A DNA stretch of 64,000 nt, from positions 1 through 64,000 of the forward strand of contig JABXHN010000019.1 in the NCBI GenBank assembly GCA_013373635.1. The letters run 5' to 3'. The notes under the pieces were generated by a model. That model saw only the letters and a list, made by a program, of their open reading frames with translations. It was not told the origin of the DNA and did not search any database. Numbering within the stretch: position 1 is the stretch's first letter; every line of letters begins with the position of its first letter. The position numbers were made by a program, and so were the translations under genes. Shown piece by piece: positions 1 to 64,000 of the stretch. This stretch comes from Flavobacteriaceae bacterium (GTDB taxonomy: Bacteria > Bacteroidota > Bacteroidia > Flavobacteriales > Flavobacteriaceae).

Positions 1-1
1 C

Positions 2-781
2 AATGCTTTAACAGAAGACTTTAAAGGAGAATCATCCACTGAATCGACTACAACTACTATTGATGAAGACTGCCCTAATGATGTGGCATTATTATTGCCC
101 ATAAATGAAGAAGAGGATCGAATTATTACAAATGAATTAAGAGAACGCGAGAAATGCATCTTTGAAATGCTTACAAAAAATTCAGATGATTTTATAAGAG
201 AGCTTTTAAGTAATTTTGAAGGAGAATCTGAATTTGATGTGAAATTAATTTCTAGAGATGGTGTATTTGATGATGATTCCGAAGTTAATGCAAAAACAAA
301 TCCATCTATTGAAAATGGAGAAATAACGATAGAGTTTAACAGTAATATACTTAAAGATTACGGTGTATTATCAATAGCAAGAACATTCCTACACGAATTA
401 ATTCACGCTAAAATGTACTATGTATTATATTCAACAAATACAGATTTAGAAGAAATGGAATTTCTTGAAACTTTCACAAAATATGATAATAAATATACTC
501 AATCATATAATGCTCAACATCAAACCATGGCAGAACTTTATGTGAATACTATGACAAGTGCTTTAAAAAAGTTTCATAGGTCAGCATTACTAGATGAATA
601 TAATTTCTTGCATGAAAGTGAAAATTTTAACGACTCCTTTTATGAGAGTCTTGCGTGGAGGGGATTACAAAATCAAAATGTAGAGGCATATAATCAACTG
701 GATAAATCTAAAAAAGAAGCGCTAAATAAATTATACGAAGAATTTTTACCAGAGTTAACTAAAAATTGCAACACTAATTAA
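2..781 (+). CDS. Hypothetical protein with HExxH-like motif (ARTFLHELIHAKMYY), 5' truncated by window edge
   Basis: The frame stays open upstream of the listed 83 start to base 2 (NALTEDFKGESSTESTTTTIDEDCPNDVALLLP...). HELIHA resembles SprT-like/zincin motifs. Confidence 0.6.
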   Translation, partial: NALTEDFKGESSTESTTTTIDEDCPNDVALLLPINEEEDRIITNELREREKCIFEMLTKNSDDFIRELLSNFEGESEFDVKLISRDGVFDDDSEVNAKTNPSIENGEITIEFNSNILKDYGVLSIARTFLHELIHAKMYYVLYSTNTDLEEMEFLETFTKYDNKYTQSYNAQHQTMAELYVNTMTSALKKFHRSALLDEYNFLHESENFNDSFYESLAWRGLQNQNVEAYNQLDKSKKEALNKLYEEFLPELTKNCNTN

Positions 782-782
782 T

Positions 783-1178
783 ATGAAAAATTTAATAATT
801 ACACTCGCTTTCCTTTTTTACACATTCTCATTTAGTTTTGCTCAAGAATCTATAATGAAAAGAGATAGTATATTTATAAACATTGATGGTGTTGATTTTC
901 AAACTTCACAATACAATAAGAATATAATAACCCCTATTGTAGCTTCTAACCCTTTTAAAGAAATTAAATTTATTGAGTTAGAAGAATTAGATAGCTTACA
1001 ATATAATGAGTCTATTAGCTTCGAAAGTTTTATTAGTTTTTCTGAGTTTATATATCCAAAAAGTTCAGTAACAAATTTGAATGAATTATATAAAAAAACA
1101 GCCCATAAGAATCTATTTTTTATTTCAAAGAAAAACAATAGAATAACTAGAATAAAAGTATATGTTTCAATTAATTAA
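783..1178 (+). CDS. Hypothetical secreted protein (signal peptide)
   Basis: ORF with hydrophobic N-terminus MKNLIITLAFLFYTFSFSFAQ; 1 nt after the previous stop. Confidence 0.5.
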   Translation: MKNLIITLAFLFYTFSFSFAQESIMKRDSIFINIDGVDFQTSQYNKNIITPIVASNPFKEIKFIELEELDSLQYNESISFESFISFSEFIYPKSSVTNLNELYKKTAHKNLFFISKKNNRITRIKVYVSIN

Positions 1179-1231
1179 CAAATATGCCTCATGCACTGTT
1201 GATTTATGTTTATCTTAAATAAAATACAATT

Positions 1232-1529
1232 ATGAAATTACATCTCTGCATTCAAAAATTTATTCAATTTCAGCAAAGAAGCTTCTTTAAAAGACTTTTC
1301 GTACTTCTTTCTCTTTAATATTATAATTACCGTTATTTTTGAATTGATATTCAATAAATACGGATTCCCTTCCTCTTTTTATTCTGTTTATAGAGCAATC
1401 ACATTTGCTGTGCTTTTATCAGTAGGATTTAGAAGAATAAAGAACACAGGGCATTCACCTTGGCTTGTATTTATTCCTATTGTCAATTTAATATTAGCAG
1501 GTATGCCTGAAAAAGAAAAGCAATCTTAA
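1232..1529 (+). pseudogene. DUF805-like small membrane protein with frameshift just after the start codon
   Basis: Frame 1236-1529 reads NYISAFKNLFNFSKEASLKDFSYFFLFNIIITVIFELIFNKYGFPSSFYS...GFRRIKNTGHSPWLVFIPIVNLILAGMPEKEKQS. The ATG at 1232 is one base out of frame, with an extra A in ATGAAATTAC. Confidence 0.6.
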
Positions 1530-1571
1530 AAGTCTATTTAATATCATTATTTATTTTACTACTTTTAGTTC

Positions 1572-2996
1572 ATGCGAACTAAACAACTTGGGCTCTTACT
1601 AGGTCCACTACTTTTCTTATCGAGTTTTTTAATTTCTGAACCACTAATATCTCCAATTGGGGACCATGTGATTGCTGTGGCTATCTGGATGATTACCTGG
1701 TGGGTTACCGAAGCAGTATCCATTTCTGTGACTGCTCTTTTACCACTATTGCTCTTCCCTCTATTAAAAATCATGCCTATTGACGAGGTAGGAGGCTACT
1801 ATGGATCTCCCATTATCTTTTTGTTTTTTGGAGGTTTTGTCTTAGCCTTGGCTTTGGAAAAAGTCAATCTTCACCGAAGAATTGCACTGACCATTATCAA
1901 ATACACAGGAGCCACTCCCAATAAGGTCATCTTAGGCTTTATGATCGCTACTGCTTTTTTGAGTATGTGGATTTCCAATACAGCCACTACTGTTGTGATG
2001 CTACCCATCGCTATGTCGGTCATTTATTTACTGATAAAAGATGAAGATGGATTTACTAAAAAGGATAAGAACTTTGCGCTGAGTGTGATGCTCGGTATTG
2101 CATTCTCCGCCAATGCAGGAGGTATAGCCACTGTTATTGGAACACCTCCAAATTCGGTGCTGATTGGACTTCTTGAAAACGAATACCATATTGAAATTTC
2201 CTTTTTAAAATGGATGGTACTGGGTTTACCCTTTTCAGCACTAATGATTGGAATCATCTATTTCGTGCTCATTAAATTTTATCCATCCACTGGGCTCAAT
2301 TTTAACGCTTCCAAAAACGTTATTCAAGAAGAATTAGAAAAGTTAGGTCCCACCAGCTCCAGAGAAAAACACGTGCTCCTAATTTTTGGAATCACTATTG
2401 CATTGTGGATCTCAAGAACATTGATTAATTCTGTGTTTCCTGGATTAAAAATAAATGACACCATGATCAGTATGGCAGGAGCTATTGCTATGTTTGCGAT
2501 ACCTCATTCTCTTAAAAAAGGGGATTTTATTCTCGAGTGGAAAGACACTCAAAAGCTAGCATGGGGAATCCTAATCTTATTTGGTGGAGGTTTAGCGCTC
2601 GCAAAAGGAATGTCTGCAAGTGGAATTGTCGACAGTGTATCTGAACTGATTTCAAACGCCAACCTACCGGTGCTTATCACTGTTGGAATCCTCATCGCAT
2701 TGATGCTTTTCTTAACAGAACTGATGAGCAATGTCGCCCTTGTTGCTGTTCTTGCCCCAGTAGTAGCAGGAATTGCCATTGGATTGGAAATCCCGATACT
2801 CTATTTGCTGATCCCAGTGACCATTGCCAGCAGTTGTGCCTTTATGCTACCGATGGCTACACCTCCAAACGCCATCGTATTTGCATCTGGATACATCAAA
2901 GTTAAGGATATGGTTCGCGTCGGTATCTTTTTAAACCTCATCGCTGTATTTCTACTCATTATAGCCTACCAATTTATAATTCCATTATTGTTTTAA
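1572..2996 (+). CDS. SLC13/DASS family sodium:anion symporter
   Basis: 474 aa polytopic protein; SNTATTVVMLPIA and IGTPPNSV / MATPPNAIVFASGY motifs typical of DASS transporters. Confidence 0.85.
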   Translation: MRTKQLGLLLGPLLFLSSFLISEPLISPIGDHVIAVAIWMITWWVTEAVSISVTALLPLLLFPLLKIMPIDEVGGYYGSPIIFLFFGGFVLALALEKVNLHRRIALTIIKYTGATPNKVILGFMIATAFLSMWISNTATTVVMLPIAMSVIYLLIKDEDGFTKKDKNFALSVMLGIAFSANAGGIATVIGTPPNSVLIGLLENEYHIEISFLKWMVLGLPFSALMIGIIYFVLIKFYPSTGLNFNASKNVIQEELEKLGPTSSREKHVLLIFGITIALWISRTLINSVFPGLKINDTMISMAGAIAMFAIPHSLKKGDFILEWKDTQKLAWGILILFGGGLALAKGMSASGIVDSVSELISNANLPVLITVGILIALMLFLTELMSNVALVAVLAPVVAGIAIGLEIPILYLLIPVTIASSCAFMLPMATPPNAIVFASGYIKVKDMVRVGIFLNLIAVFLLIIAYQFIIPLLF

Positions 2997-3064
2997 TAAT
3001 TGTACAAACAAAGCAGAAACTCTATCTTTAAACTCAATTATAAACTTAACTTAAACCCTTACAT

Positions 3065-5569
3065 ATGCTTACTAAAAAAATAAGCCTTGTACTTCTTGGA
3101 GCTTTTATGCTCGGGACTACCTCTTCCAACGCTCAAATGTGGTGGAACAAGAAAAAGAAAGCTGCTCCTGTAGAGCAACAAAAACCAAAACCCAAAATAG
3201 ATAAGAATGCTCCAAAACCCTATTCAGAGGTCATCACTAAAGAAGCCATCACAGATGAAGGATTGTTTAGCGTACACAAAATAGGAGCTGATCGCTACTA
3301 TGAAATCCCCGACTCCTTACTAGGAAAAGAAATGCTGATGGTAAGCCGTATTGCCAAAACAGCTAACGGAATCGGATTCGGCGGTGGAAAAATCAACACT
3401 CAAGTACTTCGCTGGGAAAAGAAAGAGAATATGATCAATTTAAGAGTCGTAAGCCATGATATTGTGGCTGATGATGACTTACCAATTAAAGAAGCGGTGG
3501 TTAACTCTAACTTTGAACCGGTACTTTTTTCCTTTAAAATAGAAGCGCTGAGAAACGATTCCATTGTAAAGAGTTCTGTAATCAAAGCTTCTGATTTGTT
3601 TTCAAAAGATGTCAAAGCACTAGGAATGCCTGATTCTTATAGAAAACGCTACAAGGTGACTCGATTGGATAGCGATAAGAGTTTTATCGAAAGCATTAAA
3701 TCCTACCCATTAAACATAGAAGCGAGACACGTAAAAACCTATATCGCATCAGCTCCTCCTTCTAATTCTAGTTTAGGTACCATCTCAGTAGAGATCAACA
3801 ATTCAATGATCTTACTTCCTGAAAACCCAATGAAACGTCGTTATTTTGACAAAAGAGTGGGTTGGTTTAAACGCGATCAAGTTGATTATGGATTAGAAGA
3901 TCAAAAAACTAAAACTGTTTCCTTTTTAGATCGTTGGAGATTAGAAGTTAAGGATGAGGATGTAGCGAAATTCAAAAGAGGAGAACTCGTAGTGCCTAAA
4001 AAACAAATCGTTTATTACATCGATAGAGCCACTCCAAAAAAATGGGTTCCATATATCAAGCAAGGAATTGAAGATTGGCAGGTTGCTTTTGAAGCTGCTG
4101 GATTTAAAGATGCCATCATCGCCAAAGACCCTCCAACTGTTGAAGAAGATCCAGAGTGGTCTCCTGAAGATGTTCGCTACTCTGTAGTACGTTATTTGGC
4201 TTCTCCAATCCCTAATGCCAATGGACCTCACGTAAGTGATCCAAGAACAGGAGAAATCTTAGAATCAGACATCAATTGGTACCACAATGTCATGAGCCTT
4301 CTTCGAAACTGGTTCTTTGTTCAAACAGCTGCCATCAATCCAGAAGCTCAAACAGATGCCTTTAAGGATGAAGTGATGGGAAGACTAATTCGTTTTGTAT
4401 CCTCTCATGAAGTAGGTCACACCCTTGGATTACCTCACAATATGGGGTCTAGCTCTGCTTACCCTGTAGATTCACTACGCTCTGCGAGCTTTACCAAAAA
4501 ATACGGTACCGCACCCTCAATTATGGATTATGCCCGATTTAACTACGTTGCACAACCCGAGGATAAAGGAGTGGCTTTGATGCCCAATATTGGAATCTAT
4601 GACAAATACGCTATTGAATGGGGATACCGTCCAATCTTAGATACTTCAGCCGAAGATGAAAAACCAATTTTAGATCAGTGGATTTTAAAGCACGATGGAG
4701 ATCCATTGTATCGATTTGGACATCAACAAGCCGGAGACGTTGTAGACCCAAGTTCTCAAACTGAAGACTTAGGTGACAATGCCATCTTAGCGAGTCAATA
4801 CGGAATCAAAAACCTTCAGAGAATCGTTCCAAATCTCATTCAATGGACTGAGGAAGACGGTAAAGATTACGATGAATTAGATACGCTTTACAAGCAAGTA
4901 CTATCTCAATTCAATCGTTATATGGGACATGTATCCAACAATATCGGTGGTGTCTATGAAAATCACAAAACCTACGATCAAGAAGGAGCGGTCTACACCC
5001 TGGTAAGCAAAGACCATCAGAGAAATGCTATTCAATTCTTACACAAAGAGCTCTTTGAAACTCCACAGTGGATGATTGACAAAGACCTCTTTAGCAAAAT
5101 TGAATATTCAGGAGCTGTAGAGCGAATTCGTTCCATGCAAGAACGCACCCTCAACAATATTTTGAGTTTAGGAAAAATGGCGCGACTCATTGAGCAAGAA
5201 ACGCTTTATGGAACAAAGGCTTTATCACTAGTAGAAATGACCTCATCACTCCGAAAGGGAATCTGGTCAGAACTCTACAGTGGAAAATCAATTGACACCT
5301 ACAGAAGAAACCTTCAAAAGGCTCATATTGATCGATTGGGATACTTACTTACTGCTAAGAATCAATCAAAACAACCAGATTGGGGAGGTTATATCAAATC
5401 AACTGCTGTAAATACTTCTCAATCAGATATTCGTTCGGTTGCTAAAGCAGAACTGATCAATCTTAAAAATCAAATCAATTCTTCCAAAGGAAACTTTAGC
5501 GATCAAATGAGTCGTTATCACTTAGATGATTCTGTTTCTAGAATTAATGAATTATTAGATCCAAAATAA
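3065..5569 (+). CDS. Zinc-dependent metalloprotease (DUF5117/DUF4953-type, metzincin motif)
   Basis: HEVGHTLGLPHN motif (HExxHxxGxxH); signal peptide; ~834 aa. Confidence 0.88.
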   Translation: MLTKKISLVLLGAFMLGTTSSNAQMWWNKKKKAAPVEQQKPKPKIDKNAPKPYSEVITKEAITDEGLFSVHKIGADRYYEIPDSLLGKEMLMVSRIAKTANGIGFGGGKINTQVLRWEKKENMINLRVVSHDIVADDDLPIKEAVVNSNFEPVLFSFKIEALRNDSIVKSSVIKASDLFSKDVKALGMPDSYRKRYKVTRLDSDKSFIESIKSYPLNIEARHVKTYIASAPPSNSSLGTISVEINNSMILLPENPMKRRYFDKRVGWFKRDQVDYGLEDQKTKTVSFLDRWRLEVKDEDVAKFKRGELVVPKKQIVYYIDRATPKKWVPYIKQGIEDWQVAFEAAGFKDAIIAKDPPTVEEDPEWSPEDVRYSVVRYLASPIPNANGPHVSDPRTGEILESDINWYHNVMSLLRNWFFVQTAAINPEAQTDAFKDEVMGRLIRFVSSHEVGHTLGLPHNMGSSSAYPVDSLRSASFTKKYGTAPSIMDYARFNYVAQPEDKGVALMPNIGIYDKYAIEWGYRPILDTSAEDEKPILDQWILKHDGDPLYRFGHQQAGDVVDPSSQTEDLGDNAILASQYGIKNLQRIVPNLIQWTEEDGKDYDELDTLYKQVLSQFNRYMGHVSNNIGGVYENHKTYDQEGAVYTLVSKDHQRNAIQFLHKELFETPQWMIDKDLFSKIEYSGAVERIRSMQERTLNNILSLGKMARLIEQETLYGTKALSLVEMTSSLRKGIWSELYSGKSIDTYRRNLQKAHIDRLGYLLTAKNQSKQPDWGGYIKSTAVNTSQSDIRSVAKAELINLKNQINSSKGNFSDQMSRYHLDDSVSRINELLDPK

Positions 5570-5590
5570 TTGACTAAAGCATTATAATTA

Positions 5591-5620
5591 AAACCTCCAC
5601 CGAAAGTGGGGGTTTTTTTT
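5591..5620 (+). terminator. Rho-independent terminator
   Basis: AAACCTCCAC-CGAAA-GTGGGGGTTTTTTTT hairpin plus U-run just downstream of the protease gene. Confidence 0.85.
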
Positions 5621-5699
5621 ATGATATGTTTAACAGCCTCATTTTAAACCTTTTTATGCTAAGGCTGTCTTAGTATTAAACACAAAAAAAATTAAGATC

Positions 5700-6266
5700 A
5701 TGAAAAAATTAGTATTGACAACCCTCTTAGCAATTGCAGTTTCTTCTGTTGCTATTGCCCAATATGCTCCAAGATCTGGTGGAATGAAAATGATGCAAAT
5801 GCATCAGCAAGAGAATTTCACTCCTGAACAACGCGCTACTTTAAAAGCTAAAAAGCTAACACTAGCACTTGAATTGTCTGATAAGCAACAAAAAGAATTA
5901 GAAAAACTCTTTAGTGAGGAAGGAAAGATGATGCAGAAGCATCACCAAAAAATGAAAGCTGATAAAGAGGCTGGAAAAGAAGTCAATCGTTACGACATGA
6001 TGAACGAGCATATGGATCTTCAAATTGATCACCAACGTAAGATTAAAAACATCCTCAATGAAGACCAATACGCAAAATGGTCAAAAATGAATAGGCATCA
6101 AGGGATGAAAAAAGCCCCTAAGGGAAAAATGATGATGCATCAAAAAGCTAAAATAATGCATAAGGGAGCTACCAAAGATCACCAGTGCATTGGTGATTGT
6201 AAAATGGAAGGAAAGGGGCACAAAAAAGGAGCCATGTATCAAAACAAGACTCCAATGAGAAGATAA
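5700..6266 (+). CDS. Periplasmic Spy/CpxP (LTxxQ)-like protein with Met/His-rich tail
   Basis: Signal peptide, FTPEQRATLKAKKLTLALELSDKQQKELEKLF repeat-like helices, C-terminal His/Met/Lys-rich region. Confidence 0.65.
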   Translation: MKKLVLTTLLAIAVSSVAIAQYAPRSGGMKMMQMHQQENFTPEQRATLKAKKLTLALELSDKQQKELEKLFSEEGKMMQKHHQKMKADKEAGKEVNRYDMMNEHMDLQIDHQRKIKNILNEDQYAKWSKMNRHQGMKKAPKGKMMMHQKAKIMHKGATKDHQCIGDCKMEGKGHKKGAMYQNKTPMRR

Positions 6267-6300
6267 AAATCGTCTGGTTAACGATTTAGTTTAGTTTGAC

Positions 6301-6339
6301 ACCCCCAAAGCAGTTGAATGTTTTGGGGGTATTTTTTTT
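6301..6339. terminator. Terminator hairpin between convergent genes
   Basis: ACCCCCAAAG...TTTTGGGGGTATTTTTTT. Confidence 0.8.
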
Positions 6340-7627
6340 ACTTCAACTCTTCCACAAAATCTGCTAGGGCTGCAACAGTCTTATCTAAATCTTCATAGCT
6401 CAAAGCATCGTTTAAGAAATAACTTTCAAATGCTGATGGTGGGAGGTAGATTCCTCTATCGAGCATTCCGTGAAAATAGGATTTAAAAGTATCGTTATTG
6501 CCTAGGGCTGATGTTTTAAAATCTACTACTGGAGTATCTGAAAAGTGAACCGAAATCATCGAACCAAATCGATTGATTTGAGCAGTGACTCCTGCTTGGT
6601 TTAAAACGTGTTCCAATCCTAGGTGTAAATACTCGGTTTTCTTCGCCAGACGATCAAATACTTCAGCGTCCTTATTCAAGGCTTCTAGCATGGCGAGTCC
6701 TGCTGCCATAGCCAGTGGATTTCCACTGAGAGTTCCTGCTTGATATACGGGCCCTTCAGGAGCTAAATGACTCATGATTTCAGCAGAAGCTGCAAAAGCT
6801 CCCACGGGAAGTCCACCTCCGATGACTTTTCCAAAACATACAATATCGGCTTTGATTCCCAAGACTTCTTGAGCTCCCCCTCTACCAAGTCTAAATCCAG
6901 TCATCACCTCATCAAAAATAAGCAGCATGTTTTGCTCATCACAAAGGGTTCTCAATCCAGATATAAACTCAGGACTCGGTGGAATACATCCCATATTACC
7001 AGCTACAGGCTCAATGATGATCGCTGCTATTTCTCCTAGATTGGCATCGACTAATTGTCGAACTGATTCCAAATTGTTATAAGTAGCCAACAAGGTGTCT
7101 TTTGCGGTACCCTGAGTAACTCCAGGACTGTTGGGTGAACCAAAAGTAACAGCACCACTACCTGCTTGTATCAAGAATGAATCTGAATGACCGTGGTAAC
7201 AACCTTCAAACTTGATAATCTTATCCTTGTGAGTATAACCTCTAGCCAAACGAACTGCTGACATACAGGCCTCAGTTCCAGAATTTACAAAGCGTATTTT
7301 TTCAATATGAGGAACCATTTCAACAGCCAAAGAAGCTAATTTGGTTTCAATTTCTGTTGGAGTTCCAAATGATGTTCCTAATTGTGCCTTTTGAACCACC
7401 GCATCGATCACCGGCTCAAAGGCATGTCCTAAAATAAGCGGACCCCAAGAAGCGATAAAATCGATATAGGTATTTCCATCGACATCTTCTAAATAAGCTC
7501 CTTTAGCCTTTTGGATGAAAACTGGAGTTCCTCCTACAGATTTAAAGGCTCTCACCGGAGAATTGACTCCTCCAGGAATTACTTGATTCGATTCTGAAAA
7601 TAGTTGACTAGATCGTTGGTATCTCAT
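6338..7627 (-). CDS. hemL: Glutamate-1-semialdehyde 2,1-aminomutase
   Basis: 429 aa; [41 protein letters not shown] motifs. Confidence 0.96.
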
Positions 7628-7628
7628 A

Positions 7629-8420
7629 TTAATTGGCTATAATAAGTTCTTGTCCTGATTTAATTGAATTGTTTTTAAGCTGATTCCACTTCTTCAAATC
7701 ACTGATGGGAACCCCGTAAAGTTTTGAAATATAATACAGTGTTTCCCCTTTTGAAACTAGATGGGTTTGTCTATTGTTCTTGTTTTTAGAAATGAGTGGT
7801 TTTTGGTCCTTTTTCTCAGCAGAGACTGTTTGTTTTTGGGGATATTGATACACCAAAGCTTGCTGCTTCTTGCGATAACGAATCTTGTCATAAGACTTTA
7901 AGTCATAAGCCTTGATATAAGAAACTAATCGACGAGCGTATTTGCGATCGGTTGCATAACCAGCCTTCTTGAGTCCCTTGGCCCAAGCTTTGTAATCTCT
8001 TGGCCTATAATTGAACAAAAACGAATAGCGATTTCTTTGAGTTAAAAACAAGGAGTGATCTCTATACGATTCTCTAGGCGAATCATACACCCTAAAACAT
8101 TCATCCTTGGCATCGTCATCGTGAAGAACTGATTTCCCCTCCCATCCCGTATGGCATTTGATTCCAAAGTGATTGTTAGATGTTTTAGCTAGTGTACTTT
8201 TTCCAGCTCCACTTTCTAAAATTCCCTGAGCGAGTGTAATACTTGCGGGAATTCCAAATTCTCTCATCTCATCCTGTGCTATAGGGGCATAGGTTTTTAT
8301 ATAGGAGCGCACCTCATCATTGGTATTCACTCTTGCAGTAAATACAAATGGCTTTTTGATAATCGAACAAGATTGCAATGCCAAACTCAGTATCGAAAAA
8401 AGAACGAAGTACTTTCTCAT
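7629..8420 (-). CDS. Glucosaminidase-domain lipoprotein with C-terminal LysM
   Basis: [30 protein letters not shown] (glucosaminidase) and [29 protein letters not shown] (LysM). Confidence 0.92.
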
Positions 8421-9328
8421 GATTGTATTTCAAAACTATATTTTGTTCGTAAATAGGTATTCATACCATCTATCGCTTGTAAACCACCCGTGTGAATCAT
8501 CAACACACGATCGGAAGGTTTAAAGTAATCCTTTTGTGCTAAATCAATGATACCGTAAATCATCTTTGAAGTGTAAATGGGATCGATTAAAATGCCGGTT
8601 TTTTGATAAAAATCATTCATAAAATCTACCAGTTCTCTTGTTATTTTAGCATAACCCCCAAAGTGATAATCAGTGATGAGTTCCCAATTGGATTTAGAGG
8701 TAAAGGTACAAATATCTTTTTTCAAAAAATCACCTTTTAAAGCAGGAAAACCCAAAACATATTGATGATTTAAAGCAGAGCGGATCACTCCTGAGATGGT
8801 GCCTCCAGTTCCAACTGCAAGAGCTATATGGGAAAAAGATTCGTCTTCTTTATTTAATATTTCCTCACAGCCTTTGACCGCGAGCTCATTGGTACCTCCT
8901 TCTGGCAACATATAAAATGAACCGAATTTCGATTGAAGTTGCTCAAAAAATTCTTTGGTGTGCTTTTCTCGATAGACTTCTCTAGACACAAAATGCAATT
9001 GCATTCCACAGGATGACGCAAACTGAAGACTAGGATTTAATTCCCCAAAGGCTAATTCTTCACCTCTTATTACGCCTATAGATTTAAAACCTCTTTCTTT
9101 AGCGGCATATGCAGTAGCGACAATATGATTTGAAAAGGCTCCTCCAAAAGTGAGCAAGGTATCATATCCTAACTCCTCGGCAGCTTTTAAATTGAAGTAC
9201 AGTTTTCGGTATTTATTTCCTGAAATATGAGGATGTAGTAATTCCTCTCTTTTGATAAACAATTCGATTCCCCTCTTTGAAAAGGGCTCAAAGTAAGAGC
9301 TCAAATCAACAAGTGGAGATTTAAGCAT
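8417..9328 (-). CDS. PLP-dependent 1-aminocyclopropane-1-carboxylate deaminase / D-cysteine desulfhydrase family
   Basis: KREELLHPHISGNKYRKL and AVGTGGTISGV; 4-nt overlap with the downstream gene. Confidence 0.85.
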   Translation of the reverse strand: MLKSPLVDLSSYFEPFSKRGIELFIKREELLHPHISGNKYRKLYFNLKAAEELGYDTLLTFGGAFSNHIVATAYAAKERGFKSIGVIRGEELAFGELNPSLQFASSCGMQLHFVSREVYREKHTKEFFEQLQSKFGSFYMLPEGGTNELAVKGCEEILNKEDESFSHIALAVGTGGTISGVIRSALNHQYVLGFPALKGDFLKKDICTFTSKSNWELITDYHFGGYAKITRELVDFMNDFYQKTGILIDPIYTSKMIYGIIDLAQKDYFKPSDRVLMIHTGGLQAIDGMNTYLRTKYSFEIQS

Positions 9329-9483
9329 TATTGTGAATTTGTTTTGGGATCATATCCATAAGGACAATGTCTACAGCCTGATTCACAGCAATATCCTCTT
9401 TTTAAATGATAGCTCTCTGTAAAGACTTTAAACCCCTGATCGGTCCAATAGTAATCTTCTTGTTCTTTTAATTTCATTTTCAT
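9328..9483 (-). CDS. DUF5522-type small Cys-rich protein (51 aa), not in ORF track
   Basis: Hand translation: MKMKLKEQEDYYWTDQGFKVFTESYHLKRGYCCESGCRHCPYGYDPKTNSQ*; TAATG overlap with the 8417-9328 gene. Confidence 0.82.
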   Translation of the reverse strand: MKMKLKEQEDYYWTDQGFKVFTESYHLKRGYCCESGCRHCPYGYDPKTNSQ

Positions 9484-9487
9484 TGTC

Positions 9488-10438
9488 CTATCTAACGTTT
9501 AAATGGGGGTATTTATTGTAGAATTCGGTCTTTCTTTGATCATTTTTTTTTAAAAATTCTCGATGTTCTTGACTTTCGGGCTGAAAGGCTATATGTGATT
9601 CTGACTTGAAAATTGACAAGGCTGTTTTCATATCAGCTTTACAAGAATCATTCATATACAAATTGACAAAACGCTCCCAAATGAGATCGATGGCTAAAGA
9701 ATTAGGATGCAATAAATCACGATCGTAAAAGCGATAATCTCTAAGTTCATCTAAGAGAATCTCATAGCTTGGAAAATATTCACAATCCTGATGGCTATCA
9801 AGGAATTCAAATAGAGCTGTTCTCAAGTGAGCTTTGGAACGATTGTTTTCGATGAGCCCATCTTTCTGATGACGAACTGGAGAGATCGTGAAAATTAATT
9901 GTAGCTGAGGATTTAAAGCTTTGACTGTTTGAAACAGTTGTTCTATAGAGCCATAAATCTCAGTAGTTGAAAGCAGTTTTTTTTCAAATAAGTTCGCATT
10001 CTGTTTGTGGCAGTTCGCGACAATTTGTTGGGACGCTATTAACTCATATGCAAAAGCAGTCCCCAGAGTCACAAACAAATGAGAGGCCTCTTTCAACTGC
10101 TGATGCGCTTGTTGAATTTTAGCGTTCACTGCATTTGCTAATTTAGATCGATCGATTTCACTGAAAGAAGAATGCAAATCGTAGTGAAACCACAAATCTT
10201 TGTCTTGAATGAATTCGTCCTCTTCAAAGTACTTCTGATTTGCAATCGCTGAAATCAAATTAGAAATTGAAACTGGATTATAGCTAATTCCAAAAGGATT
10301 GGAACTCACCTCAAATAAATGACTGGATAGCTTATCTGCTATGGAATCACTAAAACATGACCCCACAAGCATCAACTTTGAATGGTAGTCGATGGAAGTA
10401 TTTGAATTGTAACCTTCTATTTTTGTAGAAAGTTTCAT
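9488..10438 (-). CDS. GSCFA domain protein
   Basis: MLVGSCFSDSIADKLSSHLFEVSSNPFGISYNP signature. Confidence 0.9.
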   Translation of the reverse strand: MKLSTKIEGYNSNTSIDYHSKLMLVGSCFSDSIADKLSSHLFEVSSNPFGISYNPVSISNLISAIANQKYFEEDEFIQDKDLWFHYDLHSSFSEIDRSKLANAVNAKIQQAHQQLKEASHLFVTLGTAFAYELIASQQIVANCHKQNANLFEKKLLSTTEIYGSIEQLFQTVKALNPQLQLIFTISPVRHQKDGLIENNRSKAHLRTALFEFLDSHQDCEYFPSYEILLDELRDYRFYDRDLLHPNSLAIDLIWERFVNLYMNDSCKADMKTALSIFKSESHIAFQPESQEHREFLKKNDQRKTEFYNKYPHLNVR

Positions 10439-10441
10439 CAG

Positions 10442-13102
10442 TTAACCTATGAATTTCACTGCTTCTTCTAAAGCCTTCGCAATTCCCTGAGGATTTTTAC
10501 CCCCTGCAGTAGCAAAAAAGGCTTGTCCTCCTCCTCCACCTTGGATGAATTTTCCGAGTTCTCTAACAATGGTCCCCGCGTTGAGTCCTTTCGCTTCAAC
10601 TAATTCTTTGGAGATATAACAACTCAACAATGCTTTACCATCGTTGTTAGCTCCAAAAAGAATGAAAGCATCCTTCTTATCAGCAGCTAATTTAAAGGAC
10701 AGATCTTTAATCGCAGCAGCGTCCAATTCTAATTCTTGAGCTAAGAATTGAACTCCATTGATGGACTCAAATGCAGCCTCTAAATCAGAAGCAACAGATA
10801 GTGCCTTTTCTTTTTTAAAGCTTTCTATTTGTTTTTTGAGTTCTTGATTTTCAGAGATGAGTTGCTCAACCGATGTTACCACATTCTTTTGATTCCCCAA
10901 TTGCTGTTTTACAGCCTCTAATTCACTTAAACTCTCATTGAAGTAAGTTCTTACAGCATCACCAGTAATGGCTTCGATACGTCGAATACCAGCAGCAACT
11001 GCAGATTCTGAACTGATTTTAAAACTCCACAACTCTGAAGTATTTTGAACATGAGTTCCTCCACAGAGTTCAATAGAACTTCCAAATCGAATGGTTCTCA
11101 CTGCATCACCGTATTTTTCTCCAAAGAGCGCCATCGCTCCTTGTTTTTTGGCTTCTGCTAGTGGAATATTTCTACCCTCATCCAGCGCGATCGCTTCTTT
11201 TATTTTTTCATTTACCAAGGCTTCAACCTCTGCTAATTGCTCATCGGTCACCTTAGAGAAATGCGAGAAATCAAAACGAAGGTTTTTGGATTGCACTGCC
11301 GATCCCTTTTGCTCTACATGAGTCCCTAAAACAGTTCTCAAGGCTTGATGTAACAAGTGAGTCGCGGTGTGGTTTTTAGCAGTTTGCATACGTGCTACCT
11401 CATCCACTACTGCATTAAAACTACTGTCTAAATGTTCTGGAAGTTTTTTGGTAAAGTGAACTATTTCATCGTTCTCTCTCTTGGTATCTAGAATCATGAT
11501 AACTTCTCCAGTTTCACTTTCTAAAACACCTTTATCTCCAACCTGTCCACCACCTTCTGCATAGAAAGGAGTCATATTAAATACCAATTGGTATAAATCC
11601 CCATCTTTCTTAGAGCTTACTTTGCGGTATTTTGCAATTTTTACATCGGCTTCAAGATAATCGTAGCCTACAAACTCTTGATCCTTATCTTCAAAAAGTA
11701 CTGTCCAATCTTCTTTTGAAACCTCAGACGCTTTTCGAGAACGATCTTTTTGAGCTTTCATCGCTACATCAAATCCTTCTTGATCGAGCTCCATTTTGTT
11801 TTCAGATAAAATCAGTGCTGTTAAATCAATTGGAAATCCAAACGTATCATAGAGTTCGAATGCCTTTTCTCCAGAAAGGGTATTGTCTTTTGATTCGCTC
11901 ATCAAACGATCCAATAATCCCAATCCTTGATCAAGGGTATTTAAAAAGGATTGCTCCTCTTCTTTGATGACATTTTCAATTAATTGAGCCTGGTTTTTTA
12001 ATTCAGCGAAGGCATCACCCATCTGTCCTACCATCACCTTCACCAATTGATACATGAAAGGTTCTTTGGATCCTAAAAAGGTAAAACCATAGCGCACCGC
12101 ACGTCTAAGAATTCTTCGAATCACATAACCGGCTCCAGTATTGGAAGGCAACTGACCATCAGCAATTGAAAATGCAATAGCTCTAATATGATCGGCTACA
12201 ACTCGAATCGCAATATCTGTTTCCTCTTTAGACCCGTAGGTCGTAGCGGTGATTTTTTCTATTTCAGCAATAAGTGGTTTGAATACATCAGTATCGTAGT
12301 TGGATTGAACACCTTGTAAAACCATACATAGTCTTTCAAATCCCATTCCTGTATCGACGTGAACTGCTGGTAATTTTTCCAAACATCCATCTGCCTTTCT
12401 GTTGAACTGAATAAATACCAGGTTCCAAATTTCAATCACCTGAGGGTGATCCCTATTGACGAGTTCTGCTCCTGGAACTTTCGCTTTTTCCTCAGCAGAA
12501 CGAATATCTACGTGTATTTCAGAACAAGGACCACAGGGACCTTGATCTCCCATTTCCCAGAAATTGTCTTTTTTATTACCGTAAAGAATTTGAGATTCTG
12601 GAACCAAAGCGCTCCACAATTTTTTAGCTTCCTTGTCTTCTTCTAATGCATCTTGATCATTAGAACCTTCAAAAACAGTCACATACATGCTATCTTTGTC
12701 AATTCCACAAACATCCGTTAAGAATTCCCAAGCCCATTCAATGGCTTCTTTTTTGAAATAGCCATTTCCACCTTCCTGATCAATTCCAAAACTCCAGTTC
12801 CCCAACATTTCAAACATGGTATGGTGATAGGTATCTTTACCTACCTCTTCCAAATCATTGTGCTTTCCACTAACTCTCAAACACTTTTGAGTGTCGACCA
12901 CACGCTGTGAACTCGGATGTGAAGTCCCTAAAAAATAGGCTTTAAACTGATTCATTCCCGCATTGGTAAACATCAATGTAGGATCGTCTTTTAAAACCAT
13001 AGGTGCAGAGGGAACAATCTTGTGTTCACGCTCTTTAAAAAAGTTTAAAAATTGTTTTCTTACCTCTTGAGACTTCATCAATTCTATGTATTTATCAGCC
13101 AT
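10442..13102 (-). CDS. alaS: Alanyl-tRNA synthetase
   Basis: 886 aa; [30 protein letters not shown]. Confidence 0.98.
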
Positions 13103-13142
13103 TTATAAACAATGGACTGTTTTATGCAATGTTTTTAATATC

Positions 13143-13170
13143 TTGGATCTTGTTAAAACACCTATATTTG
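13143..13170 (+). promoter_or_regulatory. Putative Bacteroidota-type promoter (TTG-N17-TATATTTG)
   Basis: TTG at 13143-13145 and TATATTTG at 13163-13170, upstream of the M23 gene. Confidence 0.6.
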
Positions 13171-13211
13171 TAGTCTAACAATCGAGCACAAAAATAGTAC
13201 AATTTCTAGAG

Positions 13212-14189
13212 ATGTCTAAGGTAAAATATTATTACGACGCTGAGACCCTGTCTTATAAGAAAATAGAGGAGAAAGCTTCCAAGAAATTTGGACGTATCTT
13301 TTTGTTTGCACTATCGAGCATCTTAGTAGGTTTTATAGGACTTATCTTCTTACTCAACACCTCTATTATCAATACTCCAAAAGAGCTTTCACTCGAACGC
13401 GAAGTACGGAATTTTAGACTTCAGTACGAGCTTTTAGACAAAAAAATGCAGCAGATTGAAAAGGTTTTAGCCAATATTGAAGATCGAGACAACAGTATTT
13501 ACAGAGTGTATTTTGAAGCCAATCCAATTCCTGAAGAACAAAGACGTGCAGGTTTTGGGGGACTTAATCGATATCAAAGTTTGGAGGGATATCAAAATTC
13601 TGATCTGATCATCAATACGACCAAGCATATGGATATTATCCAGAAGCAATTGGTCGTTCAGTCGAAATCCTTGGACGAGATTGCTAAAATGGCTGCTGAC
13701 AGAGAAGAATTACTAGCTGCCATTCCAGCTATTCAACCTGTTGCCAACGAGAACTTAAAGCGAATGGCTTCTGGTTATGGATGGCGATCTGATCCATTTA
13801 CCAAGGTTAGAAAACGCCACTGGGGTATGGACTTTTCAGCACCAAAAGGAACTCCCATTTACGCTACTGGAAACGGAAAAGTCATCAGAGCTGATAACAG
13901 AGCTTCTGGTTTTGGAAAACACGTTCGAATTGATCACGGTTTTGGATATGTAACCATCTATGCTCATATGACTGAATACAATGTTCGCAGAGGTCAAACA
14001 GTTAAACGCGGAGATATTATTGGATTTGTAGGGTCAACTGGTAGATCTCAGGCACCTCATCTGCATTACGAAGTGTGGAAGGATCGCAAGAGAATCAATC
14101 CCATCAATTTCTATTACGGAAATCTTTCTCCGGAGGAATTCCAAATCTTATTACGCAATGCGAGTCAAGAAAACCAATCACTCGACTAA
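13212..14189 (+). CDS. M23 family metallopeptidase (membrane-anchored)
   Basis: GYGWRSDPFTKVRKRHWGMDFSAPKGTPIYATGNGKV...HLHYEVW. Confidence 0.95.
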   Translation: MSKVKYYYDAETLSYKKIEEKASKKFGRIFLFALSSILVGFIGLIFLLNTSIINTPKELSLEREVRNFRLQYELLDKKMQQIEKVLANIEDRDNSIYRVYFEANPIPEEQRRAGFGGLNRYQSLEGYQNSDLIINTTKHMDIIQKQLVVQSKSLDEIAKMAADREELLAAIPAIQPVANENLKRMASGYGWRSDPFTKVRKRHWGMDFSAPKGTPIYATGNGKVIRADNRASGFGKHVRIDHGFGYVTIYAHMTEYNVRRGQTVKRGDIIGFVGSTGRSQAPHLHYEVWKDRKRINPINFYYGNLSPEEFQILLRNASQENQSLD

Positions 14190-14515
14190 TGCAAGAACTT
14201 CCTGAAAAACGATATTACAGTATTGGAGAAGTGGCCAAAGCGTTTGATGTCAATACCTCTACGATTCGATTTTGGGAACAAAATTTTGAAATTCTAAAGC
14301 CTAAAAAAAACGCTAAGGGAAATCGAAAATTTACACCTAAAGATATTGAAAATCTCAAGCGAATCTATCACCTTGTCAAAGAGCGCGGATTTACTTTAGA
14401 TGGAGCCAAAAAACAACTCAAATTAGAGCATTCGAATCAACTCTCTACTTTAGACATTATCCAAAAGTTAGAACACGTCAAAGAGGAGCTATTAAAGATT
14501 AAAAATCAGCTTTAA
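14189..14515 (+). CDS. MerR family transcriptional regulator
   Basis: MQELPEKRYYSIGEVAKAFDVNTSTIRFWEQNFEILKPKKNAKGNRKF. The ATG overlaps the M23 stop (TAATG), so the listed 14075 start is probably too far upstream. Confidence 0.9.
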   Translation: MQELPEKRYYSIGEVAKAFDVNTSTIRFWEQNFEILKPKKNAKGNRKFTPKDIENLKRIYHLVKERGFTLDGAKKQLKLEHSNQLSTLDIIQKLEHVKEELLKIKNQL

Positions 14516-16059
14516 TCCCAAATTCTTTTTACTGTACTTATTGAAAAGTCCATTACTTCGATTGTGGAATCGGTAGTATTTAGTACTTCTAAAGAACTGT
14601 AATTAGCTTTGTTAAACATTCGGGCCGTCATCACTCGCTCACCCTTATTGATAAATATTTCCACTGAAGAAGCATCCACATAGAGTTCGACCTCATTGAT
14701 TTCTTTGGGGATAAAATCAGCTTTGATTTCTGCAAAGAAGTTCTCTGAAAAGTCAACAAGTCCTGATTTAGATCGATCGATAACAATCGATCCTGAATCC
14801 GAAATCGATAGTATTAATTCTTCCCCTCCATCATTCTTTAGTTTGAGTTCCACCGATCCCTTTATATGGAATTGAACTTTGGAAGTGGATAACTCCTCTT
14901 GCTTAAATTCTTTTGAGCTATTGGATTCCAACTCAAATGAGTTCGAATCAGAAGAAGTAACAATAGAACTAATAGATTCAACAGGATAGGAAGTCAAGAT
15001 CAGTTCCTCTTCGACCCTTTTTAAACCGAGTTGTCTTGGCAAGGTCATCGCAGACCTCCACTTTTTTGTTGGAGTCTCTTGAGCATAGGACCAATTACTC
15101 ATCCATCCTATAAATAGTCGCTTGTCATCACTTAACCCATTATAGGTTACCCCAGCGTAATTATCGGTTCCTAAATCAATCCATTTGGATTCTTTTTGAT
15201 CAGTAGTAAAGCTAGTTCCATCAAAATCACCAACAAAGTATTGGGTTCCACTTCCTCCATTTGGAGCTCCTGGATTGATACTGATCAGTAAGACCCATTT
15301 GGTCTGATCGCTTCCTTCAACTTTGAGTTCAAATAAATCCGGACATTCCCAAACACCGCCGTGAGCTCCAACATCCTTCCCAAAATCACTCATATATTCC
15401 CAGTCTAATAAATTTGAAGATTTCCAAAGTTGCATATGATCCCCGGCTACAAGTACCACGGTCCAAGCACTTAATTGCTCATTCCAAAACACTTTGGGAT
15501 CTCTAAAATCTCTGATGGAATTGGTGTTGGGAATAATTGGATTGTTCTCGTATTTCTCCCAACTAACTCCATGATCTAAGCTATAAGCAAGCCCTTGATA
15601 TTGAAAGTCATTTCTTCCCTGCTTTTCACCTTTGGGGTCGTGATAGGTATAAATTGCGATCAGGGGAGGATTTTCAGCTGTCCCTAAGCCAGAAGTGTTT
15701 TTGCTATCGACAATAGCAGACCCAGAAAAAATATAACCCAATTCATCTGGGAACAAGGCGATGGGTTGATGTTCCCAATGCACTAAATCTTTGGAAGTGG
15801 CATGTCCCCAATGCATGGGTCCCCACACAATTGCATCGGGATAATACTGATAAAACAAATGATAGACGCCGTTTTCATAGACTAAACCATTGGGATCATT
15901 CATCCATTTAGTTTCAGGTGTAAAGTGATATTGAGGTCTAAATACTTCTTGATAATCTGAAAGTGCCTCAGCAGTTACATCTGCTGTAGAAGAAGATTGT
16001 TGCTTACAAGATCCAAGGATAAAGAGTCCGACAAATAGAAAAATATACGATTTATTCAT
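14512..16059 (-). CDS. Glycoside hydrolase family 32 lipoprotein (levanase/invertase-like)
   Basis: WMNDPNGLVYENGVYHLFYQY, FRDPKVFW, WECPDLFEL motifs. Confidence 0.95.
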   Translation of the reverse strand: MNKSYIFLFVGLFILGSCKQQSSSTADVTAEALSDYQEVFRPQYHFTPETKWMNDPNGLVYENGVYHLFYQYYPDAIVWGPMHWGHATSKDLVHWEHQPIALFPDELGYIFSGSAIVDSKNTSGLGTAENPPLIAIYTYHDPKGEKQGRNDFQYQGLAYSLDHGVSWEKYENNPIIPNTNSIRDFRDPKVFWNEQLSAWTVVLVAGDHMQLWKSSNLLDWEYMSDFGKDVGAHGGVWECPDLFELKVEGSDQTKWVLLISINPGAPNGGSGTQYFVGDFDGTSFTTDQKESKWIDLGTDNYAGVTYNGLSDDKRLFIGWMSNWSYAQETPTKKWRSAMTLPRQLGLKRVEEELILTSYPVESISSIVTSSDSNSFELESNSSKEFKQEELSTSKVQFHIKGSVELKLKNDGGEELILSISDSGSIVIDRSKSGLVDFSENFFAEIKADFIPKEINEVELYVDASSVEIFINKGERVMTARMFNKANYSSLEVLNTTDSTIEVMDFSISTVKRIWD

Positions 16060-16135
16060 AAGTTCAAGTTTGGGTTAGCAATATACAATTTATAGGGTTT
16101 GTGTCCTCTTTTTAACTTTTGTGAATTATAAGTAT

Positions 16136-16143
16136 TACTTTTG
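16136..16143 (+). promoter_or_regulatory. Possible -7 box TACTTTTG upstream of der
   Basis: TAnnTTTG match 17 nt before the der ATG; no well-spaced -33 TTG assigned. Confidence 0.35.
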
Positions 16144-16159
16144 CAGCAAAGAATAAGTT

Positions 16160-17467
16160 ATGAGTGCAATTGTCGCTATCGTCGGAAGACCTAATGTTGG
16201 AAAATCCACCCTTTTTAATCGTTTGATTCAAAAGAGGGAGGCTATTGTCGATGCCGTCAGTGGAGTTACTCGTGACAGACATTACGGAAAGAGTGAATGG
16301 AACGGTAGAGTCTTCTCTGTAATTGATACCGGGGGATACGTACTTGGATCTGACGATGTTTTTGAAAAAGAAATCGACAAGCAGGTAGAACTTGCTATCG
16401 ACGAGGCTGATGTCATTGTTTTTGTAGTGGATGTTGAATCAGGCATCACTGGCATGGATGAAGATGTCGCTAAGATTCTAAGACGCGTTAAAAAGCCTGT
16501 ATTACTCTGTGTCAACAAAGTGGACTCTTCTAAACGTATGGATGACACCTATGAGTTTTACAATTTAGCACTCGGTGATTTTTACCCTATCGCTAGTATT
16601 AGCGGAAGTGGAACTGGAGAATTACTGGATGCAGTAGTAGAAGCACTCCCTCCAATTAGCGAACGCGATGAAGAAGATGAACTACCTCGATTTGCCGTAG
16701 TTGGAAGACCTAATGCTGGAAAATCATCATTGATCAATGCCCTTATCGGTGAAGAGCGTTATATCGTAACCGATATTGCAGGAACAACCAGAGATAGTAT
16801 CGATACCAAATACAACCGTTTTGGTTTTGAGTTCAATCTTGTAGACACTGCAGGGATTCGTAGAAAATCAAAGGTAAAAGAAGACTTGGAATTTTATTCA
16901 GTAATGCGTTCGGTTCGCGCCATTGAACATTCCGATGTCATTCTTTTAGTGCTCGACGCCACTCGTGGATTTGACGGTCAGGTTCAAAATATCTTTTGGT
17001 TAGCTCATAGAAACAATAAAGGAATTGTAATCCTTGTCAATAAATGGGATTTAGTAGAAAAAGACACGATGACGACCAAGGCCTTTACCGATCAAATTCA
17101 TCAAATTACAGCTCCTTTTACAGATGTGCCGATTGTCTTCATATCAGTATTGAACAAACAGCGTATTTTTAAGGCAATTGAAACTGCGGTAGAAGTATAT
17201 CAAAACCGTTCTAGAAAAATAAAGACTAGAGAGCTCAACGATGTGATGCTTCCTATTATTGAAAACACTCCTCCTCCAGCTCTTAAGGGTAAGTATATCA
17301 AGATCAAGTTTTGTACGCAATTGCCGACACCTTATCCTCAATTTGCATTCTTTTGCAACCTACCACAATACGTCAAGGATCCCTACAAACGATTTTTAGA
17401 AAATCAACTCAGAGAACACTTTGATTTTAGCGGGGTTCCGATCAGTATCTTTATGCGTAAAAAGTAA
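16160..17467 (+). CDS. der: Ribosome biogenesis GTPase Der
   Basis: Two tandem G domains ([12 protein letters not shown] and [12 protein letters not shown]). Confidence 0.98.
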
Positions 17468-17472
17468 AAAGG

Positions 17473-18357
17473 CTATTCAGAGTAGCCAAAACGCTTTAAT
17501 TCTCTATTGTTCGAACGCCAATTTTTATTGACTTTGACATAGAGTGCTAAGTGAATTTGTTTGCCGAAGAATTTTTCAAGGTCTTTACGAGCTTCCATCC
17601 CCACTCTTTTTAGAGCCGTCCCTTTATGACCGATGATAATCCCTTTTTGGGTATCGCGTTCGACCATAATCACCGATCGAATACGAATAATTTGATCCGT
17701 TTCTGCAAATTCCTCTGTTTCAATTTCAACAGCATAGGGAATTTCTTTTTTATAGTGTTTGAGGATTTTTTCACGAATACTCTCATTGACAAAAAAGCGC
17801 TCTGGCTTATCGGTCATCTGATCCTTTGGATAATAGGCTGGTCCTTCTGGCAATAATTCTTTAATGCGCTCAAATACCCCTTCAATATTGAACTTTTCAA
17901 GGGCAGAAATTGGATGAATTTCTGCATTAGGCAATTGCTCTTGCCAATAGTTCACCTGTTCTTCAAGAAAATCTTGTTCTGCCTTATCGATCTTGTTGAG
18001 TAATAAGAGCACAGGGATCTTGGCATTTTGAATCTTCTTAAAAAACTGCTCGTCTTTTAAAGCCTTCTCACCTAATTCCACCATATAAACGAGAACGTCT
18101 GCATCTTCAAAAGAGGATTTTACAAAATCCATCATGGCTGATTGTAACTCGTAAGCAGGTTTGATAATTCCAGGAGTATCTGAAAGAATCATTTGATAAT
18201 CCTCTCCACTTAGAATCCCTAAAATTCGATGTCTAGTCGTTTGTGCTTTATTGGTAATGATAGAGAACTTCTCTCCCATGAAAGCATTCATGAGCGTTGA
18301 CTTCCCTACATTGGGATTTCCTACTATATTGACGTAACCAGACTTATGTGTACTCAT
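17473..18357 (-). CDS. era: GTPase Era
   Basis: [36 protein letters not shown] and C-terminal KH domain GHKGTALKRVGMEAR. Confidence 0.97.
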   Translation of the reverse strand: MSTHKSGYVNIVGNPNVGKSTLMNAFMGEKFSIITNKAQTTRHRILGILSGEDYQMILSDTPGIIKPAYELQSAMMDFVKSSFEDADVLVYMVELGEKALKDEQFFKKIQNAKIPVLLLLNKIDKAEQDFLEEQVNYWQEQLPNAEIHPISALEKFNIEGVFERIKELLPEGPAYYPKDQMTDKPERFFVNESIREKILKHYKKEIPYAVEIETEEFAETDQIIRIRSVIMVERDTQKGIIIGHKGTALKRVGMEARKDLEKFFGKQIHLALYVKVNKNWRSNNRELKRFGYSE

Positions 18358-19715
18358 CTATTTTTTCTATTGTTGAAATAGGTTTTTGCAGCTTGGTTGA
18401 CCTTTGGTGCTAAGATAAATAGGGCTATCATATTGGGAATGACCATCAGCGCAAATGAAAGGTCGATTAAATTAATCACCAAATCAACGGAAGCTATTGC
18501 AGCAAAGGTAATACTAAAGACATAAACAAAGTTGTAATAACGTCCTTTCTTTGTACCTATTAAAAAGTTAAGGCATTTAGTTCCGTAATAGGCATAGGTG
18601 AAAAGTGAAGAAAGTGCAAAAGCTGATACGATGATCATCAGCAGCACATCTCCTACTCCAAAGAGCGATTTTTTAAAGGCGATGAGTGTCATGATAATTC
18701 CGTTATCTTGGGCTTCTAAATAAGCCCCAGAAACAATGATGGTCAGCGCGGTAAGGGAACAAACCACAATCGTATCGATAAAGGGCCCCAACATGGCTAC
18801 TAATCCTTCCTGTATCGGTTCCTTGGTCTTTGATTGTCCGTGAAACATGGGAGCCAATCCGACTCCTGCTTCATTTGAAAAGACTGCTCTTCGAATTCCG
18901 ATAATCACCAATCCCCAAAAACCTCCAGTAACAGCTGTTTTAAGATTAAAGGCTTCTTCGAAAATAAGTGCAAAAGCATGTGGAACACTTGAAAGATTAA
19001 AAAGCATAATCATTAGTACTGACACTAAATACAAGACCACCATAAAGGGGACCATTGTAGAAGCAACGTTGGAAATCTTCTTTAAGCCCCCAAAGATGAC
19101 AACTGAAGTAACAACAGATAATACAAGACCGATGATGGTTTTCCAAACCAATTCAGAGGCTTCAAAAATAGACTCCCCAGGAACGATTACATCCATCAGG
19201 GTTTGGGTGAACTGATTGGTCGTAAAGGCTGGAAGTGCTCCAAAAAGACCAGCGACAGCAAAGAATATTGCCAGAGGTTTGGCTTTCTTACCCAAGCCTT
19301 CTACAATATAATACATAGGGCCACCTTGAATGGCTCCAGAACTATCGGTCCCTCTGAACATTATTGACAAACTACAGGAATAGTATTTGATGGCCATGCC
19401 GATTAAAGCTGTCATCCAGATCCAAAAAACTACTCCTGGGCCGCCCTGATAAATAGCGATGGCGACTCCAGCAATATTTCCCATACCAACCGTAGCAGCT
19501 ACTGCCGACGATAAGGCTTTAAAATGACTGACTTCACCAGGGTCTTTTTCATCATCGTACTTTCCAGCGGTAATCGCAATGGCATGCCCAAAATATTTAA
19601 AGGGAACCCCTTTGGAATAAAAGCTCAAAAACAGCCCTCCTCCGACGACTAAAAAAAGCATGACCCATTCGGTATAGGGTAAAATTGAAGCTAATAATTG
19701 GTTGATCAGATCCAT
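18354..19715 (-). CDS. AGCS family alanine/glycine:cation symporter
   Basis: GGPMYYI, GMGNIAGVA, FSNEAGVGLAPM motifs. Confidence 0.93.
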   Translation of the reverse strand: MDLINQLLASILPYTEWVMLFLVVGGGLFLSFYSKGVPFKYFGHAIAITAGKYDDEKDPGEVSHFKALSSAVAATVGMGNIAGVAIAIYQGGPGVVFWIWMTALIGMAIKYYSCSLSIMFRGTDSSGAIQGGPMYYIVEGLGKKAKPLAIFFAVAGLFGALPAFTTNQFTQTLMDVIVPGESIFEASELVWKTIIGLVLSVVTSVVIFGGLKKISNVASTMVPFMVVLYLVSVLMIMLFNLSSVPHAFALIFEEAFNLKTAVTGGFWGLVIIGIRRAVFSNEAGVGLAPMFHGQSKTKEPIQEGLVAMLGPFIDTIVVCSLTALTIIVSGAYLEAQDNGIIMTLIAFKKSLFGVGDVLLMIIVSAFALSSLFTYAYYGTKCLNFLIGTKKGRYYNFVYVFSITFAAIASVDLVINLIDLSFALMVIPNMIALFILAPKVNQAAKTYFNNRKNR

Positions 19716-19821
19716 AAATGATTCGTTTGGTTACCAAGATATAAATATATAGCTACAACAGAAACAAAATTTTAATCATTACTTTTATCTTTATTGTCTT
19801 CAGTCGCAACCATTTTTAAAC

Positions 19822-20028
19822 ATGAAATACGTTATTTTAATTCTCGCATCTATTAGCTATGTATTCATCATCATCAACTTTTTTGGATTTAGTAGAAATC
19901 TTATGATTGGTGCCACCATCTTAAGTACCATCATTTATTTTAATCTGATTAAATCTACCTTTCCAAAAGGATGTAAATGTGAGATTGAAGCATTTAAAAG
20001 GCTCTTGGGAAAAGGCAAAAAAAACTAA
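19822..20028 (+). CDS. Small hypothetical membrane protein
   Basis: 68 aa ORF with two hydrophobic segments. Confidence 0.5.
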   Translation: MKYVILILASISYVFIIINFFGFSRNLMIGATILSTIIYFNLIKSTFPKGCKCEIEAFKRLLGKGKKN

Positions 20029-20082
20029 ATATATTTTATATCTTTAGATTCTTGTTAACTAACTAAATACCCTCTTTTTAAT

Positions 20083-20583
20083 ATGAATAGAAGAAACGCT
20101 ATCAAGTCTATGGCTTGGGCTACCTCTGGTGTGCTCGCACTGAGTTATTGCAGCCCTTTGCCAGAGCTAGCTTATTCACGAGTCGGTTTCAATAAAAAAG
20201 ACCGAAATTTAATCATTTATGTATCCCTTCAAATTCTTTCAGAAGACCCCCTAAATTTTCCGACAAGAGAATCTAGAGAAGAATTTGTCTTCTCATGGAT
20301 TAACGATATGTTTACCGACGAAGAAATCAAAGATTTAGAGAAAGGATTGGAACTTTTTAAAGCGAGTTTTGATGGATCCTTCTCCAATCTCTCTACCGAA
20401 GAACAAAACGATATCCTTCGCAAAAGCTTAAAAGGTGATGATGGAGCAGCTGACTTTGTCAAGCAAATTAAAAACATCAGTGTACTTCATTTTAGAACCA
20501 CTGAAAACTATATGACTCAGTATTTGAATTATGAATTTATTCCTGGTAGATACTTTGGATGTATAAACAGAGCGCAGGTATGA
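20083..20583 (+). CDS. Gluconate 2-dehydrogenase subunit 3-like protein, Tat-type signal
   Basis: MNRRNAIKSMAWATSGVLALSYCS N-terminus; directly precedes a GMC oxidoreductase with ATGA overlap. Confidence 0.7.
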   Translation: MNRRNAIKSMAWATSGVLALSYCSPLPELAYSRVGFNKKDRNLIIYVSLQILSEDPLNFPTRESREEFVFSWINDMFTDEEIKDLEKGLELFKASFDGSFSNLSTEEQNDILRKSLKGDDGAADFVKQIKNISVLHFRTTENYMTQYLNYEFIPGRYFGCINRAQV

Positions 20584-22277
20584 GTCAAGAAAAAAACACA
20601 TTCGATGCTATTATCATCGGAGCTGGAATGTCGGGAGGATGGGCCAGCAAAGAACTCTGTGAAGCAGGTTTAAAAACGCTTTTATTAGAGCGTGGAAGAA
20701 ATGTTGAACACCTCAAAGATTATCCAACAACTAATCTCAGACCTTGGGAATTTGAACACCGAGGAGGGTTGACTGCCCAGGAGCGAAAAGAAAATCCAAT
20801 TGTCAGTCGTTGTTATGCCTTCAGAGAAGATGCCAAGCACTTCTTTGTTAAAGATGACGAGCACCCTTATATTCAAGACAAACCCTTTGATTGGCTCAGA
20901 GGATATCAAGTTGGTGGTAAATCCATTATGTGGGCTCGTCAAGTACAGCGATGGAGCGATTTTGACTTTGAAGGGCCTGCTAGAGATGGTTTCTCGGTTG
21001 ATTGGCCAATCCGATATAAAGACATTGCTCCTTATTACAGTCAAGTAGAAAAATTCATAGGTGTTAGTGGATCCAAGGACGGTATCGATACGTTACCAGA
21101 TGGTGAATTCTTAAAACCTTTTGAAACGAATTGTGTCGAAGAATACTTCTCAAAAGTCATTGAGGAATCCTACGATGATCGCCATGTGATTTATGGAAGA
21201 TGTGCTCACCTATCGGAGAGTAAACCTGAATACGTAGCTCAAGGAAGAGGTCGTTGTATGAGTCGAACAGTTTGCCAGAGAGGATGTCCTTTTGGAGGTT
21301 ATTTCAACTCAAACTCTACAGTAGTTCCAGCTGCAATGAACACAGGGAATCTTACCATGAGAACGCATTCTGTCGTTCACTCGGTACTCTTTGATGAGGA
21401 ATTAAACAAAGCTGTTGGTGTTCGAATCATCGACTCCAATACCAATGAACAAATCGATTATTACGCCTCTATTGTTTTTGTAACAGCTGCGACTTTAAAT
21501 ACCAATTTAATCCTCTTAAATTCCAAGTCAAAGCGCTTTCCAAATGGACTAGGAAACGATCACGGACTACTTGGAACCTATGTGGCATTTCACAATTACA
21601 GAGCGACCATCAGCGGAGAATACGACGGCTTTGCAGACAAGACCACAGAGGGTAAAAAGCCGACTTCTCATTATATTCCACGTTTTAGAAATGTCTACAA
21701 GCAAGAGACTGATTTCTTAAGAGGTTATGCTGCTGGATTTGGAGCCAATCCAATTAGAGAAACCTCATCTGAGGGTATTGGAGAAGAACTAAAAAACAAT
21801 CTATTTGCGAGTCACGAAACTGGCAAATGGCGTGTAGGATCTCATATGATGGGTGAAACCATTCCTAAAGCATCCAATAGAGTTTATCTAGATGACACCA
21901 AAGTAGATAGATGGGGTATCCCATTGCTTCATATCGATATCGATTACGACGAAAACGATGAGAAGATGATTCAAGACTACTTTAGAGAAATGACTGCCAT
22001 GTTTGAAAAGGCTGGATTTACGAATATCAAGACTCATGATAATGGAAGAAATCCTGGAAATGACATCCATGAAATGGGAGGTGTACGAATGGGAAAAGAT
22101 CCCAAGACCTCCATGCTCAACGAGTGGAATCAAATGCATTTGTGTAAAAATGTCTTTGTAACCGATGGAGCCTGTATGACTTCCACCTCTACTCAAAACC
22201 CTTCATTGACCTTTATGGCACTCTCTGCTAGAGCAGCACAGTTTGCAGCAAAGGAATTTAAAGAAGGAAGACTCTAG
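20580..22277 (+). CDS. GMC family oxidoreductase
   Basis: DAIIIGAGMSGGWASKELCEAG FAD-binding motif; GGVRMGKDPKTSMLNEWNQMHLCKNVFVTDGACMTSTSTQNPSLTFMALSAR. Confidence 0.93.
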   Translation: MSQEKNTFDAIIIGAGMSGGWASKELCEAGLKTLLLERGRNVEHLKDYPTTNLRPWEFEHRGGLTAQERKENPIVSRCYAFREDAKHFFVKDDEHPYIQDKPFDWLRGYQVGGKSIMWARQVQRWSDFDFEGPARDGFSVDWPIRYKDIAPYYSQVEKFIGVSGSKDGIDTLPDGEFLKPFETNCVEEYFSKVIEESYDDRHVIYGRCAHLSESKPEYVAQGRGRCMSRTVCQRGCPFGGYFNSNSTVVPAAMNTGNLTMRTHSVVHSVLFDEELNKAVGVRIIDSNTNEQIDYYASIVFVTAATLNTNLILLNSKSKRFPNGLGNDHGLLGTYVAFHNYRATISGEYDGFADKTTEGKKPTSHYIPRFRNVYKQETDFLRGYAAGFGANPIRETSSEGIGEELKNNLFASHETGKWRVGSHMMGETIPKASNRVYLDDTKVDRWGIPLLHIDIDYDENDEKMIQDYFREMTAMFEKAGFTNIKTHDNGRNPGNDIHEMGGVRMGKDPKTSMLNEWNQMHLCKNVFVTDGACMTSTSTQNPSLTFMALSARAAQFAAKEFKEGRL

Positions 22278-24124
22278 AACAATTCAAAAACTTGAGCATC
22301 TCTAGCAGGGATGCTCAATGTTTTTTCTAAGTTAATTTGTGTACCACTAAAGAGCTCTGAAGCTTTTGAATAGGACTCCAATAGTTCATTAAATCGAGAA
22401 AGTTCGATTGTTTGTACTTCTTTATTAGCGTTAATCACCACCATCACTGCATTTTGATCGAGAACTCTAAAGTAGACATAGATCTCGTTCAAAGGAATAA
22501 AATGAACCGTTTTTCCTTTGTGAATCAATTCTTGATGCTGTCTCCATTGAAATAAGGTTTTAACGATATCAAAATAAGATTGTTCCTCAGAAGTGCGTTC
22601 TAAAGCATTGAAAGCAGAGCGCACATCATTAGGCCAACCTCCTGGCATATCTTTTCTCAAATCAGCATCACCCTTTGCCTTATCTCCCTTAAATCCTATT
22701 TCAGATCCGTAGTACAATTGTGGAATACCTCTTGTAGTTGCCAAAAGGGTCATCGCTATTTTAAAATCACCTAGTGTTGCATTCTTTTCATTAAAACGGG
22801 TGGTGTCGTGATTCTCTGCAAAGATCATCACATTATTAATATCTGGATACAAATAATCCATTCCCATAGCATTGTACATCTCGACCAAACCTTTATCCCA
22901 CGAAGGTTCATAAGTCATCATGCGCTGTAGGGTTTCAAAAAACACAAAATCCATGACTGAAGGGAGCTCTGAATTAAAATCTTGAATTTCAGCAAGCTTA
23001 GAATCCTTTTGCCAGTAAGCAATGGAAGCCGTATCGTGATACCAGGACTCACCAACTATATTAAAATTGGGATATTCTGCCATAATGGCCTTGGTCCAAG
23101 TGGTGACTCGTTCCTTTTCGTTATAAGGATAGGTGTCCACTCGATATCCATCAAGATTAGCGTATTCAATCCACCATATTGCATTGTCAATCAGATAATT
23201 GAGCGTCATCGGGTTGGATTGATTTAAATCGGGCATGGATGGCACAAACCATCCCTTTTCTGCTAAAAAAATATCAGCTTTTGAAGCATTGGTATCGTAA
23301 ACGGTACTGAGTCGATAGTTCGTTTGCGCATAGCCGTTTTCACCATCGAAATAGTGAATCCAATCCTTTGAAGGTAAGTCTTTAATCATATAGTGCTCTA
23401 AACTCCAGTGATTGGTTACATAATCTTTAATCAGTTTCATATCCCTTTTGTGCAACTCATCGCTCAGCTTTAAATAAGCCGAATTTCCTCCGTACCTACT
23501 ATCGATATGATAAGTATCGCTACATGCATATCCGTGATAGGATCCTCTTTTATCGTTATCCTCCAATAAGGGAGTACTCCACAAAGCGGTCATTCCTAGC
23601 TCCTTTATATAATCTAAATTCTTTATAATTCCTTGAATATCTCCTCCATGTCTCCCCCAGGGATCGTCCACATTAGCCTTTTCATAAGTATCTTTGGTGG
23701 AATCATTGGAGGGATCTCCATTTGCAAAACGATCAGGCATCAATAAATAGACAGCATCCTGAGAACTAAAGCCCTCGCGCTGAGCACTGCCTTCTCTTCT
23801 TTTCTTTAACTCATAAGCATAGGTAGCAATTCTCTTTTTTCCTTTTTTTAGTTCAAACAAATAGGAACCAGCTTTTAAACCCTTGGTTTCCCAATTGTAA
23901 AACAGATAATTTTCATTCTCAGTCTTGATCACTTCATCGACTTTTTGTCCGTCCAAATACAAATCTCCTACTCCTATTTCATTTCCATAGAACACTAGTT
24001 GAATTTCAGATCGATTCATCCCTTCCCACCAAAAAGGAGGTTCCACCTGCTCTAATTGAGCAAATGAAATTCCACTAAAAAATAAAAAAAGTAAACTGCT
24101 AAATAAATATTTGATCCTAGGCAT
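22274..24124 (-). CDS. GH13 alpha-amylase family (neopullulanase/cyclomaltodextrinase-like), secreted
   Basis: DGYRVDTYPY (nucleophile), IVGESW, FAENHDTTRF motifs; signal peptide; N-terminal Ig-like domain. Confidence 0.92.
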   Translation of the reverse strand: MPRIKYLFSSLLFLFFSGISFAQLEQVEPPFWWEGMNRSEIQLVFYGNEIGVGDLYLDGQKVDEVIKTENENYLFYNWETKGLKAGSYLFELKKGKKRIATYAYELKKRREGSAQREGFSSQDAVYLLMPDRFANGDPSNDSTKDTYEKANVDDPWGRHGGDIQGIIKNLDYIKELGMTALWSTPLLEDNDKRGSYHGYACSDTYHIDSRYGGNSAYLKLSDELHKRDMKLIKDYVTNHWSLEHYMIKDLPSKDWIHYFDGENGYAQTNYRLSTVYDTNASKADIFLAEKGWFVPSMPDLNQSNPMTLNYLIDNAIWWIEYANLDGYRVDTYPYNEKERVTTWTKAIMAEYPNFNIVGESWYHDTASIAYWQKDSKLAEIQDFNSELPSVMDFVFFETLQRMMTYEPSWDKGLVEMYNAMGMDYLYPDINNVMIFAENHDTTRFNEKNATLGDFKIAMTLLATTRGIPQLYYGSEIGFKGDKAKGDADLRKDMPGGWPNDVRSAFNALERTSEEQSYFDIVKTLFQWRQHQELIHKGKTVHFIPLNEIYVYFRVLDQNAVMVVINANKEVQTIELSRFNELLESYSKASELFSGTQINLEKTLSIPARDAQVFELF

Positions 24125-24187
24125 GATTATTGATGATAAATGAGTTCATTAAGGTAAAAATACGAAGTATAATTCTTAATTAACTAG

Positions 24188-24195
24188 TATATTTG
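24188..24195 (+). promoter_or_regulatory. Putative -7 box TATATTTG for TonB receptor gene
   Basis: Exact TAnnTTTG match ending 9 nt before ATG 24205. Confidence 0.45.
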
Positions 24196-24204
24196 AGTGT
24201 ATTT

Positions 24205-26607
24205 ATGTTTAAAACCCTCTTACATACCATTCTAATTGTAGGGCTCTTGATTTTGAGTATTCCCTCGGCAATAGCTCAGCAATGTAATCTACAAATCAAA
24301 GGAATCGTCGTAGATTCTCATGACGATACACCATTAGAAGCTAGTTCAGTTTTAATTCTCGAAAACAACCTAACGGTCTTTAGCAATTCAAAAGGACAAT
24401 TTGAGTTAAAGGACCTCTGTGAAGGGACCTATACACTCTATTTTGAGCATATTGGGTGCAAACCTCTAGAATACAAAGTTGATTTAAATAAAGACACTAC
24501 TTCTTTAACTATTGAACTAGAACATCATATCGAAGCACTAGACGAGGTCACCGTTGCAAGTAAATCGTATTTAGCAGTCTCTGATTCAGGGGTTGAAAAA
24601 CGCATCGAATCAGTGGCTATTAAACAAAACAGTTCCCTTCAACTAGCAGATATCGTCTCAAAAATCAGTGGAGTGACCAGTTTGAGCACAGGAAATGCTA
24701 TCAGCAAACCCATCATCAATGGATTACATTCTTCTAGAGTGATGATTGTCAACAATGGAGTCCGAATGGAAGACCAAGAATGGGGTTCGGAACACGCTCC
24801 AAATATGGACGTCAATACCGCCTCTTCCATCACAGTTGTCAAAGGGGCTAACGCCTTACAATACGGAGGAGATGCCATTGGAGGTATTATTCTGGCAGAA
24901 CCAGAAAAAATTGCTTTTAAAGACTCGATCTACGGAAGATCCATTGTAGGAACTGAAACGAACGGTCGTGCTGCCTTTATCAACTCAGCACTAATCTATA
25001 GTAAGAAGAACGGTCTACAGGCAAAACTTCAATCGTCCTACAAAAAACAAGGAGATGTGCAGACTCCAGATTATTACTTGACCAATAGTGCCAATGAGCA
25101 TAAAAACCTTTCAGCCTATATTGCAAAAAAAACAACTCATAAGGGAATCTCATCTTACTTCTCTTATGTCAATTCAACAATAGGAATTCTGTCTGCCTCT
25201 CATATAGGTGATGCCTCAGATCTCTACAGAGCTTTAAACGCAGATCGCCCCGCTACCCTTACAGACTTTAGCTATCAAATCAATGCCCCCAGGCAAGAGG
25301 TCGATCACTTACTGTTAAAGATCAATGCCTATTCTATTGTAAGAGATAAAGGAAAACTTTTACTACAATTCGATTATCAAAACAATCACCGTTTGGAATA
25401 CGATTTGAGAATTGGAGATCAAAAAAATATTGCAGCTCTAGATCTTAAACTCTTATCGGAGTCTTTGAGTTTAGATTACCACTCCTATCGATCGAATGGA
25501 TTCCAATTCAAGTCAGGTATCCTAGGAAAATATCAATTCAATTATTCCAACCCAGATACAGGAGTCAAAAGGCTGATCCCTGATTATGTGAAATTACACG
25601 GAGGCGTCTATGGGATTGCTGATTATGAATTAGAAGATAAATCGGCGTTTGAATTTGGTCTTCGATTCGACTATATAGATCTGAAATCCTATAAGTTCTA
25701 CCAAAAATCGAGATGGGAAGACCGAGGCTACGACCAACTCTTCAGTGATTTTGTGATTTCAGAATCAGAGAATCAAGTATTGACAAAACCTGAACTTCAA
25801 TTTCCATCCCTAACCGCAACATTGGGATATCACGCTCATTTTGGCTCAAATACCAATCTTGCAGCAAATATTACCCGTTCAAAAAGAGCACCAAATCCTG
25901 CAGAATTATTTAGCGATGGTTTACATCATTCAGCTTCGAGAATCGAATTAGGAGATCTGAGTTTTAATCAAGAAACCTCCACCAAGCTTTCGGTTGCGAT
26001 TGAACATCAATCAAATTCAACCTCGCTTTCGATTCAACCCTTTTACAATGCTATTAAAGATTTCATTTTCCTAAGACCATTGGAGGTAACTCAAACCATC
26101 AGAGGGTTTTTTCAAGTGTGGAGCTATGAGCAAACAAAAGCAGAACTCTATGGTTTGGATTTAGATTTTAGACAAAAACTGACGAACTCCATCGAATACA
26201 GTTCACAATTTTCATGGGTTCACGCTACAGATCTTGACAAAAATGAAGCATTGATATCCATACCACCACTACAATTCAACAATGAGCTTTCGCTATCAGA
26301 TCACAATGGAAATCAATTTGGTATTCAATCTTCGTATGTTGGAAAACAAAACCGATATCCCGATTATAACTTTAACATCTACATCCCTAAAGACAATCAA
26401 TGGAAACTTATAGATATCAGCAGTACCCCAAAGGCCTATCATCTTCTGGGACTTTTTGCTAATCTTAATTTGAGCACTCAATCGTCGCTTTCGATAAGAG
26501 TAAACAACCTGTTAAATACCAGCTACAGAAATTACCTCAACGCCATGCGTTATTTTTCTGATGAAATGGGAAGAACTATTACAATTCAATATAAAATCAA
26601 TTATTAA
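24205..26607 (+). CDS. TonB-dependent receptor with carboxypeptidase-like N-terminal domain
   Basis: Plug domain NGLHSSRVMIVNNGVRMEDQEWGSEHAPNMD...GANALQYGGDAIGG; C-terminal beta-barrel ending MGRTITIQYKINY. Confidence 0.92.
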   Translation: MFKTLLHTILIVGLLILSIPSAIAQQCNLQIKGIVVDSHDDTPLEASSVLILENNLTVFSNSKGQFELKDLCEGTYTLYFEHIGCKPLEYKVDLNKDTTSLTIELEHHIEALDEVTVASKSYLAVSDSGVEKRIESVAIKQNSSLQLADIVSKISGVTSLSTGNAISKPIINGLHSSRVMIVNNGVRMEDQEWGSEHAPNMDVNTASSITVVKGANALQYGGDAIGGIILAEPEKIAFKDSIYGRSIVGTETNGRAAFINSALIYSKKNGLQAKLQSSYKKQGDVQTPDYYLTNSANEHKNLSAYIAKKTTHKGISSYFSYVNSTIGILSASHIGDASDLYRALNADRPATLTDFSYQINAPRQEVDHLLLKINAYSIVRDKGKLLLQFDYQNNHRLEYDLRIGDQKNIAALDLKLLSESLSLDYHSYRSNGFQFKSGILGKYQFNYSNPDTGVKRLIPDYVKLHGGVYGIADYELEDKSAFEFGLRFDYIDLKSYKFYQKSRWEDRGYDQLFSDFVISESENQVLTKPELQFPSLTATLGYHAHFGSNTNLAANITRSKRAPNPAELFSDGLHHSASRIELGDLSFNQETSTKLSVAIEHQSNSTSLSIQPFYNAIKDFIFLRPLEVTQTIRGFFQVWSYEQTKAELYGLDLDFRQKLTNSIEYSSQFSWVHATDLDKNEALISIPPLQFNNELSLSDHNGNQFGIQSSYVGKQNRYPDYNFNIYIPKDNQWKLIDISSTPKAYHLLGLFANLNLSTQSSLSIRVNNLLNTSYRNYLNAMRYFSDEMGRTITIQYKINY

Positions 26608-26608
26608 A

Positions 26609-27154
26609 ATGAAAAACATCGCATTTTTAACTAGTCTTATTTCTTTATTCTTTTTAAACTCTTGTGTAAAAACCCTAGAAGCTCCAGAGCAAATCAACGA
26701 AGAAGAATTGATCACCACCTTAGTTGTTTCTCTGGAATCAGCAACGGATCAAGTTGAATTGCGCTATACCGATTTGGACGGCGATGGCCCTAATCAAGGA
26801 GTTTTTCAAGCTCCAAATTTAAAACCCAACACAACTTATAGCGGAAAGCTAGAATTCCTAAACGAAAGTGAATCACCAGCAGAAGACATCACTTTAGAAA
26901 TAGAAGAAGAAGCGAACGATCATCAAGTTTTTTATGTTGTCAATGGTTTGAATGCAACAATTGAACCAATCAATATCGATAAGAATGGTTATTACTTAGG
27001 AACAAGCTTTAGCCTCACCACCCTATCACCATCTGAAGGTCAATTACAATTCATTCTCAGACACTTACCCACAAAACCAAATGATGGCAATCCTGCAACA
27101 GCTGGAGGAGCTACAGACCTATCGGTAATCTTCAATTTAAAAATTACCGAATAA
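26609..27154 (+). CDS. Lipoprotein partner of the TonB receptor
   Basis: MKNIAFLTSLISLFFLNSCVK lipobox; ATG at 26609 immediately follows the receptor stop. Confidence 0.65.
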   Translation: MKNIAFLTSLISLFFLNSCVKTLEAPEQINEEELITTLVVSLESATDQVELRYTDLDGDGPNQGVFQAPNLKPNTTYSGKLEFLNESESPAEDITLEIEEEANDHQVFYVVNGLNATIEPINIDKNGYYLGTSFSLTTLSPSEGQLQFILRHLPTKPNDGNPATAGGATDLSVIFNLKITE

Positions 27155-27264
27155 GAATCCTTAAAATTAAGGCTCTGGATATTTGATATTTACGATTTTT
27201 TTGAGGTTCCATCAATGTTTTTGTTAAAAATTGATGCTTGACTCCTCTAATTATGGGAAAACAC

Positions 27265-27272
27265 TATATTTG
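27265..27272 (+). promoter_or_regulatory. Putative -7 box TATATTTG for the arginine operon
   Basis: Exact TAnnTTTG, 5 nt upstream of the leader ATG; nearest TTG is 27238-27240 with a 24-nt spacer, longer than usual. Confidence 0.5.
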
Positions 27273-27277
27273 TGTCG

Positions 27278-27334
27278 ATGAATAACACAATCGCACATAG
27301 TATACTGCGTTACCCAAGACGCCGCCGCCCGTAA
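27278..27334 (+). promoter_or_regulatory. Candidate arginine-operon leader peptide MNNTIAHSILRYPRRRRP* (18 aa)
   Basis: Read directly: ATG AAT AAC ACA ATC GCA CAT AGT ATA CTG CGT TAC CCA AGA CGC CGC CGC CCG TAA; five Arg codons in seven positions, 90 nt upstream of the first arg-operon gene. Confidence 0.75.
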
Positions 27335-27424
27335 GGGTGCAAAATTATCTATGGAATTAGGTGTGTCCATTTCCTCTCTCAAGAACCTCATCAAAATTTT
27401 ATCAATTTAATACCAGTAACTACA

Positions 27425-28048
27425 ATGAAAATTGTTAGTGCTAACAAATCGCATTTTAAATACGCTCCTATCATTTGTGATACCATAGCTGAATCTGCCA
27501 AAGTCAGAGGTACAGGTATTGCCAAAAGGACTCCTGAGTACATCCAAAAAAAGATGGAAAATCAAAATGCCATCATCGCATTAGATGGTGATCAGTTTGC
27601 AGGATTTTGCTATATAGAGGTCTGGGGACACAATAAGTTTGTCGCTAACTCTGGACTTATTGTCAATCCAGATTACAGAGGTCAAGGATTGGCTAAAAAA
27701 ATTAAAAAAGCTGCCTTTGAACTTTCAAGGAAAAAATTTCCAGAGGCAAAATTGTTTGGGATCACTACAGGCCTTGCGGTAATGAAAATCAATTACGAAT
27801 TAGGATATAAACCCGTTACTTTTTCAGAACTTACGGATGATCCTGATTTTTGGAATGGATGTAAGACCTGTAAGAATTTTGATGTATTAAACAGAACAGA
27901 TCACAAAATGTGTCTGTGTACTGGGATGCTATACGATCCTCAGAAAAAGAAAAGCACTATAGGTAAAATGTTTAACCCAAAGGCTTTTCAGAGATTAAAA
28001 AAAATTAAAGAAAAATTATTTCTAAATAAGAAAAAGAGTAAAAAATGA
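27425..28048 (+). CDS. GNAT family N-acyltransferase (arginine operon)
   Basis: GLIVNPDYRGQGLAKKIKKAAFELSRKKFP acyl-CoA binding motif; followed by argG. Confidence 0.85.
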   Translation: MKIVSANKSHFKYAPIICDTIAESAKVRGTGIAKRTPEYIQKKMENQNAIIALDGDQFAGFCYIEVWGHNKFVANSGLIVNPDYRGQGLAKKIKKAAFELSRKKFPEAKLFGITTGLAVMKINYELGYKPVTFSELTDDPDFWNGCKTCKNFDVLNRTDHKMCLCTGMLYDPQKKKSTIGKMFNPKAFQRLKKIKEKLFLNKKKSKK

Positions 28049-29229
28049 AAAAGTTAGTCATTGCATACAGTGGAGGATTAGATACCTCTTATTGCGCTAA
28101 GAGTTTATCCAATGAAGGTTATGAAGTTCACGCTGTATCGGTTAACACCGGAGGATTTTCCAAAGAAGAAATTGCTGATATTGAGTCAAAGGCTCTTGCC
28201 TTAGGTGCACACAACTATGTATCGATCGATGCGGTTCAAACCTTTTACGACAAGGTTGTCAAATACCTCATCTACGGAAATGTATTAAAGAACAATACCT
28301 ATCCACTTTCTGTAAGTGCGGAACGTATTATTCAAGCCATCGAAATTGCAAATTACGCCAATGAAATTGGAGCGGAATACATCGCTCACGGATCTACTGG
28401 TGCAGGAAATGATCAGGTTCGTTTTGATTTAATTTTTAGCATTATCGCTCCAGAAAAGAAAATCATTACTCCAATTAGAGATAATACACTCACTAGAGAA
28501 CAAGAAATTCAGTACCTCAAAGAAAATGGAATTGACTATCCTTGGGAAAAGGCCAAGTACTCCATCAACAGAGGACTTTGGGGAACATCTGTTGGAGGAG
28601 TGGAGACCTTAACTTCTAAAGATGCGTTGCCAGAGGAGGCTTATCCTTCTCAATTAAGCGAATCAGGTTCAAGAAAAATTAAATTAACCTTTGAAAAAGG
28701 TGAATTAGTGGCTCTCGATGGAAAAAAGGACAGTCCACTCAACAATATTATTGCTCTAGAAGCAATTGCTTCTGCTTATGCCATTGGTAGAGATATTCAC
28801 GTAGGTGATACCATTATTGGGATCAAAGGTAGAGTTGGTTTTGAAGCTGCTGCCGCCCTTGTGATTATCAAAGCACACCACTTATTGGAAAAACACTGTT
28901 TGAGTAAATGGCAACAACATCAAAAAGAAAGTCAAGGAAACTTCTATGGCATGCTCTTACACGAAGGTCAGTATTTAGATCCAGTAATGAGAAATATCGA
29001 AGCCTTCCTCTCTGATACTCAAAAGAATGTGAGTGGAGATGTCTTTGTAAGTCTTCACCCATACCGTTTTTCTTTAGATGGAATCGAATCCAAGCACGAT
29101 TTAATGAGTGCTAAGTTTGGATCCTACGGAGAAGAAAACAAAGCATGGACTGCTGAGGATGCCAAAGGATTTATCAAAATAACAGCGAATGCTGGAAAAA
29201 TATACAAACAAGTCAACGCAGATGATTAA
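28045..29229 (+). CDS. argG: Argininosuccinate synthase
   Basis: KLVIAYSGGLDTSYCAKSL; YIAHGSTGAGNDQVRFD. Confidence 0.97.
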   Translation: MKKLVIAYSGGLDTSYCAKSLSNEGYEVHAVSVNTGGFSKEEIADIESKALALGAHNYVSIDAVQTFYDKVVKYLIYGNVLKNNTYPLSVSAERIIQAIEIANYANEIGAEYIAHGSTGAGNDQVRFDLIFSIIAPEKKIITPIRDNTLTREQEIQYLKENGIDYPWEKAKYSINRGLWGTSVGGVETLTSKDALPEEAYPSQLSESGSRKIKLTFEKGELVALDGKKDSPLNNIIALEAIASAYAIGRDIHVGDTIIGIKGRVGFEAAAALVIIKAHHLLEKHCLSKWQQHQKESQGNFYGMLLHEGQYLDPVMRNIEAFLSDTQKNVSGDVFVSLHPYRFSLDGIESKHDLMSAKFGSYGEENKAWTAEDAKGFIKITANAGKIYKQVNADD

Positions 29230-30196
29230 AGCAGGAATTATAGGAGGATCAGGATATACTGGAGGAGAGCTCATTCGAATTCTAGAACAGCATCCAGCAG
29301 TTGAAATCGATTTTATATACAGCACCACGCGTGCTGGCAAAAAGGTAAGTTCGGCACATCCGGATCTTATCGGAAGAACTGAATATGTTTTTACATCAGA
29401 CGTTAATTTAGAAGTGGATGTCGTATTTCTGTGTCTTGGACATGGTAATTCTCTCAGCTTTTTAAAAGAGAATAACTTTTCTGACAATACCAAAATTATT
29501 GATTTAAGCACCGACTTTAGAGCACAGAAAGACGCTGAATTTTTAGGAAGAACCTTTGTATATGGTCTGCCTGAAAATCACAAAACGGCTATTGAAAATG
29601 CTACCGCCATTGCCAATCCTGGTTGCTTTGCAACAGCACTTCAGCTTTCTTTAGCTCCATTAGCTTCAAAAAAATTGATTACATCAGAAGTTCATATCAA
29701 TGCGACCACTGGAAGTACAGGTGCTGGTGTCAAGCCTTCAGACACCACTCATTTTAGTTGGAGAACAAGCTCAGTTTCTTGGTACAAAGCCTTTAATCAT
29801 CAACACTTAAATGAAGTTGGAGAGCAACTTACAGCCCTAAATGATTCAGCACCAGAATTGTTGTTTATCCCTAATAGAGGAAATTTTACAAGAGGTATTT
29901 TTGCAACGGTTTATACAGAATTTGATGGAAGTTTAGAAGATGCGAAAGAATTGTATTCTAACTACTACAAAAACGCTCCTTTCACACATTTGACAGATGA
30001 ACCCATTCACCTCAAACAAGTGGTGAACACCAATAATTGTCATCTTCATTTGATGAAACACAAAAAGTATTTAATGATTACTGCAGCCATAGATAACCTT
30101 TTAAAAGGAGCATCTGGGCAAGCTGTTCAAAATATGAATCTTATCTTCGGATTAGAAGAAGATATGGGATTACAACTCAAACCAATAGCATTTTAA
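29222..30196 (+). CDS. argC: N-acetyl(or succinyl)-gamma-glutamyl-phosphate reductase
   Basis: MIKAGIIGGSGYTGGELIRIL; NPGCFATALQLSLAPL. ATG 29222 overlaps the argG end by 8 nt. Confidence 0.96.
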   Translation: MIKAGIIGGSGYTGGELIRILEQHPAVEIDFIYSTTRAGKKVSSAHPDLIGRTEYVFTSDVNLEVDVVFLCLGHGNSLSFLKENNFSDNTKIIDLSTDFRAQKDAEFLGRTFVYGLPENHKTAIENATAIANPGCFATALQLSLAPLASKKLITSEVHINATTGSTGAGVKPSDTTHFSWRTSSVSWYKAFNHQHLNEVGEQLTALNDSAPELLFIPNRGNFTRGIFATVYTEFDGSLEDAKELYSNYYKNAPFTHLTDEPIHLKQVVNTNNCHLHLMKHKKYLMITAAIDNLLKGASGQAVQNMNLIFGLEEDMGLQLKPIAF

Positions 30197-30206
30197 TTTA
30201 AGAGCC

Positions 30207-31007
30207 ATGAAAATAGCCATCATCGGAGCAGGAAATTTAGGAAAATCTATCGCCAAAGGAATTTTAAATTCCAATGGAGCAACCCATATGTTTCTCACTA
30301 AGAGAAATACTCGATCTATAAAAGATTATGAGAGTTACGGAAATGTAACTGTGACTTCAGATAACAAAAAGGCAGTTAAAAAATCAGATGTTTTAATTTT
30401 TGCTTTGCAGCCAAGTCAAATGAAAGCTGTGCTTGAGGAGATTAAGAAAGAACTCACCGACAAACACGTGATCATCTCTACTGCTGCAGGACTTGAAATC
30501 GAACAAATCGAACAACTGATCGGTAGTGATAAGTACATTTTAAGAGCCATGCCTAATACAGCAATTTCAGTAGGTGAATCCATGACCTGTATTTGCAGTA
30601 ACAGCAAAGGAGAATCTCGAGTAGAACTCGCTGAGGCCATCTTTAACAGAATGGGATCTTCTATGATTATTTCTGAACACCTAATGCAAGCGGCAACAGT
30701 GATCTGTGCCTCTGGTATTGCCTTTTGGATGCGTCTCATTAGAGCGACGACTCAAGGAGCTGTTCAATTGGGATTTGAAGCTGAAGAAGCTCACGAATTA
30801 GCTGTAAAGACCTGTAGTGGTGCTGCTAAACTCTTAGTAGAATCCAACTCTCATCCTGAAGCTGAAATCGACAAGGTAACCACTCCAAGAGGGTGTACCA
30901 TCGAAGGATTAAACCAAATGGAACACGAAGGATTGAGCTCTGCACTGATCAAAGGATTACAACGTTCTTATGAAAAAATCAACAGTATTAAATCGAACCA
31001 ACTCTAG
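30207..31007 (+). CDS. proC: Pyrroline-5-carboxylate reductase
   Basis: KIAIIGAGNLGKSIAKGIL; RAMPNTAISVGESMT; TTPRGCTIEGLNQME. Confidence 0.94.
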   Translation: MKIAIIGAGNLGKSIAKGILNSNGATHMFLTKRNTRSIKDYESYGNVTVTSDNKKAVKKSDVLIFALQPSQMKAVLEEIKKELTDKHVIISTAAGLEIEQIEQLIGSDKYILRAMPNTAISVGESMTCICSNSKGESRVELAEAIFNRMGSSMIISEHLMQAATVICASGIAFWMRLIRATTQGAVQLGFEAEEAHELAVKTCSGAAKLLVESNSHPEAEIDKVTTPRGCTIEGLNQMEHEGLSSALIKGLQRSYEKINSIKSNQL

Positions 31008-31010
31008 ACT

Positions 31011-32138
31011 ATGAAGCTATTTGATGTATACCCACTCTACGATATTACCCCGGTTTCAGCACATGGAACTACAGTAATCGATAAAGATGGGGCACACTAT
31101 TTAGATCTCTACGGAGGTCATGCGGTGATTTCAATAGGTCATTCACATCCACATTATCTGAAACGACTTAAAGATCAGATCGATCTAATAGGATTTTATT
31201 CCAATGCGATTCAAAACCCGCTTCAAGTTCAACTAGCAGAAAAACTCGGCAAGCTATCCGACTGTGAAGATTACCAATTATTTATGTGTAATTCTGGAGC
31301 TGAAGCAAATGAAAATGCTCTGAAAGTTGCTTCTTTTATCACTGGTAAAAAACGTGTCATTGCATTTAACAATGCCTTTCACGGAAGAACCTCAGCAGCG
31401 GTAATGGCGACTGACAACCCAAAAATACAAGCTCCTATCAATGCTCAACAAGAAGTGAGCTATCTTCCTTTTGAAGATACTGAAGCTTTAGAAACCGAGC
31501 TAGCAAAAGGAGATGTTTGTGCAGTGATCATCGAGTGCATTCAAGGGGTAGGTGGATTAGACATGCCTTCTCATGAATTTACGAATAGTATTGCTCAGCT
31601 ATCAAAGAAATACGGAGCCATGGTTATCGCTGATGAAGTTCAGTCTGGTTATGGTAGATCTGGAAAGTTCTTCGCCTTTCAACACTACGGGTTACAGCCT
31701 GACATCATCACTATTGCTAAAGGAATGGGAAATGGTTTTCCAGTAGCTGGAGTCCTACTCGCTTCACATATTGAACCTTGGATGGGAATGCTTGGAACGA
31801 CCTTTGGTGGAAATCACTTAGCCTGCGCAGCATCACTTGCAGTATTAGAAGTGATCGAGGATGAAAACCTAATTGAAAATGCTGCTAATTTAGAAGATTA
31901 CTTTAGATCAAAGGCAGCAGAACTACCTCAAATCAAAGCCCTCAAAGGTAAAGGACTAATGCTGGGAATGGAATTTGATTTTGAAGTTGCTGCACTTAGA
32001 AAAAAATTAATCCTAGAACACCATATCTTTACAGGAGCAGCTAGCAATAAAAATCTTCTTAGAATACTTCCAGCGCTCAATGTGACCAAACAAGCTATCG
32101 ATCAATTTTTCGATGCCTTAAAAATAGAACTCTCATGA
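31011..32138 (+). CDS. argD: Acetyl/succinylornithine aminotransferase
   Basis: MCNSGAEANENALKVA; VIADEVQSGYGRSGKFFAFQHYGLQPDIITIAKGMGNGFP. Confidence 0.95.
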   Translation: MKLFDVYPLYDITPVSAHGTTVIDKDGAHYLDLYGGHAVISIGHSHPHYLKRLKDQIDLIGFYSNAIQNPLQVQLAEKLGKLSDCEDYQLFMCNSGAEANENALKVASFITGKKRVIAFNNAFHGRTSAAVMATDNPKIQAPINAQQEVSYLPFEDTEALETELAKGDVCAVIIECIQGVGGLDMPSHEFTNSIAQLSKKYGAMVIADEVQSGYGRSGKFFAFQHYGLQPDIITIAKGMGNGFPVAGVLLASHIEPWMGMLGTTFGGNHLACAASLAVLEVIEDENLIENAANLEDYFRSKAAELPQIKALKGKGLMLGMEFDFEVAALRKKLILEHHIFTGAASNKNLLRILPALNVTKQAIDQFFDALKIELS

Positions 32139-33070
32139 AAAAATTTACCAATATTAGCGATCTAAAGGATCTCAACACTGCTGTAGATGAGGCCATCGCT
32201 TTAAAAAAGAATCCCAGAGCTCATGTGACTCTAGGAGAAGGAAAAACAGTAGGACTTCTGTTTTTTAACAAGAGTCTTAGAACGCGTTTGAGTACACAAA
32301 AAGCTGCCAATAATTTAGGAATGCACGTTATGGTGATGAATTTTGGAGATGAAGCGTGGAACCTAGAATACGAAGATGGCACCATAATGGAAACCATTCG
32401 TTCAGAACACGTTAAAGAAGCGGCTAAGGTAATGTCTCAATACTGTGATATCATCTGCATCAGAGCTTTTGCTGGATTAGAAAACAAAGAAGAAGATCAG
32501 GCTGAACCTGTTCTGACGAATTTTATCAAATACGCAACGGTTCCTATTGTCAATTTAGAAAGTGCTACTGGACATCCACTTCAGGCTTTGGCGGACGCCA
32601 TCACTATTAAAGAACAAAATACCAAAAAGAGACCTAAGGTAGTTCTTTCATGGGCTCCACATCCAAAAGCGCTCCCTCATGCAGTTGCCAATTCATTTAT
32701 TGAGATGATGCGCTATCAAGATGCTGATTTCTGTATTACCAATCCAAAGGGATACGATCTAGATCCTGAAATCACCAAAGGAATAGATATCTATCACGAT
32801 CAGGAGGAAGCTCTTAAAGATGCTGACTTCGTCTACGTTAAAAACTGGTGCTCCTTTGAAGATTACGGAAAAGTCAATATTTCCACAAGAGAATGGATGA
32901 TGACCAAAGAGAAGTTAGGAGATGCAAAATTTATGCACTGTCTTCCGATTCGAAGAAATATTGTTGCCGAAGATGCAGTTCTAGACTGTGACCAATCCTT
33001 AGTGATTGAACAGGCTAACAACAGAACCTATTCAGCTCAATACGTATTAAAAACACTGTTGGAAAACTAA
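32135..33070 (+). CDS. N-acetyl/N-succinylornithine carbamoyltransferase
   Basis: FFNKSLRTRLSTQKAANNLGMHV; WAPHPKALPHAVANSF; MHCLPIRRN. Confidence 0.92.
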   Translation: MKKFTNISDLKDLNTAVDEAIALKKNPRAHVTLGEGKTVGLLFFNKSLRTRLSTQKAANNLGMHVMVMNFGDEAWNLEYEDGTIMETIRSEHVKEAAKVMSQYCDIICIRAFAGLENKEEDQAEPVLTNFIKYATVPIVNLESATGHPLQALADAITIKEQNTKKRPKVVLSWAPHPKALPHAVANSFIEMMRYQDADFCITNPKGYDLDPEITKGIDIYHDQEEALKDADFVYVKNWCSFEDYGKVNISTREWMMTKEKLGDAKFMHCLPIRRNIVAEDAVLDCDQSLVIEQANNRTYSAQYVLKTLLEN

Positions 33071-33074
33071 ACCC

Positions 33075-33860
33075 ATGAAACAAAAACCAATACTATCCAT
33101 TGTTAAAATTGGAGGTGCCATTATCGAAGATTCAATTGCACTAAAAACATTTCTCGAAGATTTTAGCGCCATCCAAGGTCCTAAAATTCTAGTTCACGGA
33201 GGAGGTCGAGATGCTTCTAAAATGGAAGAGCGTTTAGGAATTGAAACCCAAATGCATCAGGGAAGAAGAATTACTTCTGCCCAGAGTTTGGAGGTCATTT
33301 CAATGGTTTACGCTGGTAAAACAAATAAAACAATTGTCGCATTACTTCAATCGATGGGTTGCAATGCGATCGGACTTAGTGGAGCAGATGCCAATTGCAT
33401 CAAATCTCACAAGCGAACAGGAACCGAGATCGACTATGGATTTGTAGGTGATATCGATGAGGTAAATACTGATCATATCGCCGCTTTAATCAATCACTTT
33501 TGCCCTGTATTTTGCGCGATTACCCACGATGGAAAAGGACAGTTATTAAATACCAATGCCGATACCATTACCTCTGCGATTGCTACTGCTATGAGCGAAA
33601 CACATCAAGTAAACCTCTATTACTGCTTTGAAAAACAAGGAGTGCTTTTAGATATTGACAATCCAGAGAGTTTAGTAAAGTCCCTAAACAAAAACTATTA
33701 CAAAGAACTATTAGATCAAGGTGTCATTGCGGCAGGAATGGTTCCAAAACTCCAAAACTGTTTTGAAGCCATAGACAAAGGAGTACATCAGGTAGTTATA
33801 GGCCCCAATACCCTCTTTAGAGAAACAAGTACTAATTACACCAAAATTACAGCAGAATAA
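33075..33860 (+). CDS. argB: N-acetyl(succinyl)glutamate kinase
   Basis: VKIGGAIIEDS, LVHGGGRDASKMEERLGIE; AAGMVPKLQNC. Confidence 0.95.
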   Translation: MKQKPILSIVKIGGAIIEDSIALKTFLEDFSAIQGPKILVHGGGRDASKMEERLGIETQMHQGRRITSAQSLEVISMVYAGKTNKTIVALLQSMGCNAIGLSGADANCIKSHKRTGTEIDYGFVGDIDEVNTDHIAALINHFCPVFCAITHDGKGQLLNTNADTITSAIATAMSETHQVNLYYCFEKQGVLLDIDNPESLVKSLNKNYYKELLDQGVIAAGMVPKLQNCFEAIDKGVHQVVIGPNTLFRETSTNYTKITAE

Positions 33861-34924
33861 TGAAGGAGCTTTTAAAACAACAAGCCGTTGAACTGCTCAA
33901 AAATTTGATCAGCACCCAATCTTTTTCATCTGAAGAAGAGGGAACTGCTGCGCTCATTATCGCTTGGTTGGAATCACATCAAATTCCCTACAAGCGTCAA
34001 AAAAATAATATTTACGCATTTAACAAATACTACCAGGAGGGTAAACCATTACTTCTATTAAACTCTCATCACGATACTGTAAAACCAAATACCGCCTACA
34101 CTAGAGACCCTTATAGTCCAGATGTAGAAGGTGATATTTTATACGGATTAGGATCCAATGATGCTGGAGGTTGTTTGGTATCCCTATTGGCGACCTTCGC
34201 CTATTTTTACGACCAGAAAGATCTCAATCACAATATCGTAATTGTAGCCTCAGCAGAAGAAGAGAACTCAGGTCCAAACGGACTCAACTCTATGATGGAA
34301 ACACTTCCCCATATTGATGTAGCTATCGTTGGAGAACCAACCCTAATGGATCTGGCAATTGCTGAAAAAGGATTGGTGGTTTTTGATGCTGAAGTTTCAG
34401 GAACACCTTCTCATGCAGCACATCCAAATAGCAATAACGCTATTTACAATACCATTTCTGTATTGGAATGGTTTAAGAATTACAAATTTGAAAAAGAGTC
34501 AGAGCTGTTAGGACCGGTTAAATTAACGGTGACTCAAATCAATGCAGGACATCAACACAACGTAGTTCCTGCACATGTCAATCTAGTGATTGATGTACGC
34601 GTCAACGATTGTTACACTAATCAGGAAATTGAAAAAATACTAACTCAAAATGCTCCTTGTAAGGTCAAAGCACGATCACTTCGACTCAATTCATCTAGAA
34701 TCGATCCGGATCATCCACTAGTAAAATCTGGAGAAGCTTTAGGAAGAGGAACCTATGGTTCTCCTACCCTTTCTGATCAAGCAGCACTCTACTGTCAATC
34801 GGTTAAATTAGGGCCAGGAGACAGCAGAAGATCACACTCAGCGGATGAATTTATTTACATCTCTGAAATAGAAGAAGGAATCGACATCTATATCGCTCTT
34901 TTAGAGGGCTTTTTATTAAAATAA
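33860..34924 (+). CDS. argE: M20 family acetyl/succinylornithine deacylase
   Basis: LLLNSHHDTVKPN, YGLGSNDAGGCLVSLLA, SAEEENSGPNGL. Confidence 0.9.
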   Translation: MKELLKQQAVELLKNLISTQSFSSEEEGTAALIIAWLESHQIPYKRQKNNIYAFNKYYQEGKPLLLLNSHHDTVKPNTAYTRDPYSPDVEGDILYGLGSNDAGGCLVSLLATFAYFYDQKDLNHNIVIVASAEEENSGPNGLNSMMETLPHIDVAIVGEPTLMDLAIAEKGLVVFDAEVSGTPSHAAHPNSNNAIYNTISVLEWFKNYKFEKESELLGPVKLTVTQINAGHQHNVVPAHVNLVIDVRVNDCYTNQEIEKILTQNAPCKVKARSLRLNSSRIDPDHPLVKSGEALGRGTYGSPTLSDQAALYCQSVKLGPGDSRRSHSADEFIYISEIEEGIDIYIALLEGFLLK

Positions 34925-34930
34925 ACGACT

Positions 34931-36214
34931 ATGAAACTCTGGGATAAAGGACTCGCAACAGATCAAAAAATCGATCAATTTACAGTAGGAAACGACCGTG
35001 AATTAGACATGCAATTAGCAGCATACGATGTGATTGCTTCACGTGCTCATGCACGTATGCTCTCCACTATTGGGCTGATCACTGAAAGCGAATTCGAAGA
35101 ATTGAACGGTGGATTAAACGAAATTGCAAAATCTATTGAAGATGGAAGTTTTACCATTGAAGATGACTTTGAGGATATGCATTCTAAAATAGAATACGTT
35201 CTCACTGAAAAGTTAGGTGATACCGGTAAAAAAATTCATGCAGCTCGTTCTAGAAACGATCAAGTCCTAGTAGCCTCACAACTTTATCTCAAGGCAGAAC
35301 TATCAGCTATTAAAACTGAAATCAAGGAACTATTCGATCTATTGATCCAGCTAGCAGATCAGTTCAAAGAAGATCTCATGCCAGGATATACCCATCTACA
35401 AGTAGCAATGCCTTCCTCTTTTGGACTGTGGTTCTCAGCCTATGGAGAGAGTTTAATCGACGACATTCACTTTGTCAATGCAGCTCTAAAAGTCTGTGAT
35501 CAAAATCCTTTAGGATCTGCAGCTGGTTACGGTTCTTCTTTTCCAATCGACAGAGCGATGACCACAGAGGAATTAGCTTTTGAAACCCTTAAATACAATG
35601 TGGTTGCTGCTCAAATGGGTAGAGGTAAAACGGAGAAATCCACAGCTTTTGCGCTGAGTTCTGTCGCTGGAACCCTTGGAAAAATGGCCATGGATATCTG
35701 TCTGTATATGGGACAAGACTTTAACTTTATATCCTTCCCGGATGAACTTACTACAGGATCTAGTATTATGCCTCATAAAAAGAATCCTGATGTATTTGAA
35801 CTCATTAGAGGAAAGTGCAACAAACTACAAGCCGTCCCAAATCAATTGACGATGATGCTCGTCAATCTTCCATCGGGTTACCACAGAGATTTACAACTCT
35901 TAAAAGAAATCATCGTTCCATCCATTCAGGAACTGCGTTCGTGTATCGAAATGATGCGATTTAGCCTCAAAGACATTCAACCACGTAAAAACATCACTGA
36001 CGATGCTAAATACGACTATATGTTTAGCGTGGACACTTTAAACGAACTCGTAAAGTCTGGAATGCCTTTTAGAGATGCCTATAAGAAAATGGGTATGGAT
36101 ATTGAAAAAGGAAATTACGATCCAAAAAGAGATTTAAATCACACTCATATTGGATCTATAGGACAACTTTGCTTAGAGGAAATCAAAGCAAAAATGGATA
36201 AAGCACTAGTTTAA
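34931..36214 (+). CDS. argH: Argininosuccinate lyase
   Basis: HAARSRNDQV; GSSIMPHKKNPDVFELIR. Confidence 0.97.
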   Translation: MKLWDKGLATDQKIDQFTVGNDRELDMQLAAYDVIASRAHARMLSTIGLITESEFEELNGGLNEIAKSIEDGSFTIEDDFEDMHSKIEYVLTEKLGDTGKKIHAARSRNDQVLVASQLYLKAELSAIKTEIKELFDLLIQLADQFKEDLMPGYTHLQVAMPSSFGLWFSAYGESLIDDIHFVNAALKVCDQNPLGSAAGYGSSFPIDRAMTTEELAFETLKYNVVAAQMGRGKTEKSTAFALSSVAGTLGKMAMDICLYMGQDFNFISFPDELTTGSSIMPHKKNPDVFELIRGKCNKLQAVPNQLTMMLVNLPSGYHRDLQLLKEIIVPSIQELRSCIEMMRFSLKDIQPRKNITDDAKYDYMFSVDTLNELVKSGMPFRDAYKKMGMDIEKGNYDPKRDLNHTHIGSIGQLCLEEIKAKMDKALV

Positions 36215-36679
36215 ATTCCAAATACCTATATTGAGTATGGTGGCAAAAGCCACCCAAAGGATATAAGGTATCAGCAAATAGGCAGCAATCTTATTGACTA
36301 CCTTAAACCACTTAAAAGTAAATATTAGCAATATAAAAAGCGCTAGTATTACAAGAAGTCCTCCTACAATGGAGTGAAGTCCAAAAAACACAATGCTCCA
36401 AAGTGCATTGAGAAGTAGTTGAAACAAAAAGTGATAAAGTGCTGTTTTAACCCAAATATGATGAAATCCCCTGTTCCATACAATTCCTACAGAGACTCCC
36501 ATCATGATGTACAGAAGGGTCCAAACCGGTGAGAACACAGCATTTGGCGGCGTAAAAAACGGCTTATTGATTGTGACATACCAATCTGAAATCGAATCCA
36601 TTACAGCAAGACTAGACAAAAATCCAACGAGAAGGCAAGTCATCACTGCTATTCCAATATTAAGGTAACGTTTCATCAT
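36206..36679 (-). CDS. TspO/MBR family protein
   Basis: 157 aa; WYVTINKPFFTPPNAVFSPVWTLLYIMMGVSVGIVW. Confidence 0.93.
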   Translation of the reverse strand: MMKRYLNIGIAVMTCLLVGFLSSLAVMDSISDWYVTINKPFFTPPNAVFSPVWTLLYIMMGVSVGIVWNRGFHHIWVKTALYHFLFQLLLNALWSIVFFGLHSIVGGLLVILALFILLIFTFKWFKVVNKIAAYLLIPYILWVAFATILNIGIWNLN

Positions 36680-36748
36680 TTTCTATGCTCTGGAGTAAAG
36701 CTCTAAAATAACACTTTATTTTTATTAGTTGTTCTAATGATATAAAAC

Positions 36749-36756
36749 TATCTTTG
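36749..36756 (+). promoter_or_regulatory. Putative -7 box TATCTTTG of mevalonate cluster
   Basis: TAnnTTTG match 21 nt before ATG 36778; argues against the listed 36754 start. Confidence 0.45.
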
Positions 36757-36777
36757 TTTTTTTATAGAATTTGTCAG

Positions 36778-37854
36778 ATGATTGAACTCTTCAAGGACCT
36801 AAAAACAACATCAGATCAAGGGATTACTAGCTGGGAAGCACCTAGTAACATAGCACTTGTTAAGTACTGGGGTAAATTTAAAGATCAAATACCCGCCAAC
36901 CCTTCACTGAGTTTTACTCTTTCAAATTGCCATAGCAAAACCACCCTTAACTATCGTCTACGATCTGAATTTTCTGATGATTACAGTATTGATTTCTATT
37001 TAGACGATGAGCCAAAAGAAGACTTTATTCCTAAAATCAAAACCTTTTTTGATCGAATTGAAGCCTATTTACCCTTTTTAAAATCCTATGATTTTGAAAT
37101 TCGATCCACCAATTCATTTCCACATTCAAGTGGCATCGCTTCTTCAGCCAGTGGAATGGCTGCATTGGCACTCTGCCTTTTAGAGATGACCGTTAAATCG
37201 ATTGAAGAAACTAACTCCGAAGACTTTTATCAAAAAGCATCTTTTTTAGCACGCTTGGGTTCTGGTTCTGGATGTCGTTCCATCGAAGGACCACTGGTTC
37301 AATGGGGATCTACTCCGTCAATTTCGAATAGTTCTGATTTATTTGGAATTCCCTATCCTACTGATATTCATCCAGTATTTGAAAATTACCAAGATTGTAT
37401 ACTAATCGTTCACAAGGGAAGTAAGGCTGTGAGTTCTACAGTAGGTCACCAACTGATGGAAAACCACCCCTTTGCAAAGCAGCGATTTGCTCAGGCTCAT
37501 CAACATATAGAGAAACTGATTTCAATCTTACAAAGTGGCGATTTAATTGCCTTTGTAGAGCTTGTAGAGCTAGAAGCCTTAACGCTTCACGCAATGATGC
37601 TCACCTCGAATCCAAACTTCATTTTAATGAAGCCTAACACCTTGGCTATTATTGAAAAAGTAAGAGAATTTAGAGCTCATACAGGCATTCCAATTTGCTT
37701 TACGCTCGATGCAGGAGCAAATGTACATTTACTCTATCCTCACAAGGATGCCATTGCTTCTTTTGACTTCATTCTTAAGGACTTAGTTGCTTATTGCGAA
37801 AATCAGCAGTATATTTGTGACCAGTTAGGTATGGGAGCTAAGCGACTATCTTAA
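36778..37854 (+). CDS. mvaD: Diphosphomevalonate decarboxylase
   Basis: SNIALVKYWGK, SGIASSASGMAALAL, LDAGANVHLLYP. Confidence 0.92.
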   Translation: MIELFKDLKTTSDQGITSWEAPSNIALVKYWGKFKDQIPANPSLSFTLSNCHSKTTLNYRLRSEFSDDYSIDFYLDDEPKEDFIPKIKTFFDRIEAYLPFLKSYDFEIRSTNSFPHSSGIASSASGMAALALCLLEMTVKSIEETNSEDFYQKASFLARLGSGSGCRSIEGPLVQWGSTPSISNSSDLFGIPYPTDIHPVFENYQDCILIVHKGSKAVSSTVGHQLMENHPFAKQRFAQAHQHIEKLISILQSGDLIAFVELVELEALTLHAMMLTSNPNFILMKPNTLAIIEKVREFRAHTGIPICFTLDAGANVHLLYPHKDAIASFDFILKDLVAYCENQQYICDQLGMGAKRLS

Positions 37855-37864
37855 ACCACAATCT

Positions 37865-38803
37865 ATGAAAGGACCACTTTTTTACGCTAAAATTCTACTC
37901 TTCGGAGAATACGGAATTATTAAGAATTCAAAAGGATTGGCCATTCCTTATAACGCCGCTAAAGGCGCTTTAAAAATAGATAAACAGCCTTCTGAAAAAG
38001 CTGTAGAATCCAATAAAAAACTATCTCAGTACGCTACGTATTTAGAACAACTTCAAGAGGAGCAATCAGATCGTTTTTCCTTTGATATCGAACGATTAAA
38101 AGAAGATATCTCCAAGGGAATGTACTTTGATTCTTCAATTCCTCAAGGTTACGGAGTTGGATCTTCTGGAGCTTTAGTCGCTGCTATTTACAACAATTAC
38201 GCCACAGAAAAGATAACGGTTCTCGAAAATTTAACTCGTGAAAAGTTGCTCGAATTAAAGCAACTATTCGGAATCATGGAGTCATTTTTCCACGGAACTT
38301 CTTCAGGATTGGATCCACTAAACTCTTATTTGAGCTTACCGATTCTAATTCAAGCCGAAAACCATATAGCCTCAACTTCAATTCCATCTCAAAATGTTGA
38401 CGGAAAAGGTGCCGTATTCTTATTGGATAGTGGCACAGTGGGCGAAACAGCTCCTATGGTTCAAATCTTCTTCGAAAAGATGAAGACCGAAGGATTTAGA
38501 AGTATGCTGATGAATAAATTCATCAAACACACCGATGCCTGTGTCGATGATTTTATCAATGGAGATTTTAAATCGCTTTTTAAGCACCTCAAACAACTCT
38601 CTGGAGTTGTTTTAAAGAACTTTAAACCGATGATTCCCGAGCAGTTTCACGATGTGTGGAAAAAGGGAATCGAGACCAACGATTACTACCTCAAACTCTG
38701 TGGCTCTGGAGGGGGTGGTTATATTTTAGGATTCACACAGGATCTTGAAAAAGCCAAGAAATCCCTAGAGGGACACCAGATCGAAGTGGTTTACACTTTC
38801 TAA
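37865..38803 (+). CDS. GHMP kinase, probable mevalonate kinase
   Basis: AKILLFGEYGIIKNSKGLAIPY; PQGYGVGSSGALVAAIY; neighbour of mvaD. Confidence 0.88.
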   Translation: MKGPLFYAKILLFGEYGIIKNSKGLAIPYNAAKGALKIDKQPSEKAVESNKKLSQYATYLEQLQEEQSDRFSFDIERLKEDISKGMYFDSSIPQGYGVGSSGALVAAIYNNYATEKITVLENLTREKLLELKQLFGIMESFFHGTSSGLDPLNSYLSLPILIQAENHIASTSIPSQNVDGKGAVFLLDSGTVGETAPMVQIFFEKMKTEGFRSMLMNKFIKHTDACVDDFINGDFKSLFKHLKQLSGVVLKNFKPMIPEQFHDVWKKGIETNDYYLKLCGSGGGGYILGFTQDLEKAKKSLEGHQIEVVYTF

Positions 38804-38804
38804 A

Positions 38805-39716
38805 ATGTCAACTACCAGCCTTAAAACAAATCTGATCAAAGGCCTCGCTTTTTTTTCAGTGCTCAGAGGCTACAATATTATGTTGATTGTAGTTGCTCAA
38901 TACCTTTGTAGCATCTATATACTAGCTCCAGACAAACCCCTCTTAGAACTTCTATTAGATCTCAATCTTTTTCTTTTAATCGTTTGTACTTCTCTTGTGA
39001 TCGCTGCAGGTTATATCATCAATAACTTTTACGATTGGGAAAAGGATTTGATCAATAAACCCTATAAAACTCTGTTGGATAAGAATATATCCCAACGAGC
39101 TAAGATAAACGCCTATGTGATTTTTAATTTTACAGCACTTATTATTGCTGCCTCTATTTCGTTTAGAGCCGTCCTGTTTTTTAGTGGCTATAGTTTTGGA
39201 ATCTGGCTGTATTCTCACAAATTAAAAAAGATTCTCTATCTGGGGAATCTCATGGCTGCAGCACTTGCGATAACTCCTTTTTTCACGGTATTTGTCTACT
39301 ACAAAAACTTAGACTTTTACATCATTTTACACGCCGTTTATCTGTTTTTGTTATTACTCATTCGAGAACTTACAAAGGACATGGAAAACTTAGCTGGAGA
39401 TCTCAGTCAAGACTATCAAACGATTCCCGTTCGTTATGGCTTATCGAGATCAAAGTTTTGGATTAGTGCTTTGACTCTGCTGAGTTTTATTCCCTCCTAC
39501 TTACTCTTTATCAGTGGTGAAATAGGACTGATGAAATGGTACTTTCTTCTGGCCAACATTCTTCTTGTTTTTGCAATTGTATGGGTGTACAATTCCCGTT
39601 CAAAGAACGATTATAGTTTAGTTCATATCCTTCTAAAAATAGTATTAGCCTTAGGGGTTTTTAGTATTTTTCTGATCGACACTTCAGTAGTTGAAAGCCT
39701 CTTTTCTTTTAGATAG
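38805..39716 (+). CDS. UbiA-family prenyltransferase (geranylgeranylglycerol-phosphate transferase-like)
   Basis: AAGYIINNFYDWEKDLINKP (NxxxDxxxD) and RELTKDMENLAGD second Asp-rich motif. Confidence 0.87.
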   Translation: MSTTSLKTNLIKGLAFFSVLRGYNIMLIVVAQYLCSIYILAPDKPLLELLLDLNLFLLIVCTSLVIAAGYIINNFYDWEKDLINKPYKTLLDKNISQRAKINAYVIFNFTALIIAASISFRAVLFFSGYSFGIWLYSHKLKKILYLGNLMAAALAITPFFTVFVYYKNLDFYIILHAVYLFLLLLIRELTKDMENLAGDLSQDYQTIPVRYGLSRSKFWISALTLLSFIPSYLLFISGEIGLMKWYFLLANILLVFAIVWVYNSRSKNDYSLVHILLKIVLALGVFSIFLIDTSVVESLFSFR

Positions 39717-39736
39717 TTTATTCGAATACTTCTGAT

Positions 39737-39744
39737 TACCTTTG
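39737..39744 (+). promoter_or_regulatory. Possible -7 box TACCTTTG
   Basis: TAnnTTTG match 17 nt before ATG 39761. Confidence 0.35.
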
Positions 39745-39760
39745 CCACAAATTAAGTCCC

Positions 39761-40534
39761 ATGAAAAGTCGTAAGCCTCATTCAAATAAAGCAGCAGCTA
39801 AAAACACTCCAAAGAATGCCTCAGAAGGTATTCGACTCAACAAATACTTGTCAAACTCAGGAGTTTGCTCGAGAAGAGAGGCCGATATCTATATCGAAGC
39901 TGGTTCTGTAACGGTCAATGGAAAAGCGGTGACTTCTATGGGATATAAGGTAAAACCCGGTGAAGAAGTTCGCTTTGACGGAAAATTGCTCAATCCTGTA
40001 AAGATGGAGTATATTCTACTCAACAAACCAAAAGACTTTGATACCGTTAATAGAGATGCCTCTGGAAGGAGATCCGCTCTACAACTGATTGCCAATGCCT
40101 CAAATGCACCATTGAGTCCAATAGAGCGACTCAATAAGACTTCATCTGGATTATTGATTTTCACCAATGACGGAGACCTTATCAAAAAACTATCTTCTCC
40201 TAAAAACGGATTTTCAAAAATTTATCATCTAAGTTTAGATCGCAGCTTCTCACAAGAAGATATGGACACCCTTAAAGAGGGAATGGCCCTAGACGGAAAA
40301 CTTGTTAAGGTCCACGATATCAGCTATATAGAAAAAGCTCCTAGAAATGAGATTGGGATAGAAATTAGAACTACCCGAAAGAATTTAGTTCGAAGAATAT
40401 TCGAAAAATTAGAATACGAGATTGTACATCTCGATCGCGTAGTCTACGCTGGACTTACCAAAAAAGACTTGCCAAGAGGTCATTGGAGGCCTCTTACGAA
40501 ACAAGAAATTATCAATTTAAAAATGATTAAATAA
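39761..40534 (+). CDS. Pseudouridine synthase (RsuA/RluB/RluE/RluF family)
   Basis: S4 domain IRLNKYLSNSGVCSRREADIYIEAGSVTVNG and SPIERLNKTSSGLLIFTNDG catalytic region. Confidence 0.93.
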   Translation: MKSRKPHSNKAAAKNTPKNASEGIRLNKYLSNSGVCSRREADIYIEAGSVTVNGKAVTSMGYKVKPGEEVRFDGKLLNPVKMEYILLNKPKDFDTVNRDASGRRSALQLIANASNAPLSPIERLNKTSSGLLIFTNDGDLIKKLSSPKNGFSKIYHLSLDRSFSQEDMDTLKEGMALDGKLVKVHDISYIEKAPRNEIGIEIRTTRKNLVRRIFEKLEYEIVHLDRVVYAGLTKKDLPRGHWRPLTKQEIINLKMIK

Positions 40535-40707
40535 TGAGTGATAAAGTAATCATCATCAAAAAAAATAACGGACAAATCAGTGTCCTAGGACCTGTAGAGA
40601 TTCAAGACGAAAATGGAACTGTACTCGCTACTAAAACACGCTGTAATTTTTGCAGCTGTGGAAAGACGCAAGATCCTTTATTCTGTGACGGTTCACACAA
40701 CAAATAG
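40534..40707 (+). CDS. CDGSH iron-sulfur domain small protein (57 aa), not in ORF track
   Basis: Hand translation: MSDKVIIIKKNNGQISVLGPVEIQDENGTVLATKTRCNFCSCGKTQDPLFCDGSHNK*; TAATG overlap with the upstream gene. Confidence 0.9.
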   Translation: MSDKVIIIKKNNGQISVLGPVEIQDENGTVLATKTRCNFCSCGKTQDPLFCDGSHNK

Positions 40708-41940
40708 TCATTTTCCAATAGAGAGAGCAGAACTTGCGATATAGGATGTTGTCCAGGCATTCTGAAAATTATAGCCTCCAGTAATCGCATCGATATTTAA
40801 GACTTCTCCTGCAAAATAAAGCCCGGAGTGAATCTTGGATTCCATGGTCTTAAAATTGACAGATGAAAGGTCTACTCCACCAGCGGACACAAATTCCTCT
40901 TTAAAGGTTGATTTACCGCTTATCTGAATACGGGTATCGTTCAACTGGTTGGCCAAATTGACTAATTGTATCTTACTCAGTTGAGCCCATTGTTGTCCCT
41001 TTTGAATCCCTGCCGATAGAACTAGATATTCCCACAATCGTTTAGGAAAATTAAATTCATTGATATTGAGCATGGTCTTGGTCCCTGAATTCGATTTTAG
41101 TTCCAAGAGTCGTTCCAATACTTGCTGTTGACTCATATCTGCTAACCAATTGATAGACATCTCAAACTGATAATTTAAATCGGCTAGAGATCGCGCTCCC
41201 CAGGCGGAACACTCTAAAACTGCAGGACCACTAAAACCTTGATGCGTAATTAACAAAGGACCTCTAGAGCTAATGGATTTTTTTCCAGATGTTTGAATGC
41301 TGATTTCCACCTCAGAGCTCAATCCTGAAAGAGCTCCCATTGGATGGGGATCTACTTTAAAGGTGAAGAGTGAAGGAACTGATTCCACAATTGGAATTCC
41401 TAAAGCGCTCAATTTTTTCCAAATAGCTTTACTAGATCCCGAAGCAATCAAAATGTTTTTGGCAGAATACTCCTTCTTATTGGTTCCGATTTTCCAGTAA
41501 TCCTCGTACTTAGAGATCGATTGTACTGAGGTAGAAGGACTGAGTTCTACTCCTTGCTTTTGAGCTAATTCCATAAAGAGGTTAACAATCGATGCTGAAG
41601 AGTTTGAAACTGGAAACATTCGCCCATTATCCTCTTCTTTTAAGGGAACTCCATGATTCTCAAAGAACGAAATAACATCTAAGGGGCCATACGTATAAAA
41701 CGGTCCGAGAAGCTCTTTGTGGCCTCTGGGATAATTCTTAACTAAATCTTTGGGATCTAAAGTATAATTAGTCACATTACACCTTCCTCCTCCAGAGACC
41801 TTTACCTTTGATAAAAAAGAGGGGCTTTGCTCTAAAATCAACACCGAGCAGTTGGGATTGGATTGTGAAAAATGAATACCTGCATAAAACCCAGCAGCAC
41901 CTCCACCGACGATGATAAGATCTTTGTGATTTACATCCAT
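40708..41940 (-). CDS. NAD(P)/FAD-dependent oxidoreductase, BaiN/HI0933-like
   Basis: IIVGGGAAGFYAGIHFS; KVSGGGRCNVTNY; GEVLNIDAITGGYNFQNAWTTSYIA. Confidence 0.93.
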   Translation of the reverse strand: MDVNHKDLIIVGGGAAGFYAGIHFSQSNPNCSVLILEQSPSFLSKVKVSGGGRCNVTNYTLDPKDLVKNYPRGHKELLGPFYTYGPLDVISFFENHGVPLKEEDNGRMFPVSNSSASIVNLFMELAQKQGVELSPSTSVQSISKYEDYWKIGTNKKEYSAKNILIASGSSKAIWKKLSALGIPIVESVPSLFTFKVDPHPMGALSGLSSEVEISIQTSGKKSISSRGPLLITHQGFSGPAVLECSAWGARSLADLNYQFEMSINWLADMSQQQVLERLLELKSNSGTKTMLNINEFNFPKRLWEYLVLSAGIQKGQQWAQLSKIQLVNLANQLNDTRIQISGKSTFKEEFVSAGGVDLSSVNFKTMESKIHSGLYFAGEVLNIDAITGGYNFQNAWTTSYIASSALSIGK

Positions 41941-42698
41941 TAGTTTATCTGCTTGCCTCTGTCAGGATAATTACAAAAAACTCCATCAACTCCCCAATCT
42001 TTTAGTCGTTGCAAGTCTTCAACCTCATTAACAGTCCAAGTATAAACTTGAAAACCAGCATCGTGAATTTTATGTACGATTTCTTTTGTAAGTGATTTGT
42101 AATAAGGGTTAATAGAAATAGCATTTAAGCGCTGTGCTATATCCATCGCTTTTAAAGGGTTTGTTTCAGTAAGTATACCAATTGCTATATTATCATTGAA
42201 ACCTCTCATTTGCTCGAGTTCTTCCCATTTAAAACTTGAGATTACTATATCTGATGTCATTAACAGCCCCTTCTCAAAGTAAGTGTTTAAAAGTAGATTC
42301 ACTGGTTCAGCTGTACTAGAACCTTTGAGTTCAATATTGATCTTGGTCTTTGAAGCGCACAGATCGAGTACCTCACTTAAGAGCGGTATGGATTGCCCAT
42401 CATTGAGCTGAACTTGTTCTTTGAGTTCTTTATAGGTATAGGACTCAATAGCTCCCTTAGCATTGGTAAGCCTACCTAGTTGATCATCGTGAAAAACAAC
42501 TAATTCTCCAGAAGGTAACACAAAGACATCGAGTTCAATCATCGGAGCTCCCAAATCCAATGCTTTTTGAAATGATTGGATGGAGTTTTCCATCTCGTAA
42601 CCCATGGCGCCTCTGTGAGCGACAATTGTATATGTAGATTGGGCGTAACTCATACTGCAAACAAATAATACTACAGCTAAAAGATACGCCTTTTTCAC
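41940..42698 (-). CDS. Glycerophosphodiester phosphodiesterase family protein, secreted
   Basis: VAHRGAMGYEMENSIQSFQKALDLGAPMIELDVFVLPSGELVVFHDD. Confidence 0.95.
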   Translation of the reverse strand: MKKAYLLAVVLFVCSMSYAQSTYTIVAHRGAMGYEMENSIQSFQKALDLGAPMIELDVFVLPSGELVVFHDDQLGRLTNAKGAIESYTYKELKEQVQLNDGQSIPLLSEVLDLCASKTKINIELKGSSTAEPVNLLLNTYFEKGLLMTSDIVISSFKWEELEQMRGFNDNIAIGILTETNPLKAMDIAQRLNAISINPYYKSLTKEIVHKIHDAGFQVYTWTVNEVEDLQRLKDWGVDGVFCNYPDRGKQIN

Positions 42699-42700
42699 GA

Positions 42701-44038
42701 TTAGTTGTTCAAGAGAATTCGATAAGCGTATGGAGCTAAATCAAAGGAATTTTCTAAACTGACAGATTCCCCAGAATAGAAATCTTTAAAAGAGCCTGAT
42801 TGATGCAGTTGTACAGTCACTGGTTCAGCACTAAAGTTTGCTAAGTAAACCAATTGATCACCTGCCTTTTCTCTTAAAAATGACAATACTTTATCGTTAG
42901 CACTATTGTCAATATTTTGATAGGAGGCTGGTTCAACTCCGGTATCTAAAGCTTTAGTAGCCTTTTTAAGCTGACCTAACTTTTTATATACATCGTACAT
43001 ATGACCTTTAGTGCGATCGATACTGTCCTTTTCAAAAAAGAGTAGTCTTCTGTCTAAATCGTATTCCTGTCCACTGTAAATAAGTGGCATACCAGCGATA
43101 GTATACATCAATGCAGCGGCTGTTTCAATAGCGCCTCCTAAGCGTTCGTGAACCGAACCATTCCATGAATTTTCATCGTGATTGGATGTAAAATTCATCA
43201 AGATGGCCTCATTTGAATACTGCTGTTTAACATTTTCCATTCGAGCTCTAAAATCATCGATTGGCTTATGTCCATTTGCAATGTCATTGGAGAGGTGATG
43301 AGTTTCCCATCCGTATACCATATCAAATCCTGCTTGAATTAAATGTGGCTCCCATGCCTCAGCTAACATAAAAATTGGCTTCAAAGCTCTAAGCTGAGCT
43401 ATCGTATGCTCCCAAAAATCAGTAGGGACCATTCCAGCCATATCACATCTAAAGCCGTCGATGTCCGTTTCATTGATCCAATACTTCATATCTTCAAGCA
43501 TCTGAGCTCTCATATCCTGATTGTCATAGTTTAAATCAGCGGTATCGGTCCAATCAGTACCTACGGGATGTGTGGGATTTCCATTTTCATCTTTAGTATA
43601 CCAATCAGGGTGCTGTGTTAACCAAACATGATCCCATCCTGTGTGGTTTGGAACCCAGTCTAAAACAACATACATATCCAATTCATGGGCAGTATCGATC
43701 AATCTCTTAACATCTTCAAGAGTTCCAAATTCAGAATTGACCTTTTGATAATCTGAAACTGCGTAATAAGAACCTAAAGTTCCTTTACTCTTAGTAGTAG
43801 AAATTGGGTAAATCGGCATCAGCCAAATAATATCAACTCCTAATTCTTTTAGTTTAGGAAGATCATTGGTAAAGGCTTCAAAACTCCCTTGAGGAGAATA
43901 CTGCCTTATATTTGCTTCATATATCACCGCATTTGCGATACGCTCCTTAGAAATTGGAGCAATTTTAGTCTGTGTTTGATTCATTTCTGTACAAGAAATT
44001 AAGTTGATTAAAAGTAGCCCAAGTATAAACCTTTTCAT
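42701..44038 (-). CDS. GH13 alpha-amylase lipoprotein
   Basis: DWVPNHTGWDH, DGFRCDMAGMVP, AEAWEP, NFTSNHDENSW; start taken at MKRFILGLLLINLISC (lipobox). Confidence 0.93.
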   Translation of the reverse strand: MKRFILGLLLINLISCTEMNQTQTKIAPISKERIANAVIYEANIRQYSPQGSFEAFTNDLPKLKELGVDIIWLMPIYPISTTKSKGTLGSYYAVSDYQKVNSEFGTLEDVKRLIDTAHELDMYVVLDWVPNHTGWDHVWLTQHPDWYTKDENGNPTHPVGTDWTDTADLNYDNQDMRAQMLEDMKYWINETDIDGFRCDMAGMVPTDFWEHTIAQLRALKPIFMLAEAWEPHLIQAGFDMVYGWETHHLSNDIANGHKPIDDFRARMENVKQQYSNEAILMNFTSNHDENSWNGSVHERLGGAIETAAALMYTIAGMPLIYSGQEYDLDRRLLFFEKDSIDRTKGHMYDVYKKLGQLKKATKALDTGVEPASYQNIDNSANDKVLSFLREKAGDQLVYLANFSAEPVTVQLHQSGSFKDFYSGESVSLENSFDLAPYAYRILLNN

Positions 44039-44039
44039 T

Positions 44040-46352
44040 TTAAAGTGCAATTTTGGTTTCCTCTGATGGATTGAGAACGACACGCTGAGAGTTAATTCTC
44101 ATCGACATTTGACTGTCACCTGATAAGGTTATTGAAATTTGAGACTGATCAATACTAATTTTGAGAATTCTATTTCTAAAGTTAATCTTGAATGAATACG
44201 AATCCCATTGTTTTGGAATTTTTGGATTAAATGACAATTTATCGTCAACAATTCTCATTCCTGCAAAACCTTCTACAATACTCATCCAGGTTCCTGCCAT
44301 TGAAGTAATATGAAGTCCTTCTTCCACTTCCTTATTATAATCATCAAGATCCAACCTAGAAGTTCTCAAATAGAACTCATAAGCTTGATCCATACGATCT
44401 AACTTCGCAGCCTGTATGGAGTGAACACATGGAGAAAGCGAAGATTCGTGAACTGTAAATGGCTCGTAGAAATCAAAGTGACGCTCAAGGCTTTTTAAAT
44501 CAAAGTGGTCTTCGAAAAAGTAAAATCCTTGAAGAACATCTGCCTGTTTGATATAAGGAGACCTTAAAATTCGGTCCCAACTCCATTTTTGGTTGATAGG
44601 GCGTTGCTCCTTAGTCAATTGATCAACAGTTTTGAGTTCTTTATCTAAGAATCCATCCTGTTGTAAGAAAATATCGCGTTCTGAGTCATAAGGAAAATAC
44701 ATTTGATCTGCTACTGCCTTCCAAAGTTCCATTTCAGCATTCTTTAACTTGGTGACACCCATGATTCTGCTGAAGTCATCTGGATAACCATCTTTGACCT
44801 TTTTAATTTGTTCTAATGTATATTCTATACACCATTTAGCTATATAATTAGTGTAGAAATTATTGTTGACATTGTTCTCGTATTCATTTGGACCTGTCAC
44901 CCCTAAGATCACATACTTATCTTTCTGAGCTGAATAGGTCGCTCTTTGATGCCAAAAACGCGATATTCCAATGAGCACTTCCAAACCTGCTTCTGGAATG
45001 TAAGAGTAATCTCCAGTGTAACGATAGTAATTGAATATTGCGAAAGCAATGGCGCCATTACGGTGAATTTCTTCGAAGGTAATCTCCCATTCATTGTGGC
45101 ACTCTTCTCCATTCATTGTAACCATTGGATAAAGTGCTGCACCATTGGTAAATCCTAATTTTCCAGCATTTTCAATGGCTCTATCCAATTGATTGTATCG
45201 ATATTGAAGTAAGTTTCTAGCAACTTCCTCATTTTTGGTCGCCATATAAAAAGGAATACAATAGGCTTCAGTATCCCAGTAAGTACTTCCTCCGTACTTT
45301 TCTCCTGTAAAACCTTTGGGGCCAATATTTAAACTGGCATCTTTTCCAGAATAGGTTTGATTAAGGTGGAAGACATTAAAACGAATTCCCTGTTGTGCCT
45401 TAACATCACCATCAATTACAATATCAGAAGTTGACCATATGAGCTCCCAAGCCTTGATTTGATCTTCAAGTAAATTGTCAAATCCAATTGACAGAGCAGT
45501 GTTGACAGCTTTCTTTGCAGCCTCAACCACTGTTTTATCCGGATGATTTCGTTCAACTACATATCCTCCGTATTTGTAAACTACCAACTGTTGGTTTTCG
45601 CTGAGATCCAACTCATAATGATGAGCCACATAGGTTTCACTTTCTTCTACCGTATGAGATTGACTGTGCTTTTTTCCATCTACAAATAGTTCAGCTCCCA
45701 TGTAGGTACAGGTTTTAAACTCTGTTTTTAAGGTATGAGCAGATATAAAAGCTGTATTTTCTTCAGATTCTACTGCAGTAGTCTTCCAAAAATCATCGTC
45801 CCAGTTAGAATCATTGTTTTTGATCCCTGAATCTAAAAAGCAATTAACAGATATGTTCGTATCTTGATTTAATGGAGTCAATGCGTATTTAATTGCTCCT
45901 ATTTCATCGTAATTCATACTCAAAAACCTCGTCGCTTCAATAGCAACATCGACATCGTTCGGAAGTGTCGCTACAAAACTACGCTTGTGCCACCCCTCTT
46001 TCATATTGAGTTCTCTTCGGTATTCACGAACTGCTTTACAAGTATTCAAATCTAAAACAGATCCATTGATTTCAATGTGAATCCCAATCCAGCTCGGTGC
46101 GTTGAGAACCTTAGCAAAGTATTCTGGATATCCGTTTTTCCACCATCCCACTCTCGTCTTATCAGGATAGTAAACTCCTCCTATATAGCTTCCTTGAAAA
46201 CTTGGACCAGAATAAAATTCCTCAAAATTAGCACGTTGACCCATGGCCCCATTACCAATACTAAATAAACTCTCTGATGATTTTACCTGATCTGCATTGT
46301 ACCCCTCTTCTATAATACTCCAAGGGTTCGCTTTTATATAATCTTGATTCAT
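44040..46352 (-). CDS. GH65 family glycosyl hydrolase / maltose-type phosphorylase
   Basis: GGSTYWDTEAYCIPFYM and HNEWEITFEEIHRNGAIA. Confidence 0.93.
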   Translation of the reverse strand: MNQDYIKANPWSIIEEGYNADQVKSSESLFSIGNGAMGQRANFEEFYSGPSFQGSYIGGVYYPDKTRVGWWKNGYPEYFAKVLNAPSWIGIHIEINGSVLDLNTCKAVREYRRELNMKEGWHKRSFVATLPNDVDVAIEATRFLSMNYDEIGAIKYALTPLNQDTNISVNCFLDSGIKNNDSNWDDDFWKTTAVESEENTAFISAHTLKTEFKTCTYMGAELFVDGKKHSQSHTVEESETYVAHHYELDLSENQQLVVYKYGGYVVERNHPDKTVVEAAKKAVNTALSIGFDNLLEDQIKAWELIWSTSDIVIDGDVKAQQGIRFNVFHLNQTYSGKDASLNIGPKGFTGEKYGGSTYWDTEAYCIPFYMATKNEEVARNLLQYRYNQLDRAIENAGKLGFTNGAALYPMVTMNGEECHNEWEITFEEIHRNGAIAFAIFNYYRYTGDYSYIPEAGLEVLIGISRFWHQRATYSAQKDKYVILGVTGPNEYENNVNNNFYTNYIAKWCIEYTLEQIKKVKDGYPDDFSRIMGVTKLKNAEMELWKAVADQMYFPYDSERDIFLQQDGFLDKELKTVDQLTKEQRPINQKWSWDRILRSPYIKQADVLQGFYFFEDHFDLKSLERHFDFYEPFTVHESSLSPCVHSIQAAKLDRMDQAYEFYLRTSRLDLDDYNKEVEEGLHITSMAGTWMSIVEGFAGMRIVDDKLSFNPKIPKQWDSYSFKINFRNRILKISIDQSQISITLSGDSQMSMRINSQRVVLNPSEETKIAL

Positions 46353-47008
46353 CCTATTAGTTCTGTTAAAAATTCGTTAGTAATATCATTAAAATTTTCA
46401 ATATTGTAGTCAGCTTCACATAAAACATTTTGATCACCTACTCCAATAGACAGCATTCCAGCGGCATTAGCTGCTTGAATTCCTGCGATGGCATCTTCAA
46501 ATACAATTGTGTCTTCGGCTTTAACATGAAGCGCTTTTGCCGCTAAGACAAAAACTTCTGGATCTGGTTTTGCCTTTGATACTTTGTTTCCATCAATTAT
46601 ATCTGTAAAATACGACAATAGTTCAACCTTTTCCAATATGGGAACAGCATTTTTACTCGCTGATCCTACTGCCATAGGAATTCCTTTCGATTTTAAAGAG
46701 TCTAAAAAATCTTTGACTCCTGGAAGTACCTCTGATGGATTCATTTCAGATATATAGGACAGGTAATCCTCGTTTTTTTGAATGAGCCATTGATCGATTT
46801 GATCCTGATTAGCTTCAACACCTACCTTATTGAGTAATATCTCCAAACAGCGCTTACGACTCACTCCCTTAAACTCTTCATTTTCTTCTTCAGTAAAATC
46901 ATAATTGAATTCCTCTGCAAATTTCTTCCATGCTAAATAGTGATATTTAGCGGTATCAACTAGGACTCCATCGAGATCAAATACAAATCCTTTTGTTTTT
47001 ATTGTCAT
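46349..47008 (-). CDS. pgmB: Beta-phosphoglucomutase
   Basis: FDLDGVLVDTAKYHYLAWK; SASKNAVPILEKVEL; FEDAIAGIQAANAAGM; next to GH65. Confidence 0.95.
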   Translation of the reverse strand: MTIKTKGFVFDLDGVLVDTAKYHYLAWKKFAEEFNYDFTEEENEEFKGVSRKRCLEILLNKVGVEANQDQIDQWLIQKNEDYLSYISEMNPSEVLPGVKDFLDSLKSKGIPMAVGSASKNAVPILEKVELLSYFTDIIDGNKVSKAKPDPEVFVLAAKALHVKAEDTIVFEDAIAGIQAANAAGMLSIGVGDQNVLCEADYNIENFNDITNEFLTELIG

Positions 47009-47127
47009 ATGTTGTGTGATACAAGCACTCGAGAGAATGCTATAAATTATAATTAGGTTTAACTTTTGGTGAAGGCAAATGTAAAAACTTAAAGACTAGT
47101 TTCTAAGTCAAAATGGTAAAATCTACT

Positions 47128-47137
47128 AAAACGTTTT
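47128..47137. promoter_or_regulatory. CG-centred palindrome AAAACGTTTT, candidate regulator site
   Basis: Perfect 10-bp palindrome in the divergent pgmB/susC intergenic region; resembles LacI-family operator cores. Confidence 0.3.
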
Positions 47138-47681
47138 CACTAAAAACCATATATAACTTGATGAGTATCAAAAAACTATTTAATAAAACCTTATAGTTAA
47201 ATCAAATCATTTTACAAAAAGGAACTCCAAAATCATTTAAATTGTATTTCAATCAGTTAATACAGTCAGTTGACAAGCAATTTGTATTCAAAATAATTTA
47301 TCACCTAACTTATTAAAATCGTGTGATTATTAACATTTTGATGGTTTTATACCCAATTTTTTGCCTAAATAATCTTACTACAAGGTTTTCGTTAAGATAT
47401 TGTTAAAATCTTGCTGTTAAAAAACAGCTTTTCCTTGAATCATATATGCTTTTTGTTTATTATTGCACTTGAAGAATTGTTAGAATGCTAGTTATAACTA
47501 GTATTTATTAAGAAATAGAAATAAATATTGGTGTAAATTATCAAAATCTCATTTGAAAACTCTTGTTAGTTAAGAGCTAAATGAAATTTGTGTTGTTTAC
47601 ATAATTAGCTGATTAACAATGATTTGCTAATTTTTAACATTTTAAAAACTAAAATTTAACTAAACTTAAAATTAACTATTT

Positions 47682-50612
47682 ATGAAAATTATGCTACTTA
47701 AAAGCTTTCTGTTAGTTGGTGCACTTATGTGTTTCGGCTTAGCAGGAGCGCAGACGGTATCAGGTAACGTTTCTGATGCAAATGGTCCTTTACCAGGTGC
47801 TACAGTTGTTGTTAAAGGTACTGCTACAGGAACTACTGCAGACTTCGATGGTAATTATTCAATCGAGGCTGGTAGTGGAGACGTATTGGTTTTCTCTTTT
47901 GTTGGTTACAACGCAAAAGAGGTTGCAGTAGGAAGTCAAGACACAATTAATGTTGTTCTTGAGGCTGCCAACGAATTAGATGAAGTTGTCGTGACTGGTT
48001 ATGGTTCTCAAAAAGAGAAGGAAATCACTTCTGCAGTAGTTGCTGTGGACGAGGAGTCTTTCAACAAGGGAGCTATCAACGATGCTTCTCAATTACTTCA
48101 AGGTAAAGTTGCTGGTTTATCGATCTACAACAAAGGTGGGAACCCAAACTCTGGAGCTACAATTCGTTTGAGAGGTCTTTCAACTATTGGAGCTAACTCT
48201 TCTCCTTTAGTAGTTATCGACGGTGTTATCGGTGCATCACTTGCAAACGTTGACCCTAACGATATCGAAAGCATCAACGTATTAAAAGATGCTTCTGCAG
48301 CTGCTATCTACGGTTCTCGTGGATCTTCTGGTGTTATTCTTGTAACAACTAAAGGCGGTAAAGCTGGAGAAACTCAAGTTTCTTACAACGGACAGTACTC
48401 TGTTTCACAAATCGCGAACCAAATCGATTTAATGACTCCAGACGAATTCATCGCTCAAGGTGGTCGTGACTTAGGGTCAAAAACTGATTGGTTGGATGCA
48501 GTAACAAGAGATGCTGCTACACAAATCCACAACGTATCAATTTCAGGTGGAGCTGGTTCTACTAGCTATCGTGCTTCATTAAACTCAAGAGATGTTGAAG
48601 GGATTCTTTTAAACTCAGGATTCCAACAAATCAACGGAAGATTAAATCTTTCAACTAGAGTATTAAACGATAAATTAAGAGTTGAAATCAACACTTCATT
48701 TACTGATAGAAAACAACAAAACGGTTTCAACGAAGCACTTCGTTATGCTACCTTGTACAACCCAACTGCTCCAATCTACGGTGCTGATGCTCCTTATGCA
48801 TTTGACGGTTCTACTTTTGGTGGATACTTTGAAACTTTAGGTTTATTTGATTCATACAACCCTGTATCAATCATCAACCAAAACATTAACTCTGGTAAGA
48901 AAGTTGAGTTAAACTACTCTGCTAATTTAACTTACGACTTATCTGATGCTATCAATGTATACTTCAGAGCTGGTCAACAAACTTCTCGTTACGGAAACAA
49001 ATTGTACTACGCTCCAACATCACTTTGGAACGGTAATGCTACTTCTTTAACAAGAAAAGGTTCTGCAACTTTCTACGATGATGAGTACTCTTTCAAATTG
49101 ATGGAGACTTATGCTACTTACACAAAAGCTTCTGACAAGTTAAACTTAGTGTTAACTGGAGGTTATTCATTCCAACAACAAAACTTTGAGTCACACACAT
49201 TTACAGCTGGTGACTTCCCTGGAACTGAAATTAACTATGTAGACGCTATTGAATACGCACAAGATTTATTAAACGCTGGTTTAATCGGAGCGAACTCTGA
49301 TAAATCTCCTGACCAATTAATCGCTGCATACTTTGGACGTGTGAACTTGACATTGAACAACAACTTGTTCTTAAACGCTTCAATTCGTAGAGAAGGTTCT
49401 AACAAGTTTGCTGGAGACAACAAATGGGGAACGTTCCCAGCTGTTGGTATTGGTACTGACTTAAATGAGTACTTAAACTTTGACGGTGTAAACCAATTAA
49501 AAGCTCGTTTATCTTACGGGGTTACTGGTAACTTACCATCACAGTACGGTCTTACTCAAAACATCTACCCATTCGGATGGGCTGGTGGTGGAACTACTGG
49601 AGGTACTACCTTCCGTTCATCACTTGCGAACCCAGATCTTAAATGGGAAGAAAAATCAGAAACAAACTTTGGTCTTGATTTAAACACAGATCGTTTAACT
49701 GCTAGTTTAGATATCTATTCTCAAACATCTAAAGATTTCATCATCTTAAGAGCTTTAGATGCTACTGAAAACAACGGATACTCTTCTCAGTGGGACAACG
49801 CAGGTACAATGACTTCAAAAGGATTTGAATTAGCATTGAACTACGATGTGACAGACAATTACAACACTGGAATTGTTTTATCAAGAAACAAAACTGTTTT
49901 AGATGAATACGTTTCTGATGCACAAGTATTTGGTAACATGGGATCTCCAGGACAGAACTCAACTTTCGCGATCCGCGTAAAGCAAGGAGAAGAAATCGGA
50001 CAAATCTGGGGACCTGTATACGATGGAACTACTACAAACGGATCTCAAAACTTTGTTGACGTTAACGGAGATGGTGTATTAAACATCGATCAAGGGAACG
50101 CTCTTAACGAGGATGTAGATTTCGAGGTATTAGGTAAAGGTACTCCTGATTTCGAATTAGGTTGGACCAACCAATTAACATTAGGTGAGTATACCATCAA
50201 CGCTTTCTTCAGAGGAGCATTCGGACACAGTTTAGTAAACTCTTTCCGTGTATTCTATGAGCCAAGAGTTGGATCACAAAAATCATACAACTATGTAAAC
50301 ACTGAGTATGCTACAGATGAAATCACAAACGCTCAGTTCAGTTCTTACTATGTTGAGAAAGCTGATTTCTTCAGATTAGACAACTTGACAATTTCAAGAC
50401 CTTTGAACTTAAACAGTGATGCTTTCAAATCTGTTACAGTTTCATTAAACGCTCAGAATTTGTTTACTTTAACTAACTATTCAGGAACTGATCCAGAGCC
50501 TGCGTTAGTAGATATTGAAGATAATGGTAACCCATTAGCTCCAGGTATGGACAGAAGAAATAGCTACTATACTGCTCGTTCATTCACTTTAGGAGTTAAT
50601 ATCAACTTATAA
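47682..50612 (+). CDS. SusC/RagA-type TonB-linked outer membrane protein
   Basis: VSGNVSDANGPLPGATVVVKGT; ATIRLRGLSTIGANSSPLVVIDGVIG; SAAAIYGSRGSSGVILVTTK. Confidence 0.97.
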   Translation: MKIMLLKSFLLVGALMCFGLAGAQTVSGNVSDANGPLPGATVVVKGTATGTTADFDGNYSIEAGSGDVLVFSFVGYNAKEVAVGSQDTINVVLEAANELDEVVVTGYGSQKEKEITSAVVAVDEESFNKGAINDASQLLQGKVAGLSIYNKGGNPNSGATIRLRGLSTIGANSSPLVVIDGVIGASLANVDPNDIESINVLKDASAAAIYGSRGSSGVILVTTKGGKAGETQVSYNGQYSVSQIANQIDLMTPDEFIAQGGRDLGSKTDWLDAVTRDAATQIHNVSISGGAGSTSYRASLNSRDVEGILLNSGFQQINGRLNLSTRVLNDKLRVEINTSFTDRKQQNGFNEALRYATLYNPTAPIYGADAPYAFDGSTFGGYFETLGLFDSYNPVSIINQNINSGKKVELNYSANLTYDLSDAINVYFRAGQQTSRYGNKLYYAPTSLWNGNATSLTRKGSATFYDDEYSFKLMETYATYTKASDKLNLVLTGGYSFQQQNFESHTFTAGDFPGTEINYVDAIEYAQDLLNAGLIGANSDKSPDQLIAAYFGRVNLTLNNNLFLNASIRREGSNKFAGDNKWGTFPAVGIGTDLNEYLNFDGVNQLKARLSYGVTGNLPSQYGLTQNIYPFGWAGGGTTGGTTFRSSLANPDLKWEEKSETNFGLDLNTDRLTASLDIYSQTSKDFIILRALDATENNGYSSQWDNAGTMTSKGFELALNYDVTDNYNTGIVLSRNKTVLDEYVSDAQVFGNMGSPGQNSTFAIRVKQGEEIGQIWGPVYDGTTTNGSQNFVDVNGDGVLNIDQGNALNEDVDFEVLGKGTPDFELGWTNQLTLGEYTINAFFRGAFGHSLVNSFRVFYEPRVGSQKSYNYVNTEYATDEITNAQFSSYYVEKADFFRLDNLTISRPLNLNSDAFKSVTVSLNAQNLFTLTNYSGTDPEPALVDIEDNGNPLAPGMDRRNSYYTARSFTLGVNINL

Positions 50613-50621
50613 AAAACAATA

Positions 50622-52241
50622 ATGACAATGAAAAATATATATAGATTAATGTTAGGTATGGGACTTGTAGGGTTAACTTACTCTTGTACCGACTTAGAAG
50701 AAAATTTAGTAGGAGAGCTAACACAAGAAGTCGTAGTTGACGGTGTGGTAAACCAATCTTACTGTGCAGATCCAGGGCCATCTGACGCCCTTTCTGGAGC
50801 CTATGCTGCGATCAGAAATGCTGGTACTGCAAACCACGGTGGATACTTCTCTGTTCAGAACGTTTCTACAGATGAAATGGCTGTAACTCAAAAGGGTGGT
50901 GACTGGTATGATGGTGGAATCTGGTTAGATGTACACAGACATACTCAAACTTCATCCAACGGACCTATCACAGGAACTTGGGACCAACAATACAACTCTA
51001 TTGCAGAGGTGAATGCGGCCCTAAACTCAGTGAGCGGTAACGCTGGTTTAGTAGCTCAAGCAAAAGTTTTAAGAGCATACTTACACTGGAGATTGATGGA
51101 TATGTATGGACGTATTAAATACGTTACTGAAAGCGGTGCTTCTGCTCAACTTTCTAGAAGTGATGCTTTTTACAGAATTCACGATGATTTATTAGCTGGT
51201 TTAGGGATCACTCTAGACGATGTAACAGGTGATTTAGCAGGAGCTTTAGCTTCATCTCCACTTGGTACTGCTGATACAAAATACCGTGTTAATCAATATG
51301 CTGCTTTAGCAATCTTAGCTCGCTTATACCTCAATGCTGAAGTATATGCTGGTGTACCTATGTATGCTCAAGCGGAAGCTGCTGCATCTTACATCATCGA
51401 TAACAGCTCTTACAAATTAGCTGACAATTCAGTTTCAAGACCTAATCCATCAAAGCGTCCTGCTGTGGATTCTGATCCTGCTAACTTAACTGGATATGCT
51501 ACGGTATTTGCTGCGAACAACTGTGATAACCCAGAAATTATCTGGTCAGTAGAGTACAATGAGGTTTCTGCTGGAGGAATGAACTTCCACCAAATGTCTT
51601 TACACTACGCTTCACAAGAGACTTACAAATTCCAAGATCAACCTTGGAATGGATATTCTGCTTTAGCTGACTTCTACAACTCATACGAAGATGGTGATGC
51701 TCGTAAAAAAGCAAACTTCTTAGTAGGTCCACAGTTAGACTACAACGGAAACGCAATCGTGGATTTAGCATCTGATTCAGAAGATCCAGCAATTAGCTAC
51801 TCAGTTGAAATCAATGAATTGGAGCCAAATGCTTCAAGAACTGGTGGAGTGCGCTTAGGAAAGTTCGGATTCAAATTATTTGCTCGACCTGACCTTGACA
51901 ACGATTACCCAATCGTTCGTTACGCAGATGTTCTTTTAATGAGAGCTGAAGCAAAAGCTAGAGCTGCTGGAGACTGGTCATTGGCTGCTCCTGATGTAAA
52001 TGCTTTAAGAGCTAGAGCTGGATTAGGAAACTTAACCGTTACTGCTGATTCTTTCTTAGCTGAAAGAGGACGTGAAATGTTCATGGAGTCTACTCGTAGA
52101 ACTGACTTGATCCGTTTCGGAAAATGGGGTGCTTCTTGGTGGGAAAAATCAAACAGTGATGCTTACAGAACTGTAATGCCAATTCCTGCTCAAGCAATTC
52201 AAAACTCAAATGGAACTTTAACTCAAAACCCTGGATACTAA
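50622..52241 (+). CDS. SusD/RagB family nutrient-binding lipoprotein
   Basis: Lipobox GLVGLTYSCTD; RADVLLMRAEAKARAAG and ERGREMFMESTRRTDLIRFGKW. Confidence 0.96.
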   Translation: MTMKNIYRLMLGMGLVGLTYSCTDLEENLVGELTQEVVVDGVVNQSYCADPGPSDALSGAYAAIRNAGTANHGGYFSVQNVSTDEMAVTQKGGDWYDGGIWLDVHRHTQTSSNGPITGTWDQQYNSIAEVNAALNSVSGNAGLVAQAKVLRAYLHWRLMDMYGRIKYVTESGASAQLSRSDAFYRIHDDLLAGLGITLDDVTGDLAGALASSPLGTADTKYRVNQYAALAILARLYLNAEVYAGVPMYAQAEAAASYIIDNSSYKLADNSVSRPNPSKRPAVDSDPANLTGYATVFAANNCDNPEIIWSVEYNEVSAGGMNFHQMSLHYASQETYKFQDQPWNGYSALADFYNSYEDGDARKKANFLVGPQLDYNGNAIVDLASDSEDPAISYSVEINELEPNASRTGGVRLGKFGFKLFARPDLDNDYPIVRYADVLLMRAEAKARAAGDWSLAAPDVNALRARAGLGNLTVTADSFLAERGREMFMESTRRTDLIRFGKWGASWWEKSNSDAYRTVMPIPAQAIQNSNGTLTQNPGY

Positions 52242-52276
52242 GATCTGGTACTTGAATTAAATTCCGAGTCAATAGT

Positions 52277-52306
52277 AAAGGCCACCATTTGGGTGGCCTT
52301 TTTTTT
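52277..52306 (+). terminator. Strong Rho-independent terminator after susD
   Basis: AAAGGCCACC-ATTT-GGGTGGCC followed by TTTTTTTT. Confidence 0.9.
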
Positions 52307-52425
52307 GGAATTGCTTTAACAAAAACACTCGATATTTAACATTCTTATAAGGAGTATTTGTAGTTGGAAAACGGATAAATTAGTACCTTAGTGGCGACTG
52401 CCAAACTAAACTAAAACAACCTATT

Positions 52426-55400
52426 TTGAATAAAATATACCTATATTTTATTGCATTTTTATCATTGGGATGTGCTGATCAGTCTCTATTTGAACTAAAA
52501 GAGACCGGGAACTTAGCATTCGAAAATACACTAAGTTATACAGAAGCATTTAATCCTTACACCTATAGAAACTTCTTTAACGGAGCGGGCGTTGCTATGG
52601 GTGACATCAATAACGATGGACTTACCGATATCTATTTCACAGGTAATATAGCGGACAACAAATTGTTTCTCAATAAAGGGAATTGGGAATTTGAAGATAT
52701 AACAACCTCAGCAGGAGTACTATGTTCTGGAGTTTGGTCTACGGGGGCTACCTTTGTCGACATTAACCAAGATGGTTTTTTAGATCTCTATGTTTGTAAG
52801 TCAGGGTTACCTGAGGGAGCCAACAGACATAACGAATTATTCATCAATCAAGGAAATTACACCTTTAAAGAAGAATCAAGAAAATACGGATTGGATATCG
52901 TAGGACTTTCAGTACAAGCCGCATTTTTTGATTATGACAAAGACGGAGATCTCGATTGTTATCTACTGAATAATTCGATACGATCGGTTGGCGCTTATGA
53001 TTTAATAGAAAATCAGCGAACGATCCCTTCAAAAGATGGAAACCGTCTTTTAGAAAACAGGAACGGTGTTTTTGTTAATGTTTCCCAAGAGGCTGGAATA
53101 TATTCCTCTGCAATTGGCTTTGGTTTGGGAATCACGCTTTCTGATTTCAACAATGATGGATGGACTGATTTATTCATCTCTAATGATTTTTTTGAAAAGG
53201 ATTACCTCTATCTGAACAATCAAAATAAAACTTTTACGGAAGTGAGCGATCACTACTTTACAGCCTTGTCTATGGGCTCGATGGGTGCTGATGCAGCAGA
53301 TTTGGACAATGATTTAAAAACGGATCTCATTGTTACTGAAATGCTTCCAGAAACCTTGGAACGTAAAAAATCCAAACAAATGTATGAGTCTTGGGACAAA
53401 CATCAGTTGGCAAAAGATAAAGGATACCACAAGCAATTTCCAAGAAATGTCCTTCAAAGAAATATTGAAAATCAGGGCTTTGCAGAAATCTCAAGGCAAT
53501 CGGGGATTGATGCTACTGAGTGGAGTTGGGCTGCATTACTATTCGATATGGACAATGATGGTTTAAGAGACATCTATATTTCTAATGGAATTTTTAAAGA
53601 TCTATTAGATCGTGACTATTTAGCCTATATGGCGAATGAAGAAAAGGTGCGTCAAATGATTCAAAACGATCAAGATGTACTCTCCAAACTCATCGATATC
53701 ATGCCTTCAAAAGCGATTCAAAATGCAGTTTTTAAAAATAAAGGGGGGTTTGAATTCGAAGACATGCGAGAAGCATGGGGAATGAATCAACCCAGTTTTT
53801 CAAATGGATCTGCGTATGCAGATCTCGATAATGATGGCGACTTAGATTTAGTAGTCAACAATGTCAACATGCCTTCATTTGTTTATGAAAACAAAAGTGA
53901 ATCACTCGGAAACAACTACCTAAAACTATCGTTGCGTGCCGGCAAAGAAAATGCCTTTGGAGTCGGGTCTAAAGTCATCATCCATTACAATCAAAAAAGT
54001 CAAATCGCTGAATTATATCCCTCTAAAGGATTTGAGAGTTCGGCTCCTAATTACCTGCATTTTGGATTGGGAAAGGCTACTCAAATCGATAGTTTGGAAA
54101 TCCTTTGGCCTAACCTTAAAAAAACAGTTCAATACCAAGTTGCTGTGAATCAACATCTTAAAATAGATCAAGATGCCACAGATCTTAAAAAATACGACTT
54201 AACAACTGCTAAAAGTGATACCAAAGAGGCACCACTTTTTGAATTCCAACACCGAGAAAACAACTTTGTCGATTTCGATCAAGAACGACTCCTTCCTCAA
54301 ATGTTCTCTAAAGAAGGTCCTTGTATTTCCAGAGCAGACCTCAACGGTGACGGTATCGATGATTATTTTATTGGTGGAGCAAAAGGACAACTAGGAAGTC
54401 TCTATATTTCAAACGCCCAGGACTTTGATTTAGTTCAAAAGCCATTTTCAAAATCTAGAGATAGCGAAGACACCAGTAGCCTGTTTTTTGATGCAGATCA
54501 AGATGGTGATTTGGACTTATATGTGGGAAGCGGTGGAAAAGATTACCCCCCCTATTCCATCAATTTAGAGGATCGAATTTACATCAATAACGAAGGGGTC
54601 TTTGAATTGTCGTCTAACTTAAATTCACGAAAAAGATTTAGTACCTCGGTTGCAAAAACCTTGGACTTTGATCGCGATGGTGATTTGGATCTCATCATTG
54701 GAGAGCGCTTTAAAACAGCTACCTACGGAATGGATGGCGATCTTCACTTATTGGAAAACGACGGCACTGGTCACTTCTACGATGTATCAGTGACTTCATT
54801 CGAATCTCTGGGCATGATTACCGATATGGAGGTATGGGACCTCAATCAAGATGGCTGGGACGATATAGTGGTTGTTGGTGAATGGATGCCTGTCAGTGTA
54901 TTTGAAAATCATCAAGGAATGTTCACCAATCAAACCAGCTCCTATGGTCTCGAGCACACTTCTGGTGGATGGGAATCGATCGCACTCATTGATTACGACT
55001 TAGACGGTAGTATGGACCTTGTCGCAGGAAACAAAGGATTGAATTCCTTTTATAAAGACCAAATGCGTTTGTATATCAGTGATTTTGATCAAAATGGTAC
55101 GAAAGAACAGCTTTTCTGCTACCGAATCAATGGGAAGGATTACCCCATACACGATAAGGACGAACTAATCATGCAACTTCCCTATCTGAAAAAAGACTAC
55201 AAATACTATCGAGATTACGCACAAGCCTCAATGCAAGAGTTATTTTCAAAAGAACAGCTTGCAAAAGCCACTCAAAAGTCAATGAATACAGTAGCATCTA
55301 CTGTTTTTCTTCAAAAAGAGAACGGTTTTGAATCAATAGCGCTACCTTCTGAGCTACAGTATTCGAATATAAAAGCGATTCACACGCTCAAATCTACGGC

Positions 55401-55617
55401 CTCTATTGTATTTGGAGGAAACAATTACAGTGTGAAGCCTCAATTTGGAGCTCAAGATGCCTCCAAAGGGTGGCTCTTGAATTTAAATAATAAAAAGCTT
55501 TCAAGTTTAAATATTCCTGGTGAAATCAGAAATTTTGAAACGACAAATTATCAAAACAAAACCTACTTAATAACCATCATTAACAATGATTCGATTCACT
55601 TTAAAAAACTGGACTAA
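52426..55617 (+). CDS. FG-GAP/VCBS repeat lipoprotein with ASPIC/UnbV-like domain (paralog 1)
   Basis: Repeated DxNxDG motifs (DINNDGLTD, DYDKDGDLD, DMDNDGLRD, DLDNDGDLD); HFGLGKATQIDSLEILWPNLKKTVQY; FLSLGCADQ lipobox; TTG start. Confidence 0.9.
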   Translation: MNKIYLYFIAFLSLGCADQSLFELKETGNLAFENTLSYTEAFNPYTYRNFFNGAGVAMGDINNDGLTDIYFTGNIADNKLFLNKGNWEFEDITTSAGVLCSGVWSTGATFVDINQDGFLDLYVCKSGLPEGANRHNELFINQGNYTFKEESRKYGLDIVGLSVQAAFFDYDKDGDLDCYLLNNSIRSVGAYDLIENQRTIPSKDGNRLLENRNGVFVNVSQEAGIYSSAIGFGLGITLSDFNNDGWTDLFISNDFFEKDYLYLNNQNKTFTEVSDHYFTALSMGSMGADAADLDNDLKTDLIVTEMLPETLERKKSKQMYESWDKHQLAKDKGYHKQFPRNVLQRNIENQGFAEISRQSGIDATEWSWAALLFDMDNDGLRDIYISNGIFKDLLDRDYLAYMANEEKVRQMIQNDQDVLSKLIDIMPSKAIQNAVFKNKGGFEFEDMREAWGMNQPSFSNGSAYADLDNDGDLDLVVNNVNMPSFVYENKSESLGNNYLKLSLRAGKENAFGVGSKVIIHYNQKSQIAELYPSKGFESSAPNYLHFGLGKATQIDSLEILWPNLKKTVQYQVAVNQHLKIDQDATDLKKYDLTTAKSDTKEAPLFEFQHRENNFVDFDQERLLPQMFSKEGPCISRADLNGDGIDDYFIGGAKGQLGSLYISNAQDFDLVQKPFSKSRDSEDTSSLFFDADQDGDLDLYVGSGGKDYPPYSINLEDRIYINNEGVFELSSNLNSRKRFSTSVAKTLDFDRDGDLDLIIGERFKTATYGMDGDLHLLENDGTGHFYDVSVTSFESLGMITDMEVWDLNQDGWDDIVVVGEWMPVSVFENHQGMFTNQTSSYGLEHTSGGWESIALIDYDLDGSMDLVAGNKGLNSFYKDQMRLYISDFDQNGTKEQLFCYRINGKDYPIHDKDELIMQLPYLKKDYKYYRDYAQASMQELFSKEQLAKATQKSMNTVASTVFLQKENGFESIALPSELQYSNIKAIHTLKSTASIVFGGNNYSVKPQFGAQDASKGWLLNLNNKKLSSLNIPGEIRNFETTNYQNKTYLITIINNDSIHFKKLD

Positions 55618-56167
55618 TCTCCTTTATATCATAGGCATAACTATTGTATTTTCATCTTGCCAACGCAGTGAATACGACCGAACTGTCAAGTCAGAAATGG
55701 CGAAAAACTTAGAACTCAATGAACTAAAATTTGGATTGGAGTTTAAAGATACCAAAGACGAGTTTTTTGCTAAGTGTAAAGCCTTAAATCAACAAAAACT
55801 TGTTACACACGGTGGGAACAATCAAAATGTACAGCACATCCTGAATGACACGGCCAAGGCTCCTATTCGCTACTTATTTTATGGAACTTTTGATGACAAG
55901 CGCGTCATGAACGGCTTAAAAATGACTTTTTCATATTTGGGTTGGGCGCCATGGAATGAACATTTGTACAACAAAGAATTGCTGCAGGTCGTTATGGATA
56001 CCTTACAAATTTGGTATCCAGGTAACGAATTCAAAGTTCTTGAAAATGAAAAACTAGATTACCCTATCTACTACAAAGTTGATGGAAACCGCCAGATTTT
56101 ATTGCACCTCGAAGGCACTCGTGATGTCATCGGTTTAATTCAAGACCTCAATCAAAAACAATACTAA
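55586..56167 (+). CDS. Small hypothetical lipoprotein
   Basis: Lipobox IGITIVFSSCQRS; 193 aa; overlaps the VCBS gene upstream by 32 nt. Confidence 0.6.
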   Translation: MIRFTLKNWTNLLYIIGITIVFSSCQRSEYDRTVKSEMAKNLELNELKFGLEFKDTKDEFFAKCKALNQQKLVTHGGNNQNVQHILNDTAKAPIRYLFYGTFDDKRVMNGLKMTFSYLGWAPWNEHLYNKELLQVVMDTLQIWYPGNEFKVLENEKLDYPIYYKVDGNRQILLHLEGTRDVIGLIQDLNQKQY

Positions 56168-59100
56168 TGATGAAATTATTTAGATCGATCCCCTTAATAG
56201 CAGTAGCTCTATTGCTATTGAATGCCTGTGAATCTTCAAGTGATACGTTATTCAGTTTGAAAAACAATGACTCAATTGGGGTTGATTTTTCAAATGATTT
56301 AGGTTTTTCTAATGAATTTAATGTGTACACTTACCGCAACTTTTACAACGGTGGTGGTGTCGCAATTGGCGATATTAATAACGACGGATTATCGGATCTC
56401 TATATGACTGCCAATCAGAAAAAAAATGAGCTATATCTCAATAAAGGGAATTGGAAGTTTGAAAAAATAACAGCTTCTGCGGGAGTTGGAGGAACAAAAG
56501 CGTGGTCTACTGGAGTGACGATGGTCGATATCAATGCCGATGGTTTTTTAGATATCTATGTATGTAATTCAGGAGATGTTAAAGGAGACAATAAGCAAAA
56601 CGAATTATTCATCAACAATGGCGATTTAACCTTTAGCGAACAAGCAGAGGCATACGGATTAGCGGATAAAGGCTATTCTACGCACGCCTCATTCTTTGAC
56701 TATGACAAAGACGGAGATTTGGACGTTTACTTACTCAACAATTCTTATCAATCCATTGGAAGTTTTGATCTTAGAAGAAATGAACGACCGATTCGCGATG
56801 AACTCGGTGGCGATAAACTCCTTAGAAATGACGGAGGTTATTTTACAGACGTTAGTGAACAGGCTGGGATATATGGATCTGTAATCGGATTTGGTTTAGG
56901 GGTAACCGTTGGAGACATCAACAATGATGGCTGGGAAGATCTTTATATTTCAAACGACTTCTTTGAGCGCGATTATCTTTATGTCAACAATCAAGATGGG
57001 ACCTTTAAAGAAACACTTACATCATCGATCAATTCCATCAGTGGCGCTTCTATGGGTGCAGATATGGCTGACATTAACAATGATCAACAACCCGATATTT
57101 TTATCACTGAAATGCTCCCTTCGGAATACGAACGACTCAAATCCGTAACCACTTTTGAAGATTGGGACAAATACTCCTATAATGTCAACAATGGTTATTA
57201 CCACCAATTCACTAGAAACATGCTCCAACTTAACAACGGTGATGAAACCTTTAGCGAGGTAGGGAGATTGGCTGGTGTTGAAGCCTCCGATTGGTCGTGG
57301 GGTGCTTTATTTTTTGACATGGACAACGACGGTCTTAAAGACCTGTATATTGCTAATGGGATTTATCGAGATTTGACCGATCAAGATTACTTACAGTATG
57401 TTTCCAGCGAAGAAGTGATCACTTCTATTGTCAGTGAACAAGAAGTCGATTATAAAAAATTAGTGGAAATCATTCCTTCAAATCCTGTAAAAAATCACGC
57501 CTATCTCAACAAAGGTGATTTGAAATTTGAATACTCCGAAAAAACAGGTTTAACTACTCCTAGTTTCTCTAATGGATCTGCCTATGGTGATTTAGATAAT
57601 GATGGCGATTTGGACTTGGTAGTTAACAATGTCAACATGCCTGCCTTTATCTATGAAAACCACGCCGATTCTAAAACGCAAAACAATTACATCAATTTCA
57701 AATTAAAAGGCACTGAACAAAACCGCTTTGGAATAGGAGCACGAATCATCGTAAATGACGGAACAACCACTTATACAATTGACCAACAACCCATTAGAGG
57801 GTTTCAGTCGAGTATGGATTTAAGACCTCATATCGGCTTAGCATCTACAGGACCTGTAAGCGTCAAAGTAAAATGGCCAAATGGCAAGGTAAGTCATTTG
57901 GAAGATGTTACTCTGAATCAAACCTTAGAAATCGATATCGCAAATGCTCATATGACAGCGGCAAACAACGATCTTTTAAGCGTGAACCTCTTTCAAAAAG
58001 AAGCGCCCTCTATCGATTATGTTCACAAGGAAAATCGCTACATCGATTTTAATAAAAACCGTTTATTACACCATATGATGAGTACTCCTGGTCCAATTTT
58101 AGCTAATGGAGACTTTAATGGAGATGGTTATGAAGATATCTATATTCCTGGCGTTAAAGACCGTAAAAGCGAATTGGTATTGGGCACAAAGGATGGTTTT
58201 GAAACCTATACAAACTTCGCTTTAGAAAACGATGTTGAAAAAGAAACAATTAAAGCCCTTGCTATAGATGTTGACAACGACGGAGACTTGGATCTATATC
58301 AAGGAAATGGGGGTGTTGAATTTTCAAGATTCTCTCAAACCCTGGCCGATCAACTGTTTATCAACGATGGAACTGGAAACTTTGACTTGAGCCCTTATGA
58401 GTTACCTACCGCTACAAACTTTTTCAACACAGGAGCAGTCGTATCCGCTGACATCGACAACGATGGAGATCTCGACTTATTCGTGGGAGAACGTACCGTT
58501 AACGATGCCTATGGAACTCCTGGTTCAGGACATCTTTTAGTCAATAATGGTCAAGGACAATTTAGTGACAAAACCGAACAAATTGGTGCTGACTTAATTG
58601 ATCTAGGAATGATCACAGATGCCCTTTTTAGTGACGTTGACAACGATGGTGACCCCGATTTAATAATCACAGGAGAATTTATGGGCATTGAGTTATTTGT
58701 CAATAATAATGGAGTCTATCAACGTGAAAAGTCCAATCCGCTATCCGATTTAAAAGGATGGTGGTACACCCTTGAGGCCACAGACATCAATGGGGACGGA
58801 CTTATGGATTTTGTTGCGGGTAATCACGGACTAAATTCTAGATTTAAAGCCTCTAAATCCAATCCGATTCGACTTTATGTAAAGGATTTTGATAACAATG
58901 GTGCTTTAGATCCGATCATGAGTTTCAAAGCTCAAGATGGGAAGTTCTACCCCTACAATCTTCGTCATAACTTAATTGATCAAATTAAAGGACTCAAAAA
59001 GAAGTTTCCGAATTACGAAACCTTTAAAAATGCCAATATGAGGACCATGTTTGACAAAGTAACTCTAGAAGAAAGTTTACAACTAGATGCCACCTACTTT

Positions 59101-59445
59101 GAATCAGCGCTTTTTATCAATCAAGGTAATTTGAGTTTTTCAGTAACCCCTCTACCAAAAGAGGTGCAATTTGCTCCAATTTTTGCAATTGAATCAGGAG
59201 ATTTTGATCAGGATGGAGATCAAGATTTACTTCTGGGAGGAAACTTGTACAAGGTAAAACCTGAGGTGGGGCGTTACGATGCAACTTATGGCATTTATTT
59301 AGAAAATGACGGCAAAGGAACCGTTCGAAATCGAACAAAAGAAAGTGGCTTTCATCAAAATGGTGAGATTCGCTCTATCAAATCAGTCAATAACAAAATT
59401 ATAGTGAGTCGTAATTCAGACTCGCTCGTTATCTACCAATACTAA
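56167..59445 (+). CDS. FG-GAP/VCBS repeat lipoprotein with ASPIC/UnbV-like domain (paralog 2)
   Basis: YTYRNFYNGGGVAIGDINNDGLSDLY; many DxDNDGD motifs; lipobox LLLLNACES. Confidence 0.9.
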   Translation: MMKLFRSIPLIAVALLLLNACESSSDTLFSLKNNDSIGVDFSNDLGFSNEFNVYTYRNFYNGGGVAIGDINNDGLSDLYMTANQKKNELYLNKGNWKFEKITASAGVGGTKAWSTGVTMVDINADGFLDIYVCNSGDVKGDNKQNELFINNGDLTFSEQAEAYGLADKGYSTHASFFDYDKDGDLDVYLLNNSYQSIGSFDLRRNERPIRDELGGDKLLRNDGGYFTDVSEQAGIYGSVIGFGLGVTVGDINNDGWEDLYISNDFFERDYLYVNNQDGTFKETLTSSINSISGASMGADMADINNDQQPDIFITEMLPSEYERLKSVTTFEDWDKYSYNVNNGYYHQFTRNMLQLNNGDETFSEVGRLAGVEASDWSWGALFFDMDNDGLKDLYIANGIYRDLTDQDYLQYVSSEEVITSIVSEQEVDYKKLVEIIPSNPVKNHAYLNKGDLKFEYSEKTGLTTPSFSNGSAYGDLDNDGDLDLVVNNVNMPAFIYENHADSKTQNNYINFKLKGTEQNRFGIGARIIVNDGTTTYTIDQQPIRGFQSSMDLRPHIGLASTGPVSVKVKWPNGKVSHLEDVTLNQTLEIDIANAHMTAANNDLLSVNLFQKEAPSIDYVHKENRYIDFNKNRLLHHMMSTPGPILANGDFNGDGYEDIYIPGVKDRKSELVLGTKDGFETYTNFALENDVEKETIKALAIDVDNDGDLDLYQGNGGVEFSRFSQTLADQLFINDGTGNFDLSPYELPTATNFFNTGAVVSADIDNDGDLDLFVGERTVNDAYGTPGSGHLLVNNGQGQFSDKTEQIGADLIDLGMITDALFSDVDNDGDPDLIITGEFMGIELFVNNNGVYQREKSNPLSDLKGWWYTLEATDINGDGLMDFVAGNHGLNSRFKASKSNPIRLYVKDFDNNGALDPIMSFKAQDGKFYPYNLRHNLIDQIKGLKKKFPNYETFKNANMRTMFDKVTLEESLQLDATYFESALFINQGNLSFSVTPLPKEVQFAPIFAIESGDFDQDGDQDLLLGGNLYKVKPEVGRYDATYGIYLENDGKGTVRNRTKESGFHQNGEIRSIKSVNNKIIVSRNSDSLVIYQY

Positions 59446-59446
59446 T

Positions 59447-62400
59447 ATGAAACACTATAGCCTTCTTAGTCTAGTAGCTTTACTGATCTTAAGCTGTGAA
59501 ACCAAAACCACAGAACAAACCCCTATTCATTTTAATTCTTTGGATCCAAAAGCAACCGGGGTTGACTTTGTAAACACATTGACGCCTACAGGTGATATGA
59601 ACATCATTGAATACCTCTATTACTTCAATGGTGGTGGGGTTGGAATTATCGATATCGACAACGATGGATTCGATGATCTATTCTTTACAGGAAATCAAAC
59701 TCCCGACAAGCTGTATCGAAACTTAGGAAATATGAAATTTGAGGACATCAGTACCGCTGCTGGAATTGGAACTGAAGACAGTTGGTCTACTGGGGTGACC
59801 GTTGCTGACATCAATAATGATGGATATCAAGATCTCTATGTTTCAAAAGTAAGTAATTACAAATCCCTTGAAGAGGCGCATCATATGCTTTACATCAACA
59901 ATGGAGATCGCACCTTTAGTGAGCGCTCTTCCGAAGTTGGTTTAGACATTTCTCGTTTTGGAACCCAGGCGAGTTTTTTTGATTACGACAATGATGGCGA
60001 TTTAGATGTATACCTTCTTAATCACTCGATACACACCCCTCGAAACTACGGCAGATCCGATCAGCGATCACAGACAGATGAACTAGCAGGTGATTTATTA
60101 TTAGAGAATAAATTAAATGAAGGGAGCCTCCATTTTGTTGATGTAACCCAAGCTGCTGGTATTTATTCAAGTTCACTTGGATATGGTTTGGGTCTCAGCA
60201 CTACCGATCTCAACATGGATGGTCATATTGACATCTATGTTGGAAATGACTTTCATGAAAATGATTACATCTACCTCAATCAAGGAGATAAAACTTTTAA
60301 AGAGGTGAGTAATTCTGCACTCAGTCACAGCTCCAGATTTACAATGGGATTGGATGCTGCCGACATCAATAACGATGGACTAACGGATGTTTTTAGTTTG
60401 GATATGATGCCATACGATCCCGATATCTTTTTAAAATCGGGGGGAGAAGACTCAGATAAAGTTTCTCAAATCAAAGAATCCTTCGGTTATCACCCACAAT
60501 TCGCTCGTAATCACGTCCAAATCAATAATGGGAATGAAACCTTTAAAGAGGTGGCAATGGTGTCCAATCTTCACGCTACAGATTGGAGCTGGTCGGTATT
60601 AATTCAAGATTACGACAATGATGGAATGTCCGATGTTTTTATTTCAAATGGAATCTACAAACGTCCCAACGATCTTGATTTTATAAATTACGAATCTGAT
60701 GTGGATCTATCGAAATTCAACGAAGAGGATCAGGATGAATTAGAACTAGAATTTATCAAAGTAATGCCTAGTATCAAAATTCCAAATGTCGTATTTAAAA
60801 ACAACGGGGACTATCAATTCGATCGCTTTACGACAGAAGCTGGACTGAGTGACTCCTATTCGAACGGTGCTGCCTACAGCGACTTAGACAACGACGGCGA
60901 TTTAGATATCGTAGTAAATAACATCAATGAACCCGCAACGATTCTCGAGAACAACAGTGTAAAAAACAATTTCTTAAGCCTGCAATTTGATTCAAAATTA
61001 AATCCTTTCGGAGCAAAAGTTTACGCCTATAATAACGGCTCACAATGGTACCGAGAATTAACAGCAACAAGAGGCTTTGAATCGGCTTCCACACAAAAAA
61101 TTCACTTTGGATTAGGTTCCATTCAAGAGTTGGATTCCTTGAAGGTGATTTGGCTCGATCAAAAAACCACAGTGCTTTCAAATGTTAAAGCAAATCAACA
61201 ATTATTAATCGATCGCAAATCAAACTCGACCTCAAATTTGACAAAGAGTTCCAATGAATTGTTTACAGTTGCTCCATTTGATTTTGTTCACAGAGAAAAT
61301 GATTTCAATGACTACGATAAAGAACCCTTGATGCCAGAGCGCTTATCAATTGAAGGTCCTGCCTTAGAACGCGCTGACTTCAATGGAGATGGATTGGACG
61401 ATTTATTCATCGGTGGGGGTAAATACCAAGCTTCAGAACTTTTTCTTCAGCAAAAAGATGGAACCTACCTACCTAAAAAATTAAAAGTATTTGAACTCGA
61501 TGCCATTCATGAAGATGAGGATGCAGAAGCATTCGATTTTGATAAAGACGGAGATTTAGATCTCTATGTGGTTTCTGGAGGAAATGAATATGTTGAAGGC
61601 GTTCTCCACACTACGGATCGAATGTACATCAACAATGGCAAAGCGGAATTCATCAAATATCCGGCTGCACTCCCCTCCTACAACGGAGGATCTATCGCTG
61701 CTGGAGACTACGATGGTGATGGTTATGAAGATCTCTTTTTAGGAACTCGTTCGATGCCTGGTGGTTATGGATTGTCTCCTAATAGTTATATTCTTAAAAA
61801 CACTCAAAAGGCTAATTTTGAAATGGCTGCTCATGCTAGACTTGGAATGATTACGGATAGCGAGTGGGCTGACCTTAACAATGATGGCTTGCTTGATTTG
61901 GTTTTTGTTGGTGATTGGATGCCTGTAACCATACTCATCAATATTGGAGATGGAAAATTCGACAATCAAACAGAGGAATTTGGATTAAATGACACCCAGG
62001 GTATGTGGAACTGTGTAAAGGTTGCAGATGTCGATCAAAATGGAACCATGGATATCATCGCTGGGAATGCTGGTTTGAATTTAAAATGGAAGGCCTCGAA
62101 AGAACACCCCATCCAACTCTACTTAGATGATTACGATGAAAACACCTTTTTAGACCCGATTATTTTTTACAATTTCTTTGGAGAAAACGTCCCTTTTGCT
62201 TCAAAAGACAAACTCATTTCTCAGATTCCAGCCCTTAAAAAATACTTTGTTAGATACAGCGATTTTGCTAAGGCTAAAGATATTCACACCCTTACTGGCA
62301 AAGACAGTATCATGCAAACCAAAAGCATTAAAGAATTGCGTTCAATGGTCTTCTTAAATGAAAACAACACTAAATACAATGCTGTTCCATTACCTATAGA

Positions 62401-62671
62401 AGCGCAGCTTTCTACAATAGAAGATGTTTATTTTGACAATGGAGATCTCTACTATGTGGGTAACTACAGTGGATATGTAACTGAATTAGGCCCTTCAAAA
62501 TCTAATGCAGGAGGAGTCCTTAGCCATTTTAAAAATGGTAACTTTACCCAGAACAGATCACTTGGACTACCTGCTAATTTAGAAGGTAGAAAGATTGATA
62601 AAATTTCAGATAAAACTTTTATAATTTTGACCAATAACGATAGTGCTTATACTATCACCAAAAAGAATTAA
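59447..62671 (+). CDS. FG-GAP/VCBS repeat lipoprotein with ASPIC/UnbV-like domain (paralog 3)
   Basis: YYFNGGGVGIIDIDNDGFDDLFFTG; HFGLGSIQELDSLKVIWLDQKTT; lipobox LLILSCET. Confidence 0.9.
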   Translation: MKHYSLLSLVALLILSCETKTTEQTPIHFNSLDPKATGVDFVNTLTPTGDMNIIEYLYYFNGGGVGIIDIDNDGFDDLFFTGNQTPDKLYRNLGNMKFEDISTAAGIGTEDSWSTGVTVADINNDGYQDLYVSKVSNYKSLEEAHHMLYINNGDRTFSERSSEVGLDISRFGTQASFFDYDNDGDLDVYLLNHSIHTPRNYGRSDQRSQTDELAGDLLLENKLNEGSLHFVDVTQAAGIYSSSLGYGLGLSTTDLNMDGHIDIYVGNDFHENDYIYLNQGDKTFKEVSNSALSHSSRFTMGLDAADINNDGLTDVFSLDMMPYDPDIFLKSGGEDSDKVSQIKESFGYHPQFARNHVQINNGNETFKEVAMVSNLHATDWSWSVLIQDYDNDGMSDVFISNGIYKRPNDLDFINYESDVDLSKFNEEDQDELELEFIKVMPSIKIPNVVFKNNGDYQFDRFTTEAGLSDSYSNGAAYSDLDNDGDLDIVVNNINEPATILENNSVKNNFLSLQFDSKLNPFGAKVYAYNNGSQWYRELTATRGFESASTQKIHFGLGSIQELDSLKVIWLDQKTTVLSNVKANQQLLIDRKSNSTSNLTKSSNELFTVAPFDFVHRENDFNDYDKEPLMPERLSIEGPALERADFNGDGLDDLFIGGGKYQASELFLQQKDGTYLPKKLKVFELDAIHEDEDAEAFDFDKDGDLDLYVVSGGNEYVEGVLHTTDRMYINNGKAEFIKYPAALPSYNGGSIAAGDYDGDGYEDLFLGTRSMPGGYGLSPNSYILKNTQKANFEMAAHARLGMITDSEWADLNNDGLLDLVFVGDWMPVTILINIGDGKFDNQTEEFGLNDTQGMWNCVKVADVDQNGTMDIIAGNAGLNLKWKASKEHPIQLYLDDYDENTFLDPIIFYNFFGENVPFASKDKLISQIPALKKYFVRYSDFAKAKDIHTLTGKDSIMQTKSIKELRSMVFLNENNTKYNAVPLPIEAQLSTIEDVYFDNGDLYYVGNYSGYVTELGPSKSNAGGVLSHFKNGNFTQNRSLGLPANLEGRKIDKISDKTFIILTNNDSAYTITKKN

Positions 62672-62672
62672 G

Positions 62673-64000
62673 ATGAAAATCAAAGCATTTTTCTCCATCC
62701 TTACCTTAACAGCCCTAGTGTTATTTAGTAGCTGTGAAGAAAAAACTGAATATAAAGATCACTTAAATGATGCTGCTCTTTTTAGAGAAGTAGAACAAAA
62801 ACTCTCAGATGTAATTGTATACGATATCTTTTCACCTCCGATTGCATCAAGAGTTCACGTATATCCATCGATTGCTGCCTATGCCATCATGCAACAGGCG
62901 CATCCGGATAAATATCAATCACTACAGGGACAATTAACCGATTACACGGATGTACCCGCCTTAGAGGATCGCAAAGTCATTCCTAACTTAGCTGCTGTTC
63001 ACGCCTTTTTAACAGTGGGTAAGGCTCTTATATTCTCAGAAGAAAAGATAGAAGATTATCAACAACAACTATATGACCAACTTCAGGATGAAGGGTTGTC
63101 AAGTTTGGAATTTAAAGCTTCTATCAAATACGGTGAAGCAGTAGCTGAACACATTTTAAATTGGGCTGATGGTGATTTTTACAAACAGACGAGAACCTTC
63201 CCTAAATATACGATCCAAGAAGAAGATCGCTATTGGAAGCCTACTCCTCCAGACTATATGGAAGGAATTGAACCTCACTGGAACAAGATTCGTCCAATGG
63301 TATTGAAATCAGCAGATCAGTTTCCTCCAGTAGATCCTTATCCTGTAACTATGGATAAAGACTCCCCATTCTACAAAGAATTAATCGAGGTTTATGAAAC
63401 TGGAAATATGATCGCTGAAAATAAAGACAGTGAAGAAGCACAAATTGCTAGCTTTTGGGATTGTAACCCTTACGTTTCTCATCACAAAGGACACGCGATG
63501 TTTGCAACCAAGAAAATTACCCCTGGAGGGCATTGGATTGGAATTGTGAAAATTGCTTCTGAATTAAAAAACGATTCATTTGATCATACAGTTAATGCCT
63601 ATATGATGACATCAATAGCATTATTCGATGGATTTATCTCTTGTTGGGACACCAAGTGGAATACTTTGGTAGTTCGTCCTGAAACATTGATTAACCAGTA
63701 TATTGATGAAGAATGGCTACCACACTTACAAACACCACCATTCCCAGAATATACCTCAGGTCACTCGGTAATCTCCAGAGCTGCAGCAATCGCCCTTACT
63801 GCTGTTTATGGTGATAACTTTGAGTTTTTGGATACTACTGAACGTGTCTACGGATTAGGTGATCGTTCTTTTAAATCGTTCATTGATGCCTCAAACGAAG
63901 CTGCGATGTCCAGACTTTACGGTGGTATTCACTACCGCAGAGCCTGTGAGGAGGGAGTCAAACAGGGTGAAGCAGTAGGAACATATATAGTTAAAAACCT
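62673..64000 (+). CDS. Vanadium-dependent haloperoxidase-like (PAP2 superfamily) lipoprotein, 3' truncated by window edge
   Basis: Hand translation: MKIKAFFSILTLTALVLFSSCEEKTEYKDHLNDAALFREVEQKLSD...; KWNTLVVRP, EYTSGHSVISRAAA, SRLYGGIHYRRACEEG. Confidence 0.88.
   Translation, partial: MKIKAFFSILTLTALVLFSSCEEKTEYKDHLNDAALFREVEQKLSDVIVYDIFSPPIASRVHVYPSIAAYAIMQQAHPDKYQSLQGQLTDYTDVPALEDRKVIPNLAAVHAFLTVGKALIFSEEKIEDYQQQLYDQLQDEGLSSLEFKASIKYGEAVAEHILNWADGDFYKQTRTFPKYTIQEEDRYWKPTPPDYMEGIEPHWNKIRPMVLKSADQFPPVDPYPVTMDKDSPFYKELIEVYETGNMIAENKDSEEAQIASFWDCNPYVSHHKGHAMFATKKITPGGHWIGIVKIASELKNDSFDHTVNAYMMTSIALFDGFISCWDTKWNTLVVRPETLINQYIDEEWLPHLQTPPFPEYTSGHSVISRAAAIALTAVYGDNFEFLDTTERVYGLGDRSFKSFIDASNEAAMSRLYGGIHYRRACEEGVKQGEAVGTYIVKN

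Follow-up and report, generated by a model that had tools for sequence, protein, structure and literature searches.

The classical attenuators of the trp, his and leu operons combine a short promoter-adjacent ORF, a run of end-product codons near the end of this ORF, a hairpin over the control codons and the stop codon, and a position before the first biosynthetic gene; all of these are shared by the arginine leader described here. The Bacteroid-trp RNA (RF01692), which we take to be of the leader-peptide type, does not concern arginine. It was reported from Bacteroidetes as a conserved structured leader (PMC2864571). The arginine leader matches no Rfam family: with 4227 models, nothing was found at the gathering threshold and the best match at a relaxed threshold (E 5.7) was on the wrong strand. 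For Flavobacterium psychrophilum, which belongs to the same family as the bacterium studied here, a transcriptome study describes structured leaders and putative leader-peptide attenuation before amino-acid operons (pheA, hisG and others), and the arginine operon is not among the leaders named in its main text (PMC9723704).

In Salmonella, the leader of speF (orf34/SpeFL) senses arginine with consecutive Arg codons, and its output is achieved via Rho and mRNA decay/RNase, with no intrinsic terminator (PMC6386406). Consecutive Arg codons in a leader ORF are common to both systems. However, orf34/SpeFL is found in Gammaproteobacteria before speF and serves putrescine synthesis, whereas the Arg run described here is C-terminal, precedes GNAT-argG and serves arginine synthesis; in addition, the peptide lacks the DUF2618 core HIRRTxH (HIRR) of SpeFL and has no sequence likeness to it.

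The ArgR repressor has the same purpose, the end-product control of arginine synthesis, and a different mechanism: it fills this role in many other bacteria, while arginine is here probably sensed by the ribosome translating the Arg run. Text searches of the literature for an arginine leader peptide or for ArgR-independent arginine control in Bacteroidetes found nothing (PMC9723704 being covered by its main text). An arginine leader before the arg operon of Bacteroidetes is apparently undescribed, a novelty that we state with reserve. Arginine control in Bacteroidota without ArgR also appears undescribed in the literature searched, and a family-wide leader would be an immediate and testable answer.

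The leader ORF, its promoter and the arginine operon

The window (i.e. the whole stretch of 64,000 nucleotides that was analysed) carries the following features, all on the forward (+) strand:

27265..27272, +, Bacteroidetes-type -7 promoter box TATATTTG (TAnnTTTG), by direct reading
27278..27334, +, arginine leader peptide ORF MNNTIAHSILRYPRRRRP with its stop codon, by direct reading, with relatives at family and class level
27317..27328, +, run of four Arg codons, AGA CGC CGC CGC, by direct reading; one more Arg codon, CGT, at 27308-27310
27326..27339, +, hairpin B, CGCCC-GTAA-GGGTG, whose stem includes the last Arg codon and whose tetraloop carries the stop codon
27353..27374, +, hairpin C, GGAATT-A-GG-TGTGT-CC-ATTTCC, with a bulged A between a lower stem of six pairs and an upper one of two, capped by a UGNGU pentaloop
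27375..27424, +, A/T-rich, G-poor stretch from hairpin C to the GNAT start (mean of 125 loci: A 0.41, C 0.17, G 0.08, T 0.34)
27425..28048, +, GNAT-family acetyltransferase gene, the first structural gene of the operon
28045..36214, +, argG, argC, proC, argD, carbamoyltransferase, argB, argE-like and argH genes, by NCBIfam matches

The ORF has 18 codons (ATG at 27278, TAA at 27332-27334) and contains, in order, the Arg codons CGT, AGA, CGC, CGC and CGC. Its stop codon is separated by 90 nt from the ATG of the GNAT gene (27425), which is followed by the eight other genes in the order listed, all nine in one direction. The ORF with its coordinates and Arg codons, the 90-nt gap and the nine-gene arg operon had been put forward in the original prediction and were confirmed by reading the sequence.

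NCBIfam matches were obtained for argG (TIGR00032), argC (TIGR01850), proC (TIGR00112), argB (TIGR00761) and argH (TIGR00838); the best NCBIfam match of argD (TIGR00707) was under the cut-off, and the ArgE/DapE family matches of the argE-like gene were below the cut-offs. The carbamoyltransferase (32135-33070) is of the acetyl/succinylornithine type: its best model was NF003384 (N-acetylornithine carbamoyltransferase; 280.2 bits for a cut-off of 288), with a score far above those of the ornithine carbamoyltransferase models, so the operon probably encodes the acylated-ornithine route. A GNAT homologue was found in 199 of 301 genomes of the family.

The leader ATG lies 5 nt downstream of the -7 box. 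In the Flavobacteriaceae loci with an exact -7 box, the gap between box and start codon peaks at 4 nt (10/51) and 7 nt (25/51), and because of this clustering the transcript probably starts at or just before the ORF; the leader ORFs, as read from these spacings, are probably near-leaderless. A matching TTG at 27238-27240 is a candidate upstream promoter element, and is uncertain because its 24-nt spacer exceeds the usual length. Among the 207 Arg codons of 17 neighbouring genes in the window, 14 are CGC and 107 are AGA, and the leader has three CGC; this bias was not leaned on, since one of those codons is constrained by hairpin B. Other promoter-adjacent ORFs with an Arg run were searched for in the genome with a loose pattern, which gave 7 matches (the arg leader included) against 10 for the control.

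Conservation of the ORF and of its Arg codons

The DNA upstream of the GNAT homologue was taken from 130 evenly spread Flavobacteriaceae genomes, mostly of different genera (family sample), and from 60 loci of the class, mostly of other families (class-wide sample), and was scanned for ORFs of 12-80 codons whose last 10 codons include three or more Arg. Such an ORF was present in 129 of the 130 Flavobacteriaceae loci, compared with 19 on the reverse strand and a mean of 7.7 (maximum 11) in dinucleotide shuffles. For the class-wide sample, 35/60 loci were positive (reverse strand: 10; dinucleotide shuffles: 6.2), and the Arg run was missing in the other 25, including three loci of the genus g129 (L155-L157). 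A second, organism-named collection, partly overlapping the first, gave 78/80 and spans Maribacter, Cellulophaga, Gillisia, Zunongwangia, Salinimicrobium, Sinomicrobium and others. The 97%-identical relative L237 keeps the leader, as MNNTIAHSILRFPRRRRP.

At 126/126 loci, the reading frame with the RRP end stays open over 15 codons or more; the other two frames do so at 50 and 55 loci. The Arg codon located two before the terminal Pro was CGT in 78, CGC in 18 and CGA in 1 of 101 loci, and in other families the same Arg run is written with AGG, AGA or CGA, as in the leader ends VRRRRYFFRV (L189), LRRNRFTFRV (L193) and FRRPILPRA (L177, shorter form RRPILPRA), each followed by the stop codon. The free third base and the switch from CGN to AGG/AGA in other families show that arginine decoding at the end of the ORF is under selection. 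At loci of the Gillisia and Salinimicrobium type, the stop codon is outside the loop of hairpin B and extra Arg codons lie beyond it (RRLVRV-stop, RRTFVRA-stop).

These comparisons show conservation of the ORF and of its Arg codons throughout the family and more loosely across the class, in agreement with the proposal of a short ORF with an Arg run upstream of GNAT-argG. The Pro residues flanking the run, which had been proposed to strengthen stalling, are not conserved: the ends include PRRRRP, TPTRRRP and SRRRRP as well as the Pro-less RRT-stop, RRTFVRA-stop and RRLVRV-stop.

The argR gene (PF02863) was not found in the genome studied here (G000, 99.9% complete) or in the other Flavobacteriaceae of the class sample, and PF02863 was present in 11 of 247 class genomes. 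The argR gene directly adjoins GNAT in all six genomes with clear matches to both, and a seventh genome, G683, has a marginal ArgR match only, away from GNAT. An Arg-rich short ORF was found at none of eight ArgR loci (0/8). On this pattern, the leader and ArgR look like alternatives to each other, in a small sample in which the loss could have other causes.

Hairpins B and C and the terminator question

In 98 distinct sequences, 94.5% of the cells of hairpin B were paired, with 12 GU to GC changes and 6 CG to AU changes. Hairpin C had 97.3% of cells paired and double-sided changes at all six pairs of the lower stem; the copy in the window has one T-T mismatch in the stem. For the whole structure (B and C), 96.5% of cells were paired and 106 were double-change cells; shuffles gave 24.5 and sliding the pairing gave no more than 33. 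Because this 98-sequence alignment was made by fitting to the model, it is biased in the model's favour; the unfitted alignment made first (A1) gives the same picture, and hairpin B is also conserved there. The stop codon within the loop of B is TAG instead of TAA in L011 and L020.

The Flavobacteriaceae RNA model R1 had a sole strong match genome-wide, the leader site (E 7.6e-15; next match: 2.2), and had no match in other-family loci with AGG/AGA/CGA runs, the one exception, L154, being itself a member of the Flavobacteriaceae. The local minimum free energy (MFE) at hairpin B was below that of shuffles and the whole-leader MFE was unexceptional (z -0.8), the signal being local. Within the ORF, 5' of the Arg run, there is also a third hairpin, which is weaker. 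The spacer between B and C is composed of 54% T, 17% C and 6% G.

A comparable hairpin, CCUACGCGG-like, is found in some other families 25-35 nt past the leader stop, with a strict URNGY loop in 5 of 33 loci against 0.4 by chance. Outside the Flavobacteriaceae, hairpins with a CCTRYGYGG-like loop were seen at this distance after an Arg-rich leader in L164, L165, L168, L171, L178, L189 and L193, and the hairpin of these families is possibly a deep homologue of hairpin C.

Other functions of hairpin C were considered and rejected. The loop might be read as a Shine-Dalgarno-like site, AGGUGA-UCC resembling the complement of the 16S 3' end; this was rejected because AGAUG (L092, L096) and UGUGU/UGCGU loops keep the hairpin and lose the complementarity. 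The C loop was also inspected as one half of a pseudoknot, either with the ACACA/CACAU motif close to the start of the ORF or with the 3' arm of hairpin B, and showed no consistent complementarity to them. A role for AUUUCC, the 3' arm of C, in masking the GNAT start (AUGGAAAU) was discarded, as the arms of C vary where the start does not.

No intrinsic terminator was found at positions 27100-28100 of the window, and the family-wide scan found a terminator-like stem of at least 7 bp in just 2 of 130 arg loci; a loose scan was passed by 55/130 loci, nearly all at hairpin B. For an antiterminator competing with B or C, covariation clearly recovered only the B and C pairs, in an alignment that is poor upstream of them. 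The same genome carries a textbook His leader (L223, contig C34), MKKTHSHHHIVNYFQTR with its stop codon and then the strong terminator GACCCGTTTGAGTAATCAAGCGGGTTTTTT, upstream of hisG (183164-183628, minus strand). Amino-acid-sensing leader peptides are thus in use in the lineage, and the hisG element named in the main text of the F. psychrophilum study (PMC9723704) is probably this His leader. A terminator was present in 15/15 hisG loci examined, including that of this genome, and the his-leader terminators of this group have stems of 9-17 bp and a solid T run. Given the lack of terminators at the arg loci compared with 15/15 his loci, the arg leader keeps the sensing half of a classical attenuator and not the terminator. 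Unlike the classical attenuators, the His leader of the same genome included, it has no intrinsic terminator or antiterminator pairing that could be found, and instead has hairpin C with its conserved loop.

Proposed mechanism and alternative explanations

From the comparative evidence, we consider it likely that the ORF encodes an arginine-specific leader peptide, i.e. that it mediates ribosome-dependent attenuation by arginine with a non-classical output step. The ORF, the Arg codons, the frame and hairpins B and C are established by comparison, and from them we infer stalling and the direction of the response, as follows: transcription would start beside the ORF, as the promoter spacing indicates, and a ribosome would translate it at once. 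When charged tRNA-Arg is plentiful, the ribosome would pass over the Arg codons, reach the stop codon and come off, hairpins B and C would fold and operon expression would fall. When arginine is short, the ribosome would stall on the Arg codons, hold B open and shield the leader, and the operon would be expressed. The original prediction of leader-peptide attenuation is supported as to the sensing of arginine by the translating ribosome (conserved ORF and Arg codons), and has to be amended as to its output, since an antiterminator/terminator switch of the trp/his type was not found.

For the output step, we favour either termination by Rho, within a leader that is pyrimidine-rich and poor in G, or recognition of hairpin C by a factor, because there is no intrinsic terminator and because the B-C stretch is pyrimidine-rich and the stretch after C is G-poor; this G-poor composition may be no more than what translation start regions normally show in this phylum. 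By analogy with Salmonella speF, an output through Rho or RNase would be plausible (PMC6386406).

Hairpin B could itself act as a weak intrinsic terminator followed by the U-rich spacer, the ribosome stalled on the Arg codons blocking its 5' arm. The last Arg codon does lie within this arm, and the T content of the spacer and the hits of the loose scan at B fit such a terminator. We nevertheless find it rather unlikely, because the stem is typically 5 bp, the T tract is interrupted and B was not called as a terminator in the window, against the long stems and solid T runs of the his terminators; moreover, a ribosome sitting at the stop codon would cover B too, and the strongly conserved hairpin C would be left unexplained. 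TnaC stalls the ribosome with tryptophan and SpeFL does so with ornithine, and a nascent leader peptide with free arginine as ligand might similarly arrest the ribosome where the ORF ends. The C-terminus is indeed the conserved part of the peptide, most Flavobacteriaceae leaders ending Arg-Arg-Pro-stop, which resembles the Pro-stop end of TnaC. Such an arrest is unlikely in our judgement: the last residues before the stop codon are variable (RRP, RRT, RRTFVRA, RRLVRV, PRRTSVRV, RRR, PRA, FRV), as are the N-terminal two thirds, and the Pro and stop codons fall in hairpin B, which explains their conservation at the RNA level.

Two further explanations dispense with arginine sensing by the ORF. 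Selection on the RNA structure alone (B and C), say as the binding site of a protein or ligand with an incidental ORF, would account for the strong covariation of both hairpins and for the overlap of Arg codons with B, but it is very improbable in view of the frame that is open in all 126 loci (50 and 55 for the other frames), the free third base at the Arg codon outside B, the AGG Arg runs where model R1 finds no match and the TAG that replaces TAA within the loop (L011, L020). It is also very improbable that the ORF serves only to help the following gene to be translated (reinitiation) or to shield the 5' end of the mRNA. Leader ORFs that raise downstream translation have been widely proposed, Bacteroidetes included (PMC4833913), but the stop-to-start distance in Bacteroidetes peaks at 11-14 nt (PMC4833913), against 90 nt here, and this reading would account neither for Arg codons at the head of an arginine operon nor for the His leader found in parallel upstream of hisG.

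Ribosome-mediated sensing of arginine, the reading that we prefer, suggests that an arginine pathway, usually repressor-controlled, can be run by codon sensing. With both a terminator-less arg leader and a textbook His attenuator in one genome, the question of what reads hairpin C becomes a pointed one. The Arg run would also lend itself to reporting on tRNA-Arg charging in these bacteria, for which genetic tools are few. Tentatively, and with more doubt than confidence, the model may be extended to much of the class Bacteroidia, as a terminator-free leader-peptide attenuator of arginine synthesis in which the progress of the ribosome would decide the reading of hairpin C by Rho or an RNA-binding factor, with ArgR lineages lacking it and some Flavobacteriaceae having two tandem Arg-sensing ORFs.

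Deviant leaders were seen in the genus g129 (L155, L156, L157), where the promoter-adjacent upstream ORF (MNKxSLHITSLSRTNxPxTSPEVR...) is kept and the Arg run is absent; the signal sensed there may have changed or been lost. In about 45 of 126 loci, the main leader is preceded at a distance of about 140 nt by a second Arg-rich ORF; the automatic criterion counted 48, of which a few are doubtful. This upstream ORF, typically MKNLKNKIRxxxPGLPVRxRRRF-stop, is located beside the promoter, at about -300 to -230 from GNAT (e.g. L100, L110, L133, L149), and no intrinsic terminator was found between the two tandem ORFs. Two Arg sensors in series would be plausible at these loci, where TTG or GTG appears in many cases to be the start codon of the hairpin-proximal ORF.
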